Assembly: GCA_022641835.1 (NCBI GenBank)
Contig: CP048727.1
Span: 1-64,000, forward strand
DNA length: 64,000 nucleotides
From: Petasospora fabianii
Taxonomy: Eukaryota; Ascomycota; Saccharomycetes; Phaffomycetales; Wickerhamomycetaceae
Direction: 5' to 3'
The stretch's first letter is position 1; each line of letters begins with the position of its first letter. Both the position numbers and the translations under genes were made by a program. This document shows, piece by piece, positions 1-64,000 of the stretch. The notes beneath the pieces are model-generated. The model was not told the DNA's origin and searched no databases. It worked only from the letters and a program-made list of their open reading frames with translations.

Positions 1-35
1 CACAACCCCTTGGCTGCTTCAAGCGATCAGCAACA

Positions 36-959
36 ATGTCCGCCCTTCCACAGTACACTGTCTCCGACTACTCCAAGTTCGCCCTCGCCGGTGCTATCGG
101 CTGTGGTGTCACCCACGGTGCCATGACCCCAATTGACGTTGTCAAGACCAGAATTCAGCTTGACCCAGTTACCTACAACAAGGGTACCATTGGTTCCTTC
201 AGACAGGTTATTGCTGGTGAGGGTGCCGGTGCCTTGCTTACCGGTCTTGGTCCAACCGTCCTTGGTTACTCTCTCCAGGGTGCCTTCAAGTTCGGTGGTT
301 ACGAGCTTTTCAAGAAGACCTTCATCGACTACCTCGGTGTTGAGACCGCTACCAAGTACAAGGATGCTGTCTACATTGGTTCTGCCGCTATTGCTGAGTT
401 CTTTGCTGATATTGCCCTTTGTCCACTTGAGGCTACCAGAATTAGATTGGTCTCCCAGCCAAACTTTGCCAACGGTCTTATTGGTGGTTTCTCCAAGATC
501 TTGAAGGAGGAGGGTGTTGGTTCTTTCTACAACGGTTTCACTCCAATCTTGTTCAAGCAGATTCCATACAACATTGCTAAGTTCTTGGTCTTCGAGAGAG
601 CCGCTGAGCTTTACTACGGTTTCCTTCCAACTCCAAAGGCTGAGTTGTCTCAGGGTACCCACACTCTTATCAACTTGGGTGCTGGTTTGACTGCCGGTTT
701 CGCTGCCGCCATTGTTTCCCAGCCAGCTGACACTTTGTTGTCTAAGGTCAACAAGACCAAGAAGGCTCCAGGTCAGTCCACCATTGGTCTCCTCGGTCAG
801 CTCGCTAAGGAGCTCGGTGTTGTTGGTTCTTTCGCCGGTTTGCCAACCAGATTGGTCATGGTCGGTACCTTGACCTCTCTCCAGTTCACCATCTACGGTT
901 CCCTTAAGCCAGCTTTGAACTGTCCACCATCCATCGAGATTGGCGGTAAGGGCCACTAA
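36..959 (+). CDS. MIR1: Mitochondrial phosphate carrier
   Basis: Imports inorganic phosphate with protons across the inner mitochondrial membrane for ATP synthesis. The 307-residue product has three carrier repeats, each opening with the PX[DE]XX[KR] signature: PIDVVK at residue 32, PLEATR at 130 and PADTLL at 230 (the third lacks the final basic residue at that position). The length and the segment [10 protein letters not shown] match yeast Mir1, not the Pic2 paralog, which is usually longer. The start is the first ATG after a short A-rich leader; only 35 bases of upstream sequence are in the window, so the promoter is missing. Codon use is very biased (GGT, CCA, AGA, AAG), as expected for a highly expressed gene. 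It is convergent with the YRA1-like gene. Family assignment is secure; MIR1 rather than PIC2 is inferred from length and similarity. Confidence 0.93.
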
Positions 960-1384
960 ATGCTCCAATCCCCCTTCTCAGACCAAAATTGATTGATTTC
1001 ATACAAATGGATTAATCGAAAACCATAAACACACACACAAACACACACTCATATTCAGAATGATAGAATGACTCACCTCTCCTTTGTTTATCCCACCCCC
1101 CTTCTTTTGACACTCTTCATTCTTCTTCGTGCTCTCTTTTGACGATCTTCTGCCTTGATGGGGGGAGGTTGTTTGTACATAACGGTGGAGAGTGGTCGAT
1201 GTGATAATATAATTTCTCGACAAGATTAATAATGAGTTCTTTTCAAACTAATAGACTTTTCTCATGTAGTGACTTTTCGTTTCATTTACATATAATACAT
1301 AATCTGTGGTGACCGCTGCACATCAAGCATAACGCAGAACCCGCCTTTTTTCACTCTCTCCTAGATTTCCTCCAACAACAGTAT
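960..1384. other. Convergent intergenic spacer between MIR1 and YRA1
   Basis: 425 bases between two stop codons. It holds a short CA-rich tract near 1030-1050 and AT-rich 3' UTR-like sequence. No open frame with coding character, tRNA or clear structured RNA was seen. Confidence 0.6.
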
Positions 1385-2299
1385 TCACTCAGCAGAGGCA
1401 AATGGCTTGTTGTCCATGTACTCCTCCAACTCTCTGTCCAAATCCTCGGTGGTTTTCTTCTTTTCCCTTGGTGGACGACCTCCTCTTCTACCACCGTCTC
1501 TGGATCCTCTAGATTCACGATCAGTAGCTGGTTCATCACCTCTCATATAGGCATCGAGTTCATTATCCAAATCCTGAGCAGTCTTGGCCCTTGGTCTTTC
1601 CCTTCTTCCTCCTCTTCTCTCCTCTCTTTCAGTGCTTGGTAAGGCGACAATTCTCAGCGGCTTTATAAGTTCCACAGTGATGATTTGGCCACCGGCTTTA
1701 CGATTGTTGTAACTCTCAACAGCAGCAGTGTTATCATCCACTTTGTAATATTGAGCATATGCTGTGCCCGTACTGCGTCCAGAACGATCAAACTCAATGT
1801 AGCAGAAGGTGAGCTTTCCAATTCTGTCAAGAAGCAATTCAAGTTCGCTCTCAGTGATGTCGTACTTCAAATTGGTGATCTTGATGTAGTATCTTCCCTG
1901 CATCAGCCTCTGAGCACGGGATCTGCTATTCAAAGGACCTTCCTCGATTTCAAGGCCTCTTCTCTTAGGTCTTCTGTCAGAGTCACGGTCTCTATAGTCA
2001 CCAGGACGGGACCCACCTCTTTCACCGGAACGGGAACGGGAACGTCTTGAACGATACCCTGTATCACGTGAATAACGATCTCTTCTTGGGCCTCTAGACT
2101 GGCGCTGTGATTTGGGTTGTTAGCGGGCTGTGTTTGGTAAATTGCGTTTGGGGGAATCATCTCCACACATTGGCCCACTTGTTGGTGACCCTGGGGTGAA
2201 CAACCAGTGCGCGGGGAATCAAACATAGGAGTAAAGACGCACCTGTGGCTTATCATTGCCAATAATCTCATCAAGAGACTTCTCCAAAAGACTGCTCAT
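1385..2299 (-). CDS. YRA1: mRNA export adaptor of the REF/ALY family (spliced)
   Basis: Binds nuclear mRNA and hands it to the Mex67 export receptor; works with the Sub2 helicase in TREX. Two exons are inferred: 2243-2299 (19 codons) and 1385-2104, joined in phase across a 138-base intron, giving 258 residues. The N-terminus carries the short conserved REF motif LLEKSLDEIIG. An arginine/serine-rich stretch follows (about 20-75), then an RRM at about 90-167 (RYYIKITNLKYD, later TAYAQYY). Two C-terminal copies of an acidic motif, DLDNELDAYM (about 197-206) and DLDRELEEYM (about 240-249), match the C-terminal REF box. The donor is GTGCGT and the branch/acceptor is GCTAAC...CACAG. Retaining the intron reads into a stop within eight codons. 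S. cerevisiae YRA1 is also spliced and is autoregulated through its intron; whether that holds here is inference. YRA2 is the alternative. Confidence 0.88.
2105..2242 (-). other. YRA1 intron with GTGCGT donor
   Basis: 138 bases on the minus strand. The donor is CAG|GTGCGT, the branch is GCTAAC and the acceptor AATCACAG. Removing it joins the N-terminal REF motif to the RS-rich region in frame, which supports the model. The donor differs from the GTAAGT used by four other inferred introns in this window. Confidence 0.8.
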
Positions 2300-2529
2300 T
2301 GTTTATGGATCCTTGGATTCAGTTGCTGGTACAGCAATATAGAGAAAGATTCCCCTAAATAAGAAGGAGCCTCTTCTCTGTTGTGTTTTTCGTCGACGCT
2401 TCCTGATTTTGATGTGGCGCGAACCACTTTGAGGTCTACGACTTTTATATATGTTACGCTTTTAGTCTACAACTTCACTTTCAAGTACCATTACATCTTT
2501 CCATTAGTCAGATTATTTTGTAGACTTCA

Positions 2530-4611
2530 TCACAGAGCAGCAATGTCCTCAAATACATCCTTGAATCTCTGCTCATTGTACTTGATACCCTTCTTGAACT
2601 GCTCAAACTCAGCTCTTAACCCACCATCCACATAGACTAGATTACCCCAGGCAACACTTAATCTGTATGCAGCTTCACTTGAAGCCTGTGCAACCTCAAG
2701 ACCTTTGGTCTTCAAGGTATTCGCCACAAGATCAGCAATCTTGGAGGACTTGTACTTGCAGGCGTATGCACTATAGTTAAGCACCACAGTAGCGAGAGCG
2801 TTGGCAACGTTGACAGCGTGCTTACCAGTGCCATCAGTGAGGGCAACTTGATTGAGGATTCTTGTGGTGATTCCGGTATCAGTAATGATTGGAACACCCC
2901 AAGTGGTATTGAGGAAGATGTTGGAGATAATTCTAAAAGTCATAAACAGGATTGGTGGTGAATTAGGTGTCAGGCCCTTATCAAAGACATCTCCGAGTAC
3001 TTCTGGTGGGGCTGGGACTGTGGAGATGATGAGTCTGATGATATCAAATCCTGGAAGAGCATTGGTCCAATTCGTGAGAATCGTGGTGGCAACCTTGAAC
3101 AGATACTCCGTGTCCTGTGTCTGGAATGCATTCTCAATGAGCTTGAGTTCGTCATCGGTGAAAGACTTCTCTGTCTCGTTGAACTTTTTGACACCTTTCA
3201 AAATCGCATCGCTGTTATTTGAGGTGAAGCCGAGATAGTCAGTGTGTGGGACAAGCTTTGCACGTCTGACATCGGCATATGGATTCACAGTGTCAGATGC
3301 CTGATTAATAGTGACGCCCTGTGTGTTCTTAGCGATGAAGTCGACAACCTGGTCAGTGAAAGACATCGGAAGCTCATTCTTCTCCAGGAATCTTTGAGCT
3401 GCAACATATGGGTTTTCTGATGCATTGTATGGAAGCTTCAGTGGTGGAGCACCTTCTTGGACATCAACATCGAATACAAAGTCCCATGTCTTACCATCAA
3501 ATTCTTGTTTCTGATCCGATGTTCCACCGCTGACAACTTCACCAATCTTGTTCCATTTACCTTCGGACCACTGATGGGCTTCATTAATGCCAGTTGGGGA
3601 CTTGACAACGATAACTTGGCCCTCTTTTTTACCAGGGCGTTGGAGTGTCTCTGGTGGTTGAGTCTTAGATTCATCAAAGCTCTGGGCGTTCAACGCCATG
3701 CTTTCAACAGCCTCATTGAATTCCTTGATCTCATCAATAGTAGCAGTCCTCTCTGGATCACGAGTGAAGACACGAACCATACCATCACTGCTGCCACTCA
3801 CGATATCGCCATTTGGCAAGCTAGCAATAGACCAGACTGACACACATGGCAAAGTAATCACCTGGATAGCCTTACCTTCTCTCCAGACTCTGATGGTTCT
3901 ATCTTCACCGGCAGACACAATGTCACCATTAGGTAACACAATCACATCGTAGACGAAGGACTCGTGTCCTACCAGCTCCTGGACCAACTTTCCATCAAAG
4001 TCACAAACTCTTATCGTACCATCGTTAGATGTGCTGATGAAGCCCACACCATCAGGTAGAAGAGCTAATGATCTGACCACATCCAAGTGACCAACGAATG
4101 TCCTGATCTCCTTGTCCTTGCTCCACAACTTGACTGTTTTATCGGCAGAACACGTGAGATAACGACCGTTACCCAAGATCTTCACGTCCCACACGGATGC
4201 ACTGTGGCCCTCCAGTGTGTATTTTAGCAAATTATTCTCCCACACTTTCGCAGTGGTATCCCAGGAGCCACTAATGACCTCTTTGCCATCACAATCGAGA
4301 GCACACACGTTGGACTCGTGACCGATCAGAACAAACTTGGGATCGACATCTGAAGTGTACAGATCAGTCACGTTGATTAGCTTATCCTGACCACCAGACA
4401 AGACAGACGTTGTCTTTTCATCATACGCAAGTGAATTGACATACCCATTAGAGACAAAGTTGTCACGAGGGTTCCAGAAACCGTCTTTTGTCCATACTTT
4501 CACGGTCTTGTCACGGGATGCTGAGATAATGGTGTCGTTGAAAGGGGCCACCACAGCTCTGACGTCCGCAGAGTGCGCATTGAGCGTAGCAGACAGTTTG
4601 AACACCGACAT
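2530..4611 (-). CDS. DOA1: WD-repeat ubiquitin-binding Cdc48 cofactor
   Basis: Doa1/Ufd3 binds Cdc48 and ubiquitin and affects ubiquitin recycling, multivesicular body sorting and degradation of mitochondrial proteins. The product is 693 residues (S. cerevisiae about 715). Seven WD40-type repeats fill roughly residues 1-300, with strong matches such as VISGSWDTTAKVW, LTCSADKTVKLWS and DIVSAGEDRTIRVW. A PFU ubiquitin-binding domain follows (about 335-430), with EAHQWSEGKWNKIGEV and KTWDFVFDV. The C-terminal PUL armadillo-like domain runs from about 440 to the end. I chose the ATG at 4611 (MSVFKLSATL); three further codons upstream start only with TTG. The gene is head-to-head with SAC1 across about 270 bases. 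Assignment is confident because all three domains appear in order. Confidence 0.95.
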   Translation of the reverse strand: MSVFKLSATLNAHSADVRAVVAPFNDTIISASRDKTVKVWTKDGFWNPRDNFVSNGYVNSLAYDEKTTSVLSGGQDKLINVTDLYTSDVDPKFVLIGHESNVCALDCDGKEVISGSWDTTAKVWENNLLKYTLEGHSASVWDVKILGNGRYLTCSADKTVKLWSKDKEIRTFVGHLDVVRSLALLPDGVGFISTSNDGTIRVCDFDGKLVQELVGHESFVYDVIVLPNGDIVSAGEDRTIRVWREGKAIQVITLPCVSVWSIASLPNGDIVSGSSDGMVRVFTRDPERTATIDEIKEFNEAVESMALNAQSFDESKTQPPETLQRPGKKEGQVIVVKSPTGINEAHQWSEGKWNKIGEVVSGGTSDQKQEFDGKTWDFVFDVDVQEGAPPLKLPYNASENPYVAAQRFLEKNELPMSFTDQVVDFIAKNTQGVTINQASDTVNPYADVRRAKLVPHTDYLGFTSNNSDAILKGVKKFNETEKSFTDDELKLIENAFQTQDTEYLFKVATTILTNWTNALPGFDIIRLIISTVPAPPEVLGDVFDKGLTPNSPPILFMTFRIISNIFLNTTWGVPIITDTGITTRILNQVALTDGTGKHAVNVANALATVVLNYSAYACKYKSSKIADLVANTLKTKGLEVAQASSEAAYRLSVAWGNLVYVDGGLRAEFEQFKKGIKYNEQRFKDVFEDIAAL

Positions 4612-4881
4612 CTCAGGCAATTGATCTCTGGTACCTGATACTGAAGACTGTCCCTAAAAAAGTTGACGTTACAAGCACCTTGAAATAGAAAGATAATCCA
4701 TTTCCCCATCCTCTCGGTGGCAAACTAGAAGTGGGGTGTCCGGGTGTGCCCCAATGGCTCCCCGCGAGTTCCGACAAATCAGTTCAGGCGCAGTTTTGGC
4801 AGCAGGCATCTTAGTGCTTAGCAATTGACAGCGCAATAGACGCGTTTCCCCTCGCAGAAACAGCCTAGAGAATTACCTGAG
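4612..4881. promoter_or_regulatory. Divergent DOA1/SAC1 promoter region
   Basis: 270 bases between two divergent starts. An ACGCGT hexamer (MCB-like) lies at 4840-4845, about 37 bases before the SAC1 start. Its role is untested and neither gene is a classic G1/S gene. Confidence 0.35.
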
Positions 4882-6729
4882 ATGGCATCTCCCCTCCTTT
4901 ACGCCAAAAATGGCGACGGCTACGTCTTTAAGCTCTCCCATGGCGCTTCCGCGGCACTCCACATTGGCCTCAACGGTTCCCACCTGGTGAAGCCAGAGCT
5001 CTTCCCAGTCTCTGGAATCAACCAGATCGCTTCCATCATCGGTGTCATCAGACTTCGTTCCTCGAGATACATCATTGTAGCGTCCAAGACCGCCGAGGTT
5101 GGTCAGATCCGCGGAAATTCCATCCTCAAGGTGGTTGAGTACAAGGTGCTCCCATTGTCCAACTCATTCCTCAAGGATGACGACGAACAGAAGTATCTTG
5201 AGCTCCTCAAGTTCCATCTAGATACCGCACAGCTCTACTTCTCCTACAACTACGACCTCACCAACTCCCACCAGAGACTCTCTGAGCAGCAGCGTGCACC
5301 GGGAGCCGCCATTTGGAAGCACGCAGACAACAGATTCTTTTGGAACTACTATGTCACGGAGGAATTGATGGATTTAGCTAAGAACGACTCCAATGTTGAT
5401 CCATTCATCGTCCCATTGATCTACGGTTACGCCAACATCATTGACACTACTACAAACCTCAAGGCTATCTCCTTCGGTATCATCACGAGAAGATCAAGAT
5501 TTAGAGCAGGTACAAGATACTTCCGCCGTGGTATTGACGCTAACGGTAACGTAGCCAACTACAATGAGACAGAGCAATTGTTAATCGTTCACTCTGCCAA
5601 GGATGCATACGAAACATATAGTTACATTCAGACTAGAGGTTCCGTTCCAGTGTACTGGGCCGAGGTGAACAACTTGAAGTACAAGCCAGATCTCAGTATT
5701 GGTGAACCACCACTCGATGCCACAAAGAAGCATTTTGATCAGCAGATTGAATTGTATGGTGAGAACTACCTTGTCAACTTGGTGAATCAGAAGGGTTACG
5801 AACTTCCAGTTAAGAACGCCTACGAAAACATTGTCAGTGCCATCAACAATCCGAAGTTGCACTATGTCTACTTTGATTATCACCACGAATGCAGAAACTT
5901 GAAATGGCACAGAGTGAAGATCCTCATTGAACATTTAACCAAGCTTGGTCTGTCCAATGATGATTTCTATCATGAGCGCAGCGTTGATGGTGTCGCTCAG
6001 GTCTTGCACAAGCAAGGCTCCGTTGTTCGTACAAACTGTATGGACTGCTTGGATAGAACAAACGTCGTTCAATCCACCATGGCACACTGGATCTTGCAAA
6101 GACAGTTCGAAGTTAGTGGTGTCTTGTCACCAGGTCATGTGTGGGAGAATGATAAGAGCTTATTGTTCAAGTTCCAGAACATGTGGGCTGACAATGCTGA
6201 TGCTGTGAGTAAGGCATACTCCGGTACCGGTGCCTTGAAGACCGATTACACGAGAACCGGTAAGAGAACGAAGAAGGGTGCTTTGAACGATCTGATCAAC
6301 TCTATTACCAGATACTACAGAAACAACTTGCGTGATGGCCCAAGACAGGATTCCTTCGATCTCTTCCTTGGTCAGTTTGCTCCATTCGAATCTGTTCAGT
6401 CTCCATTTGATGACAAGAGACCGCCATTTGTTCAGGCGGTTCCATATATCTTCTTGGCATCATCAGTGTTATTCCTTGCTACGTTGATCTTCCCAAGAGG
6501 TTCCTTGACAAGTCTGAAGAACTTCTTCCTCTTAGCGACATGTTTCCTGGCTTCCGGCTTCACGGGCCATTACATGTTGAAGAATGGTTTGCAATTTGTG
6601 AGCTGGCCAAACCTTGTTGACTTAGACTTCTTGATCAAGAGAGATATCTTTGCAGATGGTAAGGTTTCCGGCGTTAGATTTGTCAAGAATACCAAGTATC
6701 ACAGTCCAACTACTTCGAAGGCTGATTGA
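4882..6729 (+). CDS. SAC1: Phosphoinositide 4-phosphatase of ER/Golgi
   Basis: Hydrolyses mainly PI4P at the ER and Golgi, controlling lipid exchange and secretion. The 615-residue product aligns end to end with yeast Sac1 (623). The catalytic CX5R(T) motif is intact: CMDCLDRT with Cys386 and Arg392. Other family blocks are seen: the FFWNYY region, RRSRFRAGTRYFRRG, TRGSVPVYWAE and VYFDYHHECR. Two C-terminal hydrophobic segments (about 526-548 and 556-578) form the membrane anchor that holds the N-terminal catalytic part in the cytosol. A CTG codon lies at the conserved leucine of KLGLSND, which supports standard decoding. The ATG at 4882 begins MASPLLYAKNGDGYVFKL, like the family N-terminus. 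The gene is convergent with TRP3. Confidence 0.97.
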   Translation: MASPLLYAKNGDGYVFKLSHGASAALHIGLNGSHLVKPELFPVSGINQIASIIGVIRLRSSRYIIVASKTAEVGQIRGNSILKVVEYKVLPLSNSFLKDDDEQKYLELLKFHLDTAQLYFSYNYDLTNSHQRLSEQQRAPGAAIWKHADNRFFWNYYVTEELMDLAKNDSNVDPFIVPLIYGYANIIDTTTNLKAISFGIITRRSRFRAGTRYFRRGIDANGNVANYNETEQLLIVHSAKDAYETYSYIQTRGSVPVYWAEVNNLKYKPDLSIGEPPLDATKKHFDQQIELYGENYLVNLVNQKGYELPVKNAYENIVSAINNPKLHYVYFDYHHECRNLKWHRVKILIEHLTKLGLSNDDFYHERSVDGVAQVLHKQGSVVRTNCMDCLDRTNVVQSTMAHWILQRQFEVSGVLSPGHVWENDKSLLFKFQNMWADNADAVSKAYSGTGALKTDYTRTGKRTKKGALNDLINSITRYYRNNLRDGPRQDSFDLFLGQFAPFESVQSPFDDKRPPFVQAVPYIFLASSVLFLATLIFPRGSLTSLKNFFLLATCFLASGFTGHYMLKNGLQFVSWPNLVDLDFLIKRDIFADGKVSGVRFVKNTKYHSPTTSKAD

Positions 6730-6883
6730 TCAATTGGCGAGGCGACACTCCCTGAAGGTTAAACTATCTCCAGACCCGTGGTAAGATGTGGTGTATTAGT
6801 AGAAACGTCCGAGGGTCAACTATCCCTTAATTCTAATTCTTGAAAATGAATGATCTTTTGTATTAACATGCAGTGGAAGGAGC

Positions 6884-8338
6884 TTATGTAGAAAGGATTT
6901 CATTGACAAATGCTGCGGTGTCCTGAGCTCTCATCAAGGCTTCACCAACGAGGAAACCGTGTACATCGTCACTGTACTTTTTGGCGTCTTCACCTGACAA
7001 GATACCCGAGAGGGCGAGAAGAACGGTACCCTTAGGGGTCATCTCAGCCAAAGAAGAGGTAGTGTTTAAGTCCACAGTGAAGGAGTGCAAATCTCTGTTG
7101 TTAACACCAATGACCTTTGGAGCCAACACCAATGCTCTCTCATATTCGTCCTTCGAGCTCACTTCGACCAATGGCTCCATACCAAGCTCCACAGAGTATG
7201 TGTATAGTCTCTTTAGAAGAGCATCATCAAGCATCTTCACAATCAACAGCACAGTGTCAGCACCGGCAAGTCTTGCCTCCAATATCTGATATTCGGAGAA
7301 GATGAACTCCTTTCTGAGGACGGCGGGTCTGTCTTCAAGATTTCCAACAACCTGACGCACGTTCTTCATATCATCCAACGAGCCCTTGAACCAGTGTGGT
7401 TCTGTGAGCACAGAAATAGCAGATGCACCGGCCCTAGCATAGTTCAGTGCCTGAGCAGCAGCATTTGCCTGTAGGTCAATTGGACCCTTGGATGGTGATG
7501 CTCTCTTCACCTCAGCGATGAGTGCCTTCTTTGGGGCATTTTTTTTCAATCTTGCAGCAAAATCGATCAATGGTGGGGCCAGGCCGAGGTCCAAGTTCCT
7601 TTTCAGGTCGTCAAATGAATAGCCTGGGACCTTCTGCTGTTCTTCAACATCTTTCTGTCTCTGTGCATAAATCTTGTCCAAGATCGAAGTCTTGGCCATC
7701 TTCTTAGCGTCACCATTCTCAACATCCTCAGCTGGGGCAGCGCCAGACCAGTAAGGGCTTCTGTACCTCAAGATGTTTCTCATCATAAGATGACCCTCCT
7801 CAGTGAGAATACTCTCAGGATGGAACTGAACACCTTCTATCGTGTACTTCTTGTGACGGACACCCATGATGATACCGGATTCGGTTGTGGCTGTGACTTC
7901 GAGATCTTTTGGGAGAGTTCCATTGGAGCCAGCAAGAGAGTGATATCTCGTTACAGCAACACCCTGTGGAACGTTCTCGAACATACCTTTACCGTCGTGC
8001 TTGATGGTGGAGGTCTTACCATGAACGATCTCACCAGCATAGCTAACTTCACCACCAAAGACGGAGAACATGCACTGTTGGCCCATACAGATACCAAAGA
8101 TCGGTTTCTTACCAGCAAAGTATTTGATAGCATCTCTTGAGATACCAGCGTCTGTGAGTGGGTGTCCTGGGCCAGGAGAGATAAGGAGGATATCTGGATT
8201 GATCTTTTCGATCTCCTCTACGGTGATCTTGTCGTTTCTAAAAACCTCCACGCGGGCACCTTCCTGGCAGAGGTACTCGTAAAGATTCCAGGTGAAGGAG
8301 TCGTAGTTGTCGATGAGGACGACGTGTGTCTGGGACAT
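6884..8338 (-). CDS. TRP3: Anthranilate synthase glutaminase / indole-3-glycerol-phosphate synthase
   Basis: A bifunctional tryptophan enzyme. The N-terminal glutamine amidotransferase supplies ammonia to Trp2, and the C-terminal indole-3-glycerol-phosphate synthase closes the indole ring. The product is 484 residues, the same size as S. cerevisiae Trp3. The glutaminase triad is visible: Cys84 in FGICMGQQ, then His173 and Glu175 in QFHPES. The synthase domain starts near residue 215 ([15 protein letters not shown]) and contains [24 protein letters not shown] and GVNNRDL. No PRA-isomerase domain is fused, as in Saccharomyces and unlike many filamentous fungi. A Gcn4-type ATGACTC lies about 92 bases upstream of the start. 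Head-to-head with CDC11. Confidence 0.96.
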
Positions 8339-8429
8339 ACTGTTGCTTTGTTGGTTGTGGTGGCAAGAGACAGTGAGATCAATGTCAGAGCCTCAAAGTT
8401 TACTCATCTGAAGCCCGGCTCGAACGAAC

Positions 8430-8436
8430 GAGTCAT
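8430..8436 (-). promoter_or_regulatory. Gcn4-type site upstream of TRP3
   Basis: Reads ATGACTC on the TRP3 strand, seven bases of the consensus RTGACTCAT. It lies about 92-98 bases before the TRP3 start, a usual distance for a Gcn4 site in an amino-acid gene. Confidence 0.55.
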
Positions 8437-8511
8437 CGCGAGGGTGTCCGGGTTTCATCGCGAAGTCATTCGATATACAATCAGAGTGATTACGTAAACG
8501 TTCCGTTATTG

Positions 8512-8519
8512 TTACCCGG
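8512..8519. promoter_or_regulatory. Reb1-type site TTACCCGG
   Basis: A full match to the Reb1 general regulatory factor core, placed inside the divergent TRP3/CDC11 promoter where such factors commonly keep nucleosomes away. Confidence 0.5.
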
Positions 8520-8767
8520 CGAGCGCGAAATTGAGAAACGTCCCCGATCTGTTGTTACGCGTCGGGAATTTTCATAACATACTGAAACAAATAAGAAGCA
8601 AGGACAAACCCAGGCATTCTCCAGGTTGTTGACTGTTGACATTCGCCAGTGAATAGGACCTCCTCTATCACTCTTCACTAGTTGATTTCCAGAAGAGCCA
8701 CGTGTACGAACATTACACACTACTCGACATACTAGCGGTCTCTACTAACGTATCCCCACGACACGAA

Positions 8768-8816
8768 ACACACACACAAACACACACACACAGACGCACA
8801 TATATATACAACACCA
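8768..8816. repeat. CA-rich then TA microsatellite in CDC11 leader
   Basis: Runs of CA with occasional interruptions, then a short ATATATATA run, ending a few bases before the CDC11 ATG. Confidence 0.8.
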
Positions 8817-8818
8817 GC

Positions 8819-10030
8819 ATGTCTGTCACCTCCGCAGCTCTTAGAAAGAGAAAGACCCTCAAGAAGGGAATTCAGTTCACATTGATGGTTGTTGGACAGT
8901 CCGGAACTGGTAGATCCACATTCATCAACTCCCTGTGTGGTCAACAGGTTGTGGACACATCTAGCACCATCCCCGCTCCTACAGACAGTTCTGAGGACCG
9001 TGACTTCCACTTGAGAGAGGAGCAGGTTGAGCTCGAGGACAATGAAGGTGTTAAGATCTCCCTTTCCATTATCGACACACCTGGTTTTGGTGACTCTCTG
9101 GATAACTCTTCAAGCTTCAACATCATCACAGACTTCATCAAACACCAGTACGACGAAGTGCTCGTCGAGGAGAGCAGAGTGAGAAGAAACCCAAGATTCA
9201 AGGATTCGAGAGTCCACGCCGTTATCTACTTCATCAATGCTACCGGTCACGGTCTCAAAGAGATTGACATTGAGCTGCTCAAGCAACTCTCTGGTCTCAC
9301 CAACGTGATCCCTGTTATCTCTAAGGCCGATTCGCTGACACGTGAAGAATTGATCCTTAACAAGAAACTGATTCTGGAAGACCTCAAACATTACCAGATT
9401 GAGCTTTACGATTTCCCATACGACTTGGAAAATGACGACACAGAGACCATCGACACGAACTCGTATCTCAGATCATTGATTCCATTCTCCGTTGTGGGGT
9501 CTAACCAGGTGTTTGAAGTCAACGGTGAGCTCATCAGGGGAAGAAAATATCCATGGGGATTCATCAACATTGAGGACCATGAACTTTCTGACTTTGTGAT
9601 ACTGAGAAACTTGCTCCTCATCTCTCACTTGCAAGACCTTAAGGATTATACCCACGAGATTCTTTACGAGAGATACAGAACAGAAGCACTCAGTGGTGGA
9701 GGCCTTCCAGATCATTTGCAAGGACAGGTCAATTCTCAAGGAGGAAGCACACCATCTCTCAAGTCGCCATACATTAAGCAGGAGGGCGCTGAATCCTTGA
9801 ACTCTGTCAACTCCCCGGCTTTGAACAACCACAACGACACATACCTGGCCCGTGAGGAGCAGATCAGACTTGAAGAGGAGAGATTGAAGGCATTCGAGGA
9901 GAGAGTGCAGAAGGACTTGATGCAGAAGAAGAAGGAGCTCATGGAGAGAGAGCGCGAGTTGAGAGAGATTGAGGAGAGATTGGAAAAAGAGGCCAAGTTG
10001 AAGCAGGAGGTCGGTACGGATTCCATCTAA
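8819..10030 (+). CDS. CDC11: Septin, terminal subunit of the hetero-octamer
   Basis: Builds septin filaments at the bud neck; Cdc11 sits at the rod ends. The chosen ATG gives 403 residues starting MSVTSAALRKRKTLKKGI, very like the start of S. cerevisiae Cdc11 (MSGIIDASSALRKRKHLKRGI). The upstream open frame lies in the CA-rich leader and has no ATG that matches family sequence better. The P-loop is GQSGTGRS (26-33), with Arg in place of the usual Lys, as in Cdc11 orthologs. IIDTPGFGDSLDN, the septin unique element (RGRKYPWG, DFVILRNLLL) and a C-terminal coiled coil (about 335-398, REEQIRLEEERLKAFEERV) follow. This subunit identity is more likely than Shs1 because of length and the near-identical coiled coil. 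Confidence 0.93.
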   Translation: MSVTSAALRKRKTLKKGIQFTLMVVGQSGTGRSTFINSLCGQQVVDTSSTIPAPTDSSEDRDFHLREEQVELEDNEGVKISLSIIDTPGFGDSLDNSSSFNIITDFIKHQYDEVLVEESRVRRNPRFKDSRVHAVIYFINATGHGLKEIDIELLKQLSGLTNVIPVISKADSLTREELILNKKLILEDLKHYQIELYDFPYDLENDDTETIDTNSYLRSLIPFSVVGSNQVFEVNGELIRGRKYPWGFINIEDHELSDFVILRNLLLISHLQDLKDYTHEILYERYRTEALSGGGLPDHLQGQVNSQGGSTPSLKSPYIKQEGAESLNSVNSPALNNHNDTYLAREEQIRLEEERLKAFEERVQKDLMQKKKELMERERELREIEERLEKEAKLKQEVGTDSI

Positions 10031-10130
10031 TCGGTGTATAGGAGCAGATTCTGTTTGGTTTTCAAAAGATGTTCTCGAGCTATAATCTTAAAAGAGAAGA
10101 ACATATAAATATACTGTAGCTAGAAGACAG

Positions 10131-10138
10131 CCGGGTAA
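10131..10138. promoter_or_regulatory. Reb1-type site CCGGGTAA
   Basis: A full Reb1 core 117 bases before the start of the small gene at 10255 and downstream of CDC11; a plausible boundary and promoter element. Confidence 0.45.
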
Positions 10139-10254
10139 CCCAGCGTGCGATCTTCGATTATCGCGATTGGGATTATATACATATATATGTGTACCTCTCA
10201 ACTTCTCTTTATCTTTAGCTCAGTTAACACAAAACGTCATCAGCTTGTGCCATA

Positions 10255-10875
10255 ATGGGCTCTTCAGCCTCGAAACAACGGAAACTCCCTGGAGCAGCGC
10301 GTACAGCGTTCACGAAGCCCGTGACATCGAACAAGATTGGTCTCCAGAAGCACAATCCGCCCCACCAACCCCCGCAATCACCTCATCAATACGATCAAGA
10401 CCCCACACATGTCAATTCTTCTCATAAGAAAAACTCGCATGCGGATAAGATCGGACAACTCCGAGTTGATGAGATTCCACTCAAGCTCGATCAGAACCAT
10501 CCTGCGCTCAAGACACTCAGGAATAGGAGTGCTATGGAGAAGATGTTGAAGGAGGCTAATGAGCACCAGGAGGATGTCAAATCGAGCGTCCATCCGTCCA
10601 CTTTCGTTGCTATTGTTGAAGATCTGAACCATTATCCTCCAGAGGAAGTTAGAAGAAGGTATAATCTCGGTGAAGGGTTTGTTCCACTGCTGGAAAGTGC
10701 TGGGTTGAAGACGGCGAAGCAGAAGGTGGAGACGAAGCCAGAGAATAACAGGGAGATGAAGACAAAGGAGGCACACGAGTTTGATTTGAATAGAATGAAT
10801 GGTGTTGCTGGAAGAGCAGGCAACACGGAATTTGAAAATGCACTTGACGAGCTTATGCGGGGCCAGACCAAGTGA
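10255..10875 (+). CDS. Uncharacterised, possibly N-myristoylated protein
   Basis: 206 residues that I do not recognise. It begins MGSSASKQRK: Gly2 and Ser6 fit the N-myristoylation signal and the basic residues after it would help membrane binding. The first 75 residues are rich in Pro, His, Gln and Asn and look disordered. The rest is charged and helical (MEKMLKEANEHQED, then PPEEVRRRYNLGEGFVPLLESAGL). No transmembrane segment or signal peptide is seen. A Reb1-type site upstream, normal codon use and a clean ATG support a real gene. A peripheral membrane or mitochondria-associated protein is possible but unproven. Confidence 0.72.
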   Translation: MGSSASKQRKLPGAARTAFTKPVTSNKIGLQKHNPPHQPPQSPHQYDQDPTHVNSSHKKNSHADKIGQLRVDEIPLKLDQNHPALKTLRNRSAMEKMLKEANEHQEDVKSSVHPSTFVAIVEDLNHYPPEEVRRRYNLGEGFVPLLESAGLKTAKQKVETKPENNREMKTKEAHEFDLNRMNGVAGRAGNTEFENALDELMRGQTK

Positions 10876-11074
10876 TCGTGAGAGAGCTCATTAACAAAAG
10901 ACTGCAGGCATCAATATCTCCAAAGCATGGCACGACCTAGTTTATTTATTGTACATACGCTATTTATCAGCTATTTATTGACCAACTACACATGATTGAA
11001 TTGGTAAGTAGTCAAATGAGTCCTCTAGAACTGATTTAGCCAGCGCAGCCGGGGAAATCTGGGGAAGAGATGAG

Positions 11075-11080
11075 ACGCGT
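11075..11080. promoter_or_regulatory. MCB-like ACGCGT before the leucine-rich gene
   Basis: ACGCGT lies 19 bases before the first in-frame ATG at 11099 and 106 before the second at 11186. If this is a functional upstream site the downstream ATG is the likelier start. Confidence 0.3.
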
Positions 11081-11098
11081 GGAAAAGAGAAAAAAATC

Positions 11099-13204
11099 AT
11101 GTTCGCTGCAGTACTTACGCGTCACGCTTCGATCTCTATCTCTGTGACCTTAAACCAATCCTTCTTACCACATCAAGCCCAGGAAATGACAGTCGAGAAG
11201 AGAGCGAAGCACGACTCTTCGATACCTCGAAGAAAGCGTCGTATGGTAAGTCACAGGCCCAATCATGGGCTCTCGCCATCATCGACTGCCAATGACTTCT
11301 ATAAAGTCATCTCCCGCTTCAACGACTTTCAAGATCTCGTCGAGCTGGCCAAACATTTGTCACTATACAATGAGCTACGAAACGTGCTGAATGTGGCATC
11401 TGATATCCATGATCTTCCCGAGCTGCCGAGGAGCCTCGGCCAGCTGAGGCGTACACCACTCACCAAGGCACCAGGGCCAGACACAATCAATGTTGTCGTC
11501 TTGACGAGTAAGTCTAACACCAAGGCCGAAGTTATCGAAAAGAACTTTGTCAGAAAAGACTGTTACACATTCTTCCTCATGACTGATTTGATTGCATGTG
11601 AAGCAGAAGGTGATGTCCTTAACCTCCGCTGGATGAGAGACGATTCTCCCATCAAGAGTCTCAAAGTTGACCACGGAGTGATAATCTCACTCAACTCATA
11701 CTTCACACTCACAGGTGCCACAAACATAAGCGTCACGTTCAATATACCAGATGTCAAGGAACTGACCCTCTCTAGAATTCCAGACCCAACATGTCTTTAT
11801 CCAACATCACCAGCAGACCTCACTGTCATTGATACTCCCGACACATGGTCATGTGCTATTCATCTCGACACTGTAAAGACTCTGCACGTTGCATCAACTC
11901 TCACAGAGTCCACACTCATTGGGATACGAAATCTGTATATGCCAGCCCTGGAGAAGCTCACTGCTGACAATCTCAACTACTTCGTGTTCTCCGATTTTCC
12001 TAAAGCCAAGACCATCCATGTGAATATCACACCCAGAACGTCTAATCAGCAAAGACTCGTTGTCCCTGAAATAACCGGAATCAAAGCTCCAAAGTGTTAT
12101 GATATGGCTATTGGCTACGAACTTGTATCAAACAAGTATGTCAAATCCACAGAAGGCTGGGTGATACCGGAAATCACTCAAGTCAAGGGTGCCCGTCGTT
12201 GGAATCTGATGCTTACCCGTGGTGCTAAGAGTGATCCGAAAGCCATGATTGATGTAATAGAGCATTTTGGCCTCCGCTACAGCGAACCACACCCTACGAG
12301 AGGACAAAGAAGACCCATTTTTGACAAATTGAATCAGGCAAATGATATGAATGTATGCATGAGGAACGGTCTTGATCATTTAAAGAGTCTGGACTTCCTG
12401 TCACTTCAGCAATCGCTCTCTTTCCCTCATGATGGTGAGTTTTATGATCCCAACGGACTTATCGAGAACCCAGCGTTCCTGCCACTTCTTGAGTGTTTAC
12501 ATTTGGGATACGAACCCCACGAGCCAGCAGGTCCAGACACTTTGAGCGCTAGGGCCAAATCCACCATCCATTGCTTTGGGTCAGCACCAAGGTGCCGGTA
12601 CTTCCTCGTAAGTAACAAAGGTCCTGTGGACTACACTCACATTTCCAAGTATTTTTATCGCATTACTGCTCTGATGGTTGGTACCTGTTCAAAGTATGAC
12701 ATACTTGACAGAAAGAGATTCATCTTCCCAAGACTCGAACAGGTGAAGCTATGCTTTGATAATATGGTTCTTATGAGAGAGTTCATTAATGCTGCTCATG
12801 TCAAGTCTCCAATTAGGGAGCTGACCATTAGACAACTTGGTGATTGTGAGAATCCAACAGAGGGTGATGTGAATGAAATTCAGGCTCTGTTGGATGACCT
12901 ATCACTCTTGGGAAAGACACTTCAGAAGATATACTTTGTCCAGAAGTTTGGCATGAGGATACAGACATTAGAGATAAAGAACCTGCCCAATGTGGAAGAT
13001 GTTAAGATTGTCAGCTCAGAGGGATTGGATGTTAGCGGATGTCCGCTGCTGGAGAATATCACACTAGGTAAACCTCATTCAGAGAAGAACGGCGATTGGG
13101 TCACAAGACCATTGATATTCGGCTCAACAGTGAAGCCCATTGGCACAGGTAGTGTCTATGTTGGTGAAGACGATCTCTACGATTGGTTAGAAGAAACTGC
13201 GTGA
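11099..13204 (+). CDS. Uncharacterised leucine-rich, F-box-type family protein
   Basis: 701 residues from the first ATG; the ATG at 11186 (MTVEKRAKHD) would give 672 and avoids a leader that looks non-coding. A basic, possibly nuclear-targeting stretch RRKRRM follows. The body consists of irregular leucine-rich strands with phrases such as LYMPALEKLTADNL, FPKAKTIHVN and LEIKNLPNVEDVKIVSS, which resemble a degenerate LRR solenoid. I cannot see a clear F-box, though the segment at about 65-95 (DFYKVISRFNDFQDLVELAKHLSL) sits where one would lie. It is tail-to-tail with a similar leucine-rich gene that does have an F-box, only eight bases between stops, so the two may be diverged relatives. Function unknown. 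Confidence 0.7.
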   Translation: MFAAVLTRHASISISVTLNQSFLPHQAQEMTVEKRAKHDSSIPRRKRRMVSHRPNHGLSPSSTANDFYKVISRFNDFQDLVELAKHLSLYNELRNVLNVASDIHDLPELPRSLGQLRRTPLTKAPGPDTINVVVLTSKSNTKAEVIEKNFVRKDCYTFFLMTDLIACEAEGDVLNLRWMRDDSPIKSLKVDHGVIISLNSYFTLTGATNISVTFNIPDVKELTLSRIPDPTCLYPTSPADLTVIDTPDTWSCAIHLDTVKTLHVASTLTESTLIGIRNLYMPALEKLTADNLNYFVFSDFPKAKTIHVNITPRTSNQQRLVVPEITGIKAPKCYDMAIGYELVSNKYVKSTEGWVIPEITQVKGARRWNLMLTRGAKSDPKAMIDVIEHFGLRYSEPHPTRGQRRPIFDKLNQANDMNVCMRNGLDHLKSLDFLSLQQSLSFPHDGEFYDPNGLIENPAFLPLLECLHLGYEPHEPAGPDTLSARAKSTIHCFGSAPRCRYFLVSNKGPVDYTHISKYFYRITALMVGTCSKYDILDRKRFIFPRLEQVKLCFDNMVLMREFINAAHVKSPIRELTIRQLGDCENPTEGDVNEIQALLDDLSLLGKTLQKIYFVQKFGMRIQTLEIKNLPNVEDVKIVSSEGLDVSGCPLLENITLGKPHSEKNGDWVTRPLIFGSTVKPIGTGSVYVGEDDLYDWLEETA

Positions 13205-13212
13205 TTGCATTA

Positions 13213-15090
13213 TCATATACTTACCCAACTAGCCTGTGTATGGGCTCGACTAATGCTGTATTGCTGACGGTTGTCGTCTTTCCAACCATCACAGCTTAGG
13301 GTCCTGTTCGTGCATTTCATATCTTTCTCGATCATCGAAGCGGTCATACCTTCTGGTTTACAATAGCTGAAATACCGCAGCTTGGGCAACCGGCCTGTTG
13401 TGATCTTTTCAAGTTCATCATTGATCTCCAAGGATTTTAGCATCTCAACATTTTCTAAGATAAGATGTTTGACAGTGTTTGAGAAGAACAGTGACGACAG
13501 ACTTGGCAGATCAGTGATCTTAACAGAGCTTTCAAAGAGGAAACCAAAGATTGTTAACGTCTTGAGAGAACCAGCAGTCAGGCATATCTCAAGAGGGCCG
13601 GGCACAGCTTGCAGATCAGAGATATAACTCCCTATATGCAGTTCCTCCAGTTCAGGGAGCACCAGATTGAACTCATTATACGGTTGAAACAGCTCCAATG
13701 GTGCACCTTTAAACGTCCGAAGTGTGTTGTGACCCTTCCTTTTGAAGTATCTTGCCATCTTACGGAGAACATCATCACTCAATGGCGCACAAACGCGTAA
13801 GATGTCCAGTTTGGTGAGAGATCCCATGAGACCCAGGACTTTTGGAAGATTTTCCACCATACTTTGTGGTGCATCTCGTGGGGTTTCAAGGATATAAGTG
13901 CATGCGCTCTGTGCGTCAAACTCTGGTATTGATGCGACACAGTTGCTCTTGATTGAGATGTTTAGATTCTTTATGGCTGGTAAGTGGATGAGCCTGTCTT
14001 TAGGGAAAGTGTTGACAATACTGAGATTGAGTGTAGTAAGATGATCAAAAGAGGGGCATTTGCACAACGCATCATTGAGACTGTCCACCGTGAGAGTGGA
14101 GACACTGCGTAAGAAGGAAAAGTCGGAATCAGGGGAGCTTGCATCTTTCACAAGTGTTCTGCCGTCAACGCCAACAGGAGTATATGGTTTAATGGAGAAT
14201 TCTTTTAATACTGGGGAGTGGATATTCGTCATCATCACTGTTGATCTTTCAGACAGTAAAAACTCGAAGTGAAGCTCTATAATGGAAGGTGCATCAATGT
14301 TTTGAATCTTAACGTTGTCACCAAGTCTCACCAAGCTCATTTTAGTACATTTGGGCAATTCAAGACCAGAAATTGATGAGATGGGACTGTCGATGAGGAT
14401 CGATTCCGCTGCCAATACCTTATCTTCAATATGACTTTCACCATTCTGTCGCCCATAGACTCTCAGAAGATGCGTAGGGCATTTGGAGAAATCGGTACAC
14501 TGGAACAACCTTTCCACGTCCCCTGATTCGTATGTAAAGATTTCGACATTGGAGAGATACCACTCAACTGCGCCTCTCTGGCAATTATTACCGATAGGTG
14601 AAATGGAAACGTACCTACAGTCTTTAAAGACCAAGTTACGCGGGTATTTAGGACAATCAACTTGAGAACAGATCTTATTCGAGTTCATCTTTAACACTTT
14701 GCATATCGGACTTTCAAAGAAGTTCCTTATCGTGGACTGGTCCGTCAATACCACGTTCTTATAGTCCAATACTAAGATGTTGAACGTATGTTTGAAGCTA
14801 TTATAGACACGCTCAAGATCTTCTCTTCGCCATTCTTTCAATTCGATGATATTGATATGACCATAAAAGCTTTGATTTAGGTCTTCTGTTGTCAGACGCT
14901 TGGGCCGGATTCTTGTTGTCCTTACGAGCTTATGAGTGATATGCGATCCGTCATTCGTATTGGTGAAGAGAGCAAATAGTGGAGAGAAGGTTTCTCCTTT
15001 AGTGTAAAGAATGTTAAGGATATCCTCTGGTGTAAGATTCTTTAGAACTTCAAGCTGAAGTTCAATAGGCAGTTGCCTGAGGAGGTCCAT
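13213..15090 (-). CDS. F-box protein with leucine-rich solenoid
   Basis: 625 residues. The first 35 residues, MDLLRQLPIELQLEVLKNLT..DILNIL, match the F-box pattern (LPxEL, then a hydrophobic helix), the site that binds Skp1 in SCF ubiquitin ligases. The rest is a leucine-rich solenoid with strand-like units (LKEFSIK, VSTLTVDSL, LTTLNLSIV, LKTLTIFGF, LEELHIGSY). Such proteins usually recruit substrates for ubiquitylation. No S. cerevisiae ortholog is evident to me. The gene overlaps at transcript level with its convergent neighbour, since only eight bases separate the stops. Role as an SCF receptor is inferred from the F-box. Confidence 0.72.
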   Translation of the reverse strand: MDLLRQLPIELQLEVLKNLTPEDILNILYTKGETFSPLFALFTNTNDGSHITHKLVRTTRIRPKRLTTEDLNQSFYGHINIIELKEWRREDLERVYNSFKHTFNILVLDYKNVVLTDQSTIRNFFESPICKVLKMNSNKICSQVDCPKYPRNLVFKDCRYVSISPIGNNCQRGAVEWYLSNVEIFTYESGDVERLFQCTDFSKCPTHLLRVYGRQNGESHIEDKVLAAESILIDSPISSISGLELPKCTKMSLVRLGDNVKIQNIDAPSIIELHFEFLLSERSTVMMTNIHSPVLKEFSIKPYTPVGVDGRTLVKDASSPDSDFSFLRSVSTLTVDSLNDALCKCPSFDHLTTLNLSIVNTFPKDRLIHLPAIKNLNISIKSNCVASIPEFDAQSACTYILETPRDAPQSMVENLPKVLGLMGSLTKLDILRVCAPLSDDVLRKMARYFKRKGHNTLRTFKGAPLELFQPYNEFNLVLPELEELHIGSYISDLQAVPGPLEICLTAGSLKTLTIFGFLFESSVKITDLPSLSSLFFSNTVKHLILENVEMLKSLEINDELEKITTGRLPKLRYFSYCKPEGMTASMIEKDMKCTNRTLSCDGWKDDNRQQYSISRAHTQASWVSI

Positions 15091-15217
15091 AGTTGAATAC
15101 TAGACACAATACCGATCACTACATGGCTATCATGAAGAGAACCCATCATCAAGAGCCCTAAGTCCCCAAACTTCCTCATTTGGATATTTCTCAAGACTTT
15201 TTCATTGAGGGCATCTG

Positions 15218-15254
15218 GTCACGTGCAGCGACTGCCGCGAGCCCCAAAAATTTT
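15218..15254 (+). promoter_or_regulatory. Cbf1-type GTCACGTG plus AAAAATTTT element
   Basis: GTCACGTG at 15218-15225 and the RRPE-type AAAAATTTT at 15246-15254, about 105-140 bases before the splice donor. RRPE elements mark ribosome-biogenesis genes in yeasts, which fits a snoRNA gene. Confidence 0.5.
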
Positions 15255-15310
15255 CGATAGACTTTTCACCATTCATCTCTTCTCTTTACTCTTTATTCTT
15301 CCTTTAACAA

Positions 15311-15348
15311 GGACACGTTATAGTTTTGGACAAAGGTATAGCGTGTCC
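15311..15348 (+). other. Stable 12-bp hairpin in exon 1 of the snoRNA host
   Basis: Left arm GGACACGTTATA (15311-15322) pairs with TATAGCGTGTCC (15337-15348) with one G-U wobble and a 14-base loop. It lies 10 bases before the ATG at the splice donor and could block scanning ribosomes or be an RNA processing signal. Confidence 0.6.
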
Positions 15349-15361
15349 ATCTTTGGCAATG

Positions 15362-15587
15362 GTAAGTCTATACATTTTAGACCTCAAATCGGTTCCAATT
15401 GATGGTATGGATGTATTCTGATGAGTCACAAGATAGGGACAACTGAGCTTTATGCTTGAAGAGAAACGTCTTACGCATGTTTTTAGTAGAACTTTTGCAC
15501 TTCTGATACATACATCCACTTCACGTTTAACAAATGGAGTTTTGAGATTATCATTCATTGGATTATTTGACTAACATTGAATCACAG
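15362..15587 (+). other. Intron of the snoRNA host gene
   Basis: 226 bases, GTAAGT donor, TTGACTAAC branch with the acceptor CACAG 13 bases after the branch A. It is the longest inferred intron here and it contains the C/D box RNA. Confidence 0.72.
15408..15518 (+). ncRNA. C/D box snoRNA, probable snR64 type
   Basis: An intronic 2'-O-methylation guide. A perfect 9-bp terminal stem (TGGATGTAT at 15408-15416 with ATACATCCA at 15510-15518) encloses box C CTGATGA (15418-15424) and box D CTGA (15503-15506). An internal D' CTGA lies at 15443-15446 and a weaker C' TTGAAGA at 15456-15462. Before D' the 11 bases AGATAGGGACA (15431-15441) are complementary to the 25S rRNA stretch TGTCCCTATCT. The D-box-plus-five rule points to the first C of TGTCCC, which I recall as Cm2337, the snR64 target of S. 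cerevisiae. The guide before box D (TTTTGCACTT) has no target I can name. The fold is strong; the snR64 name rests on memory of the rRNA sequence. Confidence 0.75.
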
Positions 15588-15650
15588 TTATCAATTAGAA
15601 GTGTACAATTGAATGAACGATCTCATCCCAAGACATAGTTATTCTTCTCT

Positions 15651-15899
15651 CTTGTAGGACATTAATTCGACAATAACTAGATGGAGTTACTGATCATTTC
15701 AAGTGTTTCAACCTTACTGTCGTTTTAAAGTCCATTGGGTGCCTTTCTAACGACATAGCCTTCGAAATGGGGCCCTCGCAACACATAGACAAGCTCAGCT
15801 ACAAACAAGACAATTGACAATATTATGGAGATCGTGAATCATTAAAGTGTGGACAGAAGCGAGCGTTAAAATCAGTAGTATCATAACTATATGTTTAAA
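15651..15899. other. Spacer between snoRNA host and LrgB-type gene
   Basis: About 250 bases of AT-rich sequence that should hold the 3' ends of both convergent transcripts. Nothing else recognised. Confidence 0.5.
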
Positions 15900-17797
15900 T
15901 CACTCCAAGCCAACCCAGCTTCTTATGACACTGGCCAAAGGTGGGATGGCTGCAAAGATAACCATAAGGGTACCAAATAATGTGAAAGCCAATGAGCTCA
16001 TAGCACCAGCTCTTGGATCGATACTTAACAGATGTGCAGTAGCAATAGCTGAACAATTGAGACCTAATGTTATACCTCTTGTAACGTAATCATCCTCTCT
16101 AATCTTCATCCATTTGAACATCTTTTGACCAAACAAGGCACCAAGAATACCAGTCACAACGGTGGTACAAGCCATCAATTGTTGTGATCCTCCAAGGGAG
16201 TCTTCAAAAGGTGTACCAAGGGCAAGTGTCACTGAGCGCCCGGCAAACCCGAGAGAGTTCTCTGGTGAGAGACCAAGTTTGTAGCACACAATTGGATATA
16301 TGAAGAAATTTGTCACAGTCATAAAGATAATCACAGGGACAATTTGAGAGAAATGACGTATAAGATCATCACGGTAGTTGAACATTGAGATGGAAAGGGA
16401 GACAATTGAGCAATCCATAAGTGTAGAGAACACATCACCAGCACCTGGTGGCTTATTTGTTTGGCGATGATTGAATAAGCGAAGGTAATTTCTTCCAGTC
16501 TTGTACTGACGAAGACTATCGAGGAAGTCTTCATGTTTCATCAATGAAAAGATATAATAGAGCAACCACGAGATACCAACTGAGCAGAGAACTGGATGAA
16601 GGTACTTTCTCCATTTTGGTGGTGGAACATTGATCATAAAGAGGAATGTGAATATGGAGATGCTGAGGTGAAGTGGCATTGCATAGTCAAGAGTGAAGTA
16701 GATTGGAAGTGAGACAATGAACAGGGTAGTGAAAACCATGTAATCAAAGTTATTCTGAATGAAGTAGGCAATCTTCAAATGACGCTCAATTTGCTGTGTT
16801 TGAGCCAATGACGCTCTTCTGCAAAACAACTTGTTTTTAGTTTCGATAAAGATGTTGACACTACCTTTTGACAAAGGTTTAGCAACTGGTGAAGGCGGAG
16901 ATGGTATCCCACCATCGGTTGATGGGTCAGTTGAATGGCTATTGGAAATGATATCATCCATTGTAGCAGCAACTTCAAATTCACGTCTTTGAGTTGCTTG
17001 TCTCGATAGTGTTATAGACCTGCGATACTGAAGTTCGAGTTCGTCTTCATCACCACGTGCAATATCATCCAAGACATTCTGTGGAACCTGTCTTAAAGTG
17101 TCTACTGGACTGAGTAATCCTCCAATAGAGTTGGATCTTGAGTGAGTTGGTGAGCTTTCATTTGACTCCTCCAACTTGGAGGTGTTCTCAATGTTTTGTT
17201 CATTTTTGTAAGAAGATGTCGATGCACCAAGGTTAGACTCCTTTGATGATTCTAGTTCCTCTGCTCTTTCAACAGTTGATCTTCTAGTCTTCTTAAACAA
17301 TCTCTGCATGAGAACCGTTGCGTATGCCATCCCCACCATTGCCAAGACGAAACCGACAATGAAGATGGCAGCAATGGTGAGTGCCTCACGAGCGCTAATC
17401 CAGGAGCTAAGTGGCAAAGGGATAAAAGCTGGTGTGAAGAAGATGTTGATCCATCTTAGGGCAAACCCAGCGGGGATATTGATGATCTTGACGATCTGTG
17501 AAACCTTGTGTTTCCATTTGAGTGATGCGAGACACAGCGAGATGAACAGCGCAAGCATGAGTGCCACAGAGGCAGGGAAGTGGAAGTCTATACCTTCATT
17601 GATACCATATAAAGCACAGAGCATCAATAGGAGCCCAATGGGCACCTTGATATACGATTCAATGATATGATCTTTACTTAGCCTGACGCCCTGATAAAGA
17701 GTTAGTTATTGAACGGGATGAGATTAGATGACAAGCACAGCGACAACCACCAACGCACCTTCACAACGCCCTTGAAAATGTCGTTAACGAGCGACAT
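15900..17797 (-). CDS. LrgB/CidB-type membrane protein (spliced)
   Basis: Exons 17759-17797 and 15900-17690 join in phase to a 609-residue protein starting MSLVNDIFKGVVKGVRLSKDHIIESYIK. The N-terminal half has four or more hydrophobic segments (LrgA-like), then a charged, probably cytosolic loop of about 170 residues rich in Ser, Glu and Arg. The C-terminal third matches the LrgB family: GRSVTLALGTP, CTTVVTGILGALFG and IDPRAGAMSSLAFTLFG. Bacterial LrgAB and the fused plant protein PLGG1 are membrane transport or permeability proteins; PLGG1 carries glycolate and glycerate. In fungi the substrate is unknown, so no gene symbol is given. The 68-base intron has a GTGCGT donor and AACTAAC branch. 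The first exon codes 13 residues. Confidence 0.83.
17691..17758 (-). other. Intron of the LrgB-type gene with GTGCGT donor
   Basis: 68 bases, AAG|GTGCGT donor, AACTAAC branch and TTATCAG acceptor. Without it the long second exon has no ATG before the conserved N-terminal hydrophobic region. Confidence 0.82.
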
Positions 17798-18087
17798 TAT
17801 GACTAGGAGTTGTCTAATAAGTATAAACCAAGGGGATAAGACCTAGCAGCCGGATTACACACTCTTTATAAAGATGATGTGGCTGCGCTTATCAGAGCCA
17901 TGACTTCCGGACGACTGGAGTTCCGCCGGGAACCGAGTCGCGCAAACTTTAGCCGAGTCAGGTTGGACTGACCGGGGCATATACTATGGAGTACAATACA
18001 CTACAATACACTAAGAACTAATACAGATGCTCGTAAAAATGTCGTTTGCTATATACAGAGTCGTAACAGTTGGGGATATTGGGATAA

Positions 18088-18618
18088 TCAGTGGCCCAAT
18101 ATAACCTCCTCGGCTGGCTTAGCCTTTGTCAGCTTGACAAACTCTTCGAGGATCTCGTTAGAATGCTTGTACTTGATATCAGCTTGTTGCGTTGTTCCAT
18201 CCTCTGGTTGTAAAGTGTTAGTAGTGGTTCTTCATTTACTGAGCTTGGTAAGACATTTGCCGGAAAGATTTACTTACGGAAGTTGATCTTCAATAGGGCA
18301 GGCACCTTCTTGTACTCGCCAGCTTCTGGCTCAATTCTCACAACGCGGATCGGAAGCTCTGGGTTGTGAAACTGCACTCTAGGCAGGTTTTCCCTCCAGA
18401 ATCGTCTATCATATGTTAGTCTCTGTCAGATAGAAAACAGGTAAAGCAGATAGGTCAACTTACCTTGGACCCATATGTCCATCTGGGGTTCTCTTCTTGA
18501 AGATGAGCTCAACGCTCTTTACTTCAGCTGGTACTGTAACGGAACCAGCTCCCGATGAGAGCAAGTTCAAACGCTCAAAATGACGACCAAAACGGGCCTT
18601 AGGAAGAGACTTGTACAT
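18088..18618 (-). CDS. MRP49: Mitochondrial large-subunit ribosomal protein mL61 type (three exons)
   Basis: Three exons (18464-18618, 18278-18405, 18088-18203) give 132 residues. The product carries the L51/S25/CI-B8 thioredoxin-like fold seen in mL61 and mL43. The block DGHMGPRRFWRENLPRVQFHNP is close to the mL61 proteins of filamentous fungi. Removing both introns restores one continuous frame across split codons (AG|A and C|AG), which is strong support. Donors are GTAAGT in both; branches are GACTAAC and TACTAAC. The CTG codon at the Leu of ENLPR agrees with standard decoding. It would act in the mitochondrial 54S subunit; no separate targeting peptide is obvious, as is common for this family. 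mL43 (MRPL51) is the alternative. Confidence 0.82.
18204..18277 (-). other. MRP49-type gene, second intron
   Basis: 74 bases with GTAAGT donor, perfect TACTAAC branch and ACAACCAG acceptor; splits a CAG codon. Confidence 0.88.
18406..18463 (-). other. MRP49-type gene, first intron
   Basis: 58 bases with GTAAGT donor and GACTAAC branch only about ten bases before the TAG acceptor; splits an AGA codon inside the conserved GPRRFW block. Confidence 0.86.
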
Positions 18619-19077
18619 CCTTAAGTCAAAAAAAGTGGAGAAATAGCAAATAAAGATGCTGCTTGATCAACCCTCTCCAGCCCAATAGATCTCCATTGAA
18701 ACAACTTTTTCACAATGAGCTTAAAATGGAGAGATGTTCGGGTGTTTTGTTTTGTTTCCGCGAACTCTTTTGATTCGCGTGATCTGCTCTGATTAGCGTG
18801 GGGGTGTAGCTATAGTACAGTTAAATCATTGTTAAAATAGTGTTCTGTTATCAAGAGAGTAATGTGTACTATCCAGTGGCTTAGTTAGAAGTTATTTATG
18901 AGCAATCGAACCTGCACTTTGGAGTTAGACTAATCACACTACACTAAAAGTTTATCTGCCATCTCCACCCGTGTCACTAAGCTTTTTTCTGTTCTAAGTT
19001 GGACATCAACAGGTACACTTGCCCCATTGTTTTAGCCTTGAACTAGGACTTATAGGTTGTCAATTGGACTTTTCAAG
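18619..19077. promoter_or_regulatory. Divergent MRP49-type / kinase promoter
   Basis: 459 bases. The most notable sequence is CCGCGAACTCTT (18758-18769) followed by TTCGCG (18774-18779), making a CGCGAA pair in opposite orientation. The same twelve bases recur at 34559-34570. Otherwise AT-rich with nothing recognised. Confidence 0.4.
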
Positions 19078-21048
19078 ATGATGCACTCACTATCATTACG
19101 GAAAGTACGAGAAAAGGATAGACAACAAGTCTCCGCTGACGCAGTGGCTCGTGAACTCGAAGTCGTTCGACCAACAACATCCAATTCAACCCCACAGCAA
19201 GCTGATCATATGACACGAAAGCATTCATTATCAAATTCTTTTAAAAATCTATTTGTCAAATCACCACGTAATGGTCCCTCTGATCAAAATACACAACCAA
19301 ATCAGGTTTCTCCACAAAAGGGAAACTCTCCACTTGGGATCGACACCTCATCAAATCAACCTACTACACATGATGACCTCATTTCACCCCTTTTATCACC
19401 ATCTAATAACACACCATCTGTCGTCCCTCTAACATACATTGGTCACTCACTATTAATGAAAGACCCGGCTCAATCACCAGCTCATCTCCCAAACCACTTG
19501 GAAGCTGTGGATGAGGAAGCAGTATTGGAAAGACCTCAAGAGTCACACGCCTCTCGCAAAGCCTCAACAAGTGTACCCATATCAGCACCTACATCGACTA
19601 CTGCAAGTATATCCAATCTTCAAATCCCCCAGGCGTATAACCATGCGGCTACAACTTCCAACATGTCATTAAACAAAAAGGATAAAGATAATCGTGCAGA
19701 TGTATATGCTCACAAGACCCCAATCTCATTCTCTGATGATGGAACATTAAGGATCTTTGAAGATGGTACACATGAACATGCACTCAAACCTATCAAACCG
19801 GAAAAGATACCAAACCAATCAGGAATCTTATCAGGATTTCTAAGGAAATCAACACGTGACCTTAACGGTGAAGCTGCGTTCTCTATGCTTCCTGAACAGA
19901 ATAGAATGGATTTCCAACGAAGACTCAGTATCCAATCTCGCAAGACTAGCGATTCATTGGATGATGAATCTGTTGAAGACCTCGATAGTGACTGTTTGAC
20001 CGATTCCGATGAGGATGATTTTGATACAGAAGCCGCTATTGGTGATACACAACTAGCCTTAATCAACAAACTTGTCGAGGCAATTGATCAAGGTGAAGAC
20101 GTTGTCACCAAGGAGAAGGATAAGGAAGGGGCTCAAGGTCGTAACTACAAACTTACAGAAAAGTATGGTAAACTATTGGGAATTGTTGGTAAGGGATCTT
20201 ATGGTACAGTTAAAGTTGTCTCGCGTGTCGATAGCGCAACTAAAAAGGAAGTGTACTATGCCGTTAAGGAACTCAAGCGTAAAGATGGTGAGACAACATC
20301 ACACTTCTCTACACGACTCACATCTGAATTTGTCATTGCCAACTCACTCAAACATGTAAACATTGTCAGAACACTCGATCTCATGCATTCTTCTGCTGGT
20401 GTCTACTCTGAAATTATGGAGTATTGCGCCGCTGGTGATCTTTATAATCACATCCTCAAGTTCAACCGTGACGGTCTTCATTCCTTGGAGGCTGACTGTC
20501 TCTTCAAACAAATTGTGAGAGGTATTGCATATTGTCACTCAAGAGGTGTATCCCATTGTGATATTAAACCTGAGAATGTCATGCTCACAACTTGTGGTGT
20601 TGCTAAATTGACAGATTTCGGTACTGCTGCTGTCTTCAGAACTGCATGGGAACGTGAGGTTCACCTTAGTTCAGGAGCATGTGGAAGTGAACCTTATGTT
20701 GCTCCTGAAGAATTTGTTCAAAAGCAGTACGATCCAAGATCTGTTGATGTTTGGGCAGCTGGTGTTTTATTCTTGACTATGGTCACAGGTACATATCTAT
20801 GGCCTGTGGCAAAGATGGAAGAAGATTTGTACGAAGAGTACCTTGTTAAAAGACCTGTTGACGGTAAGGCTGGTTGCTTCGAGCCAATTGAATCCTTGAA
20901 AAGCGGAGAGCATTACAAGTCCAGAAAAGCAGTATTGTATGGAATGCTTGATCCTGATGCTACGAAAAGACTTAACATTCATCAGGTCTTGAAGAGTAAT
21001 TGGGTCCATAGCATAAAAGTCTGTGAGGCAGCTGAAACTGGTTCCTAA
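19078..21048 (+). CDS. Ser/Thr kinase of the HAL4/HAL5 family
   Basis: 656 residues from the ATG at 19078. In S. cerevisiae this fungal kinase subfamily (Sat4/Hal4, Hal5, Npr1 relatives) stabilises plasma-membrane transporters such as the Trk potassium importer. The N-terminal 350 residues are Ser/Thr/Pro-rich and probably disordered, with an acidic patch (DDESVEDLDSDCLTDSDED). The kinase domain starts near 361 with GKGSYGTVKVV. The catalytic Lys is K397, the catalytic loop is HCDIKPEN with D495, and the metal-binding DFG Asp is D513. HCD instead of HRD is the usual form in this subfamily. The APE motif appears as VAPEE. The closest S. cerevisiae relative looks like SAT4, but I cannot separate it from HAL5, so no symbol is given. 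Confidence 0.87.
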   Translation: MMHSLSLRKVREKDRQQVSADAVARELEVVRPTTSNSTPQQADHMTRKHSLSNSFKNLFVKSPRNGPSDQNTQPNQVSPQKGNSPLGIDTSSNQPTTHDDLISPLLSPSNNTPSVVPLTYIGHSLLMKDPAQSPAHLPNHLEAVDEEAVLERPQESHASRKASTSVPISAPTSTTASISNLQIPQAYNHAATTSNMSLNKKDKDNRADVYAHKTPISFSDDGTLRIFEDGTHEHALKPIKPEKIPNQSGILSGFLRKSTRDLNGEAAFSMLPEQNRMDFQRRLSIQSRKTSDSLDDESVEDLDSDCLTDSDEDDFDTEAAIGDTQLALINKLVEAIDQGEDVVTKEKDKEGAQGRNYKLTEKYGKLLGIVGKGSYGTVKVVSRVDSATKKEVYYAVKELKRKDGETTSHFSTRLTSEFVIANSLKHVNIVRTLDLMHSSAGVYSEIMEYCAAGDLYNHILKFNRDGLHSLEADCLFKQIVRGIAYCHSRGVSHCDIKPENVMLTTCGVAKLTDFGTAAVFRTAWEREVHLSSGACGSEPYVAPEEFVQKQYDPRSVDVWAAGVLFLTMVTGTYLWPVAKMEEDLYEEYLVKRPVDGKAGCFEPIESLKSGEHYKSRKAVLYGMLDPDATKRLNIHQVLKSNWVHSIKVCEAAETGS

Positions 21049-21309
21049 CTAGCCCCACATCTTGGTGGTTTGTCATCTACTAGCTTCTTTTAATTAAAAA
21101 TGAATGATAAAATGATACTCTAATTTGAAATGATACAAACAAATCTCTTGATAGCATCCATGCAGGATCATGGCGCACGGTTGCGAGAGGGTTGCAGTAA
21201 TGCAAGAAACCAATGGAAGTCAGCATGGCACAGTGACAGCACGACAACCATTGGATGAATCAGTATATGACATGAATGGTTAAAAGAATGAAAAAGATGG
21301 TAGGTGGTT

Positions 21310-22449
21310 TTAGAAATCTTGAAAAAGATGTTCATATGGATCAGGTCCCTTTGCTCCGTAATTTGTCTCTTCCTCTGGGTAACGATCAAACTGAGATGTA
21401 TCACCAGTATTTGGCTGAACAGGAGGTTCATATGGGGTTTCAATATCTCTGCTTAAGAGTCTCTCCCAAACGACTTCACTGAACCAAGGATGAGCTTTGA
21501 CATCTTGTACACCGTTTTGTAAATTTCCTAACCGTTCAGAGAGGTTCTTTGTAATGAGTCTCTTCAGGAGGTCAAGAGCGTCCCGATGGAAATAGTCTGG
21601 GTAACGAACATGACCTGCAAGAATGTTCTCATAAGTTTTCATGGGTGATGTATCGTAGAAAGGTGTGTATCCGGCAAGCATTTCAAAGATAAGGATACCG
21701 AAAGACCACCAATCAACGGATTTGTTGTATGGTTTTGTCGCCACAACTTCTGGAGCGATATAATCTGGAGTACCACATAAGGTATAAGTAACATCTCTAA
21801 CTTCCTTAGCAAATCCAAAGTCTGTGAGTTTGATGTGACCATTTCTATCCAATAAGATGTTCTCTGGTTTCAAGTCTCGATAAATGATTGTATGTGCATG
21901 CAAATACTCTAGGGCCAAACACACTTCAGCAGCGTAAAATTTCGCCACTGGATTTGGGAACCTTTGTGATTTTCTTAGTAGTGTAAACAGTTCACCACCT
22001 TCAACATAATCCATAACCATAAAGACGGCAAAAGAATCTTGGAATGTTCCCCACATACGGATGATGAATGGGTGCTCGACGAGAGCCAGCATTCGACGCT
22101 CATCATTTGTGTGTTCAACTTGTTTCATCTTAACAACACGCTCTTTCTTAAGCACCTTGAGGGCATAGTATCGACCATTATGAATAGAACGAGAGAGATG
22201 AACTCTTCCGAAAGAACCAGTGCCGAGAGACCTTAGCACCTGAAAGTCTTGTAAGCCATATTTACCCTTCGATACTGGTGATTTTTGCGGAAGTCTGCTT
22301 ATTGATACGGAAGAACTTGATGGATGTAGCGATCCTGGTAGTTGTGACTGTACTTGACCCTCTGGGGGAGGTGTCTGTGCCGGAGAAGTCTGTACTTCTG
22401 GTACAAGAGGGAATAACGGTATCCCAGGAGTTGTGCGCGGGGTGTCCAT
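21310..22449 (-). CDS. TPK: cAMP-dependent protein kinase catalytic subunit
   Basis: 379 residues. PKA catalytic subunit, which links cAMP to growth, stress and morphology. The first 62 residues are Pro/Ser/Gln-rich and variable. Then come the Gly loop GTGSFG (76-81), Lys98, the catalytic YRDLKPEN with Asp192, DFGFAK with Asp210, and the activation loop TLCGTPDY, whose Thr223 is the PDK1-type site. The AGC tail is present and ends in the typical hydrophobic motif, YEHLFQDF. S. cerevisiae has three paralogs; which one this represents cannot be settled, so the generic symbol is used. It is convergent with the HAL-type kinase upstream and head-to-head with the J-protein gene. Confidence 0.93.
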
Positions 22450-22736
22450 AATGTCCCGTGCGGAATGTATTGATAATGATGGGGCTTATAAAGGAAGAAG
22501 TCTGTTCCTTTATGTTAGTGTTAATGCCAGGTCAGCTTTGTATAGTTATCTGGTAGTTGCAAATAAGTGGTCAATTGATTGCTCTTGCTTCACGATTCTG
22601 TGCCTCAGAGGCAGCTTTCGAGCTCAAACTCAGCCATCGCTGGCTCTCTCTTTTTCAGTTGCCCTAGCAATTACCCATTTCCCCCCAACTCTGACAAAAA
22701 AAAAAACTTTTCGCGAAAAGGAACTGTCCTCCGCGA

Positions 22737-22759
22737 ATCGAACGTGTTCGCGTAATAGC
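22737..22759 (+). promoter_or_regulatory. Dyad element copy 1 (CGAACGTGTTCG core)
   Basis: One of two 23-base near-identical elements; 20 of 23 positions match the copy at 23137. The core reads nearly the same on both strands, as expected for a dimeric binding protein. Confidence 0.45.
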
Positions 22760-23136
22760 GATAAGACTAAGTTCAAGTCTTTTATATGGGAGGTTATTAG
22801 TAAACCAGATGTGTAGGGAGTGTATATATATGCTCCTCTATGATACTGCTGTATGTGTTTTCTTCAGTTTACCCTTGTATTTCAAATCTAAGGACTTCTA
22901 TCCAGACTGCCTGGTGCTATTATGTCGGGTGAGAGAACCCCGCAATATCGCCAGCCCTAATGATTATACGTATCATACGTCACCTTGGTAGCTACCAAAA
23001 CTGTAAAGATACATCTTGCTCTATTATTATTACTTTGCCGCCACCCATTAGCATAGTCCGCAGTCCCGCATTTGAGCTCGTTAGATATTTATCTGTATAT
23101 TGGGCAAAAGTAGCATGTACAGGAACTTGTAGCCAT

Positions 23137-23159
23137 ATCGAACGAGTTCGCGTAACTGC
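23137..23159 (+). promoter_or_regulatory. Dyad element copy 2 (CGAACGAGTTCG core)
   Basis: Second copy, about 110 bases before the J-protein start. It has the same orientation as copy 1. Confidence 0.45.
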
Positions 23160-23267
23160 CATTTTCTCAAGGGTAAAACATCAGGAACAACATAAACATC
23201 ACATCACTATGGAACAAACCCCACGTCATCTCTTCATTATCTGATCTTTCATATTTGAAGCCGTCTA

Positions 23268-25988
23268 ATGGAGAGGAAGCAGACCCACTATGACACTCTG
23301 GGTGTCTCTATGACGGCATCGTCTTCGGAAATCAAGAAGGCGTACCGAAAGTTGGCGCTTAAGTGTCACCCAGACAAGGCAAAGGGAGATCATGGTCTTA
23401 CAGAGATGTTCAAGAAGATTAATGAGGCTCACGCGGTACTCACAGATGACACTCAAAGGCGCAAATACGATCTCACAATAAAACCACCATCACGAACAGT
23501 ATTTCAGTCTACCACAACTACTTGGACTTCTCGCTCCACCAATGTTCCTTCGCAGTCTCAAGCTCGCACTAACCCAATGCCTAAAACGAGGCCATTCTCA
23601 GGGGGCGCTAACCAATACACAAGTCCTTATAACGATCATGATCCATTCGACAATACATACTCCGAGTCCGAGACAAGGTATCCACAAGGTGCATTCAGGG
23701 AGTTCACAGCTACGAGCTCAACGTCTTCGATGTTTACTGGGACGCGGCCGACTCCACAACAAGCTCCACGACAGACACCTTCAGGTTCATCTTTCCAGCG
23801 TGTGAATCCACAATCGGAAGCCAAAGAGCAGTCATCATGGACATCTGCTCCAGGACAATCTTCACAGCCGCAGACTTCAGCAACTCCAGCATCATGGAGA
23901 AAACAGACTCAAAACTTCACTCACAAAAACTTTGGAGCTTCCTTCAATTCAACGCCGGTCAACGACCATAAAGATCATAATGCATCCGAATATCAGCATC
24001 AGACCTCTTCAGACATTCCTCCCCCGGAACCACGCTCTAAAACTAGAGTTTCTGATCCACCACTGAGATTTTCAATGTCAGATATTCCTCTAGCTTTCAA
24101 GCCCTCTCCAGCTAATATCCACACAGGCAAACATCAACGTGACAGAAAGGGGAACTATATCAGACGCAACATGACAGCTCAAATCTTTCGTGATGCACCA
24201 CACTCCAATCATGACTTTGTTCGCTTCTACTCCATCAGAGGACAAGGTGATAATTTGCCATTTAACATGGGAAGTCAGGAACAGGCTATTCCAGAGACTG
24301 GTTCATGGAGACATTCAAGACAAAATGACCCTTTCAAGAACAGAGGAGATAGATCATTTCAATACTCAGAGAATTATTCACAACAGCGACACGAGTACCA
24401 TTTCTCGAACAAACAAGCTGACCAGCCTCCACTACAGCATCGAAACCAGCCACATGTCCATCCATCAACACACTCAAGGCTATATCAAGAGCCACCATCT
24501 TCTCGTGCCGGTATGAGATCCCGTGTTGAAGAAAACGATGCTGCTGAAATCAAATTTATGAACAGTTCAAGAAACCTGAATTCGAACGAGTTCTTCGAAC
24601 AACATATATTCAATCGCAACCACTTGACTCCTGACGATACGAGTGACTACAGTACGACTCATGACGAGTTCAGTAAAGATACTCGGTCTGAGACATTCCA
24701 TGAGGGTAGCTCGCATGAAGCGACAGAAGGTGAAGATTTTGAGGCTCCTGGCTCTCAGTCAGAAGAGGAGGAACTTGGTATGAGTGGTGAGGAAGATATA
24801 ATTGATGACGATGAGCTGTTGGAAATTGATGAAGAGGAGTTTACTAATGTCAAGGCCAAGAGAGCCAGAGAACACACGACGACTGACGCCACCAGAGAGG
24901 GAAGCCCGTTTAAGAAGCTGAGGACTGATATACCGAAGAGTAACGATCCCAATCTGACCATGGATAATGTTCGTCTCGATGATACCAAGGAGCAAAAACC
25001 ATCCTTTGACGAATCAGCCAAGGGGCAGGATGAGGTAAAAGATGCCGCTACTAAATCTGAATCTGATCATGAGGCACATCCCAAGAAGAGGAAAAGGGCT
25101 GTTGAGTCTAGTGCTGCAGCTGGTACTGCTGGTGAGACTAAAGATGCTATTGGGGACGACTTATTCGATATGCAGGATCTTGGTCGCAACCCACCTTTCA
25201 CACAGACCCATGGTAACATCAGCTTGGATAACCTCAAGAAAGTACCACCTATTAACTCAAATACCAAACCGATGGATGGTGTTAAGGGTCAGTTTGACAT
25301 GAGTCCGATGCGTGAGAATCTGCCAGAGGAGTCGCCAGCCAAGAGACACCAGAAGGATCCAATCAAGCAGATGCCAGCATCCAGAACAAAAGAGGGCACG
25401 AGATCAGCATCAGGATCTGTTACTGCACCAACGGTGTCTCCAGAAACTCCGCATCCATCCACATCACAACCGTTCCCGACAATGGCAAGTCAATCTCCTG
25501 AAGCACCCGCCATTCTCACAATGGAGTATTTAGGTCTGGTCAAGGAAGTTGAAGACCAAATCGAGGGTAACAAAATGAATGGCAACAAGCGTGATGCTCA
25601 AAAGAAGGAGGATGAAACTGAAGAGTATTTGACGTTCATTTGTCCACCGGCTCCTAATGTGGACTTCAACCCAATTTCCAAGAAGCGTTGGAACAAGTAC
25701 TTAATTGAGCGTGCTCAGTGGCATCGTGATTTCAAGAACTGGAATGAGATGACCCTGAAACAGCTTGCTGACATGGTCTACAGGTTCAACAAGTTCCAAG
25801 GTGATGTCTTGAGTGATGATAACAAGGGTGTCTACGATAAGTACATCCAGGCACATGAGGAGATCAATCAAAAGAGAGCCAGGGCCCTGGCTGAATACAG
25901 ACATGTTGAGAGTGACTACAAAGAATTGTGCAAGATAAGACGTGCTACTAAAATCGAGTCGAATATAAGCGCCAAAATGGACAAGTGA
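23268..25988 (+). CDS. J-domain protein, JJJ2-like
   Basis: 906 residues. An N-terminal J domain (about 7-70) has the HPD triad at 34-36, which stimulates Hsp70 ATPase. The J domain ends in TDDTQRRKYDL. Then comes a very long, polar, low-complexity region (Gln, Ser, Pro, Asn), an acidic patch (about 480-525), and a basic stretch KKRKRA that could direct it to the nucleus. The last about 120 residues form a helical, charged segment (FNPISKKRWNKYLIERAQWHRDF onward). S. cerevisiae Jjj2 has the same order: J domain, disordered middle and a helical C-terminus. There is no Gly/Phe region or zinc finger, so it is a class C J protein. JJJ2 orthology is a likely guess. Confidence 0.75.
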   Translation: MERKQTHYDTLGVSMTASSSEIKKAYRKLALKCHPDKAKGDHGLTEMFKKINEAHAVLTDDTQRRKYDLTIKPPSRTVFQSTTTTWTSRSTNVPSQSQARTNPMPKTRPFSGGANQYTSPYNDHDPFDNTYSESETRYPQGAFREFTATSSTSSMFTGTRPTPQQAPRQTPSGSSFQRVNPQSEAKEQSSWTSAPGQSSQPQTSATPASWRKQTQNFTHKNFGASFNSTPVNDHKDHNASEYQHQTSSDIPPPEPRSKTRVSDPPLRFSMSDIPLAFKPSPANIHTGKHQRDRKGNYIRRNMTAQIFRDAPHSNHDFVRFYSIRGQGDNLPFNMGSQEQAIPETGSWRHSRQNDPFKNRGDRSFQYSENYSQQRHEYHFSNKQADQPPLQHRNQPHVHPSTHSRLYQEPPSSRAGMRSRVEENDAAEIKFMNSSRNLNSNEFFEQHIFNRNHLTPDDTSDYSTTHDEFSKDTRSETFHEGSSHEATEGEDFEAPGSQSEEEELGMSGEEDIIDDDELLEIDEEEFTNVKAKRAREHTTTDATREGSPFKKLRTDIPKSNDPNLTMDNVRLDDTKEQKPSFDESAKGQDEVKDAATKSESDHEAHPKKRKRAVESSAAAGTAGETKDAIGDDLFDMQDLGRNPPFTQTHGNISLDNLKKVPPINSNTKPMDGVKGQFDMSPMRENLPEESPAKRHQKDPIKQMPASRTKEGTRSASGSVTAPTVSPETPHPSTSQPFPTMASQSPEAPAILTMEYLGLVKEVEDQIEGNKMNGNKRDAQKKEDETEEYLTFICPPAPNVDFNPISKKRWNKYLIERAQWHRDFKNWNEMTLKQLADMVYRFNKFQGDVLSDDNKGVYDKYIQAHEEINQKRARALAEYRHVESDYKELCKIRRATKIESNISAKMDK

Positions 25989-26406
25989 CTCTATTAATGA
26001 TTAATGAATGCATTCACAACCTTACAAATGTACTATTAATATGAAAAAATAGCATAATCATTGATGTTATCGTAGTGGTCTCGGGTATCGCCGGCATCAG
26101 CCGCGCACAAAGAGAAGATTCGCGAAGTTTTGACACACCCGCACACCGCGATAAGTTACACACACAGTTTCCCACCTTGAGAGTTATACAACCCTGTGAG
26201 TTCTCAAAGGGGTAGACACGGCACCCCTTAACACCGTAGATCGACAGACAGAAACACACGTCCTGCACGAGATATTTGATTCGACACTTCTGCACTAATC
26301 TTCTGCTTCAAGGACACACCACAAGTGGATACCAGAGCCACCTTAGCATTATCAGATCGTTTGCTCCCCACCTCATCACACATCTCTCCCCTCCCTCAGA
26401 TTCAAC
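25989..26406. promoter_or_regulatory. ZRT3 upstream region
   Basis: 418 bases. CGCGAA lies at 26121-26126. ACCTTGAGAGT at 26174-26184 matches 9 of 11 positions of the Zap1 zinc-responsive element ACCTTNAAGGT; only one half is perfect, so this is weak. Nothing else recognised. Confidence 0.3.
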
Positions 26407-28005
26407 ATGGTCAGTCTCCTTGATCTGATAACAGAAGAACGGGCGTGGTTTCTCACGGCCATGTCCTCTCTGATGTGTATTATTGGTGCCAGCGTGATTT
26501 ATCTCGACGTTATTGTGCGGATCATCAAGCCACGCTCAACCTTTTCCATCAGGTCCAATAACGGCTTTCTCATCGGAGGCTTCTCTTTCAGTTCCGGTTG
26601 TCTACTACTCACAAGTCTCTACAAGTTACTGCCAAAGGGACTTCAGTACTTCCACAAGGCCATCAAGAGGGCAAAATCCAATCCAGACGTTGATGAGCTA
26701 TGGTTTGGTATTGGAGCCAATACTGCAGCCACAGTGGCGTTCATGTCTGGAGTTGTCATATGTGCGCTGTTGAACGAGATCATCCACTATTTCACATCTG
26801 AGAGCATTGTTCACTGTGCTCATGGTGGCGATGACTCTGACAGCCACTCACATAGTCACTCATCCAACTCTCATTCCCATACACATTCGCATTCTTCGAG
26901 CGAGGACGAAGACGACCTCAAGCATACACATACACACAATCATTTCAACGAGGATCATGGACACAGTCATGATATCAACCAAGTAAATTCTCAAGTCCAC
27001 TCACATTCGCACTCTCATGGATCTGCATATGATGAAGAAGCAGAAATTGAAGGCGTTGTCGCATTTCCCCCATCAGAGACGTCTCCACTCACACAGGGAC
27101 CAGTAGCTGCATATGTCGTAACCACTGAGGGCCCAGATGGTGCGCTAAACACTAGAAAGAAGTCAATAATGGGGATCTTTGACAAGATCGCTCACCCTCA
27201 AGCTCATCCATGTCAGGGTATCTATGACGTCAACTGTGATGGTCTTCAATGTGTCGGTGAACAACTCACGTTCCGTGTTTCCAATGACATCCAAAACATT
27301 GACTTCTACCGTGATATCTCTCTCAAACGCCAAAACTCAGCTTTAGTTGCATACACTGAGGCTGCTTCCTCATCACCAACTACCCCACCACCAAAAAGTC
27401 AACTACAGGCTAATCTTGTCTCCTCAGTCATTACCACCCAACCATCAAACATTAGACTCACATCTGAACCAAATCTTGATCGTCATACAGCACATAAGGA
27501 TGATCATCATCATAAAATCAATACCCCAGTTTCTCGCATTCTCTCTATCGGTCTCCAGACATGTCTTGCACTTACTCTCCACAAATTCCCAGAGGGATTC
27601 ATCACTTTCGCTACAACACAAGCTGATCCGCAACTCGGCCTCTCAATCTTCCTGTCACTTGCTATTCACAACTTTGTTGAGGGCTTTTCAATGGCTCTGC
27701 CACTCTATCTCGCTCTCAACTCGCGTGCTAAGGCCTTTGGAATCACTTTCATCCTTGGTGGTCTCTCACAACCCATTGGTGCACTCGCTGCAAACTTAGT
27801 CCTTGGTGATCGTAAGATGGGTAAAGATGAGTCCCTAGGCATCTTTGGATCCTTGATGGGTGTCACTGCTGGTTTCTTATCAGTGATCTCATTGCAGCTT
27901 TTCTCATCTTCCATCAACTTTGGTGGTAGCACAAATTCAGTTATCAGATGGTGCATGTTTGGTATGTTTGTGATCCTCATAAGTGGTGTTCTGACTGACA
28001 TGTGA
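26407..28005 (+). CDS. ZRT3: Vacuolar zinc transporter, ZIP family
   Basis: Exports stored zinc from the vacuole to the cytosol. The 532-residue product has the ZIP layout: three N-terminal membrane helices, a large histidine-rich loop (about 137-205, many HSHSH units) and five C-terminal helices. The metal-site helices are clear: TLHKFPEGF in helix IV and AIHNFVEGF in helix V. The segments ESIVHCAHGGD and LSIGLQTCLALTLHKFPEGF are close to S. cerevisiae Zrt3 (503 residues). The loop binds zinc in related proteins. The start is the first in-frame ATG after a leader with no other ATG in frame. Assignment is confident. Confidence 0.93.
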   Translation: MVSLLDLITEERAWFLTAMSSLMCIIGASVIYLDVIVRIIKPRSTFSIRSNNGFLIGGFSFSSGCLLLTSLYKLLPKGLQYFHKAIKRAKSNPDVDELWFGIGANTAATVAFMSGVVICALLNEIIHYFTSESIVHCAHGGDDSDSHSHSHSSNSHSHTHSHSSSEDEDDLKHTHTHNHFNEDHGHSHDINQVNSQVHSHSHSHGSAYDEEAEIEGVVAFPPSETSPLTQGPVAAYVVTTEGPDGALNTRKKSIMGIFDKIAHPQAHPCQGIYDVNCDGLQCVGEQLTFRVSNDIQNIDFYRDISLKRQNSALVAYTEAASSSPTTPPPKSQLQANLVSSVITTQPSNIRLTSEPNLDRHTAHKDDHHHKINTPVSRILSIGLQTCLALTLHKFPEGFITFATTQADPQLGLSIFLSLAIHNFVEGFSMALPLYLALNSRAKAFGITFILGGLSQPIGALAANLVLGDRKMGKDESLGIFGSLMGVTAGFLSVISLQLFSSSINFGGSTNSVIRWCMFGMFVILISGVLTDM

Positions 28006-28112
28006 TAATTTCTTAATGATTCTTTAAATATAATGTGGCTAATCTATAGAGATAGTATAGTTGATTGTTTACGTAGTGTGTCCCGATACCAAAAAGATGT
28101 TTAGGTGGCGAA

Positions 28113-28136
28113 ACGCGAAAACACGAAACGACGCGT
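28113..28136. promoter_or_regulatory. MCB/SCB cluster in the RFA3 promoter
   Basis: Three G1/S-type sites in 24 bases: CGCGAAA, CACGAAA (28122-28128) and ACGCGT (28131-28136), ending 75 bases before the RFA3 start. DNA-replication genes are classic MBF targets in yeasts, so this is likely functional. Confidence 0.7.
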
Positions 28137-28211
28137 CAGTTCTTTGAACTCACTAACTTCACTAACCTTCTTGTGGCTCTAGTACTCTGATTAACTGACT
28201 ACAAATCAAAT

Positions 28212-28568
28212 ATGGACAAACCAACACCGCGTATTGATGGCTCTATGCTTGCTTCCTTCCCAAATCGCACTGTGCGCCTTGTTGGCCGCGTTGAATCCTT
28301 CAAGCCGGGGAACACGGTCTCTCTCTATGTCCCATCGATCGACAACCCATCTACAGAAAGATTCGATGTGACGTACAGTCCAGATATCAAGTTTCAACAA
28401 GGGACATGGTTTGAAATCATTGCTCGTGTCACGGAGGATTTGATGGTTAGAGCTATTGATTTATACAAGATTGAACAAGAAAATGTTAGTGAGAAGGCCC
28501 TTGCTGGATTCATCAAGTTCCAACATGCTGTTCCAGAGTTGTTCTACACCGGTGAGGATTGGTTATGA
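28212..28568 (+). CDS. RFA3: Replication protein A small subunit
   Basis: The 118-residue small subunit of the single-strand DNA binding complex RPA, needed for replication, repair and recombination. It is one OB fold: RIDGSMLASF, then NRTVRLVGRVESF, with the C-terminal helix (PELFYTGEDWL) that joins the trimer core. Length is close to the S. cerevisiae protein (122). The strong MCB/SCB cluster just upstream supports the identity. It lies between ZRT3 and KRE9 on its own promoter. Confidence 0.92.
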   Translation: MDKPTPRIDGSMLASFPNRTVRLVGRVESFKPGNTVSLYVPSIDNPSTERFDVTYSPDIKFQQGTWFEIIARVTEDLMVRAIDLYKIEQENVSEKALAGFIKFQHAVPELFYTGEDWL

Positions 28569-28929
28569 GTGTTGTTTATCAAATTAAAGGGGTATGGTAA
28601 TGGTTTAATGATTGTTTACTGTTTGAAATAGTTCCAAATGAACGTAAAAATATAAAAGTACTGCTACATTTCATGTAAAGATTAACCGAGCAATATGGAT
28701 GTGAATCAATGATAGCTAAAACAAAAAATCACCGTAGTGGAAGCAGAGGGAGATGACTGAGAAGCAGCTTAGTTTAATCATGAAAAGATTACCAAAAATC
28801 TTATCATTGAAGTTTCAACGCTGTCCTTTTCTATAACAATAACCAACGGTGTAACGATGATGAACATAACAAATTGAAGTGCAAATGTTCTAAGAGAACA
28901 TTTGATAGCGCACTCATGCAAGGAAGGAC
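28569..28929. other. Convergent spacer RFA3 / KRE9 with hairpin
   Basis: 361 bases between convergent genes. AT-rich. It contains the strong inverted repeat at 28878-28914, near the KRE9 stop, and no coding sequence. Confidence 0.55.
28878..28914. terminator. Strong hairpin at the KRE9 3' end
   Basis: CAAATGTTCT (28882-28891) and AGAACATTTG (28895-28904) form a perfect 10-bp stem with a 3-base loop. An outer AGTGC/GCACT pair extends it with a bulge. It lies 16-50 bases past the KRE9 stop, so it is in its 3' UTR. Role in 3' processing or stability is inferred. Confidence 0.45.
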
Positions 28930-29778
28930 TCATGTAGATGAGGTAGAGGAGTCCGAATTGGAACCAGAGGAGAGCCCGGTCAGAGACAACGTGGCAGAGG
29001 AGACACGGGAGCTTGGGTTATACCAACCACCATTCTCAGAAGGGTTTGGAGCATGGGAAGCCCAGTTGACAGCAGATGAGATGGTGTAGTCCCAACCAGG
29101 GGTGATGGTTGAGACTTGTGCCAAAGAAGTCGATAGAGATGTGTAGTATGTGACGGCAGAAGTTGGGAATCTTCTAGTCCAAGTGGAGGCGGTGATGGTA
29201 GAGCCCGGTTGAGTCTGCATTGGAGCGTATCTGGTCTTACCGGTCTGAGAAGTGTAGTAGACAGAGAACGATTTGGACAGGTCGGATGCGGCAATGGTAG
29301 TGGTGTCGTCACCTCCGTTAACAGAAGTCTCGGCATCTGGAGAAGAAGTCTCATCTTCACCAGAAGGCTTTAAGGTACCTGTCATATCCTCCAGAGTGAA
29401 TCTCTCAGTGTAGTGGATGGTGTATCCACCGTCATCGGTCTCAGCATAGACCTGGATGTAGTAAGAACCGTCGGCACCCACAGTGCTTGGAATGGACAAT
29501 GTGATACTGTATCCGTCAACGTCACTGGCATCCACCTTCTTGATGGACTTAATACCGTCGATGTCATTGTTTGGACCGGTACAAATGGTGAATTTGTATA
29601 ACGAGATGTCACTCAGTTTTGGAGTAGCGTTAGACTCAATCCAAGTCACCTGGACACTAGCGGAACCGCTAGAGGCAGAGTAGGAAGAACCCTTTTTAGG
29701 TTTGGAGATGGAGACATCCGCAAGGGCAGCGTAACCTTGAAGAAGCACCAAGATGGATGAGAGTGGCTTAAAGAGCAT
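28930..29778 (-). CDS. KRE9: Cell-wall beta-1,6-glucan assembly protein
   Basis: A secreted O-mannosylated protein needed for beta-1,6-glucan in the yeast wall. The 282-residue product starts with a signal peptide (about 1-20, MLFKPLSSILVLLQGYAALA, cut before DVSISKP). The Ser/Thr-rich N-domain contains FTICTGPNNDIDG and GSYYIQVYAE. The C-terminal Kre9/Knh1 domain has the diagnostic blocks RYAPMQTQPGSTITASTWTR, TSAVTYYTS and NGGWYNPS. Length fits Kre9 (276) and Knh1 (268); Kre9 is preferred but Knh1 cannot be excluded. No GPI signal is seen. The promoter has two Mcm1-type sites. Confidence 0.9.
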   Translation of the reverse strand: MLFKPLSSILVLLQGYAALADVSISKPKKGSSYSASSGSASVQVTWIESNATPKLSDISLYKFTICTGPNNDIDGIKSIKKVDASDVDGYSITLSIPSTVGADGSYYIQVYAETDDGGYTIHYTERFTLEDMTGTLKPSGEDETSSPDAETSVNGGDDTTTIAASDLSKSFSVYYTSQTGKTRYAPMQTQPGSTITASTWTRRFPTSAVTYYTSLSTSLAQVSTITPGWDYTISSAVNWASHAPNPSENGGWYNPSSRVSSATLSLTGLSSGSNSDSSTSST

Positions 29779-30138
29779 ATTAGATGTTTTGAGTGTTTAA
29801 GGTATGTTTTCGTAGCTAGTGGGGAACTGACGAGGTATAAAGTAACAAGAGAGTGTCAGAAGCGAATGTAAAGGCGAAAAAAAGGTTTTTGGATGATCTG
29901 GTAGTTCCTGTGAGCTTATTGAAGGTCACTTTCCACAAGTTTTGCCTGTTAGTGTCGTAAGATGCAGTGGTTAACCTTTGCAAAGTGTATGAGTGCCTGT
30001 TATTGCCTCAACTTAGAGGTTAAAGTATGAAATTTGACAAGACACAAATCAAATCAGCGCAAGGCTCAGCAGCTTCTTCGCGCCTCGCTTAATACCGTAT
30101 GGTTCGGCCACGCCCATAAGATGAGAAAAATTCAGTTA

Positions 30139-30152
30139 TTTCCTAATTGGGA
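30139..30152. promoter_or_regulatory. Mcm1-type site 1
   Basis: TTTCCTAATTGGGA, a near-perfect match to the Mcm1 P-box (TTTCCTAATTAGGAAA). Confidence 0.6.
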
Positions 30153-30187
30153 CATTTTTGATATGTTTCGCGAAACTGCTTGATTAA

Positions 30188-30201
30188 TTTCCTAATTGGG
30201 A
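30188..30201. promoter_or_regulatory. Mcm1-type site 2
   Basis: The same 14 bases repeated 49 bases downstream of copy 1, with a CGCGAA palindrome between (30169-30174). Confidence 0.6.
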
Positions 30202-30332
30202 TATTTTCGGAGTTTTTTTCTTCGAAAACAACTTTTTTCACCATTGACGAACAATAAGAGCTCTTTAAACAGTCCTTTTTTAGTTCTCTGTCTGTTGAAG
30301 TCTTCCCTTGCTATTTCTATAACTGTTCCAAG

Positions 30333-30731
30333 ATGCTTTATCTCAAATCTATGATGAAAGTGATCGACAACTCCGGTGCTCTTATGGCCGAGTGCATCAA
30401 AGTGATGCGTAAGTCACCAAAGAACTATGCTAGTGTCGGTGATGAAGTTGTTGTCGTTATTAAGAAAGCTCGTGCCATTAACGCTCAGAGTGCTGGTGCA
30501 TCTGCCTCAAACCGTGTAAAGAAAGGTGACGTGTGTCATGCTGTTGTTGTGAGAACAAAACAACCGCTTCAGAGACCAGACGGTTCCACAATCAGATTCG
30601 ATGACAATGCATGTGTCTTGATTAACAAGAACATGGAACCAATCGGCACAAGAATCTCTTCAGTGGTGTCAAGAGAACTTAAGGATAAGAACTTCAACAA
30701 GATCATTGCTATGGCTCCAAAGGCTGTGTGA
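30333..30731 (+). CDS. MRPL38: Mitochondrial ribosomal protein uL14m
   Basis: 132 residues of the uL14 family. It is the mitochondrial form: [26 protein letters not shown] is like S. cerevisiae Mrpl38 ([24 protein letters not shown]), and differs from cytosolic Rpl23. [15 protein letters not shown] and [17 protein letters not shown] are further family blocks. It binds 21S rRNA at the subunit interface of the mitochondrial ribosome. There is no long targeting peptide, as in the S. cerevisiae protein. It shares a promoter with KRE9. Confidence 0.93.
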   Translation: [132 protein letters not shown]

Positions 30732-30853
30732 TGGGGTTTATCTTATACATTCACTAACGTCTTGTTTTGGTTATTATGGGTTAACGGCTGGTTTACGATA
30801 CTTGTACATACACATCATTTTCTGCATTGCTATTAAATTTTCTCTTCTTTAGA

Positions 30854-31609
30854 TCACTCCATGAAAGTATCCAACATCCTATCAAAGCTTGAAATCAATC
30901 TCTCGGATCTTCCATGGATATCATCGCTCAAGTTCATCAACTTGATTATCCCGTCTTCGTCTTGAACCTCATACCTTAATAAATCAACCATACTCGTGGC
31001 GACATTCTTCAACTTCATCACATCTCTGTTATGTGGATCCCTCTGTGTCATTTCTTGCATTCGTTGTCCAATATCAATCTCCAATTGGCTCATTTGTGAT
31101 GTATACGACTCGGGTGATGAAGGGATATCAGTGAACCTCGTTGTAATCTTGTGCTGATCGGACATCTCTCCATCGTCATCATCTTCAGGTGTAGGTAAAT
31201 ACGAAGGCCTTTCCATCTTGTGGTTCTTCATTGTAGCAGCTGGCTCGTTTAGTAGCAATTCCATATCTCCATGTATCTCTCTTAAGTTCTCCAATCGAGC
31301 CTCCATCCTTCTCTGTAGTTCTTCATGCTGAGCAAACAGGTCATCCACGATCCCCCATCGGCTTTTCTCTGATTCTCCAATCTCTTCATGGTTTGATGGA
31401 GATGGTATAGCTTCCTGTTCTATTTCTGAGTCTGGACTGGGCTGAGATCGCGTTTGCATAGGGCTTGAAGTGAACATCTTGAGTGGGTTTACATCCCGTT
31501 GTTTATTAAGACCAACACCGATGCCATTTCGATACTGGAACTTGGTGGAATTGTCCGATTCATTTGACACTAGGGAGCTCTTGGAAGTGATAAGATCTTC
31601 GGAGGACAT
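30854..31609 (-). CDS. Uncharacterised coiled-coil protein
   Basis: 251 residues that I do not recognise. The first 90 residues are Ser/Pro/Asn-rich and look disordered. Two helical stretches follow: about 94-120 (VDDLFAQHEELQRRMEARLENLREIHGDME) and about 168-250 (QMSQLEIDIGQRMQEM, ending in SERLISSFDRMLDTFME). No membrane segment or signal peptide. The overall plan resembles small fungal kinetochore or vesicle-complex subunits, but no motif proves that. Clean ATG and normal codon use support a real gene. Confidence 0.65.
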   Translation of the reverse strand: MSSEDLITSKSSLVSNESDNSTKFQYRNGIGVGLNKQRDVNPLKMFTSSPMQTRSQPSPDSEIEQEAIPSPSNHEEIGESEKSRWGIVDDLFAQHEELQRRMEARLENLREIHGDMELLLNEPAATMKNHKMERPSYLPTPEDDDDGEMSDQHKITTRFTDIPSSPESYTSQMSQLEIDIGQRMQEMTQRDPHNRDVMKLKNVATSMVDLLRYEVQDEDGIIKLMNLSDDIHGRSERLISSFDRMLDTFME

Positions 31610-31863
31610 GTTTGTCTAATTCAAGTAATCAAAATGATGCTATCGGCTCTTCAAAGAGAACATCAACTCGAGAAGCTTTTCATTTGTTGATCCCCAACCA
31701 TCACAACCTGCGCGAAGATAATGACCACACAGTTAAGACAACTACATCTAACAGCAATTAACCATTTATATCCCCGAGTTTCTATATAATAAGGAAGAAC
31801 AGTATAAACATAAAACGAATGACTTACCCAAATTCTCCTGTCCAGCAGGATCAAAAAAGCTAT

Positions 31864-33624
31864 TTAGAAGCTGACCGGATCACGTGGCGAAACACCACCA
31901 GCGCTTCCTCTTCTCACAGCATCATAAACTCTCATTGGAGAAGCTGGCACGCTATCTGCGGCCTCATCTCCAAGTGAGCTAATACTGCTCGTTCTTGGTT
32001 TTATGAATCCGGTAATGGAAGCATCTTCATGGATACGTAAGCAAATTGATGCGATGATTCCAATGCAAACGATACCAGCCATGAAGAGGAAGACAAACTT
32101 TGGATCATACGAAACCGTACATGAATAGATAAAGAGTCCAGCACTTGGACCAATCATGGCCAAGATGTTCTTTAGCAGAGACAGTGCACCAAACACTTCA
32201 CCGGATTTGCCATCAGAGTAATACTTCATGATGGTACTGCATACAGTTGGAGTTACAAAGGCACCAAGAGCACCAAATATGGCAGAGGCATAGACACCAG
32301 CCATGGATCCAGACTTGTACACAATGAATGGTGAAAGGAGTTCGTTAATGGATCCAAAGAGAAGAAGACAGAAGTCGATCCAATCTGGGGCGTGTGTGTG
32401 CTGTTTGAAAAGTCGTTTGAGTAAATAGAGACATGCTGGCGAAACAGTGTAAAGTACAATGGTCTTCGATGTACCAACTAGGGAGATGTAATAACCTAAC
32501 ATCTCCGAAGTGAGGTTGTAGTTTGCAGTAGAGTAGAGTACCACGACACCACCCATGGATACTCCTGTGAAGAAAAGACAACACTCAACGAGTACAAGCA
32601 TCATCACATTGAATCTTGGTGTGAATCCCAATGTCTTATGACGTGGTAGCCAGAGAAGTTTGAGAGGTTTGAAGGCGTCAACGACAGAATAAGCAGCTCT
32701 GTGGGCAATACTGTGAGCACCAGATCTCTGAGATGCAAACGATGCCTTACGTGCCAAATGCATTGATTGAGATCTTGTACGAAGCAAAGTTGGACGAGAC
32801 TCAGCGATGAAGATCATCAATAGAAGGAAAAGAGATGCAAATCCAACACCTGTCCATAATGAAAGTCTTGGATCACCAGTTGCCCTAACAATATAACTAC
32901 CTAACAATGGGCCAGCTCCCATTCCTGCGTAGAATGAACCCATGACAAAACCCAGTGCTCTTGTACGTTTTTTAGACTCAACAATGTCGGTGATGTATGA
33001 GCTTGCAAGACTAAGAAGAACAACGTTACCACCAGCGAGACCGTTAAAAATTGCAGCAAAGATGATGAGAAGTGGCGAGTAGGTAGCATTTGGACGAACA
33101 ATGTATAAGAGGAAGAGTCTACCCATGAGGGAACAAACACCACAATAAATAAGCACTTTACGTCTTCCAATTCTGTCAGAGAGTCCACCGAGTTTCCCAG
33201 ACATGGCACAACTGAGGGCACCACCAAGTAGTAACATTCTCATTTGCACCGATGAAACAAACACTTGCACTTTAGGATCTGAACATGTGCTGATAGAATC
33301 GTCATTAGATTGAGAGTACTTGCACAGCATTCTCAAAAGGAGTACAACGCTACTCGAGAGACCAACACTCTCTTGCATAAAGTAAATCAGAACGCTGAAG
33401 CATATAATCCCAACGGTGGGACGGGCATGCCATGCTAGTGTAAGGTGATGGGCACGGTGATCATCAAGCACTTGACGAATGTCGTCCTCGTTGTCGGAAT
33501 CTTCGTTATCGTTATCCTCGTAGTCGTAGTCATCGATTGCTTGCTCTGAAGAGCTTGGAGGATCAAGGAGCATTGTATGCTCTGTGAGTTGCGGTTTCAT
33601 CTGCTCTGGTTCGATGGACGTCAT
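31864..33624 (-). CDS. MFS transporter, DHA1-like
   Basis: 586 residues from the ATG at 33624 (MTSIEPEQMK). About twelve membrane segments follow an acidic N-terminal cytosolic region (DDYDYEDNDNEDSDNEDDIRQV). The loop 2-3 signature GLSDRIGRRKVL is the classic MFS motif A. The substrate is not evident: the layout resembles the DHA1 or SLC46-type fungal families. A long central loop between helices 6 and 7 is Arg/Ser-rich. An upstream in-frame stretch starts only with GTG and is not used. No symbol is given. Confidence 0.83.
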   Translation of the reverse strand: MTSIEPEQMKPQLTEHTMLLDPPSSSEQAIDDYDYEDNDNEDSDNEDDIRQVLDDHRAHHLTLAWHARPTVGIICFSVLIYFMQESVGLSSSVVLLLRMLCKYSQSNDDSISTCSDPKVQVFVSSVQMRMLLLGGALSCAMSGKLGGLSDRIGRRKVLIYCGVCSLMGRLFLLYIVRPNATYSPLLIIFAAIFNGLAGGNVVLLSLASSYITDIVESKKRTRALGFVMGSFYAGMGAGPLLGSYIVRATGDPRLSLWTGVGFASLFLLLMIFIAESRPTLLRTRSQSMHLARKASFASQRSGAHSIAHRAAYSVVDAFKPLKLLWLPRHKTLGFTPRFNVMMLVLVECCLFFTGVSMGGVVVLYSTANYNLTSEMLGYYISLVGTSKTIVLYTVSPACLYLLKRLFKQHTHAPDWIDFCLLLFGSINELLSPFIVYKSGSMAGVYASAIFGALGAFVTPTVCSTIMKYYSDGKSGEVFGALSLLKNILAMIGPSAGLFIYSCTVSYDPKFVFLFMAGIVCIGIIASICLRIHEDASITGFIKPRTSSISSLGDEAADSVPASPMRVYDAVRRGSAGGVSPRDPVSF

Positions 33625-33946
33625 TTGTGTGAAGCAGTATGCTGGTTGACTAAACGATAGGATGGTAACAGAGAAGAAGACCACAGAGAAGAAGAAAAAA
33701 GGAGAAAAAGCACAAGGTCTAGTGCCTTGTTTATGATCCTTTGCTGCTTACTTATCGCCCACTAAGTTTTTTCTAATACGGCGCCACAGGAATTTGAGTA
33801 CGGAGATAAGGATAAACCCGGTAATTTCTCCGACGTTTGCCCTTACCCTGTCAAACTATTGCTTGAGTGGGGAAGTTTAGTGCTGTAGCTTGTATATGTT
33901 TATTCTATAGGTGTTTTGGTTATTGTAACAGTTGTTACCCACTGCT
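33625..33946. other. Spacer between MFS gene start and AIG2-type gene stop
   Basis: 322 bases. It should contain the MFS promoter and the 3' UTR of the AIG2-type gene. An AAG/AAAG-rich tract follows the MFS start. Nothing further recognised. Confidence 0.45.
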
Positions 33947-34405
33947 CTAAAAAGTAGCTAGAAAACGGGTGATCTGCGCCTGATCTAGAACCCAATCTTC
34001 CTCTAGGAGTCGATCATCACCGTCGATCCACTCGTAAACAAAGCACCTAGTCACAGTCTTCTCTGGTCCAGTCAGGACCGTGACAGAGACTCTCTTATAC
34101 TCATCTCCTTCGAATTTATCGAGATATTCCATCTCTTTTGTGGTTATTCCCTCAATCAAAGCACCGATAACTTCACCGTCATGGTATGGGACCGCAGCCG
34201 GGTAAAGTTCACCATTAACTTTGTGTCGTCTGTAACCCTTCAATATCACATCTTGTGTCACTTTGTGAGCTCTATTCTCCTTTGTTAGGGCAGAGAGGAC
34301 TTTGTCCACAACAAGTGGGCTCATCAGTGTCCCGTATACGCTGTTATCTATGGGTTAGTCCTGTGTCTTGTTTAGCGATCAACAAGGGACTTACAACAGT
34401 GCCAT
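33947..34405 (-). CDS. AIG2-type gamma-glutamylcyclotransferase-like protein (spliced)
   Basis: Exons 34395-34405 (11 bases) and 33947-34340 join to a 134-residue protein, MALFVYGTLMSP at the start. The [FY]VYGTLM strand is the hallmark of the AIG2/GGCT fold and is split by the intron, so splicing restores it exactly. The likely catalytic Glu is E81 in LDKFEGDEYKR. Relatives release 5-oxoproline from gamma-glutamyl amines or are glutathione-degrading enzymes; fungal AIG2-like proteins are mostly untested. The intron (54 bases) has a GTAAGT donor and GACTAAC branch. Product of 5-oxoproline would link to the OXP1 gene 10 kb away, but that is speculation. Confidence 0.82.
34341..34394 (-). other. 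Intron of the AIG2-type gene
   Basis: 54 bases, GTAAGT donor, GACTAAC branch, ATAACAG acceptor. It interrupts codon four of the gene and restores the conserved FVYGTLM when removed. Confidence 0.9.
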
Positions 34406-34874
34406 TGGGGTATCTGAAGACATAATTAGCTCAGTAATTGGATCAAAGAAACAGAAATGTCAATCAGTTAAGCAATAAGGACTCTAAAAAAGAGATAGAG
34501 ATAGAGAGAGAGAGATAGCGAGAGAGATAGAGAGAGGGATGAAGCGGCACTAATAGATCCGCGAACTCTTCATAGTCAAGTAAAGGTAGAGCCCAATCAA
34601 TGGGACCAATATATAAGTCGTAGTATTAACCGTAAGATCGAAATAATCGAGCAGATGATTGATATCCATTACCACAGGATATACCACTAACTTAAAAACT
34701 CTTTCAAACTAAGACACCTTGTGGGCCTTGGGAAGAGCCAAATCGGGAAGGAAGACGGTACGCACCACACGACGCCAAACTTAACATTGAACTTTGACGT
34801 GTCGATGTAAACGTGTCTTCTCCACATCTTTTGAGCACCCTACACAAGTCTTTCCTTGATCTCTCCCATAGGCA
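34406..34874. promoter_or_regulatory. Divergent AIG2-type / MCD4 promoter
   Basis: 469 bases. Contains a GA-rich microsatellite (34491-34538) and CCGCGAACTCTT at 34559-34570, also found at 18758. Nothing else recognised. Confidence 0.4.
34491..34538. repeat. GA/GATA-rich microsatellite
   Basis: About 48 bases of AGAG, AGATAG and AGCGAGAG units. Purine-rich tracts like this are bound by GAGA-type or nucleosome-excluding factors in fungi; no function is shown here. Confidence 0.85.
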
Positions 34875-37679
34875 ATGCCACGTCTCAATAATCGTGTGCT
34901 GCTGCTCGTGGCAGGTGTGGCCTTCCACCTCTTCTACCTTTGGTCCATCTTTGACATCTACTTCGTGTCGCCCTTGGTCCACGGTATGGAGCCACATCTC
35001 TCGACGCCGGCTCCCCCAGCTAAGCGTCTATTCCTCATCGTTGGTGATGGTTTGAGAGCTGACACCACTTTCGACAACATCACACACCCAGTCACTGGCC
35101 AGACGGGCTATTTGGCCCCGTTCATTCGTGACATCGTTCTCAAAGAAGGAACATATGGTATTTCACACACACGTATGCCTACAGAGTCTCGTCCAGGTCA
35201 TGTCGCCATGATTGCTGGTTTCTACGAGGACGTGTCTGCAGTCACGAAAGGTTGGAAGGAGAATCCAGTCGATTTTGATTCCGTGCTCAATCAATCAAGA
35301 CATTCCTACTCGTTTGGTTCCCCAGATATCCTACCAATGTTTAAAGATGGTGCCTCTGATCCAGATAAAGTCGACGCATGGATGTATGGACACGAGTTTG
35401 AAGACTTTACACAATCATCCATCGAGCTTGATGCATACGTCTTCAGACATCTCTACTCCCTCTTTGATAACTCCACTCGTGACAAGCAACTCAACGAACA
35501 GATCCATCAAGATCAAACAGTGTTCTTCCTTCATTTGCTAGGTTGTGACACTGCCGGTCACTCATATAGACCATATTCCGCTGAGTACTACGATAATGTC
35601 GTCTACATCGATGAACAGATTGCCAAACTTACCAAGGAGGTTAAGAAGTTCTTCAAAGATGACAAGACAGCATTCATCTTCACCGCAGATCACGGTATGT
35701 CAGCGTTTGGTTCTCATGGTGATGGTCACCCAAACAACACAAGAACACCACTCGTTGCATGGGGTGCAGGTATTAACAAGCCAGTGTACAACGATGTTCC
35801 AATCTTTGACAACTACACTGAAAACTGGAACTTGGGATCAGTTGCCCGTCATGATGTCAAGCAGGCTGATATTGCCTCTTTGATGTCATATCTCATTGGT
35901 ATCAACTACCCGGTGAACTCTGTTGGAGAACTCCCATTGGACTATATCAATGCATCTGAAGAGAACAAGCTCAACGCCCTTTTCCAAAATGCAAAGTCTA
36001 TCGTTGAGCAATATCTCGTCAAAGAGCAAGAAATGAAAGAGTCTCAATTCTTCTTCTCCCCATTCCCACACTTTACTAAAAAGCCAATCACCCAATATCA
36101 ACAAGAAATTGAAAATCTCATCACTGAGATTGCAGCTTCTCGTACACTCTTAGTGGACAAAGAAGCCGAAGCCATCGCATTGACAGAGGCACTCATCCAA
36201 CATACACTTAATGGTCTCTACTACCTCACAACATATAACTGGTTACTTCTCCGTTCCATCGTGACACTTGGATTCATCGGATGGATTACATACTCGTTCA
36301 TCATCTTCCTTCAACTCTTCATCCTCGAGTCTGAAACTGAGACTAAGGTGTCCATTCTCAACTATTCCACTTTCTTCGCCATTGGTGCAGTGATGAACTA
36401 TATTCTGTTCTATCAACGCTCACCATTCAATTACTACATGTACTTGTTCTTCCCATTAGTATTCTGGTCTCAAATCACCGCAAAGTCAGACTTGTTGAAG
36501 CAAGGTGTTGCACAATTCTTTGAGGGAATTCCAACACTTCAAATCATCTTGATGCTCGGTGCCACCGTTGGTGTCTATGAAGGTATCGTTTATGGCTTCT
36601 TTGAGAGATGGATTTTTACACTTTTCTTCATCATCCTTGGTTTGTATCCTTTGGCACTTGGTGTCAAGAGCTTCCCTGTCATTGCCGCTTGGTTTGTAAC
36701 TTGTCTCGGTATGAGCACCTACACCTTATTCGACGCTGTTAAGACAGAAGACCTCACTCAGATCAACGTTGCCGGTTTAGCTATCATTGCCCTTGGAGTC
36801 TGGGGTTACTACGTCGTTTTGGTTGAGGCACGTGATAACGCTAAGTTCCCAAAGGTGAAATTGTACACTAAGGTTCTTATCTCTTTCCAAATTGCATTTA
36901 CTGGATTGATGCTCGTGGTCACTAACAAGTCTGTTAAATCCTTGCAAGCTAGAGATGGTTTACCCAAGGATGCACAGTTCTTTGGATGGGCCATCTTTGT
37001 TGTGACCTTATTCATCATTCCATCTTTGCACTACTTGGATCCACACAATGATTACCGCGTTAGATTGTTGGTCATCTTCTTGACTTTTGCACCAACTTTT
37101 ATCATCTTGACTATTTCATTTGAAGCCCTATTCTATGTCAACTTTTCACTTCTGTTATTACAATGGATTAACATTGAAACGAATTTCTTCCAAGAGAAAT
37201 TAAGGGCAAAGATGGAGCACAACTATTCTCAGTTGCTTCGTGTCTCTGTAATTGGATTCTTATACTTGCAAGTTGCATTCTTTGGTACAGGTAACGTTTC
37301 ATCCATCTCTTCCTTCTCCTTGGACTCAGTCTACAGATTACTTCCAGTTTTCGATCCATTCCCTATGGGTGCCCTATTGATGTTGAAGCTCATCGTTCCA
37401 TACGTGTTGTTGTCTACGGCTCTTGGTGTCTTGAACGTGAAACTTGGTATCAAACCTTACACAATCTCGACGCTTATCATCTCCACTTCTGACATCTTGT
37501 CGTTGAATTTCTTCTACATGTTGAAGACTGAGGGAAGTTGGTTGGATATTGGTGTCACCATCTCCAACTACTGTCTCGCTATCTTGTCGAGTTTATTCAT
37601 GTTGATATTAGAGCTGGTGAGTCATGTCCTGCTAAAGAATGTTGAGTATCATGAGAGGGAGAGACTCAAGACTGAGTGA
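34875..37679 (+). CDS. MCD4: GPI ethanolamine-phosphate transferase 1
   Basis: Adds phosphoethanolamine to the first mannose of GPI anchors in the ER. The 934-residue protein (S. cerevisiae 919) starts with a signal anchor (about 7-30). The lumenal alkaline-phosphatase-like domain has [32 protein letters not shown] with the nucleophilic Thr region, and [17 protein letters not shown] with metal ligands. The C-terminal half has more than ten membrane helices and ends in the very conserved [22 protein letters not shown]. The match to yeast Mcd4 runs end to end. The start ATG gives [11 protein letters not shown]. Confidence 0.97.
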
Positions 37680-38007
37680 AGAGGAAGTCTATGTAAAACA
37701 AAAGAAGAGACAACGCACCGTCTCATATATATCAATGTCACACTAAACGTGTATTTTGGCCTAAGCTACTATTGTAGACTCCTCCTTCTTTGTCATTAGA
37801 ACTTGAATAGATCTCAACTAACTACTATGTACTAACTACTAGTACCAACTGCACAAGCTAAAACAGTTTTTCGTCGGGGCAACACAACCGAGGTCACATG
37901 TCAAAACAAAGAAGAACGTGTCTTCTTCTTCTTCTTCTTCTTCTTCTTCTTCTTCTTTCAGTGGCAAGCTACCCTCCACTTCTCTCGTCTCGAAGAAGAA
38001 TCATTCA
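37680..38007. promoter_or_regulatory. MPDU1-type gene leader with upstream ATG
   Basis: 328 bases. An ATG at 37898 starts a different frame that runs through a TCT repeat and past the main start to a stop at 38329. In the main frame the region from 37918 has no ATG. See findings. Confidence 0.45.
37921..37957 (+). repeat. TCT trinucleotide repeat
   Basis: Twelve TCT units (37921-37956) just upstream of the MPDU1-type ATG. As a trinucleotide run, length changes would not alter frame. Confidence 0.9.
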
Positions 38008-38850
38008 ATGTCAGGAATTGCTGAGCATATCACAAAGCTGGAGCCGGTACTTGAGCCGGTTCTTGAGAAGCTGCGTCCATTTACGCCCCACATCCCTCAG
38101 CAGCTCATCGCTCTCGGTAGAGATTACTACACGGCAGAGGTGTTTGATGCCATCATTCTTAAGCTCGACATTTTCAATGATTCAAGTGCTCCACACCTCC
38201 AGCAGTTTGTGGCCAAGACTCTCTCCTTGGGTATTCTCACCTTCTCCTCCATCGTTAAGCTCCCACAGATCATCACCATCGTCTCCAACTCCTCGGCCAG
38301 GGGTCTCTCTTTCCTCAGTATCCTTCTAGAGACAGTCTCTCTTCTCATTACCGTGGCATATAACTTTAGACAACACATGGACTTTATGACATTCGGTGAA
38401 GTTGCCTTTGTTGCCCTCCAGAACGCGATCATCCTCGCCTTAATTCTTTATTACTCAGGCAGGGGTAATTTCATCAATATGTTCCTCGGAATGTTAGCAT
38501 TGACATCTTACTCACTCTTTGGTGCCCCACATCCAGAGAATGTTGGTGTTTTGTCCGATGCCGATGTCAAGCAGCTGGCTCAGTTTGCTGTGCCGTTGAC
38601 TGTGTTGGCAAAATTACCTCAGATCTTCCGTAACTTTAAGAACAGATCTACCGGTACTTTGTCCATTACATCCGTGGGTGCTGGTCTCTTGGGTACCTGT
38701 GTTAGACTGTTTACTGTTCTGAGCAGTGGTATTAACGACAAGGTGATCTTGGCTGGCTTCTTTGCCAGTGTTGGTCTCAATCTTATTCTCTTCTTGCAGA
38801 TCTTGATGTTCAGAGGCAAGAAGGTGAGTACTGAGAAAAAGGACAAGTAA
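38008..38850 (+). CDS. MPDU1-type PQ-loop protein (dolichol-P-mannose utilisation)
   Basis: 280 residues, seven predicted membrane helices. It has the two PQ-loop motifs, VKLPQIITIV (about 91-100) and AKLPQIFRNF (about 205-214), and matches the mammalian MPDU1/Lec35 architecture, including SARGLSFLS and STGTLSIT. In mammals MPDU1 is required to use mannose-P-dolichol and glucose-P-dolichol in the ER. S. cerevisiae appears to lack it. The ATG at 38008 begins MSGIAEHITKLEP; upstream sequence in this frame has only a GTG start and a polyserine run. The lysine-rich end (KKVSTEKKDK) could be an ER retrieval signal. Confidence 0.85.
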   Translation: MSGIAEHITKLEPVLEPVLEKLRPFTPHIPQQLIALGRDYYTAEVFDAIILKLDIFNDSSAPHLQQFVAKTLSLGILTFSSIVKLPQIITIVSNSSARGLSFLSILLETVSLLITVAYNFRQHMDFMTFGEVAFVALQNAIILALILYYSGRGNFINMFLGMLALTSYSLFGAPHPENVGVLSDADVKQLAQFAVPLTVLAKLPQIFRNFKNRSTGTLSITSVGAGLLGTCVRLFTVLSSGINDKVILAGFFASVGLNLILFLQILMFRGKKVSTEKKDK

Positions 38851-39158
38851 TCAGATACACTTCATAGACGTCCATAAATATATATCTCATTTAATCAATC
38901 AATGGTTAATATGTCATGATTCTAAATAATTTAGTTAGTTCAAGTGACAATAAGTCGTTACTGAAGCATAATCTATAATTCTGTTGCACCATTTTCGTCA
39001 TCTTTTGTCGTACTATGGGACTTTGTGTCTTAATAAAAGCTGTGTTATAAAGAACTAGCAGCACTAACCCTTGTATGGTTTCACATCAACAGATATTATA
39101 CTGAGAATATACTTTCATCCTGGTGTACCAAACAGTGTAGTTTTGTATAACACAACTC
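38851..39158. other. Spacer MPDU1-type gene to tRNA-Ala
   Basis: 308 AT-rich bases with 3' UTR-like sequence. Nothing recognised. Confidence 0.5.
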
Positions 39159-39231
39159 GGGCGTGTGGCGCAGTTGGTAGCGCGTTCCCTTAGCATGGGA
39201 AAGGTCTTCGGTTCGAATCCGGACTCGTCCA
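39159..39231 (+). tRNA. tRNA-Ala (anticodon AGC)
   Basis: 73-base cloverleaf with no intron: acceptor GGGCGTG, D arm, anticodon loop TTAGCAT and T arm GGTTCGAATCC. It matches yeast tRNA-Ala(AGC) almost base for base. The discriminator base is A. A T-rich run follows within a few bases, as Pol III terminators do. Confidence 0.97.
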
Positions 39232-39742
39232 TTTATTTTTTTGCTTCTCATATATTAATAGTGACCTCTGTCTTTCTATTTTTTTTTCACTTCTGGTATG
39301 TCATCTTTAGTTATTTGTTTATTTGCTCGTGTGATGTGCGCGTATAGCCCGTGTTGTGAAGAAAAAAGTTGATGAGATCCTTCAGGAACCTAATGTGAAC
39401 TTCTTCCACACTGACAAGTTTGTTTCCTTGAAGATTGTTGTATTTATTAGTTGTCTCTACGGTTTATCAATGTAAAGGAAAGAAGTGAAGTGCATGTTTG
39501 TTCTTCTAACTAGGAAATATCATCGACAAACTCCTCGAATTCGGAGGTCTGAACCATCAAGGTCATGGTCCTCTCAAATACTTTGGATATCCAGCAACGA
39601 ATGTTTTAACGTCAAGAGAAAAAGGGATAATAAATAAAAAGAAACCCCCATAGAAGGAAAACAAAGCAAATGAAAAAGAGTAAAAAACAATAAAAGAAAA
39701 AGAATATGTGTAGGGAAGTGGACTAAAACTTCACAAGTTACC
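39232..39742. other. Spacer with possible gene relics
   Basis: 511 bases between tRNA-Ala and the Dal5-type permease stop. Two short stretches read as protein-like (39347-39437 and 39519-39626) and are described in a finding. Rest is T- and A-rich. Confidence 0.4.
39347..39626 (+). pseudogene. Possible relic of an unidentified gene (two fragments)
   Basis: Fragment 1 reads VDEILQEPNVNFFHTDKF near 39369-39422. Fragment 2 reads DKLLEFGGLNHQGHGPLKYF near 39525-39584. Both use preferred codons and end in stops a short way on. They lie in frames that differ by one base, with no convincing intron between. I do not recognise the family. A degenerate host gene next to a tRNA gene is plausible; chance is the alternative. 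Confidence 0.28.
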
Positions 39743-41311
39743 TCAAGTGGTGTACTTGAAGTGAACCTGCTTGAAATCAGAGACATCTGCCAACTCCTCT
39801 TCTTCCAAACCGTCAACGAGGATCTCAATGCCAGCGGTATTTTCTGCTTCTTTCTTCTTCTTTCTGTTCATCCAGATGGTAATGACCCAGTATAGAGCAG
39901 AAAGACACATACAAGCACAGTAACCAACCATCAATGAGGCAAATCCATTTTTGTACTCTGGAGCATCCTGAGCTCTAAAAGTCTGTGTACCTGTGATAGC
40001 ACCACCACAGTATCCAAGGTAGTTGAATCCGTATGTGACTGCCTTCTTAGTGTTACCTGCTGTGTTTGCCTGCACGAGGGAGAGCATAACGATGTATGAG
40101 GCGAAGTAGAAGTACATCATGTACAATCCGACGAGTTGTGCAGCGGTGTTAGATTCTGAGCATGCAAAACAGATGACTGCACCAATTAGAGGGATAACAA
40201 GGGAGATCATGGCGAGGAGACAACGTCTGTTGCTCCAACGAGCAGCTAACCATGTGAAGAAGAACGTGGATAGGGATGCAATGACACCCGTTGGCATACC
40301 CATGAGTGAAGACTGTACAGAAGTGAATTGGAGATTTTTAATGATGATGGAGTTAAAAGTGGATAGACCACCGTTTGGAACGTTAATTCCAAAGTTGAAA
40401 AGCATGATGATGTAAGTACGTGGGTCCAAGAAAGCCTCGGTGACTTGATCCCATTTGATGGTACTAGATGAGACACCAGTACGATTCTCAGCCATACGTT
40501 TAACCATTCCAACTTTTTGTCTCTCGTTCAACCACTTTGCGTTAATTGGAGAATCTGGCATGAAATAGATCATGAATGAAGACCAGACGAAGGAGATGGA
40601 TCCGACAAGGATGTAAATGTACTTCCAAGTTGGGATTGCATCACCGAAAGTGGATGCCAATGAAGAAAGAGCACCGTTGATAACCGAGGAACCAAAGAAA
40701 AACACGAGTGCCGTTCTGTGAGGGGACTCTGTCTTTTGATAAAACACTGAGATGATCAAGGAACAACCTGGGACAATAACACATTCAAAGAAACCCATAA
40801 GGAAACGGATTGCTGCAAGTCCAGCGAAATTGTGACAAGCACATTGGAGTAAAGTCAAGATGGACCAGCAAGTGGCACAAATGGAAAGGACTTTTCCAAC
40901 TCTGTATCTCTGAACCAGCAGAGACATTGGCCACATACCGACAAGTGAACCGATGAAGAGGATAGATGATAACCAGGAGTATTGCTGTCCAACGAGGTGG
41001 GTGTCCTCACGAAGACCAAAGATAGCAGCTGTACCAAGAGAAACTTTGTCAACTGCACCGCATGTAGCTGTCCAAAAGAGGCAAGGAAGTAAGATCCAAT
41101 CAGTCTTTCTGATTGCCTTTTTAAGCTCTGACTCCGAGAGGTCATCGTATTTGCCTGCGGTTGCAATCAAGAATTTTGCAGCATCGTCCATGTCATCAGA
41201 GACTGCGTCCACGTTTAAAGCCGTTGCAGAAGCTGTTGTAATTATACCCTCCTTATTAGAATCATGGGACGAGTTGCTCTTGACCCCTTCAAGGACGCTT
41301 TCCTTGCTCAT
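39743..41311 (-). CDS. Dal5-family MFS permease
   Basis: 522 residues with about twelve membrane segments. Anion:cation symporter (Dal5/allantoate) family by layout: the first helix opens WILLPCLFWTATCGAVDKVSLG, then GLREDTHLVGQQYSWLSS, and a motif like RFLMGFFECVIVPGCSL, all typical. In S. cerevisiae this family moves allantoate, ureidosuccinate, dipeptides, nicotinate and related compounds. The gene shares a 740-base promoter with the Zn2Cys6 gene and lies near OXP1, so an acidic nitrogen compound such as 5-oxoproline is a reasonable guess. The C-terminus is Glu- and Lys-rich (MNRKKKKEAENTAGIE). No symbol is given. Confidence 0.86.
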   Translation of the reverse strand: MSKESVLEGVKSNSSHDSNKEGIITTASATALNVDAVSDDMDDAAKFLIATAGKYDDLSESELKKAIRKTDWILLPCLFWTATCGAVDKVSLGTAAIFGLREDTHLVGQQYSWLSSILFIGSLVGMWPMSLLVQRYRVGKVLSICATCWSILTLLQCACHNFAGLAAIRFLMGFFECVIVPGCSLIISVFYQKTESPHRTALVFFFGSSVINGALSSLASTFGDAIPTWKYIYILVGSISFVWSSFMIYFMPDSPINAKWLNERQKVGMVKRMAENRTGVSSSTIKWDQVTEAFLDPRTYIIMLFNFGINVPNGGLSTFNSIIIKNLQFTSVQSSLMGMPTGVIASLSTFFFTWLAARWSNRRCLLAMISLVIPLIGAVICFACSESNTAAQLVGLYMMYFYFASYIVMLSLVQANTAGNTKKAVTYGFNYLGYCGGAITGTQTFRAQDAPEYKNGFASLMVGYCACMCLSALYWVITIWMNRKKKKEAENTAGIEILVDGLEEEELADVSDFKQVHFKYTT

Positions 41312-41501
41312 AATGCGATGATGGGTATCAAGTGTTAGGTCCGTGTAGCAGTGAGTGTAACATGAGCACCAGCAAACTTCGGGGGGCAGACGACACTGAT
41401 TAAATATTTCTGGGGTCGTTACTGTAAGGTGTCCAAACGCGATAAAGAGAAATAAAAGTCACAGACCCCCCGGGGAGAACAGGAAGATCATCCACCAACG
41501 G

Positions 41502-41521
41502 AGCGGACGAACTCGTCCGCT
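41502..41521. promoter_or_regulatory. CGG-N10-CCG inverted repeat
   Basis: AGCGGACGA and TCGTCCGCT are perfect inverted copies with a two-base spacer. CGG triplets in inverted order spaced by 10 fit a Zn2Cys6 dimer site. Lies about 190 bases from the permease start and 530 from the regulator start. Confidence 0.6.
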
Positions 41522-41552
41522 ACTAATCGAGGCAGCTGTAGACGATCCGCCG

Positions 41553-41558
41553 GATAAG
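41553..41558 (+). promoter_or_regulatory. GATAAG site 1
   Basis: GATAAG, the core bound by Gln3/Gat1-type factors in nitrogen catabolite control. Confidence 0.4.
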
Positions 41559-41703
41559 AAACCTTATGTGTGTGTCCCGTACCGTTCTCGGCATTATCTT
41601 GTATTAAGGCGAGATTTAGGTAGAATTATGGAGTCTTTTGGTTGTTTGGCTTGTTACTTGGTTCATTAGATACAAGTTGAGTGTTTCTGATCTAACTCAT
41701 TTG

Positions 41704-41709
41704 GATAAG
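41704..41709 (+). promoter_or_regulatory. GATAAG site 2
   Basis: Second GATAAG in the same promoter, 151 bases from the first. Confidence 0.4.
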
Positions 41710-42051
41710 TGAGACACTATTTGATTCAATAGCTGTGTTCGTCGATTTAATCCCCCCGTCCAACCGCGGTCACTACTTAAAAAACAAACAACACTGCGGG
41801 GACGTTAATCGTTTACTCTCCACAACGGTTGAGTAGATAAACTGGTCAGGTCGACTCGAGCAGCCTTACAGCGTCTCATCTCTTCGCTTGGTCTCTCGGT
41901 CGGTCGGATAAAGACAAAAAGACAAAGGCAAACAGACAAAGGAGATCGGCCTCGCGTGCGTCTTTCCCCCATTTCTGTCTCTGCATCTCCACACGATCAA
42001 GTGACTAAGAGTTTGATCAGTGGTGTTTTTCATTCCCCAATTTGACCAAAT

Positions 42052-43863
42052 ATGGGCCAGCAGAAGGCATACAGTGCTCGAAGTAGACGAGGTTGTGTCA
42101 CATGCAAGCGTCGTCGGGTCAAATGTGATGAGCAGCGTCCCATATGCCTTCGTTGCGATAAGCTAGGCATCAAATGCGAGTTTCAAGGTATCAATTTGAC
42201 ATGGGAGGACGAAGCACATCAAAGAGGTATCACTTTTGGACGTTCACTCAAGGCTCGTACCGCTAGAGCCAAGAATTCATCTTCTGAAATCACACTTTTT
42301 GAACATTACAAGAATAACGTCAAACGACGTGATCAGTACATCTACGTTAACTTCACCTCAGATGAATTAGGACAACTCCATAATGGACTTCAACTCAATA
42401 CGATCCCAGAGAGGAATTTCAACTCATCACTTTTCACAGATATCTTTGAAATGGCACTGATACCTACTTTGAAATCCAACAACACAGTCTCTAATGCATT
42501 CGATTTCATCGGTTCAGACTCTGTACCATTACTCTCCTTCGATGACCTCTTTGTCGATTCGTTTGCTGAATTCCCCATCGCACAAGTTCTTAACGTCACA
42601 GAACCGACTCTGGATCAGTGCTCTTTTAATCTCACGGATATCGAAGAGAGACTTATGCATTACTTCATCGACTCAATAGCTCCACGTTGTGTTTGCGTTG
42701 AACTCAAGGCTGGTAATACAAATGCCCTTAACAGTTACATCGCCCCAGAGTTGAATCCCTATTTGCACTTAATCGTTCCACTCTCTTTCAACTCCAAGTT
42801 ATTGATGAAGACGCTTATTGCCACCTCTGCATCACAGTTGGCATTACTTGGTGAGACAGAGTATGTTGCCTTAGCAAAGGACTATTTGAAAGAAGTGGTA
42901 ACTGAGATCTCCAAGTTAATAGAAAGTAAAACCGATCATGATGGGTGGGATGATGTCTTTGCCATCATCATTATGCTTTGCTTTGTTGAGATCTCTGTTA
43001 GTTGCAATAACTCGTGGTTGTCATTACTCAATTATGCCAAATCCGTACTTAAAGGTTCCACTGGTGTTCGTGAAAAGATCTTGAGTCCCATGGGGAAATT
43101 CTTTGTCAGATACTTCATCTCTCATGAAGTAATGGGTGAAACGGCTTGGGTCCAGGATGGTGTTGAGAGATATGTTAAGAAACTCACCATTGAAGATGAT
43201 CCATTCATTGAAGAGCTCAAGAAAGACTATGACACCAAGATCGATCTCGTGTTTGGTTGTTCACCATACTTGATCTCCCTCATACATCGTATATCGGTTA
43301 TTGGGCAAGGTCTGGAAGATATTGAGCTAGAATTACCAGGTGAAAACAAAATCCTTTACACAAGAGAGATCCTCAAGCATGCTGAAGAAACGGAACAAAT
43401 GCTAAATAACCTCAATCAGCGTCTCCCTACAAACTCAGAAATCTATTTCGATTCAGAGGAAAGAACACACATTTCTACAATATCAGAGATCAAGAGACTC
43501 GCGGCACTCCTCTATCTTCATGCTGCTGTGTATACTAGTACTCCTCCAGAGACGACAACACTTGATCCTCAGAGGTGTACAGCACAGATCATGCGTCTAT
43601 GCAATACGCTTCCAGATTGCTACATGTCACTCATTTGGCCACTGTTTGTCGTGGGACTCGTAAGTGCCGTTAATGACGAGCAAGTGCGTTGGTTTGTTCT
43701 TGAAAAGTTGAGACTTATGGAGAGAAAGAGACGGCTCAGAACTGTGCAGGCTGCAAGAGAGATCGTTGTGAATGTGTGGAAGGAAACAGATATGGGAGAT
43801 AAACCTTATGTGCATTGGAGAGATATCATTAAGGGTAAAACCACAACCATTTCACTGGCTTGA
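42052..43863 (+). CDS. Zn2Cys6 transcription factor
   Basis: 603 residues. The DNA-binding binuclear cluster is at 15-42, with all six cysteines (C15, C18, C25, C32, C35, C42) in the spacing CX2CX6CX6CX2CX6C, followed by a short linker. The rest is a mostly helical domain of the fungal transcription-factor type (long hydrophobic helices at about 195-330 and 400-560). I cannot name an S. cerevisiae ortholog. The divergent Dal5-type permease and the downstream OXP1 suggest local pathway control, with the CGG-N10-CCG and CGG-N19-CCG elements as candidate sites. The protein begins MGQQKAYSARSRRGCVTC. Confidence 0.88.
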   Translation: MGQQKAYSARSRRGCVTCKRRRVKCDEQRPICLRCDKLGIKCEFQGINLTWEDEAHQRGITFGRSLKARTARAKNSSSEITLFEHYKNNVKRRDQYIYVNFTSDELGQLHNGLQLNTIPERNFNSSLFTDIFEMALIPTLKSNNTVSNAFDFIGSDSVPLLSFDDLFVDSFAEFPIAQVLNVTEPTLDQCSFNLTDIEERLMHYFIDSIAPRCVCVELKAGNTNALNSYIAPELNPYLHLIVPLSFNSKLLMKTLIATSASQLALLGETEYVALAKDYLKEVVTEISKLIESKTDHDGWDDVFAIIIMLCFVEISVSCNNSWLSLLNYAKSVLKGSTGVREKILSPMGKFFVRYFISHEVMGETAWVQDGVERYVKKLTIEDDPFIEELKKDYDTKIDLVFGCSPYLISLIHRISVIGQGLEDIELELPGENKILYTREILKHAEETEQMLNNLNQRLPTNSEIYFDSEERTHISTISEIKRLAALLYLHAAVYTSTPPETTTLDPQRCTAQIMRLCNTLPDCYMSLIWPLFVVGLVSAVNDEQVRWFVLEKLRLMERKRRLRTVQAAREIVVNVWKETDMGDKPYVHWRDIIKGKTTTISLA

Positions 43864-43962
43864 GATTGTGTTGTTTAAGATTAGATATCAGTATATGGGA
43901 ATCTAGTATTTTCAAGCATCAATCAAACTGTAGTCCCAGCCCTTTGGTAAGGTATGACCTAT

Positions 43963-43968
43963 CTTATC
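43963..43968 (-). promoter_or_regulatory. GATAAG site before OXP1
   Basis: GATAAG on the minus strand, about 290 bases before the OXP1 ATG. Confidence 0.35.
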
Positions 43969-43986
43969 CTCTAATGACCTCATAAA

Positions 43987-44015
43987 TGCGGAGATGTCCT
44001 GATAGAATCTCCGCA
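43987..44015. promoter_or_regulatory. CGG-N19-CCG inverted repeat before OXP1
   Basis: Perfect 8-bp arms separated by 13 bases. The inner sequence differs from the element at 41502, so if the same factor binds both it tolerates different spacings. Confidence 0.45.
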
Positions 44016-44256
44016 AATGTACATAAGACATAAAACTAAGAGATTAAACGATAATGCGCCTCGTCTCGACCTGCCGGCTTTTCAGCTCGTCTCCACCTTC
44101 CCGCCAACTCTTTTGCCTCTTTCAATGACTTAGAACACGCGGGGAGAAAATCCCTAGCTTGAGCCATCTCTGGAGCTATTAAAAGGCTTCCAGTGCTCTT
44201 CCAGTGGCCCGTCTTCTCCCTTAGTCTCACTTTATTCAAGACACTTAACACAAAAT

Positions 44257-47200
44257 ATGACTGTCCAGGTCTCCATTGCCATCGACCGTGGTGGAACATT
44301 CACAGACGTTATCTATAAAGTGGACTCGGTCGAGAAGACTTTCAAACTCTTATCGGTTGATCCTGATAACTACGATGACTCCAACATCGAAGGTATCAGA
44401 CGTGTGCTTGAAGATGTCACGGGATCAACGATACCTCGTGGAGAACTGCTCGATACTTCAATCATCTCCTCCATCAGACTCGGAACAACAGTCGCCACAA
44501 ATGCCCTCCTCGAGCGCAAAGGTGTTTCATGTGCCCTTATCACAACTAAGGGATTCAAAGACCTGCTCCACATCGCTGATCAATCTCGTCCAGATCTCTT
44601 TGCATTGAACATTGTGAAGCCTGGTGTCTTGCAAGACCATGTTGTCGAAGTTGATGAGAGAGTCACTATGCCTGCATTCACTGTCGATCCAACTGGATAC
44701 GATGCCAAAGACCTTGTTGACGGAGAAAAGTACGTCCTCGGTGAAACAAACGAAGTTTTCGAAATTGTCAAGCCGTTGGATACAGAGAAGCTTGAGAAGG
44801 ACCTCAGACACTTGAAAGAGACCACCGATGTTGACTCCGTGGCCATTGTCTTCGTTCATGGCTTCAACTTCCAGAAACACGAGAAACTTGCCGGTGAAAT
44901 TGCCAGAAAGGTTGGATTCAGTAACGTTTCACTTTCTCATGAGATTCTTCCAGTTCTCAAGATGGTTCCAAGAGGTCAGTCTACTGTCGTTGACGCCTAT
45001 TTGACTCCAATTGTTAAGACATACGTTGCTCAATTCCTCAAGGGTCTCAGACCAGACTTTGATCAGTTCACCAGAATCGAATTCATGCAATCCGATGGTG
45101 GTCTTTGCTCTTGGGAAAACTTCTCAGGTCTCAAATCTCTCCTTTCCGGTCCAGCAGGTGGTGTCGTTGGTGAAGCCAAGACCTGTTATGACAAGATGCC
45201 AATCATTGGTTTCGATATGGGTGGTACCTCCACTGATGTGAGTCGTTACGATGGTCAGTATGAGTTCTCTTTCGAGAACATTGTTGCTGGTATCAAGCTT
45301 GCTGCTCCACAACTGGATATCAACACTGTCGCTGCCGGTGGTGGTTCGATCTTGTCCTACAAGAATGGTGTCTTTGCCGTTGGTCCAGAGTCCGCTTCTG
45401 CTCATCCAGGTCCTGCATGTTACAGAAAAGGTGGTCCTTTAACCATCACAGATGCTAACTTGTTCACAGGTCGTATCCTTCCTGAGTTCTTTCCAAACAT
45501 CTTTGGTCCAAATGAGGATCAACCACTTGATATCGAGATAACCAGATCAAAGTTCGAGGAGTTGGCTAACATCATCAATAAGGAGAACAACATGAACAAG
45601 ACACCAGAAGAGATCGCTTTGGGTTTCTTGAAAGTTGCTAACTTCCAGATGGCTAAGCCTATTAGAGAGCTTACCGACGCTAAGGGTCATGATATCAGAA
45701 AGCACGCTTTGGCCTCCTTTGGTGGTGCAGGTGGTCAACACGCCACATCTATCGCTAAGGTTCTCAAGATCAACAAAGTCCTCATACACAAGCACTCTTC
45801 TATCCTCTCTGCATATGGTATTTCTCTTGCTGACCTTGTCAATGAAGAGCAAGAGCCGGTCTCTGCTGTCTACACTGAATCCTCAAGAGATGACCTCATC
45901 GCTAAGGCTAAGTCACTCTACATCAAGTCTCAATCAAGCCTCCAGGAGCAAGGTGCCAAGAGTGACACGATCAAAACTACACTCTTCTTCAACATGGGTT
46001 ACAAGGGCTCCGATACCAGAATCATGGTCTCTCAACCAGAGAACAATGACTTCCTTTCTGTCTTTTACGAGACCCATGAGAGAGAGTTTGCATTCAATGA
46101 CTTTGAGAAAGATGTTTTGATCTCTGATATCCGTGTTAGATCTGAGGGAAACGCTGAAGGTGTTGCAGCTAAGGAATATTCTCCATTTGATGATATTGAA
46201 ACCCACCCAGTTGATGTCTCTCTGTCTAAGAAGTCCACAAAGATCATCTTTGATGAAGGTACTCTTGACTCTGCAGTCTACTTCTTGAATGACCTTTCCA
46301 TTGGTTCCACCATCCAAGGTCCATCCGTCATCCTCGATGCCACTCAGACTATTCTTGTCACACCAGACTCCACTGCCACTATCCATCCACGCCATGTTGT
46401 TCTTGATGTCAACGTCTCCACCGAGAAGGTTGATGTCTCCACTACTGTGGTTGACCCAATCCAGCTTGCCATCTTTGCCAACAGATTCATGTCCATTGCC
46501 GATGAGATGTCCAGAACACTTCAAAAGATTTCCGTTTCTGCCAATATCAAGGAACGTATGGATTACTCTTGTGCTTTGTTTGACAACCAGGGAAATTTGT
46601 GTGCCAATGCTCCTAATGTTCCTGTCCATCTGGGTTCGATGTCTTCTGCTATCAAATACCAGCTCGACCATTGGAAAGGAAACCTCAAAGAGGGTGATAT
46701 CTTATGTACAAACTCTCCATCTGTTGGTGGTACACACCTTCCAGATTTGACTATTGTGTCTCCAGTTTTCCATGAGGGCGAAATTCAGTTTGTTGTTGCA
46801 TCCCGTGCTCATCATTCCGAGATTGGTGGTTCCGCTCCTGGATCATCCAGTTCCTACGCCAGGGAGATCTACGAGGAAGGTGTCAACATTGAGACTTGGA
46901 AAATTGTTGATAATGGAAAGTTTGACTATGAAGGTCTCAAGCACCATTTCACAGATGTTCCAAAGACTCACGGTGTCTCCGGTACCAGAAACATTGATGA
47001 TAATGTATCCGACTTGAAAGCCCAGATTGCTTCTAATCAACGTGGTATCAACTTATTGAAGGAGCTTTTCAACGAGTATGGTTCAGAGACTGTGTTGTTC
47101 TATATGAGAAACGTCAAGAAAACTGCTGCCATGGCCGTTGAAGGATACTTGAGAGAGTTTGCTAAGAAGAACGCTCACCGCTTGCCATTGACCGCTGAGG

Positions 47201-48186
47201 ATTACATGGATGATGGTACCAAGATCTGTTGTAAGATTGATATTGATGGTGAAGAAGGCAAGTGTGTCATTGATTTCACAGGCACCTCGCTTGAGTCTTA
47301 CAGTAATTTGAACTCTCCAAAATCTGTTACTTTCTCTGCTGTCATCTATGTCTTGAGATGTCTTGTTGATATGGACATTCCTCTGAATCAGGGTTGTCTG
47401 GATCCAGTCGAGGTCATTATTCCAGAGAACACACTCATTAATCCATCACCATATGCTGCTGTTTGTGCCGGTAACGGTATGACATCCCAGAGAATCACCG
47501 ACTGTCTCCTCAAGGCCTTTGGTGTTACCTCTGCCACCGGTGGTTGTATGAACGGTCTCAACTTTGGTACAGGTGGTGAGAACGAGAAGGGTGAGATGAT
47601 CAAGGGCTTTGGTTATACTGAAACCATTGGTCAGGGTAATTGTGCCGGTATCATTGAGAAGAATGGCGAGAGAGTCGGCTTCCATGGCTTCTCCGGTACT
47701 CAGACCAACATGACCAATACCAAGATCACAGATCCAGAGGTGTTGGAGTTGAGATATCCTTGTTTCTTGATTCAGTACACCATTAGAGAAGGAAGTGGTG
47801 GTAAAGGTAAGTTCTGTGGTGGTAACGGACTGATTAGGGAGATTCAGTTCAACTCTCCAGTTCACTTGTCTTTGGTCACACAAAGAAGAGTATTCTCTCC
47901 ATGGGGTATCTATGGTGGTGATGACGGTAAGAGAGGTGAAAATTATTTGGGAAGAAACAGAGGTAATGGTGTCATTCAGTGGATACAGCTTCCATCTCTT
48001 GCCGAAATCAAGATGAGAAAGGGTGATATACTGAAGGTTATGACACCAGGTGGTGGTGGTTTCGGTAAGGAGACTGATAGTGATGAGTTCTGGGGTTTGA
48101 CTGAAGGAACAAAGAAGTCAAAATACCTTCCACTTTCTGCCGGCAGTGTTGGACTTATGAAAGACAACTCTGATGCCTCTCAATGA
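44257..48186 (+). CDS. OXP1: 5-oxoprolinase (ATP-dependent)
   Basis: Opens 5-oxoproline (pyroglutamate) to glutamate using ATP, the last step of glutathione breakdown. The 1309-residue product (S. cerevisiae 1286) has both halves of the family. The HyuA-like ATPase half begins MTVQVSIAIDRGGTFTDV (motif at 10-18), with RLGTTVATNALLERKG, DMGGTSTDVSR and GPESASAHPGPACYRKGG. The HyuB-like half starts near residue 720 (VDPIQLAIFANRF) and has HLGSMSSAIKY, GDILCTNSPSVGGTHLPDL and a Gly-rich end GGGGFGKETD. Many codons are the favoured ones. The upstream Dal5-type permease and Zn2Cys6 gene make an uptake-and-use module attractive. Assignment is certain at family level. Confidence 0.96.
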   Translation: MTVQVSIAIDRGGTFTDVIYKVDSVEKTFKLLSVDPDNYDDSNIEGIRRVLEDVTGSTIPRGELLDTSIISSIRLGTTVATNALLERKGVSCALITTKGFKDLLHIADQSRPDLFALNIVKPGVLQDHVVEVDERVTMPAFTVDPTGYDAKDLVDGEKYVLGETNEVFEIVKPLDTEKLEKDLRHLKETTDVDSVAIVFVHGFNFQKHEKLAGEIARKVGFSNVSLSHEILPVLKMVPRGQSTVVDAYLTPIVKTYVAQFLKGLRPDFDQFTRIEFMQSDGGLCSWENFSGLKSLLSGPAGGVVGEAKTCYDKMPIIGFDMGGTSTDVSRYDGQYEFSFENIVAGIKLAAPQLDINTVAAGGGSILSYKNGVFAVGPESASAHPGPACYRKGGPLTITDANLFTGRILPEFFPNIFGPNEDQPLDIEITRSKFEELANIINKENNMNKTPEEIALGFLKVANFQMAKPIRELTDAKGHDIRKHALASFGGAGGQHATSIAKVLKINKVLIHKHSSILSAYGISLADLVNEEQEPVSAVYTESSRDDLIAKAKSLYIKSQSSLQEQGAKSDTIKTTLFFNMGYKGSDTRIMVSQPENNDFLSVFYETHEREFAFNDFEKDVLISDIRVRSEGNAEGVAAKEYSPFDDIETHPVDVSLSKKSTKIIFDEGTLDSAVYFLNDLSIGSTIQGPSVILDATQTILVTPDSTATIHPRHVVLDVNVSTEKVDVSTTVVDPIQLAIFANRFMSIADEMSRTLQKISVSANIKERMDYSCALFDNQGNLCANAPNVPVHLGSMSSAIKYQLDHWKGNLKEGDILCTNSPSVGGTHLPDLTIVSPVFHEGEIQFVVASRAHHSEIGGSAPGSSSSYAREIYEEGVNIETWKIVDNGKFDYEGLKHHFTDVPKTHGVSGTRNIDDNVSDLKAQIASNQRGINLLKELFNEYGSETVLFYMRNVKKTAAMAVEGYLREFAKKNAHRLPLTAEDYMDDGTKICCKIDIDGEEGKCVIDFTGTSLESYSNLNSPKSVTFSAVIYVLRCLVDMDIPLNQGCLDPVEVIIPENTLINPSPYAAVCAGNGMTSQRITDCLLKAFGVTSATGGCMNGLNFGTGGENEKGEMIKGFGYTETIGQGNCAGIIEKNGERVGFHGFSGTQTNMTNTKITDPEVLELRYPCFLIQYTIREGSGGKGKFCGGNGLIREIQFNSPVHLSLVTQRRVFSPWGIYGGDDGKRGENYLGRNRGNGVIQWIQLPSLAEIKMRKGDILKVMTPGGGGFGKETDSDEFWGLTEGTKKSKYLPLSAGSVGLMKDNSDASQ

Positions 48187-49100
48187 TGCGTCTGATGACT
48201 GTATAGCATTAATTGAAGTTTTATACCTTGCATAGTAATCTTAATAGCTATTTAAAACTTGCGCCATCCTGACATCCTGACATCCTAACATCACATCCTA
48301 ACATCACTAATAATAAACATCCATACACCAATTAAACCTCTTTAATTAATTTAAAACCCAAAAAAGTACCCTAAATGTCTCCAAAAGGTTGCATGAAATA
48401 GCTATTAAAACCTAGTCACTTCTAAATTTAATATATTAGAAAAGAAGTGGGATTTCTTGATTAAATTTTTAAAACTTTTTGAATAAAGAACAACACCTTC
48501 ATCTGAGATAAAGAGAATTGAAGTTTGATTTTATTTCTTTTTGTCAGTACAGCTATCATTGCGCAAAGTAACTATCTCTATGTTCTAATATTTAAATGAA
48601 AGCTCCTAAAGTTCCACTCTGTCAAGTTTAGGTGGGTTACAGGCAAAATGGGTTGAATCTACTGCTTGTAAGATATGCGTATCTGACGAGCTGTTCAATT
48701 TCTTCAACTGCACAAGCATGACAGTCCGGACGTTCACTTGACATATAACCCTTATGTATAGATAGATATCACCAATAAAAGATAAATATCTGAAAGTACC
48801 AGAGTCCATTCGTGCTAGGGGCTTCAATTTGCCTGATTATTTAGAAAACGGCGTTGTAGTAGGGTCAAGGTCGTGGCTTTCTCGGATGGGACTTGCAAGC
48901 GCTGTTGTCCGAGTCGCTCCATAATCTGAAGCTCTGCTCACAGAAGTAGACATTATCAGATCTCTGCTCAAAATGGTAGCAGCTAACGAGCTGTTTAAAG
49001 ACTTTACAGGGTCAGCCGAAGCAACAGTCTAAAACTTTAGTCTATGCGGGATGATGTCATGACAGGGACATCAGAGGTTAAAAAAAAGAAGTTATAAGAA
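48187..49100. other. Gene-poor spacer before the tRNA group
   Basis: 914 AT-rich bases. A short direct-repeat tract (about 48265-48310) lies in the first 130 bases. No convincing gene or RNA was found. Confidence 0.55.
48265..48310. repeat. Short direct repeats (CATCCTRACATC units)
   Basis: Four or five imperfect units of about nine bases, GACATCCT / AACATCAC, in the OXP1 3' region. Confidence 0.7.
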
Positions 49101-49186
49101 TGAAACGGACAGGAATTGAACCTGCAACCCTTCGATTGCACTGTTGACAACTGGAGTCGAAAGCTCTACCATTGAGCCACCGCTTC
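49101..49186 (-). tRNA. tRNA-Trp (anticodon CCA), with intron
   Basis: 86 bases, acceptor GAAGCGG paired with CCGTTTC, anticodon CCA in CTCCAG, T arm GGTTCAATTCC. An intron of about 14 bases follows the base 3' of the anticodon. The arms match yeast tRNA-Trp closely. Confidence 0.95.
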
Positions 49187-49299
49187 ATCTTGCTTGGTTT
49201 TGCATTGGGCTGCATACGGGTCAAATTTTTTTGCAATACCTCGCACGCACAACAGAAGTATAAAGTGGGAGCAAAAAAAGAATGAAGTTGTAAACAGAG

Positions 49300-49371
49300 C
49301 ACTCATGCTGGGGGTCGAACCCAGAATCTTCTGATTAGAAGTCAGACGCGTTGCCATTACGCCACACGAGC
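49300..49371 (-). tRNA. tRNA-Arg (anticodon TCT)
   Basis: 72 bases without intron. Acceptor GCTCGTG with a G-T first pair as in S. cerevisiae, anticodon loop CTTCTAA, T arm GGTTCGACCCC. Reads AGA/AGG, the favoured Arg codons in this genome. Confidence 0.97.
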
Positions 49372-49869
49372 TCGGTTTGCTGCTGAATTCGGCAACATGG
49401 ATCTAGTTACGAGTGGAGAAGCTGAAACCTAAGGAAACGCTTTTAAATTAGCATTAAAGGAGCTTGTTCGACTTGCTCTACGAAAAACACTTGTAAATAG
49501 GAAACTCTTTAACACTCATCATGGCTCTCAACACCCTCTGACAAGGATTTTTTGGCCCACGAAAGAGATGAAATTTTTTGGATCGAGTATGCATGATCCT
49601 GCAAGAGATGCACGGGGTTCCGCTGTTATGGTCCTAGGGCAAAAGTCCATTTCAGGATTCCGGGATCATCTGCTCTTTGGTACAGTCATAAGTGTTATAG
49701 TTTCATTAACACTGCAAGGGTTTCAAAATATGTTCGATTACCACTTTGCGAGGACTTGAGCTTTAAAGCCTTATAATCAAAAGGCCCTCCTGATCAACTT
49801 TCAAATTGCAATGCTGCGCTCTGATTGGCCAGAATAGTTCCCAAGAGAAGCAAAAAAAGAAAACGTCAA
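49372..49869. other. Spacer between tRNA-Arg and tRNA-Lys
   Basis: 498 bases. One short ATG frame at 49568 (63 codons) has no family resemblance. Nothing else recognised. Confidence 0.5.
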
Positions 49870-49942
49870 TGCCCCACGTGGGGCTCGAACCCACAACCGT
49901 ACGATTAAGAGTCGTAAGCGCTACCGATTGCGCCAGCGAGGC
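49870..49942 (-). tRNA. tRNA-Lys (anticodon CTT)
   Basis: 73 bases. Acceptor GCCTCGC paired with GTGGGGC (with one G-T), anticodon loop CTCTTAA, T arm GGTTCGAGCCC. No intron. Confidence 0.96.
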
Positions 49943-50202
49943 AACTTCGTTGTGTGGCGATTTGTCATTCGTCTCCCAATCTTGACGTATACTTCTGCAC
50001 GCGAAGGTGAAAAAATGCAGGTCCGCCAACGTTTTTTTTTTTCCTGAAAAAAAAAGAAAAAAAAAATTAGTTAGGGCATCAGCGATATTGGCTTGAGAAG
50101 CGGAAGATGGGATCAAAATCGAGGATACCGACGACCCAGATGAGAGTAGGATCACCTATAGTTAGTTGATTATAGCTTTTAAATGCAAAAAAAAGAAAGC
50201 AG

Positions 50203-50311
50203 GGGCCGGGCAGGGAATTGAACCCTGGACCACTCACATGTCTGTGCTTATTAGATCGAGTTTACTCAATCTTCGCCCAAAGCGAGTATCATACCACTAG
50301 ACCACACGGCC
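50203..50311 (-). tRNA. tRNA-Pro (anticodon TGG), with intron
   Basis: 109 bases. Acceptor GGCCGTG, anticodon loop TTTGGG then a 37-base intron and TGTGAG to close the stem. T arm GGTTCAATTCC. The intron length and position resemble yeast tRNA-Pro(TGG). Confidence 0.94.
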
Positions 50312-50667
50312 TGCTGATGTCTGCATGACGATCATCGGTTAAGTGACTGTGTTATATGCACCCTGCACCAGCCAAAATAATAAACTTCGGTTCGAGATTC
50401 GCCGTCGTGAGCCGTGGCTGCATGGTATACTCAGGGGGAGATTAGGGCAAGCAGCGACAATTCAAATTTGACCATTAAATGGAGTTACTAACCGTACATA
50501 AGTGATACGGGGCCATCAAGAATACATAGAACTGACTCTTAGCATTTATCTCACTATGATCATTAGTAGTGCACCGAGGTTTCTGGTTTCGCTGTATTAG
50601 TTGTGAGTGAAGTACGAGGAGATCATCATCATTCGACCACCATCGGGGACCGACATAACCGCAGCAA
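50312..50667. other. Spacer between tRNA-Pro and tRNA-Ile
   Basis: 356 bases with no gene found. A B-box-like GGTTCGAGATT near 50389 lacks a matching A box and cloverleaf. Confidence 0.5.
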
Positions 50668-50741
50668 GATCCCTTGGCCCAGTTGGTTAAGGCGTGGTGC
50701 TAATAACGCCAAGATCAGCAGTTCGATCCTGCTAGGGATCA
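50668..50741 (+). tRNA. tRNA-Ile (anticodon AAT)
   Basis: 74 bases, acceptor GATCCCT paired with AGGGATC, anticodon loop CTAATAA, T arm AGTTCGATCCT. No intron. Close to S. cerevisiae tRNA-Ile(AAT). Confidence 0.96.
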
Positions 50742-50835
50742 TACGCTTCTCTTTTTACCTTTTCTTCATTTTTGAAGATAAGTGGTATTGTAATGTCTAA
50801 CGGTGAAGAATGCCGAATCGGAATTTCACGGAATT

Positions 50836-50917
50836 GGTAACCTGGCCGAGTGGTCTAAGGCGCCAGGTTAAGGTCCTGGTCTCTTCGGAGGCGTGAGTTC
50901 GAACCTCACGGTTATCA
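50836..50917 (+). tRNA. tRNA-Leu (anticodon AAG)
   Basis: 82 bases with the long variable arm of class II tRNAs. Acceptor GGTAACC pairs with GGTTATC, anticodon stem CCAGG/CCTGG with loop TTAAGGT, so the anticodon is AAG. S. cerevisiae instead reads CTY with GAG. The T arm is AGTTCGAACCT. Confidence 0.95.
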
Positions 50918-51505
50918 CTATACCGTACCTTCTTTTTTTTTGCACATCTTAGTTAGTCTTTTATTGTATTTGTCTCCCTGCTTAGAGCTTGCTTCCTTGC
51001 ATGCGCTGCAAGTCGTCTGTTGTGGTTCTGAGCGGTGCGTTTTCGGATTCTCTAGCTTATAGATAGTTGATTGGCGACCTCTAGCGATATTCAGAGTCTG
51101 TTGAACTCGTTGAAATATAGCAGCCATGATGTTTGAAACTTGGGTAAGCTGATACCGTTTTGTGACCGCGGGGTTGAGTTTACTGCAAAGATGAAACAGG
51201 GAACTTCACATAGAGACAACTGACTAGTCAAGCTAATGCTCAGATCCATGCTACATGTGCTCCCTTTGAAAAAGAACCAGGAAGACACAATACTGAGAGA
51301 GACAGAGCTGTAATATCAGTGGTTGTCTAGGTCCAAGGATGTGTTTAAGGATTAAGGTCTTAAACTCAACGACGGAGCATATTACAGGTTGAATAAATAT
51401 TCATGACGGTATATTAATGTACAAGCGTGAATGTAATAAGCAAGACTCTTTTTAGTCCTTATGGTCGATCACATGATGATTTCTTCTTCTTTTTTTAAGT
51501 TATCA
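50918..51505. other. Spacer between tRNA-Leu and RPA34
   Basis: 588 bases. A T-run follows the tRNA (terminator). Short ATG frames exist on the minus strand (50918-51127, 69 codons) but show no family resemblance. Confidence 0.5.
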
Positions 51506-52168
51506 TTACTTCTTCTCCTTTTTCTCCTTCTTCTCTTTTTTCTCCTTCTTTTCCTTCTTCTCTTTCTTATCTTTCTTCTCTTTCTTATCCTTCTTCTCCT
51601 TCTTCTCCTTCTTCTCGGTCTTGACTGAAGCATCAACCATCACAACGTCATCCTCATCCTCGTCAACTTCGTCATCGCCTTCAACGTCACTTGTAGTATC
51701 CTTCTCAGTCTTGTCGTAACCCGTGGCAAAATGCTGTGGTTTGAGTCCATTAACTTTCTTGACGTCCTTTCTTGGCTTGACAACTTTAGAGTAATTGATC
51801 TCTGGAATCCTCACTTTTTGATGAATATTGTAAAATCTCTTGATTTCCTTGATGTCCTTACTGAGTACTTTATACTTGTTCCCCGCATTGTCGTTGTTCA
51901 TGCTGATATCCGTGAGGTCCTCTTGAACCACAAAGGTCTTTCCCTTCTGTGAGAACTCGGAGGAGGCCTGAAGTGGGTTAAAGGATATCGGGAGAGTCTT
52001 GAGGGTGGAGAAATCGAAACCCTTTGGTGCCTTGATGAGCCAGATTTCCTTATTGGAGGGCAGTGATGCTGGCTTAAGCTTATGATAGTGCTTTGGTGGC
52101 TGAAATTCAACCTCCTCATCCGAACCTGAGTCGGAGATGTACTCCTGTGACATCTTAGAGGCAGCCAT
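51506..52168 (-). CDS. RPA34: RNA polymerase I subunit A34.5
   Basis: 220 residues. Partners with Rpa49 in the TFIIF-like module of Pol I. The start MAASKMSQEYISDSGSDEEV aligns with S. cerevisiae MSKLSKDYVSDSDSDDEV, so the first ATG is kept. Central blocks match the family: EIWLIKAPKGFDFSTLKTLP, PEINYSKVVKPRKDVKKVNGLKPQHFATGYD. The acidic patch and a Lys/Glu-rich tail (KEKKEKKDKK... to the end, about 180-220) finish it; similar tails occur in the yeast protein and are low-complexity. No domain beyond this. Divergent from PAN1 with an E-box pair between. Confidence 0.9.
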   Translation of the reverse strand: MAASKMSQEYISDSGSDEEVEFQPPKHYHKLKPASLPSNKEIWLIKAPKGFDFSTLKTLPISFNPLQASSEFSQKGKTFVVQEDLTDISMNNDNAGNKYKVLSKDIKEIKRFYNIHQKVRIPEINYSKVVKPRKDVKKVNGLKPQHFATGYDKTEKDTTSDVEGDDEVDEDEDDVVMVDASVKTEKKEKKEKKDKKEKKDKKEKKEKKEKKEKKEKKEKK

Positions 52169-52636
52169 TAGTGGTGGATTAGTCTATGTAGAAGTCAGAG
52201 AAGCCACTGAAAGAGAGACGGTGCTGTATGGCACAAATTTTTTAAAAACCGCGATGGATCAAATGAATTCGCGGTCGACGAGCCGAACGCTTCGGATTTC
52301 TTATCTTTGATAGCTGGCTTGGGCTATTTGAGTGAGGTAATGAGTGATTTATTGAGTAGATAATGGCCTATTTGACTTATATCTTCAGTTATTGAGGGTA
52401 CTTGTAGCCCCTGTTGCGTCTACTTAGATCGTCAAGATGGGCCATGAATTACTAGTAGTTACCGAGGGTTTCACGTGATTAATCACATGATCTATCAGAC
52501 CGGATCTCCCGAGCTCACCCAGATTCTCGGGAAAGGTCCCCTCCTCCTCAGGTTTTGATCCTGTGGCTAGTAAATTTACACTGAAGAGGGTCCAAACTGG
52601 CACACAGACACGGTGAAATTGGAATAGAATACCTCA
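52169..52636. promoter_or_regulatory. Divergent RPA34 / PAN1 promoter
   Basis: 468 bases. Two E-box-like elements at 52471-52490, TTCGCG at 52268-52273, and AT-rich DNA. Confidence 0.45.
52471..52490. promoter_or_regulatory. Tandem TCACRTGA elements
   Basis: TCACGTGA (52471-52478) and TCACATGA (52483-52490) separated by TTAA; fits paired bHLH (Cbf1-type) or Tye7-like sites. Confidence 0.5.
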
Positions 52637-53497
52637 ATGGCCTACAACCCTTATTTTGGCCAGGGCTACGGCCAACAACCCCCACAGCATCCGCAGCAGC
52701 AGCAGCCTCCACTCGGGTATCAGCAAACAGGCTATGTTGGACAGCAGTACAATAGTCAATTTCAGAATCCACAGTCTCAGTTCCAGCAACAGCAGACTCA
52801 ACAGCAGCAACAGCCGGAATCTGCAGGATCTTCTAAATACGATCAGCTGTCCTTTCTTAGTCCACAGGACCAGCTAAAGTTTGAGAACTTGTTCACTTCG
52901 GCCACTAACAATGTGTCGATATCCCCTGACGCGGCCAGATCCATCCTCCTCAAGTCCAATTTGAGCCCACACAACCTGGCTCGTATCTGGGAGCTCAGTG
53001 ACATCAACAGAACAGGCGATCTGCTATTCCCAGAGTTTGCTCTTGCGCTACATCTCTGCAATGTTGTTCTACGTGGTAACGAGCTTCCATACGTTCTCGA
53101 TCCTCAGATAAGGCAGGAAGTGTCCCAACTGGTGGATAAGATCAACTTCAGTATCCCAGAGGGTCAATTATCTACAAGCAACTCCGCTGTTAACCTCTCC
53201 CAACCACCACCAGACAACATCTTTGAGAACAACCCTGTCACATCTTTGGGTAACATGCAGCAGTCGGCTACCTCGGGGATCAACCACCAGGCTCAAGCTC
53301 CTCTACAACAGGGCAACACACTTCAGGTCAATCAGACTGGGTTTAACCAGCCCTCACTCTTTACAAGTCCACAGAAACCACAACAGCAGGAGTTCCCACA
53401 ATACTCTTCCCAGGTACTCACCAATCAGCCTACTGGATTCGGCTTCCAGAATGGTAATGGCTTTACTCAGCAGTCACATGAGAACCATCCATTGGCC

Positions 53498-53533
<36 letters not shown>

Positions 53534-55996
53534 AACACTCAGCCAGGATCATTCCCTTCTTTGCAACCGCAGTCTACTGGATATGCTCCATTGCAACCGC
53601 AACACACACAGTCCCAGCAACAACAACCATCTTCTGGCCCGCTCGCTCAGCAGCCAACAGGTCTTGTTCCACTCAAAACCCAGGGCACAGGTGCTCCAAT
53701 GCAAAGACAGCAGACTGGTATGCCATCAACAAGTGTCCTTCAGCAGCAGACTACAGGCTACCATGATCCACAGCAACAATCTGGAACGTCTTCTTCATGG
53801 CAAACTTCTACGTCAATTCAGCCACAGGCTACTGGTCTTGTACCATTGAACAACCAGCGTACTGGTCAGAACGTTCCATTGACACAGCAGCCTACTGGAC
53901 TCATACCAATCAAGACGGGTGGTAATGGATCAACAACAACACAGCCTTTGACTCAGCAGCCAACTGGTCTTGTGCCACTGAACACACAGAAGACTGGACC
54001 AACACAGTCATCCACCAACACAAACCATGCACCACTCCAACAACAACCAACAGGTCTTGTACCTATTAATACTGGTGGTGCTCCACTCACGCAACAACCA
54101 ACTGGACTCGTCCCACTCAAGACACAACAGACAGGAACACAGCCGTTGACACAACAACCAACTGGTCTCGTTCCAGTCAACACTGGTGGAGCTCCACTCA
54201 CACAACAACCAACGGGACTAGTCCCACTCAAGACTGGTGGAACAGGTTTGGCTCCGCTCCAGGCACAAAAGACCGGATATGGTCAGAACAGTTTCTTCTT
54301 AACCAACCTCGTGAACCAATCCACCGAGTATTCTCAGTCGTACAACTATTTGCAAAACATGCAAATCTCAAGAGAGGAGAAGCAGTTGTTCAACAAAATC
54401 TTTGACAATTACGATACTGAGAAGAAGGGACTCTTGAGTGCAGAGATCAGTGCAGAGATCTTCCGCAAATCCGGCTTGAACCGTGAAGATCTTGAAAAAG
54501 TGTGGGATCTGGTGACGAGAGCTAATCAAACCCATTTGGATAAGGAGAGTTTCCAGATGGGTATGTGGTTGGTCTACAAGAGACTCAATGGGTTTGAGAT
54601 CCCAGAAGAGCTACCTGAGTCGTTGAAGCCATCCAGTGTTAAGATCCTCGATGATGTAAAGAACCAGTTGAAAGTTCACGGTAATGTCAAGACGATGAAG
54701 AAGTCGAGTCATTCCAGAACGGATGGATCCAGATTCAAGAATAATGACGATGAGTTGGTCATGTCCTCTTCGAGACATAGAAGAAGAGGAACAGTGAAGA
54801 AAAGTGAGGTGAATGAGACGAAGCAGAAGAAGCTGTCCATTGAGGAGATGAAAAAGCTTATCAAGGAGAAGAAGATCTTGCTTGATGCCCTGGAGGTCCA
54901 GCTTGAGGAGTCTGCTGATAACGCTAAGACTTATGAAGAGGAGGACAAGTTGGCCATTGCGGAATTGAAAGAGAAGATTAAGAACTTGTCAATTGGTGGA
55001 TCCAGTTCATCGTCTTCGGAGCGTGATGCTCTCAAATCCAAATTTGCTCAACTCACAGCGAGAGTCCCAGTACTTCTTAGTGAGATTGCTGCTATCGACA
55101 ACTCTATTACAAGTGCTAAACTTGACATATTCCGAATCAAGAACCCTTCCTCTGTGATAGGTTCCGGTCCAAACGGTGAGATTACAGATGATGATAGAAA
55201 GAGAGCCAAATCCAAGTTGTTGCTGGCACAGAAGATGGCCAAGCTCACGGGTAAGCCAATTGATCCAGAAGTTGAGAATATGGCTAATGATGCTACAAAG
55301 TTGAACGAGGAGGCCATCAAGATTCAACAGGAGAATTCTAATAATCAAAAGATGATCAAGGATGTTGAAAGCTCAATCAAGGAGATCTCAGCTAGTGTCT
55401 CTGCTGCATTCAACGTTAAGACTGATGAGGAGAGCTACAAGAAATGGGAACTCGGTGTTGGATTGCAACCTGAGGTACAGGAGATTGTGAGAAGTTTCAG
55501 AGTTAATGACTTGACGAGTAAGTTTACCTCGTTGTCAGTGGACTCGACACCACAGTCACAGTCACAGGCACAACCTCAACCATCATATATACCTTCACCA
55601 ACGGTATCTTCTCCATCTGCATCTTCCATCTCCTCTCCACGTGTCTCATCGCCATCAATTTCAAGACCGGTACACCAGACTGCAGAAGAGAGAAAGGCAT
55701 ATATCAGAGAACAAGCCAGAAAGAAACTTGAGGAGAGAAAGGCCAAACTTGGAATTAGAACCTCATCGACTTCAGCTGTCGGATCACCACGCACATTTAC
55801 TCCACCACCACAACAGAACTATACTCCACCAACACCAGTTGCTGCACCAGCTGCAGCTAGTGCAAACGGTGATGATGGTGAGTCCTCATCAGATGATGAC
55901 GAGGAGGAGTTCCAACGTATGGAGGAGATTAGAAGATTGAGACGTGCGGAAAGAGATGCTCGTTTACAGCAGCTTGAGGCTGATGGTGAGGAATGA
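52637..55996 (+). CDS. PAN1: Actin-patch endocytic scaffold with two EH domains
   Basis: Coordinates endocytic coat and Arp2/3 actin assembly with End3 and Sla1. The product is 1119 residues (S. cerevisiae about 1480). A Gln/Pro-rich start leads to EH domain 1 (about 75-170, DQLKFENLFTSATNN...). A central region has polyglutamine (CAG)10 at 53501 and many Prk1-type LxxQxTG repeats, e.g. LTQQPTGLVPL. EH domain 2 is at about 575-665 (EEKQLFNKIFDNYDTEKKGLL). A helical, coiled-coil stretch follows (about 720-930), then EERKAYIREQARKKLEERKAKLG, shared with Pan1. The end is acidic, DDDEEEF. It is shorter than yeast Pan1 and lacks an obvious polyproline-rich tail. Ede1 also has EH domains but has three. 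Confidence 0.88.
53501..53532 (+). repeat. CAG repeat coding polyglutamine in PAN1
   Basis: Ten CAG units in frame, preceded and followed by CAA, giving about 12 Gln in a row. Confidence 0.92.
53640..54280 (+). repeat. LTQQPTGLVPL-type tandem coding repeats
   Basis: Degenerate repeated codons for LTQQPTGLVPL, with spacers TQ, NTGG, KTQ. Each unit keeps the LxxQxTG pattern phosphorylated by Ark1/Prk1 kinases in the yeast protein. Confidence 0.85.
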
Positions 55997-56086
55997 GAAG
56001 AGTTGTGTATAATGTTATGTATGGAAAAAGAAGAGTGCATTGTTATTAAAATTAAAAGATAGCTAAAATATTAAGCAAGCTGAGGC

Positions 56087-56938
56087 TCATTCTACTTCAT
56101 TGGCAACGGCTTGCTGTAAGAGATAAGCTGCGTATGGGGAAGGATAAACGTCCTTGACGTTTTGTTCAAGGAGTGGTTTACCCTTACCACCATACTTCTC
56201 TGGGACATCATCTCCAAGTGTTTTAACGACATTCTTTGAGTTACTCAACAATGTGAATTTTTTCGTAGTGTCTTTACTCAACCATCTCTTGACTAGTTCA
56301 TAGACCCAATACATAACCGTTGGGACATTGACAAACAATTTTCTCTTTAGAAGTTCTGGATAGTTATCTTGGAAGATCTGTATTGTGGCTTTTGAACCCT
56401 TTTTGATATCTGCATCGAATTTGAGGAAACTAACACCTTCATAATCGTGTAATTGATTCATATAGTCCTTGTCCTCTGAGGCAAAATCGAGTAATTGGAG
56501 AGATCTTTCCATGGCACCGATACGGAATCTTAAGAACTTATCCAAATCTTTGAATAGTTCAGTAGCCTTGACACCACTAGACGCACCATACATGTTCCAA
56601 GTGGTGACTTCGTCGCCATATTGTGTCACTACACAAACTTTATCAAACTTGTGATCGTGTACCTCGCTGAAAGCGGCACTCAATGGATTGAACTCCTTAC
56701 GCCACTCGAGTGTGTTTGAGAGCTGTTCCTTAGCAGCATCATAGTTCCAGTTGTTTGCCTTGAGGAACTTGAAAAGTAGGTTACGTGTAGCCTTGTCGTT
56801 GTAGAACTGTCCCGAGACCGTAAGCTGTTGTCCAAACAGTTCATCATACTCGGCCTCCTCAAGGATCTCAGGTAGGGAATTGACCAGCTTTTCAAGTGTC
56901 TGTGTCTGCTCAGTTGATAACTCAGATACTTTGCTCAT
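56087..56938 (-). CDS. SFH5: Sec14-family protein Sfh5 (heme-binding type)
   Basis: 283 residues (S. cerevisiae 294). CRAL-TRIO/Sec14 fold. In S. cerevisiae Sfh5 was described as a heme-binding Sec14 homolog, using a His and a Tyr in the motif HDY. The same motif is present here as LHDYEGVS, His164 and Tyr166. Family blocks: LEWRKEFNPLSAA, RIGAMERSLQLLDF, FVNVPTVMYWVYELVKRW and PEKYGGKGK. Binds to ER and peroxisome-related membranes in yeast. Its convergent partner is PAN1. Confidence 0.9.
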   Translation of the reverse strand: MSKVSELSTEQTQTLEKLVNSLPEILEEAEYDELFGQQLTVSGQFYNDKATRNLLFKFLKANNWNYDAAKEQLSNTLEWRKEFNPLSAAFSEVHDHKFDKVCVVTQYGDEVTTWNMYGASSGVKATELFKDLDKFLRFRIGAMERSLQLLDFASEDKDYMNQLHDYEGVSFLKFDADIKKGSKATIQIFQDNYPELLKRKLFVNVPTVMYWVYELVKRWLSKDTTKKFTLLSNSKNVVKTLGDDVPEKYGGKGKPLLEQNVKDVYPSPYAAYLLQQAVANEVE

Positions 56939-57119
56939 TGTTAGTGTTTGATATATGCCTTTATAGGTGTATTTGATGTTATTGTTTGTGTCTCGGGTGA
57001 TGTTTTTTAGTCCTTAACAAACGTTCCTCGGGTGTACTCGGAGATAACAGTTACTTAACGGTTCTACTGCTTATAGTTAACATGTCAGAATCGTTATCAT
57101 TAAAGGAAGTCATAAGTAT

Positions 57120-58160
57120 CTAAATAAAGCGTAATACCGTCTCGTTAAGAACCACATCGTCTGTTTCGTGTACTTTCATAACGAGTTTGTTAACAAGTTC
57201 CCCGTCGTATGATTTACTCATCTCCTCCGCAAGTTCTAATAGTCCATTGATGTAGCGATATTTTTGGATCGTCATCTCATTATCAGTTTCTGATGAAATG
57301 GAGTTCTGAACGTTGAGACGGATAAGTTGTTGGATGTACTTGTTCGAAGTGGCGGACACAGGTTGTGAAACGAGCAATGAGAGGAATTCCATAAAGAGTT
57401 GTTGATTGTTAGTTAATGTGTAGTTGAGGGAAAGAGATGCGAGACTGTGGTATTGACGAGGGATAGATTCAAGAAGGAGGATGTATGAACGTTGTGTATA
57501 TGTGAGTGATTTGAGAGAGTTGATATCTCTATTAATCTTCCAGATAAGCTGATAAAGTGACTTCTCAAGTAGCTTTGGTAAGTGATCACCATCTCTGAGA
57601 GTGAGCCATTGATCGATGTTATCGGAGAAGATCTCCTTGGCAAGTTTGAAATCCTTAAGCATGAGTGCTCTGGAGCACACGAGGATCTTGAGGTTGTGGA
57701 GTTTCATAAAGTCTAGGCGAGAGTTAAGGTATGTCATGTCCTTGACGTGTTTGTTCATAAGCACGAGCTTAAAATTACTCGTTGAGAGATCTTGAGCGAT
57801 TAAAAGTGTTTCAAAGATCTCCAAGACTTGTTCCTCCGTTTCACAACGAGATATGAGATCTTTAGTACTTACTGGATCTAATGTATCACTAGTTCCAGAA
57901 GCCGGGGACACTTTAAGAATGGAATTGAGACCCAATAAAGATTGTGAGAAATGGTTAGCTGAGACATTAGAGACTTTTGTTGGTTTGATATCTGAATTGA
58001 GAGCCCTTGTGAAGTAATTAATATACTTAGCCTTCTCATCTGATGTGACAGAGTCGAATGATCTAGATGAGAGTAAGTTTATAGCTTTAGCAATCTCATC
58101 CTTCTCTAGTTGTCTCTGAACACTCGGAGCCCTAGAAAATGCACGAACAAAGCGTATCAT
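57120..58160 (-). CDS. Uncharacterised protein with mitochondrial-type N-terminus
   Basis: 346 residues. MIRFVRAFSRAPSVQRQL has spaced arginines with no acidic residues in the first 18, as in mitochondrial targeting peptides. The rest is all-helical, with repeated hydrophobic heptad-like segments (LGLNSILKVS, IFETLLIAQDLST, SLYQLIWKINRDI, MEFLSLLVSQPVS), which resemble the helical repeats of fast-evolving yeast mitochondrial translation or RNA factors. No ortholog is recognised, so a role in mitochondrial gene expression is a guess. Codon use is normal. Confidence 0.7.
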   Translation of the reverse strand: MIRFVRAFSRAPSVQRQLEKDEIAKAINLLSSRSFDSVTSDEKAKYINYFTRALNSDIKPTKVSNVSANHFSQSLLGLNSILKVSPASGTSDTLDPVSTKDLISRCETEEQVLEIFETLLIAQDLSTSNFKLVLMNKHVKDMTYLNSRLDFMKLHNLKILVCSRALMLKDFKLAKEIFSDNIDQWLTLRDGDHLPKLLEKSLYQLIWKINRDINSLKSLTYTQRSYILLLESIPRQYHSLASLSLNYTLTNNQQLFMEFLSLLVSQPVSATSNKYIQQLIRLNVQNSISSETDNEMTIQKYRYINGLLELAEEMSKSYDGELVNKLVMKVHETDDVVLNETVLRFI

Positions 58161-59014
58161 TGGTAGATAGTTGTCTTATGGTGATTTGAGATGTGTAAAT
58201 GACCTTGAAGATGAAGTATAGTTGTCGTTTATAACATAAATAACTACCATAAGAGTTCATAAGTGAGTACTAGAATTGCTTTTTGCGGGTTAACCATGGG
58301 CATCGCGAATATTACCTTTTACAGAATTGACACGATATCAAATGGCAGACCAGCGCCACCAAAAATTTTTCACTTAGTAAAAAGTTGATACTCTCTCTCT
58401 TTTCTCCTATTTTCTTCCTTTTTAACTAATAACATCAGGGTCATGGTCTAGCCGGTCCATCCGTTAGGTTGGTCTTATACAGTTTGTGGAAAAAAAAGCT
58501 TTGTCTTCCCACTGTTGGCTGGGCGTAGGCTCGAGAAGTACGCTTTGTTCGCTCATCTTTAAAACCATCGCTGTTTAGGTTCCGACCCATGTGGTTGTTG
58601 AGCCCATGAAGCGGTGATGACCTATGGATTGGGACATTTCTGTGTAGATCAATGATATGCAGTGGCTGGTTGAGTGTTTAGTGTTGTAGTGTAGTCATCC
58701 TCATGTCGATATACCCTATACCATAATGTAACCAGACTGATTTCTTAAGGTAATACAACGAGCTAAGCTCGTTGTTAAGCTCATTGCATAGCTCATTGCA
58801 ATACCTAATGATATGATACTGAGTGTAGATATAAGAAACACATCTAATGACCTAATCATCTTAATTACCCATTACCAATAGATATTACCCAAAGGAGACA
58901 TCGCGAATGCGCCACCATAAAGAAGATCACTTAAACTGTTTATCTCTTACTTCTACCATTAGTACACTATCTAGGTTCTACTAGTATAGCAACAGGCCTT
59001 ACTATACACAGACC
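58161..59014. other. Long TFA2 upstream region with possible ncRNA
   Basis: 854 bases. A RRPE-like AAAAATTTTT lies at about 58369, with CGCGAA at 58304 and 58902. A GC-richer stretch (58440-58700) includes small hairpins such as GCGTA...TACGC and CCCA...TGGG, and looks more structured than its surroundings, but I could not assign a family. The 12-base tandem repeat at 58755-58800 is described separately. Confidence 0.4.
58755..58800. repeat. 12-base tandem repeat with inverted first unit
   Basis: ACAACGAGCT and AGCTCGTTGT are inverted copies about one base. Then AGCTCRTTG recurs at 58766, 58778 and 58790, so three units with a 12-base period. Confidence 0.8.
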
Positions 59015-59872
59015 ATGTCCCTTCTTGCAAACCTCAACGCTTTCAAGAATAAAGTCAAGACCGCACCGGTGTTGACTACAAAGACGGCCAAGTCAACATC
59101 ACCGGCTGCCTCAACCAAGTCTACAACACCAACCCCATCAATTAGTAAACGTCCATTTGTTGATGATGATAATGATGATGACACTATCAGCAGTACACAT
59201 GAGAAGGAGTTGAAGAAAGCGGCATACGATAGTGGGAGTGGGAGTGGTACTCATTTATCAACAAAGTTGCTACTTGCAGTGGGATATATCAAGGAGAAAG
59301 GACGTCCAGTGACTGTGGAATCATTATTATCGTATTTGAACTTGAATGGTGAAGAACAGAGAACTAAACTTGTTAACTTGTTAGTGAAGTTGGATAAGAT
59401 TGAGTACAATGAAAGGGATAAGACAGTCGAGTATGTCTCCATCTACAATATCAAGTCGAAGGATCAACTTTTAAGCTTCTTAAGAGGACAAGCAACTTTT
59501 AAGGGAATCTCTGTTAAGGAATTGAAAGATGGTTGGTCCGGTTGTCTTGATGCCATTGATGAATTAGAGAAAGAAGGTAAGATTCTCGTATTGAGAATGA
59601 AGAAGAATGATGATCCAAGACTTGTATGGGCAAACGTTGGAAGTGAACTTGGTCTCGTGGATGATGAGTTTATGAAGACATGGAATGATGTTAAACTTCC
59701 AGAAAGAGCAGAATTGCCTGGTATGTTGAAGAGTTTAGGTCTAAAGCCTGCTTCTGTTGATCCTGCTACAGTTAAGAAAGAGACAACTCAAGAGATCAAA
59801 AAGAGAAAAAGCAGAAAGGGAAAGATTACAAATACTCATATGGCTGGTATATTGAAAGATTATTCAGTCTAA
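59015..59872 (+). CDS. TFA2: TFIIE small subunit
   Basis: 285 residues (S. cerevisiae 328). With Tfa1 it forms TFIIE, which recruits and regulates TFIIH at promoters. The start, MSLLANLNAFKNKVKTAPV, matches the family opening (LLANLNAFKSKVKSAPV). Two winged-helix domains follow: about 85-155 (STKLLLAVGYIKEKGRPV) and about 165-215 (GQATFKGISVKELKDGW...). The C-terminal block LGLKPASVDPATVKK and RKGKITNTHMAGILKDYS are almost identical to yeast. Confidence 0.94.
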   Translation: MSLLANLNAFKNKVKTAPVLTTKTAKSTSPAASTKSTTPTPSISKRPFVDDDNDDDTISSTHEKELKKAAYDSGSGSGTHLSTKLLLAVGYIKEKGRPVTVESLLSYLNLNGEEQRTKLVNLLVKLDKIEYNERDKTVEYVSIYNIKSKDQLLSFLRGQATFKGISVKELKDGWSGCLDAIDELEKEGKILVLRMKKNDDPRLVWANVGSELGLVDDEFMKTWNDVKLPERAELPGMLKSLGLKPASVDPATVKKETTQEIKKRKSRKGKITNTHMAGILKDYSV

Positions 59873-60521
59873 AGGGTGGCTTTTGCTTCGTATTTTACAA
59901 CAAGCAACTGAACATTTGACTATTTGTAGTGGTGCCATACAATACCTAGCCTCAGTTTAAAGACCAGCTTGGGGATATAACTTAAGGCAAGCCATTCGGT
60001 AATCAGCCACAAGATCATTACAACCTTATCTATTAATATTCTCATAGGTATGGCTCGTCATATAATAACTACATTGAAGTCTACCCAGATCATGCCGTAA
60101 TGACGCAAGCATGTCTTTCCTGACACCTTCAAAGGGCATATCTTTAGTCCCTTGACTCAGTTTGATAGTTCAATAGTTCAACAGTAGATCATAGTCTGAT
60201 AATGGAGCCCTTTCTCGGTTAGCTTGCTTAACTATCGGTGAAGACGGGTCCAAGACACAGCCCATTCCCTCCCCTGCCCCACTTGCCGTACGAAGAAGAG
60301 GATAGTGAAAAAAGCAATGTCTAATTGATTAACCGGTTTAGTAGGATACGGTCTAAAGGAGTTTTCAGAGTCTGTGGTTCTGCCACCGAGAACTACAAGT
60401 AAGATTGATTAGGAATTCATGGACTTAACTAAAGAATGTGGCCCAATATGACTTATCTCTATAGAACACAGATCGTTGAATGACTGTGTTAATGCAACAA
60501 TATTAATAATAGAACTGAATC
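59873..60521. other. Convergent spacer TFA2 / SNG1-type gene
   Basis: 649 bases without coding potential; AT-rich apart from a CCCCTCCCCTG-like patch near 60270. No RNA gene recognised. Confidence 0.5.
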
Positions 60522-62102
60522 TCAATTCTTCTTCTCTTCAGCCTTAGCAGCAGCTTCAGCTCTAGTCTTTTTAGCCATGACCATAGCAGAATGCTTCAAG
60601 ACAAATGGTAAAAGAATAGTGTTAACAACGACCCAAGCTGCAATAACACCATAGTTCATACCAAGTTGACCCTTCCATAGATCAAAGAAGACAACTTTAA
60701 AGATCTCATTAGAATGATGGATAGGGAAGATATAACCATATCTATAGAATCTTGAAGTTAGTGCCATTGGACTAAAAGATGGAGAAACGTTCAAAATGAC
60801 AAAACTCATTAACCAGAAATTGAATAATGGTGGATTATGAGCAAAGAGAAGAATACCCATGTTTTCATTAGCACCACCAACAGCTGCCATGGTTAAGTAT
60901 GTTGAGAGCCAAAAGACAACAAATCCTGCTCTACCAAAGGCAAGTGTGAAATCAATCTGGAAGATGGCTGATACGGCACATAGGAAAAGAGAAAGGATCA
61001 AGTAGGAGAAATGGTTTCCAATGGTACGATATATGAGGTAGTGTTGAATCTTGATATGTGGTAAGAGGATTTGATGAACTTGGGCAAAGAAGTTAAACTG
61101 GAAGAATGTCAAAATGATCAAATAAATCAAACCAACTTGGATTGGAGCAATAAGGGTATAATTGGTGAATGGACGATAATCGTTATAGATAAACTCAGGT
61201 GGTGTTGTAATGGCTTGTGATTGGATAACTGCCAACTTCTCTTCATCGGACAACTTGGCAACCATCTCTTGAGACATGTTACTCCAGAACTTTTGTTGGA
61301 AGTCAACTGTCATATTCTTTAACGTGGTGACAACGTATGGAGTCATAGCAACAGGATCACGTCCTGTTTCGTAGATGTGTTGAAGAGCAAGACCAGGTGA
61401 CTCTGTGTTCCCCGTTAAGAAGTTGTAATAGTTCAGAGTAGCATTAGTATAGATTTGGGTTCCAGTCCAATACTTTCTCTGATGAACCTCTTTCAAGATC
61501 TCTTCTGTAACGTTCTTCCCCTCACCAAAGAAGTCATTAATCTCATCTGTACCTCTAATGATCTTCCAATCTCCTTGAGAGAGATATGTTGTGTTCATAA
61601 GTAACTCGATTTCATCACCAATTGTGGATGAGACACCATCAACACCAACGTCATCTTGGATAACGACAAGTCTCTTTAGAAGGTGCATATGTTCTCTTCT
61701 TTCATATAGAGACCCCCAATAGATGGAGAAAGAGGCAATAACAAGCATTGCAAGTAGAATCCAAACTTTTAAGAATCCAAAAGCTACTTTAGCTCTCATA
61801 CTTGAGACTGAAGGATCAAAGATACCAGTTTTTTTACCACCATTTGGTGGTTCATTACTACCATCAGTAGTTGATTTATTATTTGAATCAACATCTGATA
61901 ATTCACCAGCGTTATTCTCTTCATCTTTAGCTCTTTGTTCCCTTTGCTCTGTCATCTTACGAGCAACAGTGTTGAGACCATACATCTGATCAGCAAGTTC
62001 AGCATCATCTGGTAAGAACACACGTGATTCGGCTTGTCTCAGTTCAGCTTCAGTGAACTCTTCTGGATCATTAAAAGTACTTTCATGTGTTGATTCTGCC
62101 AT
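60522..62102 (-). CDS. SNG1: SNG1-family membrane protein (DUF3533)
   Basis: 526 residues with one N-terminal and about five C-terminal membrane segments, the layout of the Sng1 family. In S. cerevisiae SNG1 confers resistance to nitrosoguanidine when overexpressed and is linked to plasma-membrane lipid asymmetry. Conserved features: VWILLAMLVIASFSIYWGSLYERR, a large lumenal or extracellular loop with YWTGTQIYTNATLNYYNF and PTEFIYNDYRPFTN-like sequence (actually PPEFIYNDYRPF), then NVSPSFSPMALTSRFYRYGY and PIHHSNEIFKVVFFDLWKG. Several N-glycosylation sequons are in the loop. The acidic and Lys-rich cytosolic tails flank the core. One of several paralogs is possible. Confidence 0.88.
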   Translation of the reverse strand: MAESTHESTFNDPEEFTEAELRQAESRVFLPDDAELADQMYGLNTVARKMTEQREQRAKDEENNAGELSDVDSNNKSTTDGSNEPPNGGKKTGIFDPSVSSMRAKVAFGFLKVWILLAMLVIASFSIYWGSLYERREHMHLLKRLVVIQDDVGVDGVSSTIGDEIELLMNTTYLSQGDWKIIRGTDEINDFFGEGKNVTEEILKEVHQRKYWTGTQIYTNATLNYYNFLTGNTESPGLALQHIYETGRDPVAMTPYVVTTLKNMTVDFQQKFWSNMSQEMVAKLSDEEKLAVIQSQAITTPPEFIYNDYRPFTNYTLIAPIQVGLIYLIILTFFQFNFFAQVHQILLPHIKIQHYLIYRTIGNHFSYLILSLFLCAVSAIFQIDFTLAFGRAGFVVFWLSTYLTMAAVGGANENMGILLFAHNPPLFNFWLMSFVILNVSPSFSPMALTSRFYRYGYIFPIHHSNEIFKVVFFDLWKGQLGMNYGVIAAWVVVNTILLPFVLKHSAMVMAKKTRAEAAAKAEEKKN

Positions 62103-62411
62103 TGTGCGTGTACTATAGTACTATAGTACTCTCTTCAAAGGCACCATCCCTGGGACGTGGCATTGTGGCGAAATCTACACCTTTATATAGTCCACCAGGT
62201 GAATAGTATCGTAATGACAACATGTAATGCATCTATATTCCCCATGGTGCATGTTGCTTATTACTACTTCGCCATTTGAATAACGGCGATGATGTATATA
62301 CGTATTTCCGAATACGGCCGAGTTGGGTTATATCAATAGTTACATCAATATGTCTATTGTGTCTATTTAATTGTGGTTTTTCTACAGATAAAAGGTCATT
62401 AGTACATTATA

Positions 62412-62446
62412 GACACTTCTATAGACTTCTATAGACTTCTATATCA
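62412..62446. repeat. ACTTCTATAG tandem repeat
   Basis: Three head-to-tail copies of a ten-base unit. Confidence 0.85.
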
Positions 62447-62792
62447 GTTTAAAGTACTTCTTTTTAAGAAAAAAAGAAGTAGTATAAGTATTAGCCGTAT
62501 AATCCTAACGGGCCCCACGGATGAGTATTACCCAAAGAGGAAGTCTTGAACCGACAAACCCCGTATTCAATAAACCGAAACCTAAGATGCAAATGACTGC
62601 ACAAACTCTTAGATTAGACTATTTTATATATATAGTTTCCATATGGCCGATGTCTAAGCGGGAAAGCCGGATAATTATTACTTATTCTGGTTATTACGGG
62701 ACGGTAGTACCGATTTCTTAAGACAGGACATAGTACTGAACTATTACTTAAGTCAGCAAGTTAACTTATGCTTTGACAACTTCCCCGCAGTT

Positions 62793-62822
62793 ACATAGTT
62801 ATAGCAGTGGCTATAACTATGT
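62793..62822. repeat. Perfect 12-bp inverted repeat
   Basis: CATAGTTATAGC and GCTATAACTATG flank the four bases AGTG; one further A-T pair extends it. Could form a cruciform or mark a symmetric binding site. Confidence 0.85.
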
Positions 62823-63858
62823 CTATAACTATATCAGTGACATCTGCTTGACATCATCTGGGAGTCAGTACCCACGTGTTACCAGTAGAATGACACTACC
62901 TTACCTTGATCTGAATCACTTCTTGTATAACTTTGATATAGTCAATACATTAGCAATGTACTGACAACACACCAATGCACACTTTGATGATCTCTGTCTC
63001 ATCATTAAGCTTAGAAGGGTAACCCTCAGACCTGGAACCTTAGAGACAAGTAAAGTTGTTACCGTACTTGGCTATGATAATAGATCTTGGTAAGAACTTC
63101 TTATAGCTTAGTGGATGAGTAAAGAACTCAAAACCTCCAAAATTTCATAGCTAGTACCTCTTTGAGCTTGTAGGCTGTTAGTTTGGTGTTTGGAGAACAC
63201 CGACCGGATATGTATCTTAAGCGATGAGAGGCTGAATAGCAATACTATGAGGGATATCTATAATCTATCATATGATCTTAGACACCTTGTTCTTAGATGG
63301 TTACAAGATTCCATAGTATATTGTCTTTGCGATAGTCAGTTACATCCTAGAGTTGTGGATTAAAGAGTACCAATCAGTAGTATGCCTAACCGAGAGTACC
63401 GAATGATATAAGCTGTACACATTTCAACACCATAACTTTACAAGACGATCTCTTATTGATTAATCTATTTGAGATGTTTACCTGAATAAGATATCAAGAC
63501 ATCTATCATATAAAAAGAAACGGATTCTAAATTTGGCAGTGCTAAGTACTATGACGCAGGGACACACCTTCTAGAAGACGCATTATCTTTGGTCCCTGTC
63601 CCTTTAACCCACAGTTTTGACAGATATCCTATCATATAGTCTTTCCTAATCGGTTATTTAGCCTTAAATAGTAGTTAAACTGGTAAAATTGGGTGTTAAG
63701 ACAGGGATAATTAGCCATATTGGTAAGATGAAATAAGCAATACATTTCGATTCGAAACATCTCGTTTCAGTATAAAGTCTGGAGGTCAGAGTTTTCTTTT
63801 TATACTCTATAAACTACTCTATTACACTACTATTACACTACTAATAGTACAACTGACT

Positions 63859-64000
63859 ATGCAATTCATTATTTTTACAGCTCTCTCCACTTTTACTCCA
63901 CTTATTAGTGCAACTATCACTCTTGGCACTGGTACCCCAAATGGAATCTTAAGGGCACAAGAGGTCACTAGTGTTTCTGCTACTACTGTTACAGGAGTGT
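63859..64000 (+). CDS. Secreted cell-surface protein, 5' end only
   Basis: Starts MQFIIFTALSTFTPLISATITLG and stays open to the window edge (47 codons). The first 18-19 residues form a signal peptide (hydrophobic core, cut near LISA). What follows is rich in Thr, Ser and Gly (TSVSATTVTGV), like the start of O-mannosylated wall or GPI-type proteins. Type is not known, as most of the gene lies outside the window. Confidence 0.68.
   Translation, partial: MQFIIFTALSTFTPLISATITLGTGTPNGILRAQEVTSVSATTVTGV

Follow-up and report, generated by a model that had tools for sequence, protein, structure and literature searches.

The 64,000-nucleotide stretch of Petasospora fabianii DNA analysed here, referred to below as the window, poses the question of whether a C/D box snoRNA is carried in the intron of a gene whose exons encode no protein, and by what route such a snoRNA would be released from its precursor. 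A sequence-only reading had proposed a gene of this kind on the forward strand. The locus is best explained as a spliced gene that encodes no protein and is dedicated to hosting the C/D box snoRNA snR64, a reading to which we assign a probability of about 0.88 and from which any RNase III step is excluded. At the level of the DNA, the snoRNA family, the intron signals, the complementarity of the guide, the shortness of the reading frames and the presence and recurrence of a hairpin in exon 1 are established.

snR64 and its probable host gene

A match to the Rfam family RF00509 (snosnR64) spans positions 15413-15508 of the plus strand, with a score of 58.3 bits against a gathering threshold of 38 (E = 5.8e-07, whole 64-kb window). 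It is the sole Rfam snoRNA at gathering thresholds in the 64-kb window, and in the genome (12.3 Mb, 16 contigs), where the 49 best candidates were scored, no other match to RF00509 was reported; no second copy of the locus was reported. Within 15100-15900 no second snoRNA was found in the host by Rfam (E <= 1), and the below-gathering match to Afu_335 falls on the snR64 stretch itself. Together with its terminal stem, in which TGGATGTAT is paired with ATACATCCA over 9 bp, the snoRNA occupies 15408..15518 on the plus strand. The box C core TGATGA (15419..15424), preceded by a C where the consensus has a purine, box D' (CTGA, 15443..15446) and box D (CTGA, 15503..15506) are evident on this strand both in the sequence and in the Rfam alignment, and the stem and boxes stand as previously proposed.

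Across the stretch AGATAGGGACAAC, in which the guide is contained, the sequence agrees letter for letter with the Rfam family consensus. The D' guide itself, AGATAGGGACA (15431..15441, plus strand), is assigned by rRNA complementarity to Cm2337 of the 25S rRNA (S. cerevisiae numbering). All 11 of its 11 nucleotides are complementary to positions 2703-2713 of a eukaryotic LSU rRNA (L043), and G15438, at position D'+5, faces C2706 of this molecule, which bears out the earlier claim of complementarity near Cm2337 on a foreign target, whose contig is catalogued as part of a bacterial MAG. The foreign rRNA was used because two LSU rRNA patterns gave 0 matches in the yeast's own assembly, from which the rDNA may be absent; seven stretches on viral contigs match a 16-base rRNA pattern, none of the seven with an rRNA family match. 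In the passages of PMC2806949 that concern it, snR64 is tied to the methylation of C2337 in 25S rRNA. Beyond the guide, TTTTTAGTAGA at 15480-15490 of the window is likewise conserved across the snR64 family in the Rfam consensus. The TAGTAGA within it (15484..15490, plus strand) is complementary to the rRNA sequence TCTACTA, which overlaps the guide target and then runs past it, and might possibly provide snR64 with an additional rRNA pairing.

The snoRNA lies within a spliceosomal intron at 15362..15587 on the plus strand, and direct inspection confirms the full set of signals that had been described, namely GTAAGT (15362-15367), the branch site TTGACTAAC (15567-15575) and CACAG (15583-15587). 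By these signals exon 2 begins at 15588. When intron candidates were collected from both strands of the window with a loose pattern, the branch site TTGACTAAC was found in one of the 19, that of the host alone. It is also the branch site in the intron of a PF08079 gene (L041), which we read as RPL7 and whose intron holds a weak snR39 match (34.4 bits against a gathering threshold of 40), and it occurs twice in the snR51 locus. Host exon 1 (15262..15361, plus strand, 5' end assumed) ends at the GTAAGT, with its sole ATG at 15359-15361. Exon 2 (15588..15700, plus strand, 3' end provisional) is unstructured (folding z +2.40) and without a long frame, no ATG-started frame of more than 16 aa being found through 15900. 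Once the exons are joined, no ATG-started frame exceeds 17 aa, as counted in this one genome, which is the very limit that had been given before. The exons of the snR64 host thus appear to be without protein-coding capacity, which would make the host a non-coding gene, and the presence of an intronic snR64 in a host without visible protein is supported. An antisense frame of 84 aa (15304-15558), without a Pfam match, is taken as spurious.

Upstream of the host exons, the A/T motif AAAAATTTT (15246..15254, plus strand), which we take to be an RRPE-like promoter element, is located 116 nt ahead of the 5' splice site. A/T motifs like AAAATTTT are found in 7/10 of the snoRNA host loci considered below versus 8/67 control stretches, the hosts being represented by 194-300 nt of sequence leading up to the first 5' splice site (less than 300 nt in two loci) and the controls by the 300 nt ahead of long ATG frames, a differently anchored set. 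The divergent neighbour (13213-15090, minus strand) comprises a 625-aa frame which starts at 15090 and has no Pfam match at E 0.01. It converges with a second large frame (11099-13204, plus strand), for which there is likewise no Pfam match at E 0.01, and both have an F-box/leucine-rich look by eye. On the other side, the converging neighbour is an LrgB family gene that ends at 15900. In the protein kinase A gene, set against a PDB relative, CUG codons occur on conserved leucine residues at 3/3 sites, a comparison of one protein that leaves out four CUG codons of a TRP3-like gene; the host yeast is therefore probably not one of the CTG-Ser yeasts.

The exon-1 hairpin and its recurrence

While the intron and snR64 stand as first described, a 16-bp hairpin in exon 1 had been overlooked. 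It occupies 15311..15348 on the plus strand and consists of 12 bp, a 1x1 mismatch and 4 bp, with the loop GGAC at 15328-15331. This amounts to 16 bp in all over 17 positions per side, with a folding energy of -20.7 kcal/mol, and the hairpin ends 13 nt ahead of the 5' splice site. The folding z-score reaches -6.28 for the 48 nt cut around the hairpin and -3.65 for the 100 nt of exon 1, none of 200 shuffles being as good in either case.

Either an Rfam family or a splice-site-to-box pattern led to each of the ten snoRNA host loci of this genome, some being picked by eye from the match lists but not by folding. Cluster III is an exception in that the first GTAAGT upstream of its verified snR51 was chosen while its sequence was visible, and a snoRNA in its first intron is only putative. 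When the 90 nt that precede the first 5' splice site were folded against 300 shuffles, eight of the ten host loci had z <= -2, namely snR64 (-3.78), cluster I (-2.58), cluster II (-2.23), snR190 (-2.06), snR67 (-4.0), snR60 (-2.2), snR71 (-3.06) and cluster III (-4.78). The two others, the queried snR13 (-0.13) and snR68 (-1.31), are both weakly supported loci. With 100 shuffles and cluster III left out, z <= -2 was obtained in 6/9 hosts (snR60, -1.47), and the best 60-nt fold in 110 nt gave z <= -2 in 5/7 loci (snR60, +0.19; the queried snR13, +0.73). In the eight hosts with z <= -2 over 90 nt, pairing ends 1 to 22 nt ahead of the 5' splice site.

The same cut-off was reached, at 100 shuffles, by 4/78 stretches preceding long ATG frames and 1/59 stretches upstream of other GTAWGT sites (5/137 pooled), these controls being ATG-upstream and pseudo-5'-splice-site stretches, not first exons of spliced protein genes. 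Among the hosts' own flanks it was reached by one of ten upstream (the queried snR13, -3.06) and none of ten within the intron. Nine host loci differ from each control set with a Mann-Whitney p of 2e-5, while Fisher p-values of 1e-8 (8/10 hosts against 5/137 controls, shuffle depths mixed) and 6e-5 (8/10 hosts against 1/20 own flanks) were obtained. A hairpin before the first 5' splice site thus recurs in most of the sampled host loci.

In S. cerevisiae, Rnt1 is known to act on the U5 3' flank. Here this flank carries an AGUU loop on 7 bp, and AGNN loops may therefore be in use in this yeast. In the parts of PMC13183374 that deal with Rnt1 substrates, the loops bound are AGNN and, more weakly, UGNN, and the cuts are placed at a distance of 14 nt on the 5' side of the loop and of 16 nt on its 3' side. 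With its 17 positions per side, the stem of the snR64 hairpin suffices for this cutting distance. Its loop GGAC is neither AGNN nor UGNN, for which reason the loop was rejected as proof of RNase III. Elsewhere, an AGUU loop is found on a 7-bp stem in cluster III, the pentaloop AGUGG on 9 bp in cluster I, an AGAC loop in a small second stem of 5 bp in snR67, whose main loop is GUUG, and an AGAU loop on a 3-bp apical stem in snR71; the main loop of cluster II is GAUG, not AGNN. Counting stems of at least 5 bp with loops of 4-5 bases, AGNN loops occur in 3/10 hosts versus 2/78, 2/59 and 62/1422 in the background, and with stems of at least 7 bp in 2/10 hosts versus 0/78, 0/59 and 7/1422, an excess which, with few cases, is suggestive. 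The exon-1 hairpin may tentatively be regarded as an entry site for an RNase III of the Rnt1 type, which would remove the capped leader or destroy the spliced exons.

Release of snR64 and competing explanations

In the proposed mechanism, RNA polymerase II would transcribe the host from the short region that separates it from the divergent gene starting at 15090. The intron would be spliced out, the lariat debranched and then trimmed back to the snoRNP, and the joined exons discarded. snR64 would guide 2'-O-methylation of the 25S rRNA at the C that corresponds to C2337 of S. cerevisiae. Cutting of the exon-1 hairpin by RNase III could constitute a second route beside splicing, a step which we put forward with somewhat less than even confidence.

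That the exons represent a short protein gene, either through the 17-aa peptide started by the ATG at the end of exon 1 or through undetected introns that extend a conserved frame, is very improbable. The location of this ATG at the splice junction, from which the 17-aa joined frame is read, would suit such a gene, and an ATG is found at the splice junction in many yeast ribosomal protein genes. The peptide is, however, limited to 17 residues, the joined exons contain no other ATG frame above 16 aa through 15900, and it is there that the converging LrgB-type gene ends. The other nine sampled hosts also speak against it, as the longest ATG frame that starts in exon 1 and passes the first junction measures 0 to 55 aa over all ten loci when 150 nt of sequence ahead of the first 5' splice site are joined, over the first intron, to the 300 nt beyond. 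An improbable, though less far-fetched, explanation is that snR64 is derived mainly from an unspliced, independent transcript, with RNase III cutting it at the hairpin and Rat1 doing the trimming, and that the intron signals are remnants. The strong hairpin upstream of snR64 would fit this route, as would the 5' stem-loop cut by Rnt1 that the pertinent passages of PMC5934358 ascribe to most C/D pre-snoRNAs of S. cerevisiae. Yet the snR64 loop is not AGNN, and the intron signals, being of full consensus and sharing their branch site with the RPL7-like gene, are unlike decaying signals.

The purpose of the hairpin is a separate matter, and it is conceivable, though less likely than not, that it binds no RNase III but aids the recognition of the first exon or 5' splice site, or keeps the ligated exons from being translated. 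The short distance of 1 to 22 nt between last paired base and 5' splice site in eight hosts is consistent with such roles, as are the main loops of snR64 (GGAC), snR67 (GUUG) and cluster II (GAUG), none of which is AGNN. RNase III nevertheless provides a better explanation for the AGNN-type loops, which occur on stems of varied length in 4/10 hosts and also in the U5 3' flank. Very little weight can be given to the view that the recurrence of the hairpin stems from chance, base composition or the choice of loci. The host loci number only ten, some eye-picked from pattern matches, cluster II, snR190 and snR60 are near z -2 and the controls are without first exons of spliced protein genes, but the Mann-Whitney and both Fisher tests argue against this view, and the loci, cluster III partly excepted, were chosen without folding.

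U74 lies in GAS5 in animals, where hosts of the GAS5/UHG type contain multiple snoRNAs and many introns, while the snR64 host has a single snoRNA in a single intron. Mitrovich et al. (2010) reportedly described spliced, non-coding hosts of snoRNAs in Candida and its relatives. The suggestion that dedicated spliced hosts are known mainly from animals is contradicted by what the relevant sections of PMC5033589 and PMC2780460 report for Candida and Neurospora, and by the further intronic snoRNAs present in the same genome. The snR64 host is, as far as the DNA can tell, real and of a kind already known in other fungi. In the snoRNA gene passages of PMC5033589, about half of the Candida snoRNAs are intronic, and the transcripts that carry them, mono- or polycistronic, mostly lack coding potential, a likeness that extends to the nested splice sites sharing a G, which occur here in the snR57-55-61 cluster. 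Those species are CTG-Ser yeasts, whereas CUG corresponds to leucine at the 3/3 sites of the one protein compared here, and the snR64 host represents one well-marked case of the described kind, probably outside the CTG-Ser clade. The portions of PMC2780460 on clusters liken the Neurospora cluster hosts to UHG, give U74 as the snR64 counterpart, so that GAS5 resembles the present host in this respect, and list the Neurospora crassa snR64 homologue CD36 as intronic with a D' guide to the equivalent C, the coding status of its host not being stated in that row. No exon hairpin of spliced hosts appears in the stem-loop and Rnt1 passages of PMC5033589, nor any exon hairpin in the relevant passages of PMC2780460. 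None was mentioned in the titles and abstract openings covered, a scope outside which Mitrovich 2010 and Canzler 2018 fall; a prior description in either of these is possible.

With the Rnt1-processed snoRNAs of S. cerevisiae, as treated in parts of PMC5934358 and PMC13183374, the snR64 host shares a stem-loop in the 5' extension, with a stem that fits the 14/16-nt cut, but here the hairpin accompanies an intron and has the loop GGAC. In the excerpted account of PMC12508059, the S. pombe mamRNA-snoU14 precursor similarly combines an RNase III signal and an intronic snoRNA; its Pac1 site spans the exon-exon junction, whereas the hairpin here lies wholly in exon 1. The RNase III sites in Table 1 of that paper lie in introns or span an exon-intron or exon-exon junction, with none wholly within exon 1 ahead of the 5' splice site.

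The recurrent exon-1 hairpins would matter more than the host gene itself, bearing as they do on the loss of introns from snoRNA hosts, a question raised by Saccharomyces, in which spliced hosts were replaced by RNase III-processed transcripts. An exon hairpin would allow 5' processing independently of splicing, and introns could therefore decay later with the snoRNA being kept. The snoRNA hosts of this CUG-Leu yeast, if their first exons do hold an RNase III hairpin while the introns stay intact, might represent an intermediate toward the Rnt1-processed transcripts of Saccharomyces, a speculative view that we hold with limited confidence. In a yeast whose transcripts combine the two signals, the replacement could be put to the test by removing one signal at a time.

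Other snoRNA loci of the genome

Besides snR64, the snoRNAs snR57, snR55, snR77, snR75, snR73, snR190, snR51, snR67, snR60 and snR71 are also located between intron signals. Their Rfam scores include 92.3 bits for snR51 and 57.1 bits for snR71 against a gathering threshold of 60, with the weak loci snR68 and snR13 reaching 40.1 bits (gathering 80) and 35.5 bits (gathering 47), respectively. Shared-G splice sites, GCAGTATGT and CCAGTAAGT, surround snR57 and snR55 in the snR57-55-61 cluster (L032 1000-2200, minus strand), and no clear CTAAC branch site was seen by eye downstream of snR61. At the snR190-U14 locus, intron signals are found around snR190, not clearly around U14.

A genome pattern combining box C, box D and branch site produced 52 matches versus 37 in the reversed control, and loci were obtained for 30. 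One of these (L003) is snR73 of cluster I, and six further loci have no Rfam match. A second pattern yielded 54 matches versus 22 in the control, with loci for 30 and 16 of the 24 others examined, the remaining matches, coding-looking or in the window, being left out. A third gave 45 versus 15, five of which were picked by eye, three of these five having full intron signals. The host sample is incomplete because the pattern matches were examined in part and some were picked by eye.

Cluster I (L075 2513-3990; contig C1, ~99,000-100,500) contains snR77, snR76, snR75 and snR73 above the gathering threshold, and snR78 and a member of the U27 family, which we read as snR74, below it. No GTAHGT occurs just ahead of snR76 and the snR74-type snoRNA. 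These two snoRNAs seem to lie in exons between introns, and cluster I is perhaps a mixed intron/exon cluster. Among its internal exon pieces, z <= -2 is found in 2/5. Exon 2 contains the hairpin GAATAC[AGGT]GTATTC, the exon as a whole having a z of only -0.87, and a further hairpin, GAGGG[TGTT]CCCTC, follows the snR74 position in a stretch with a z of -2.9.
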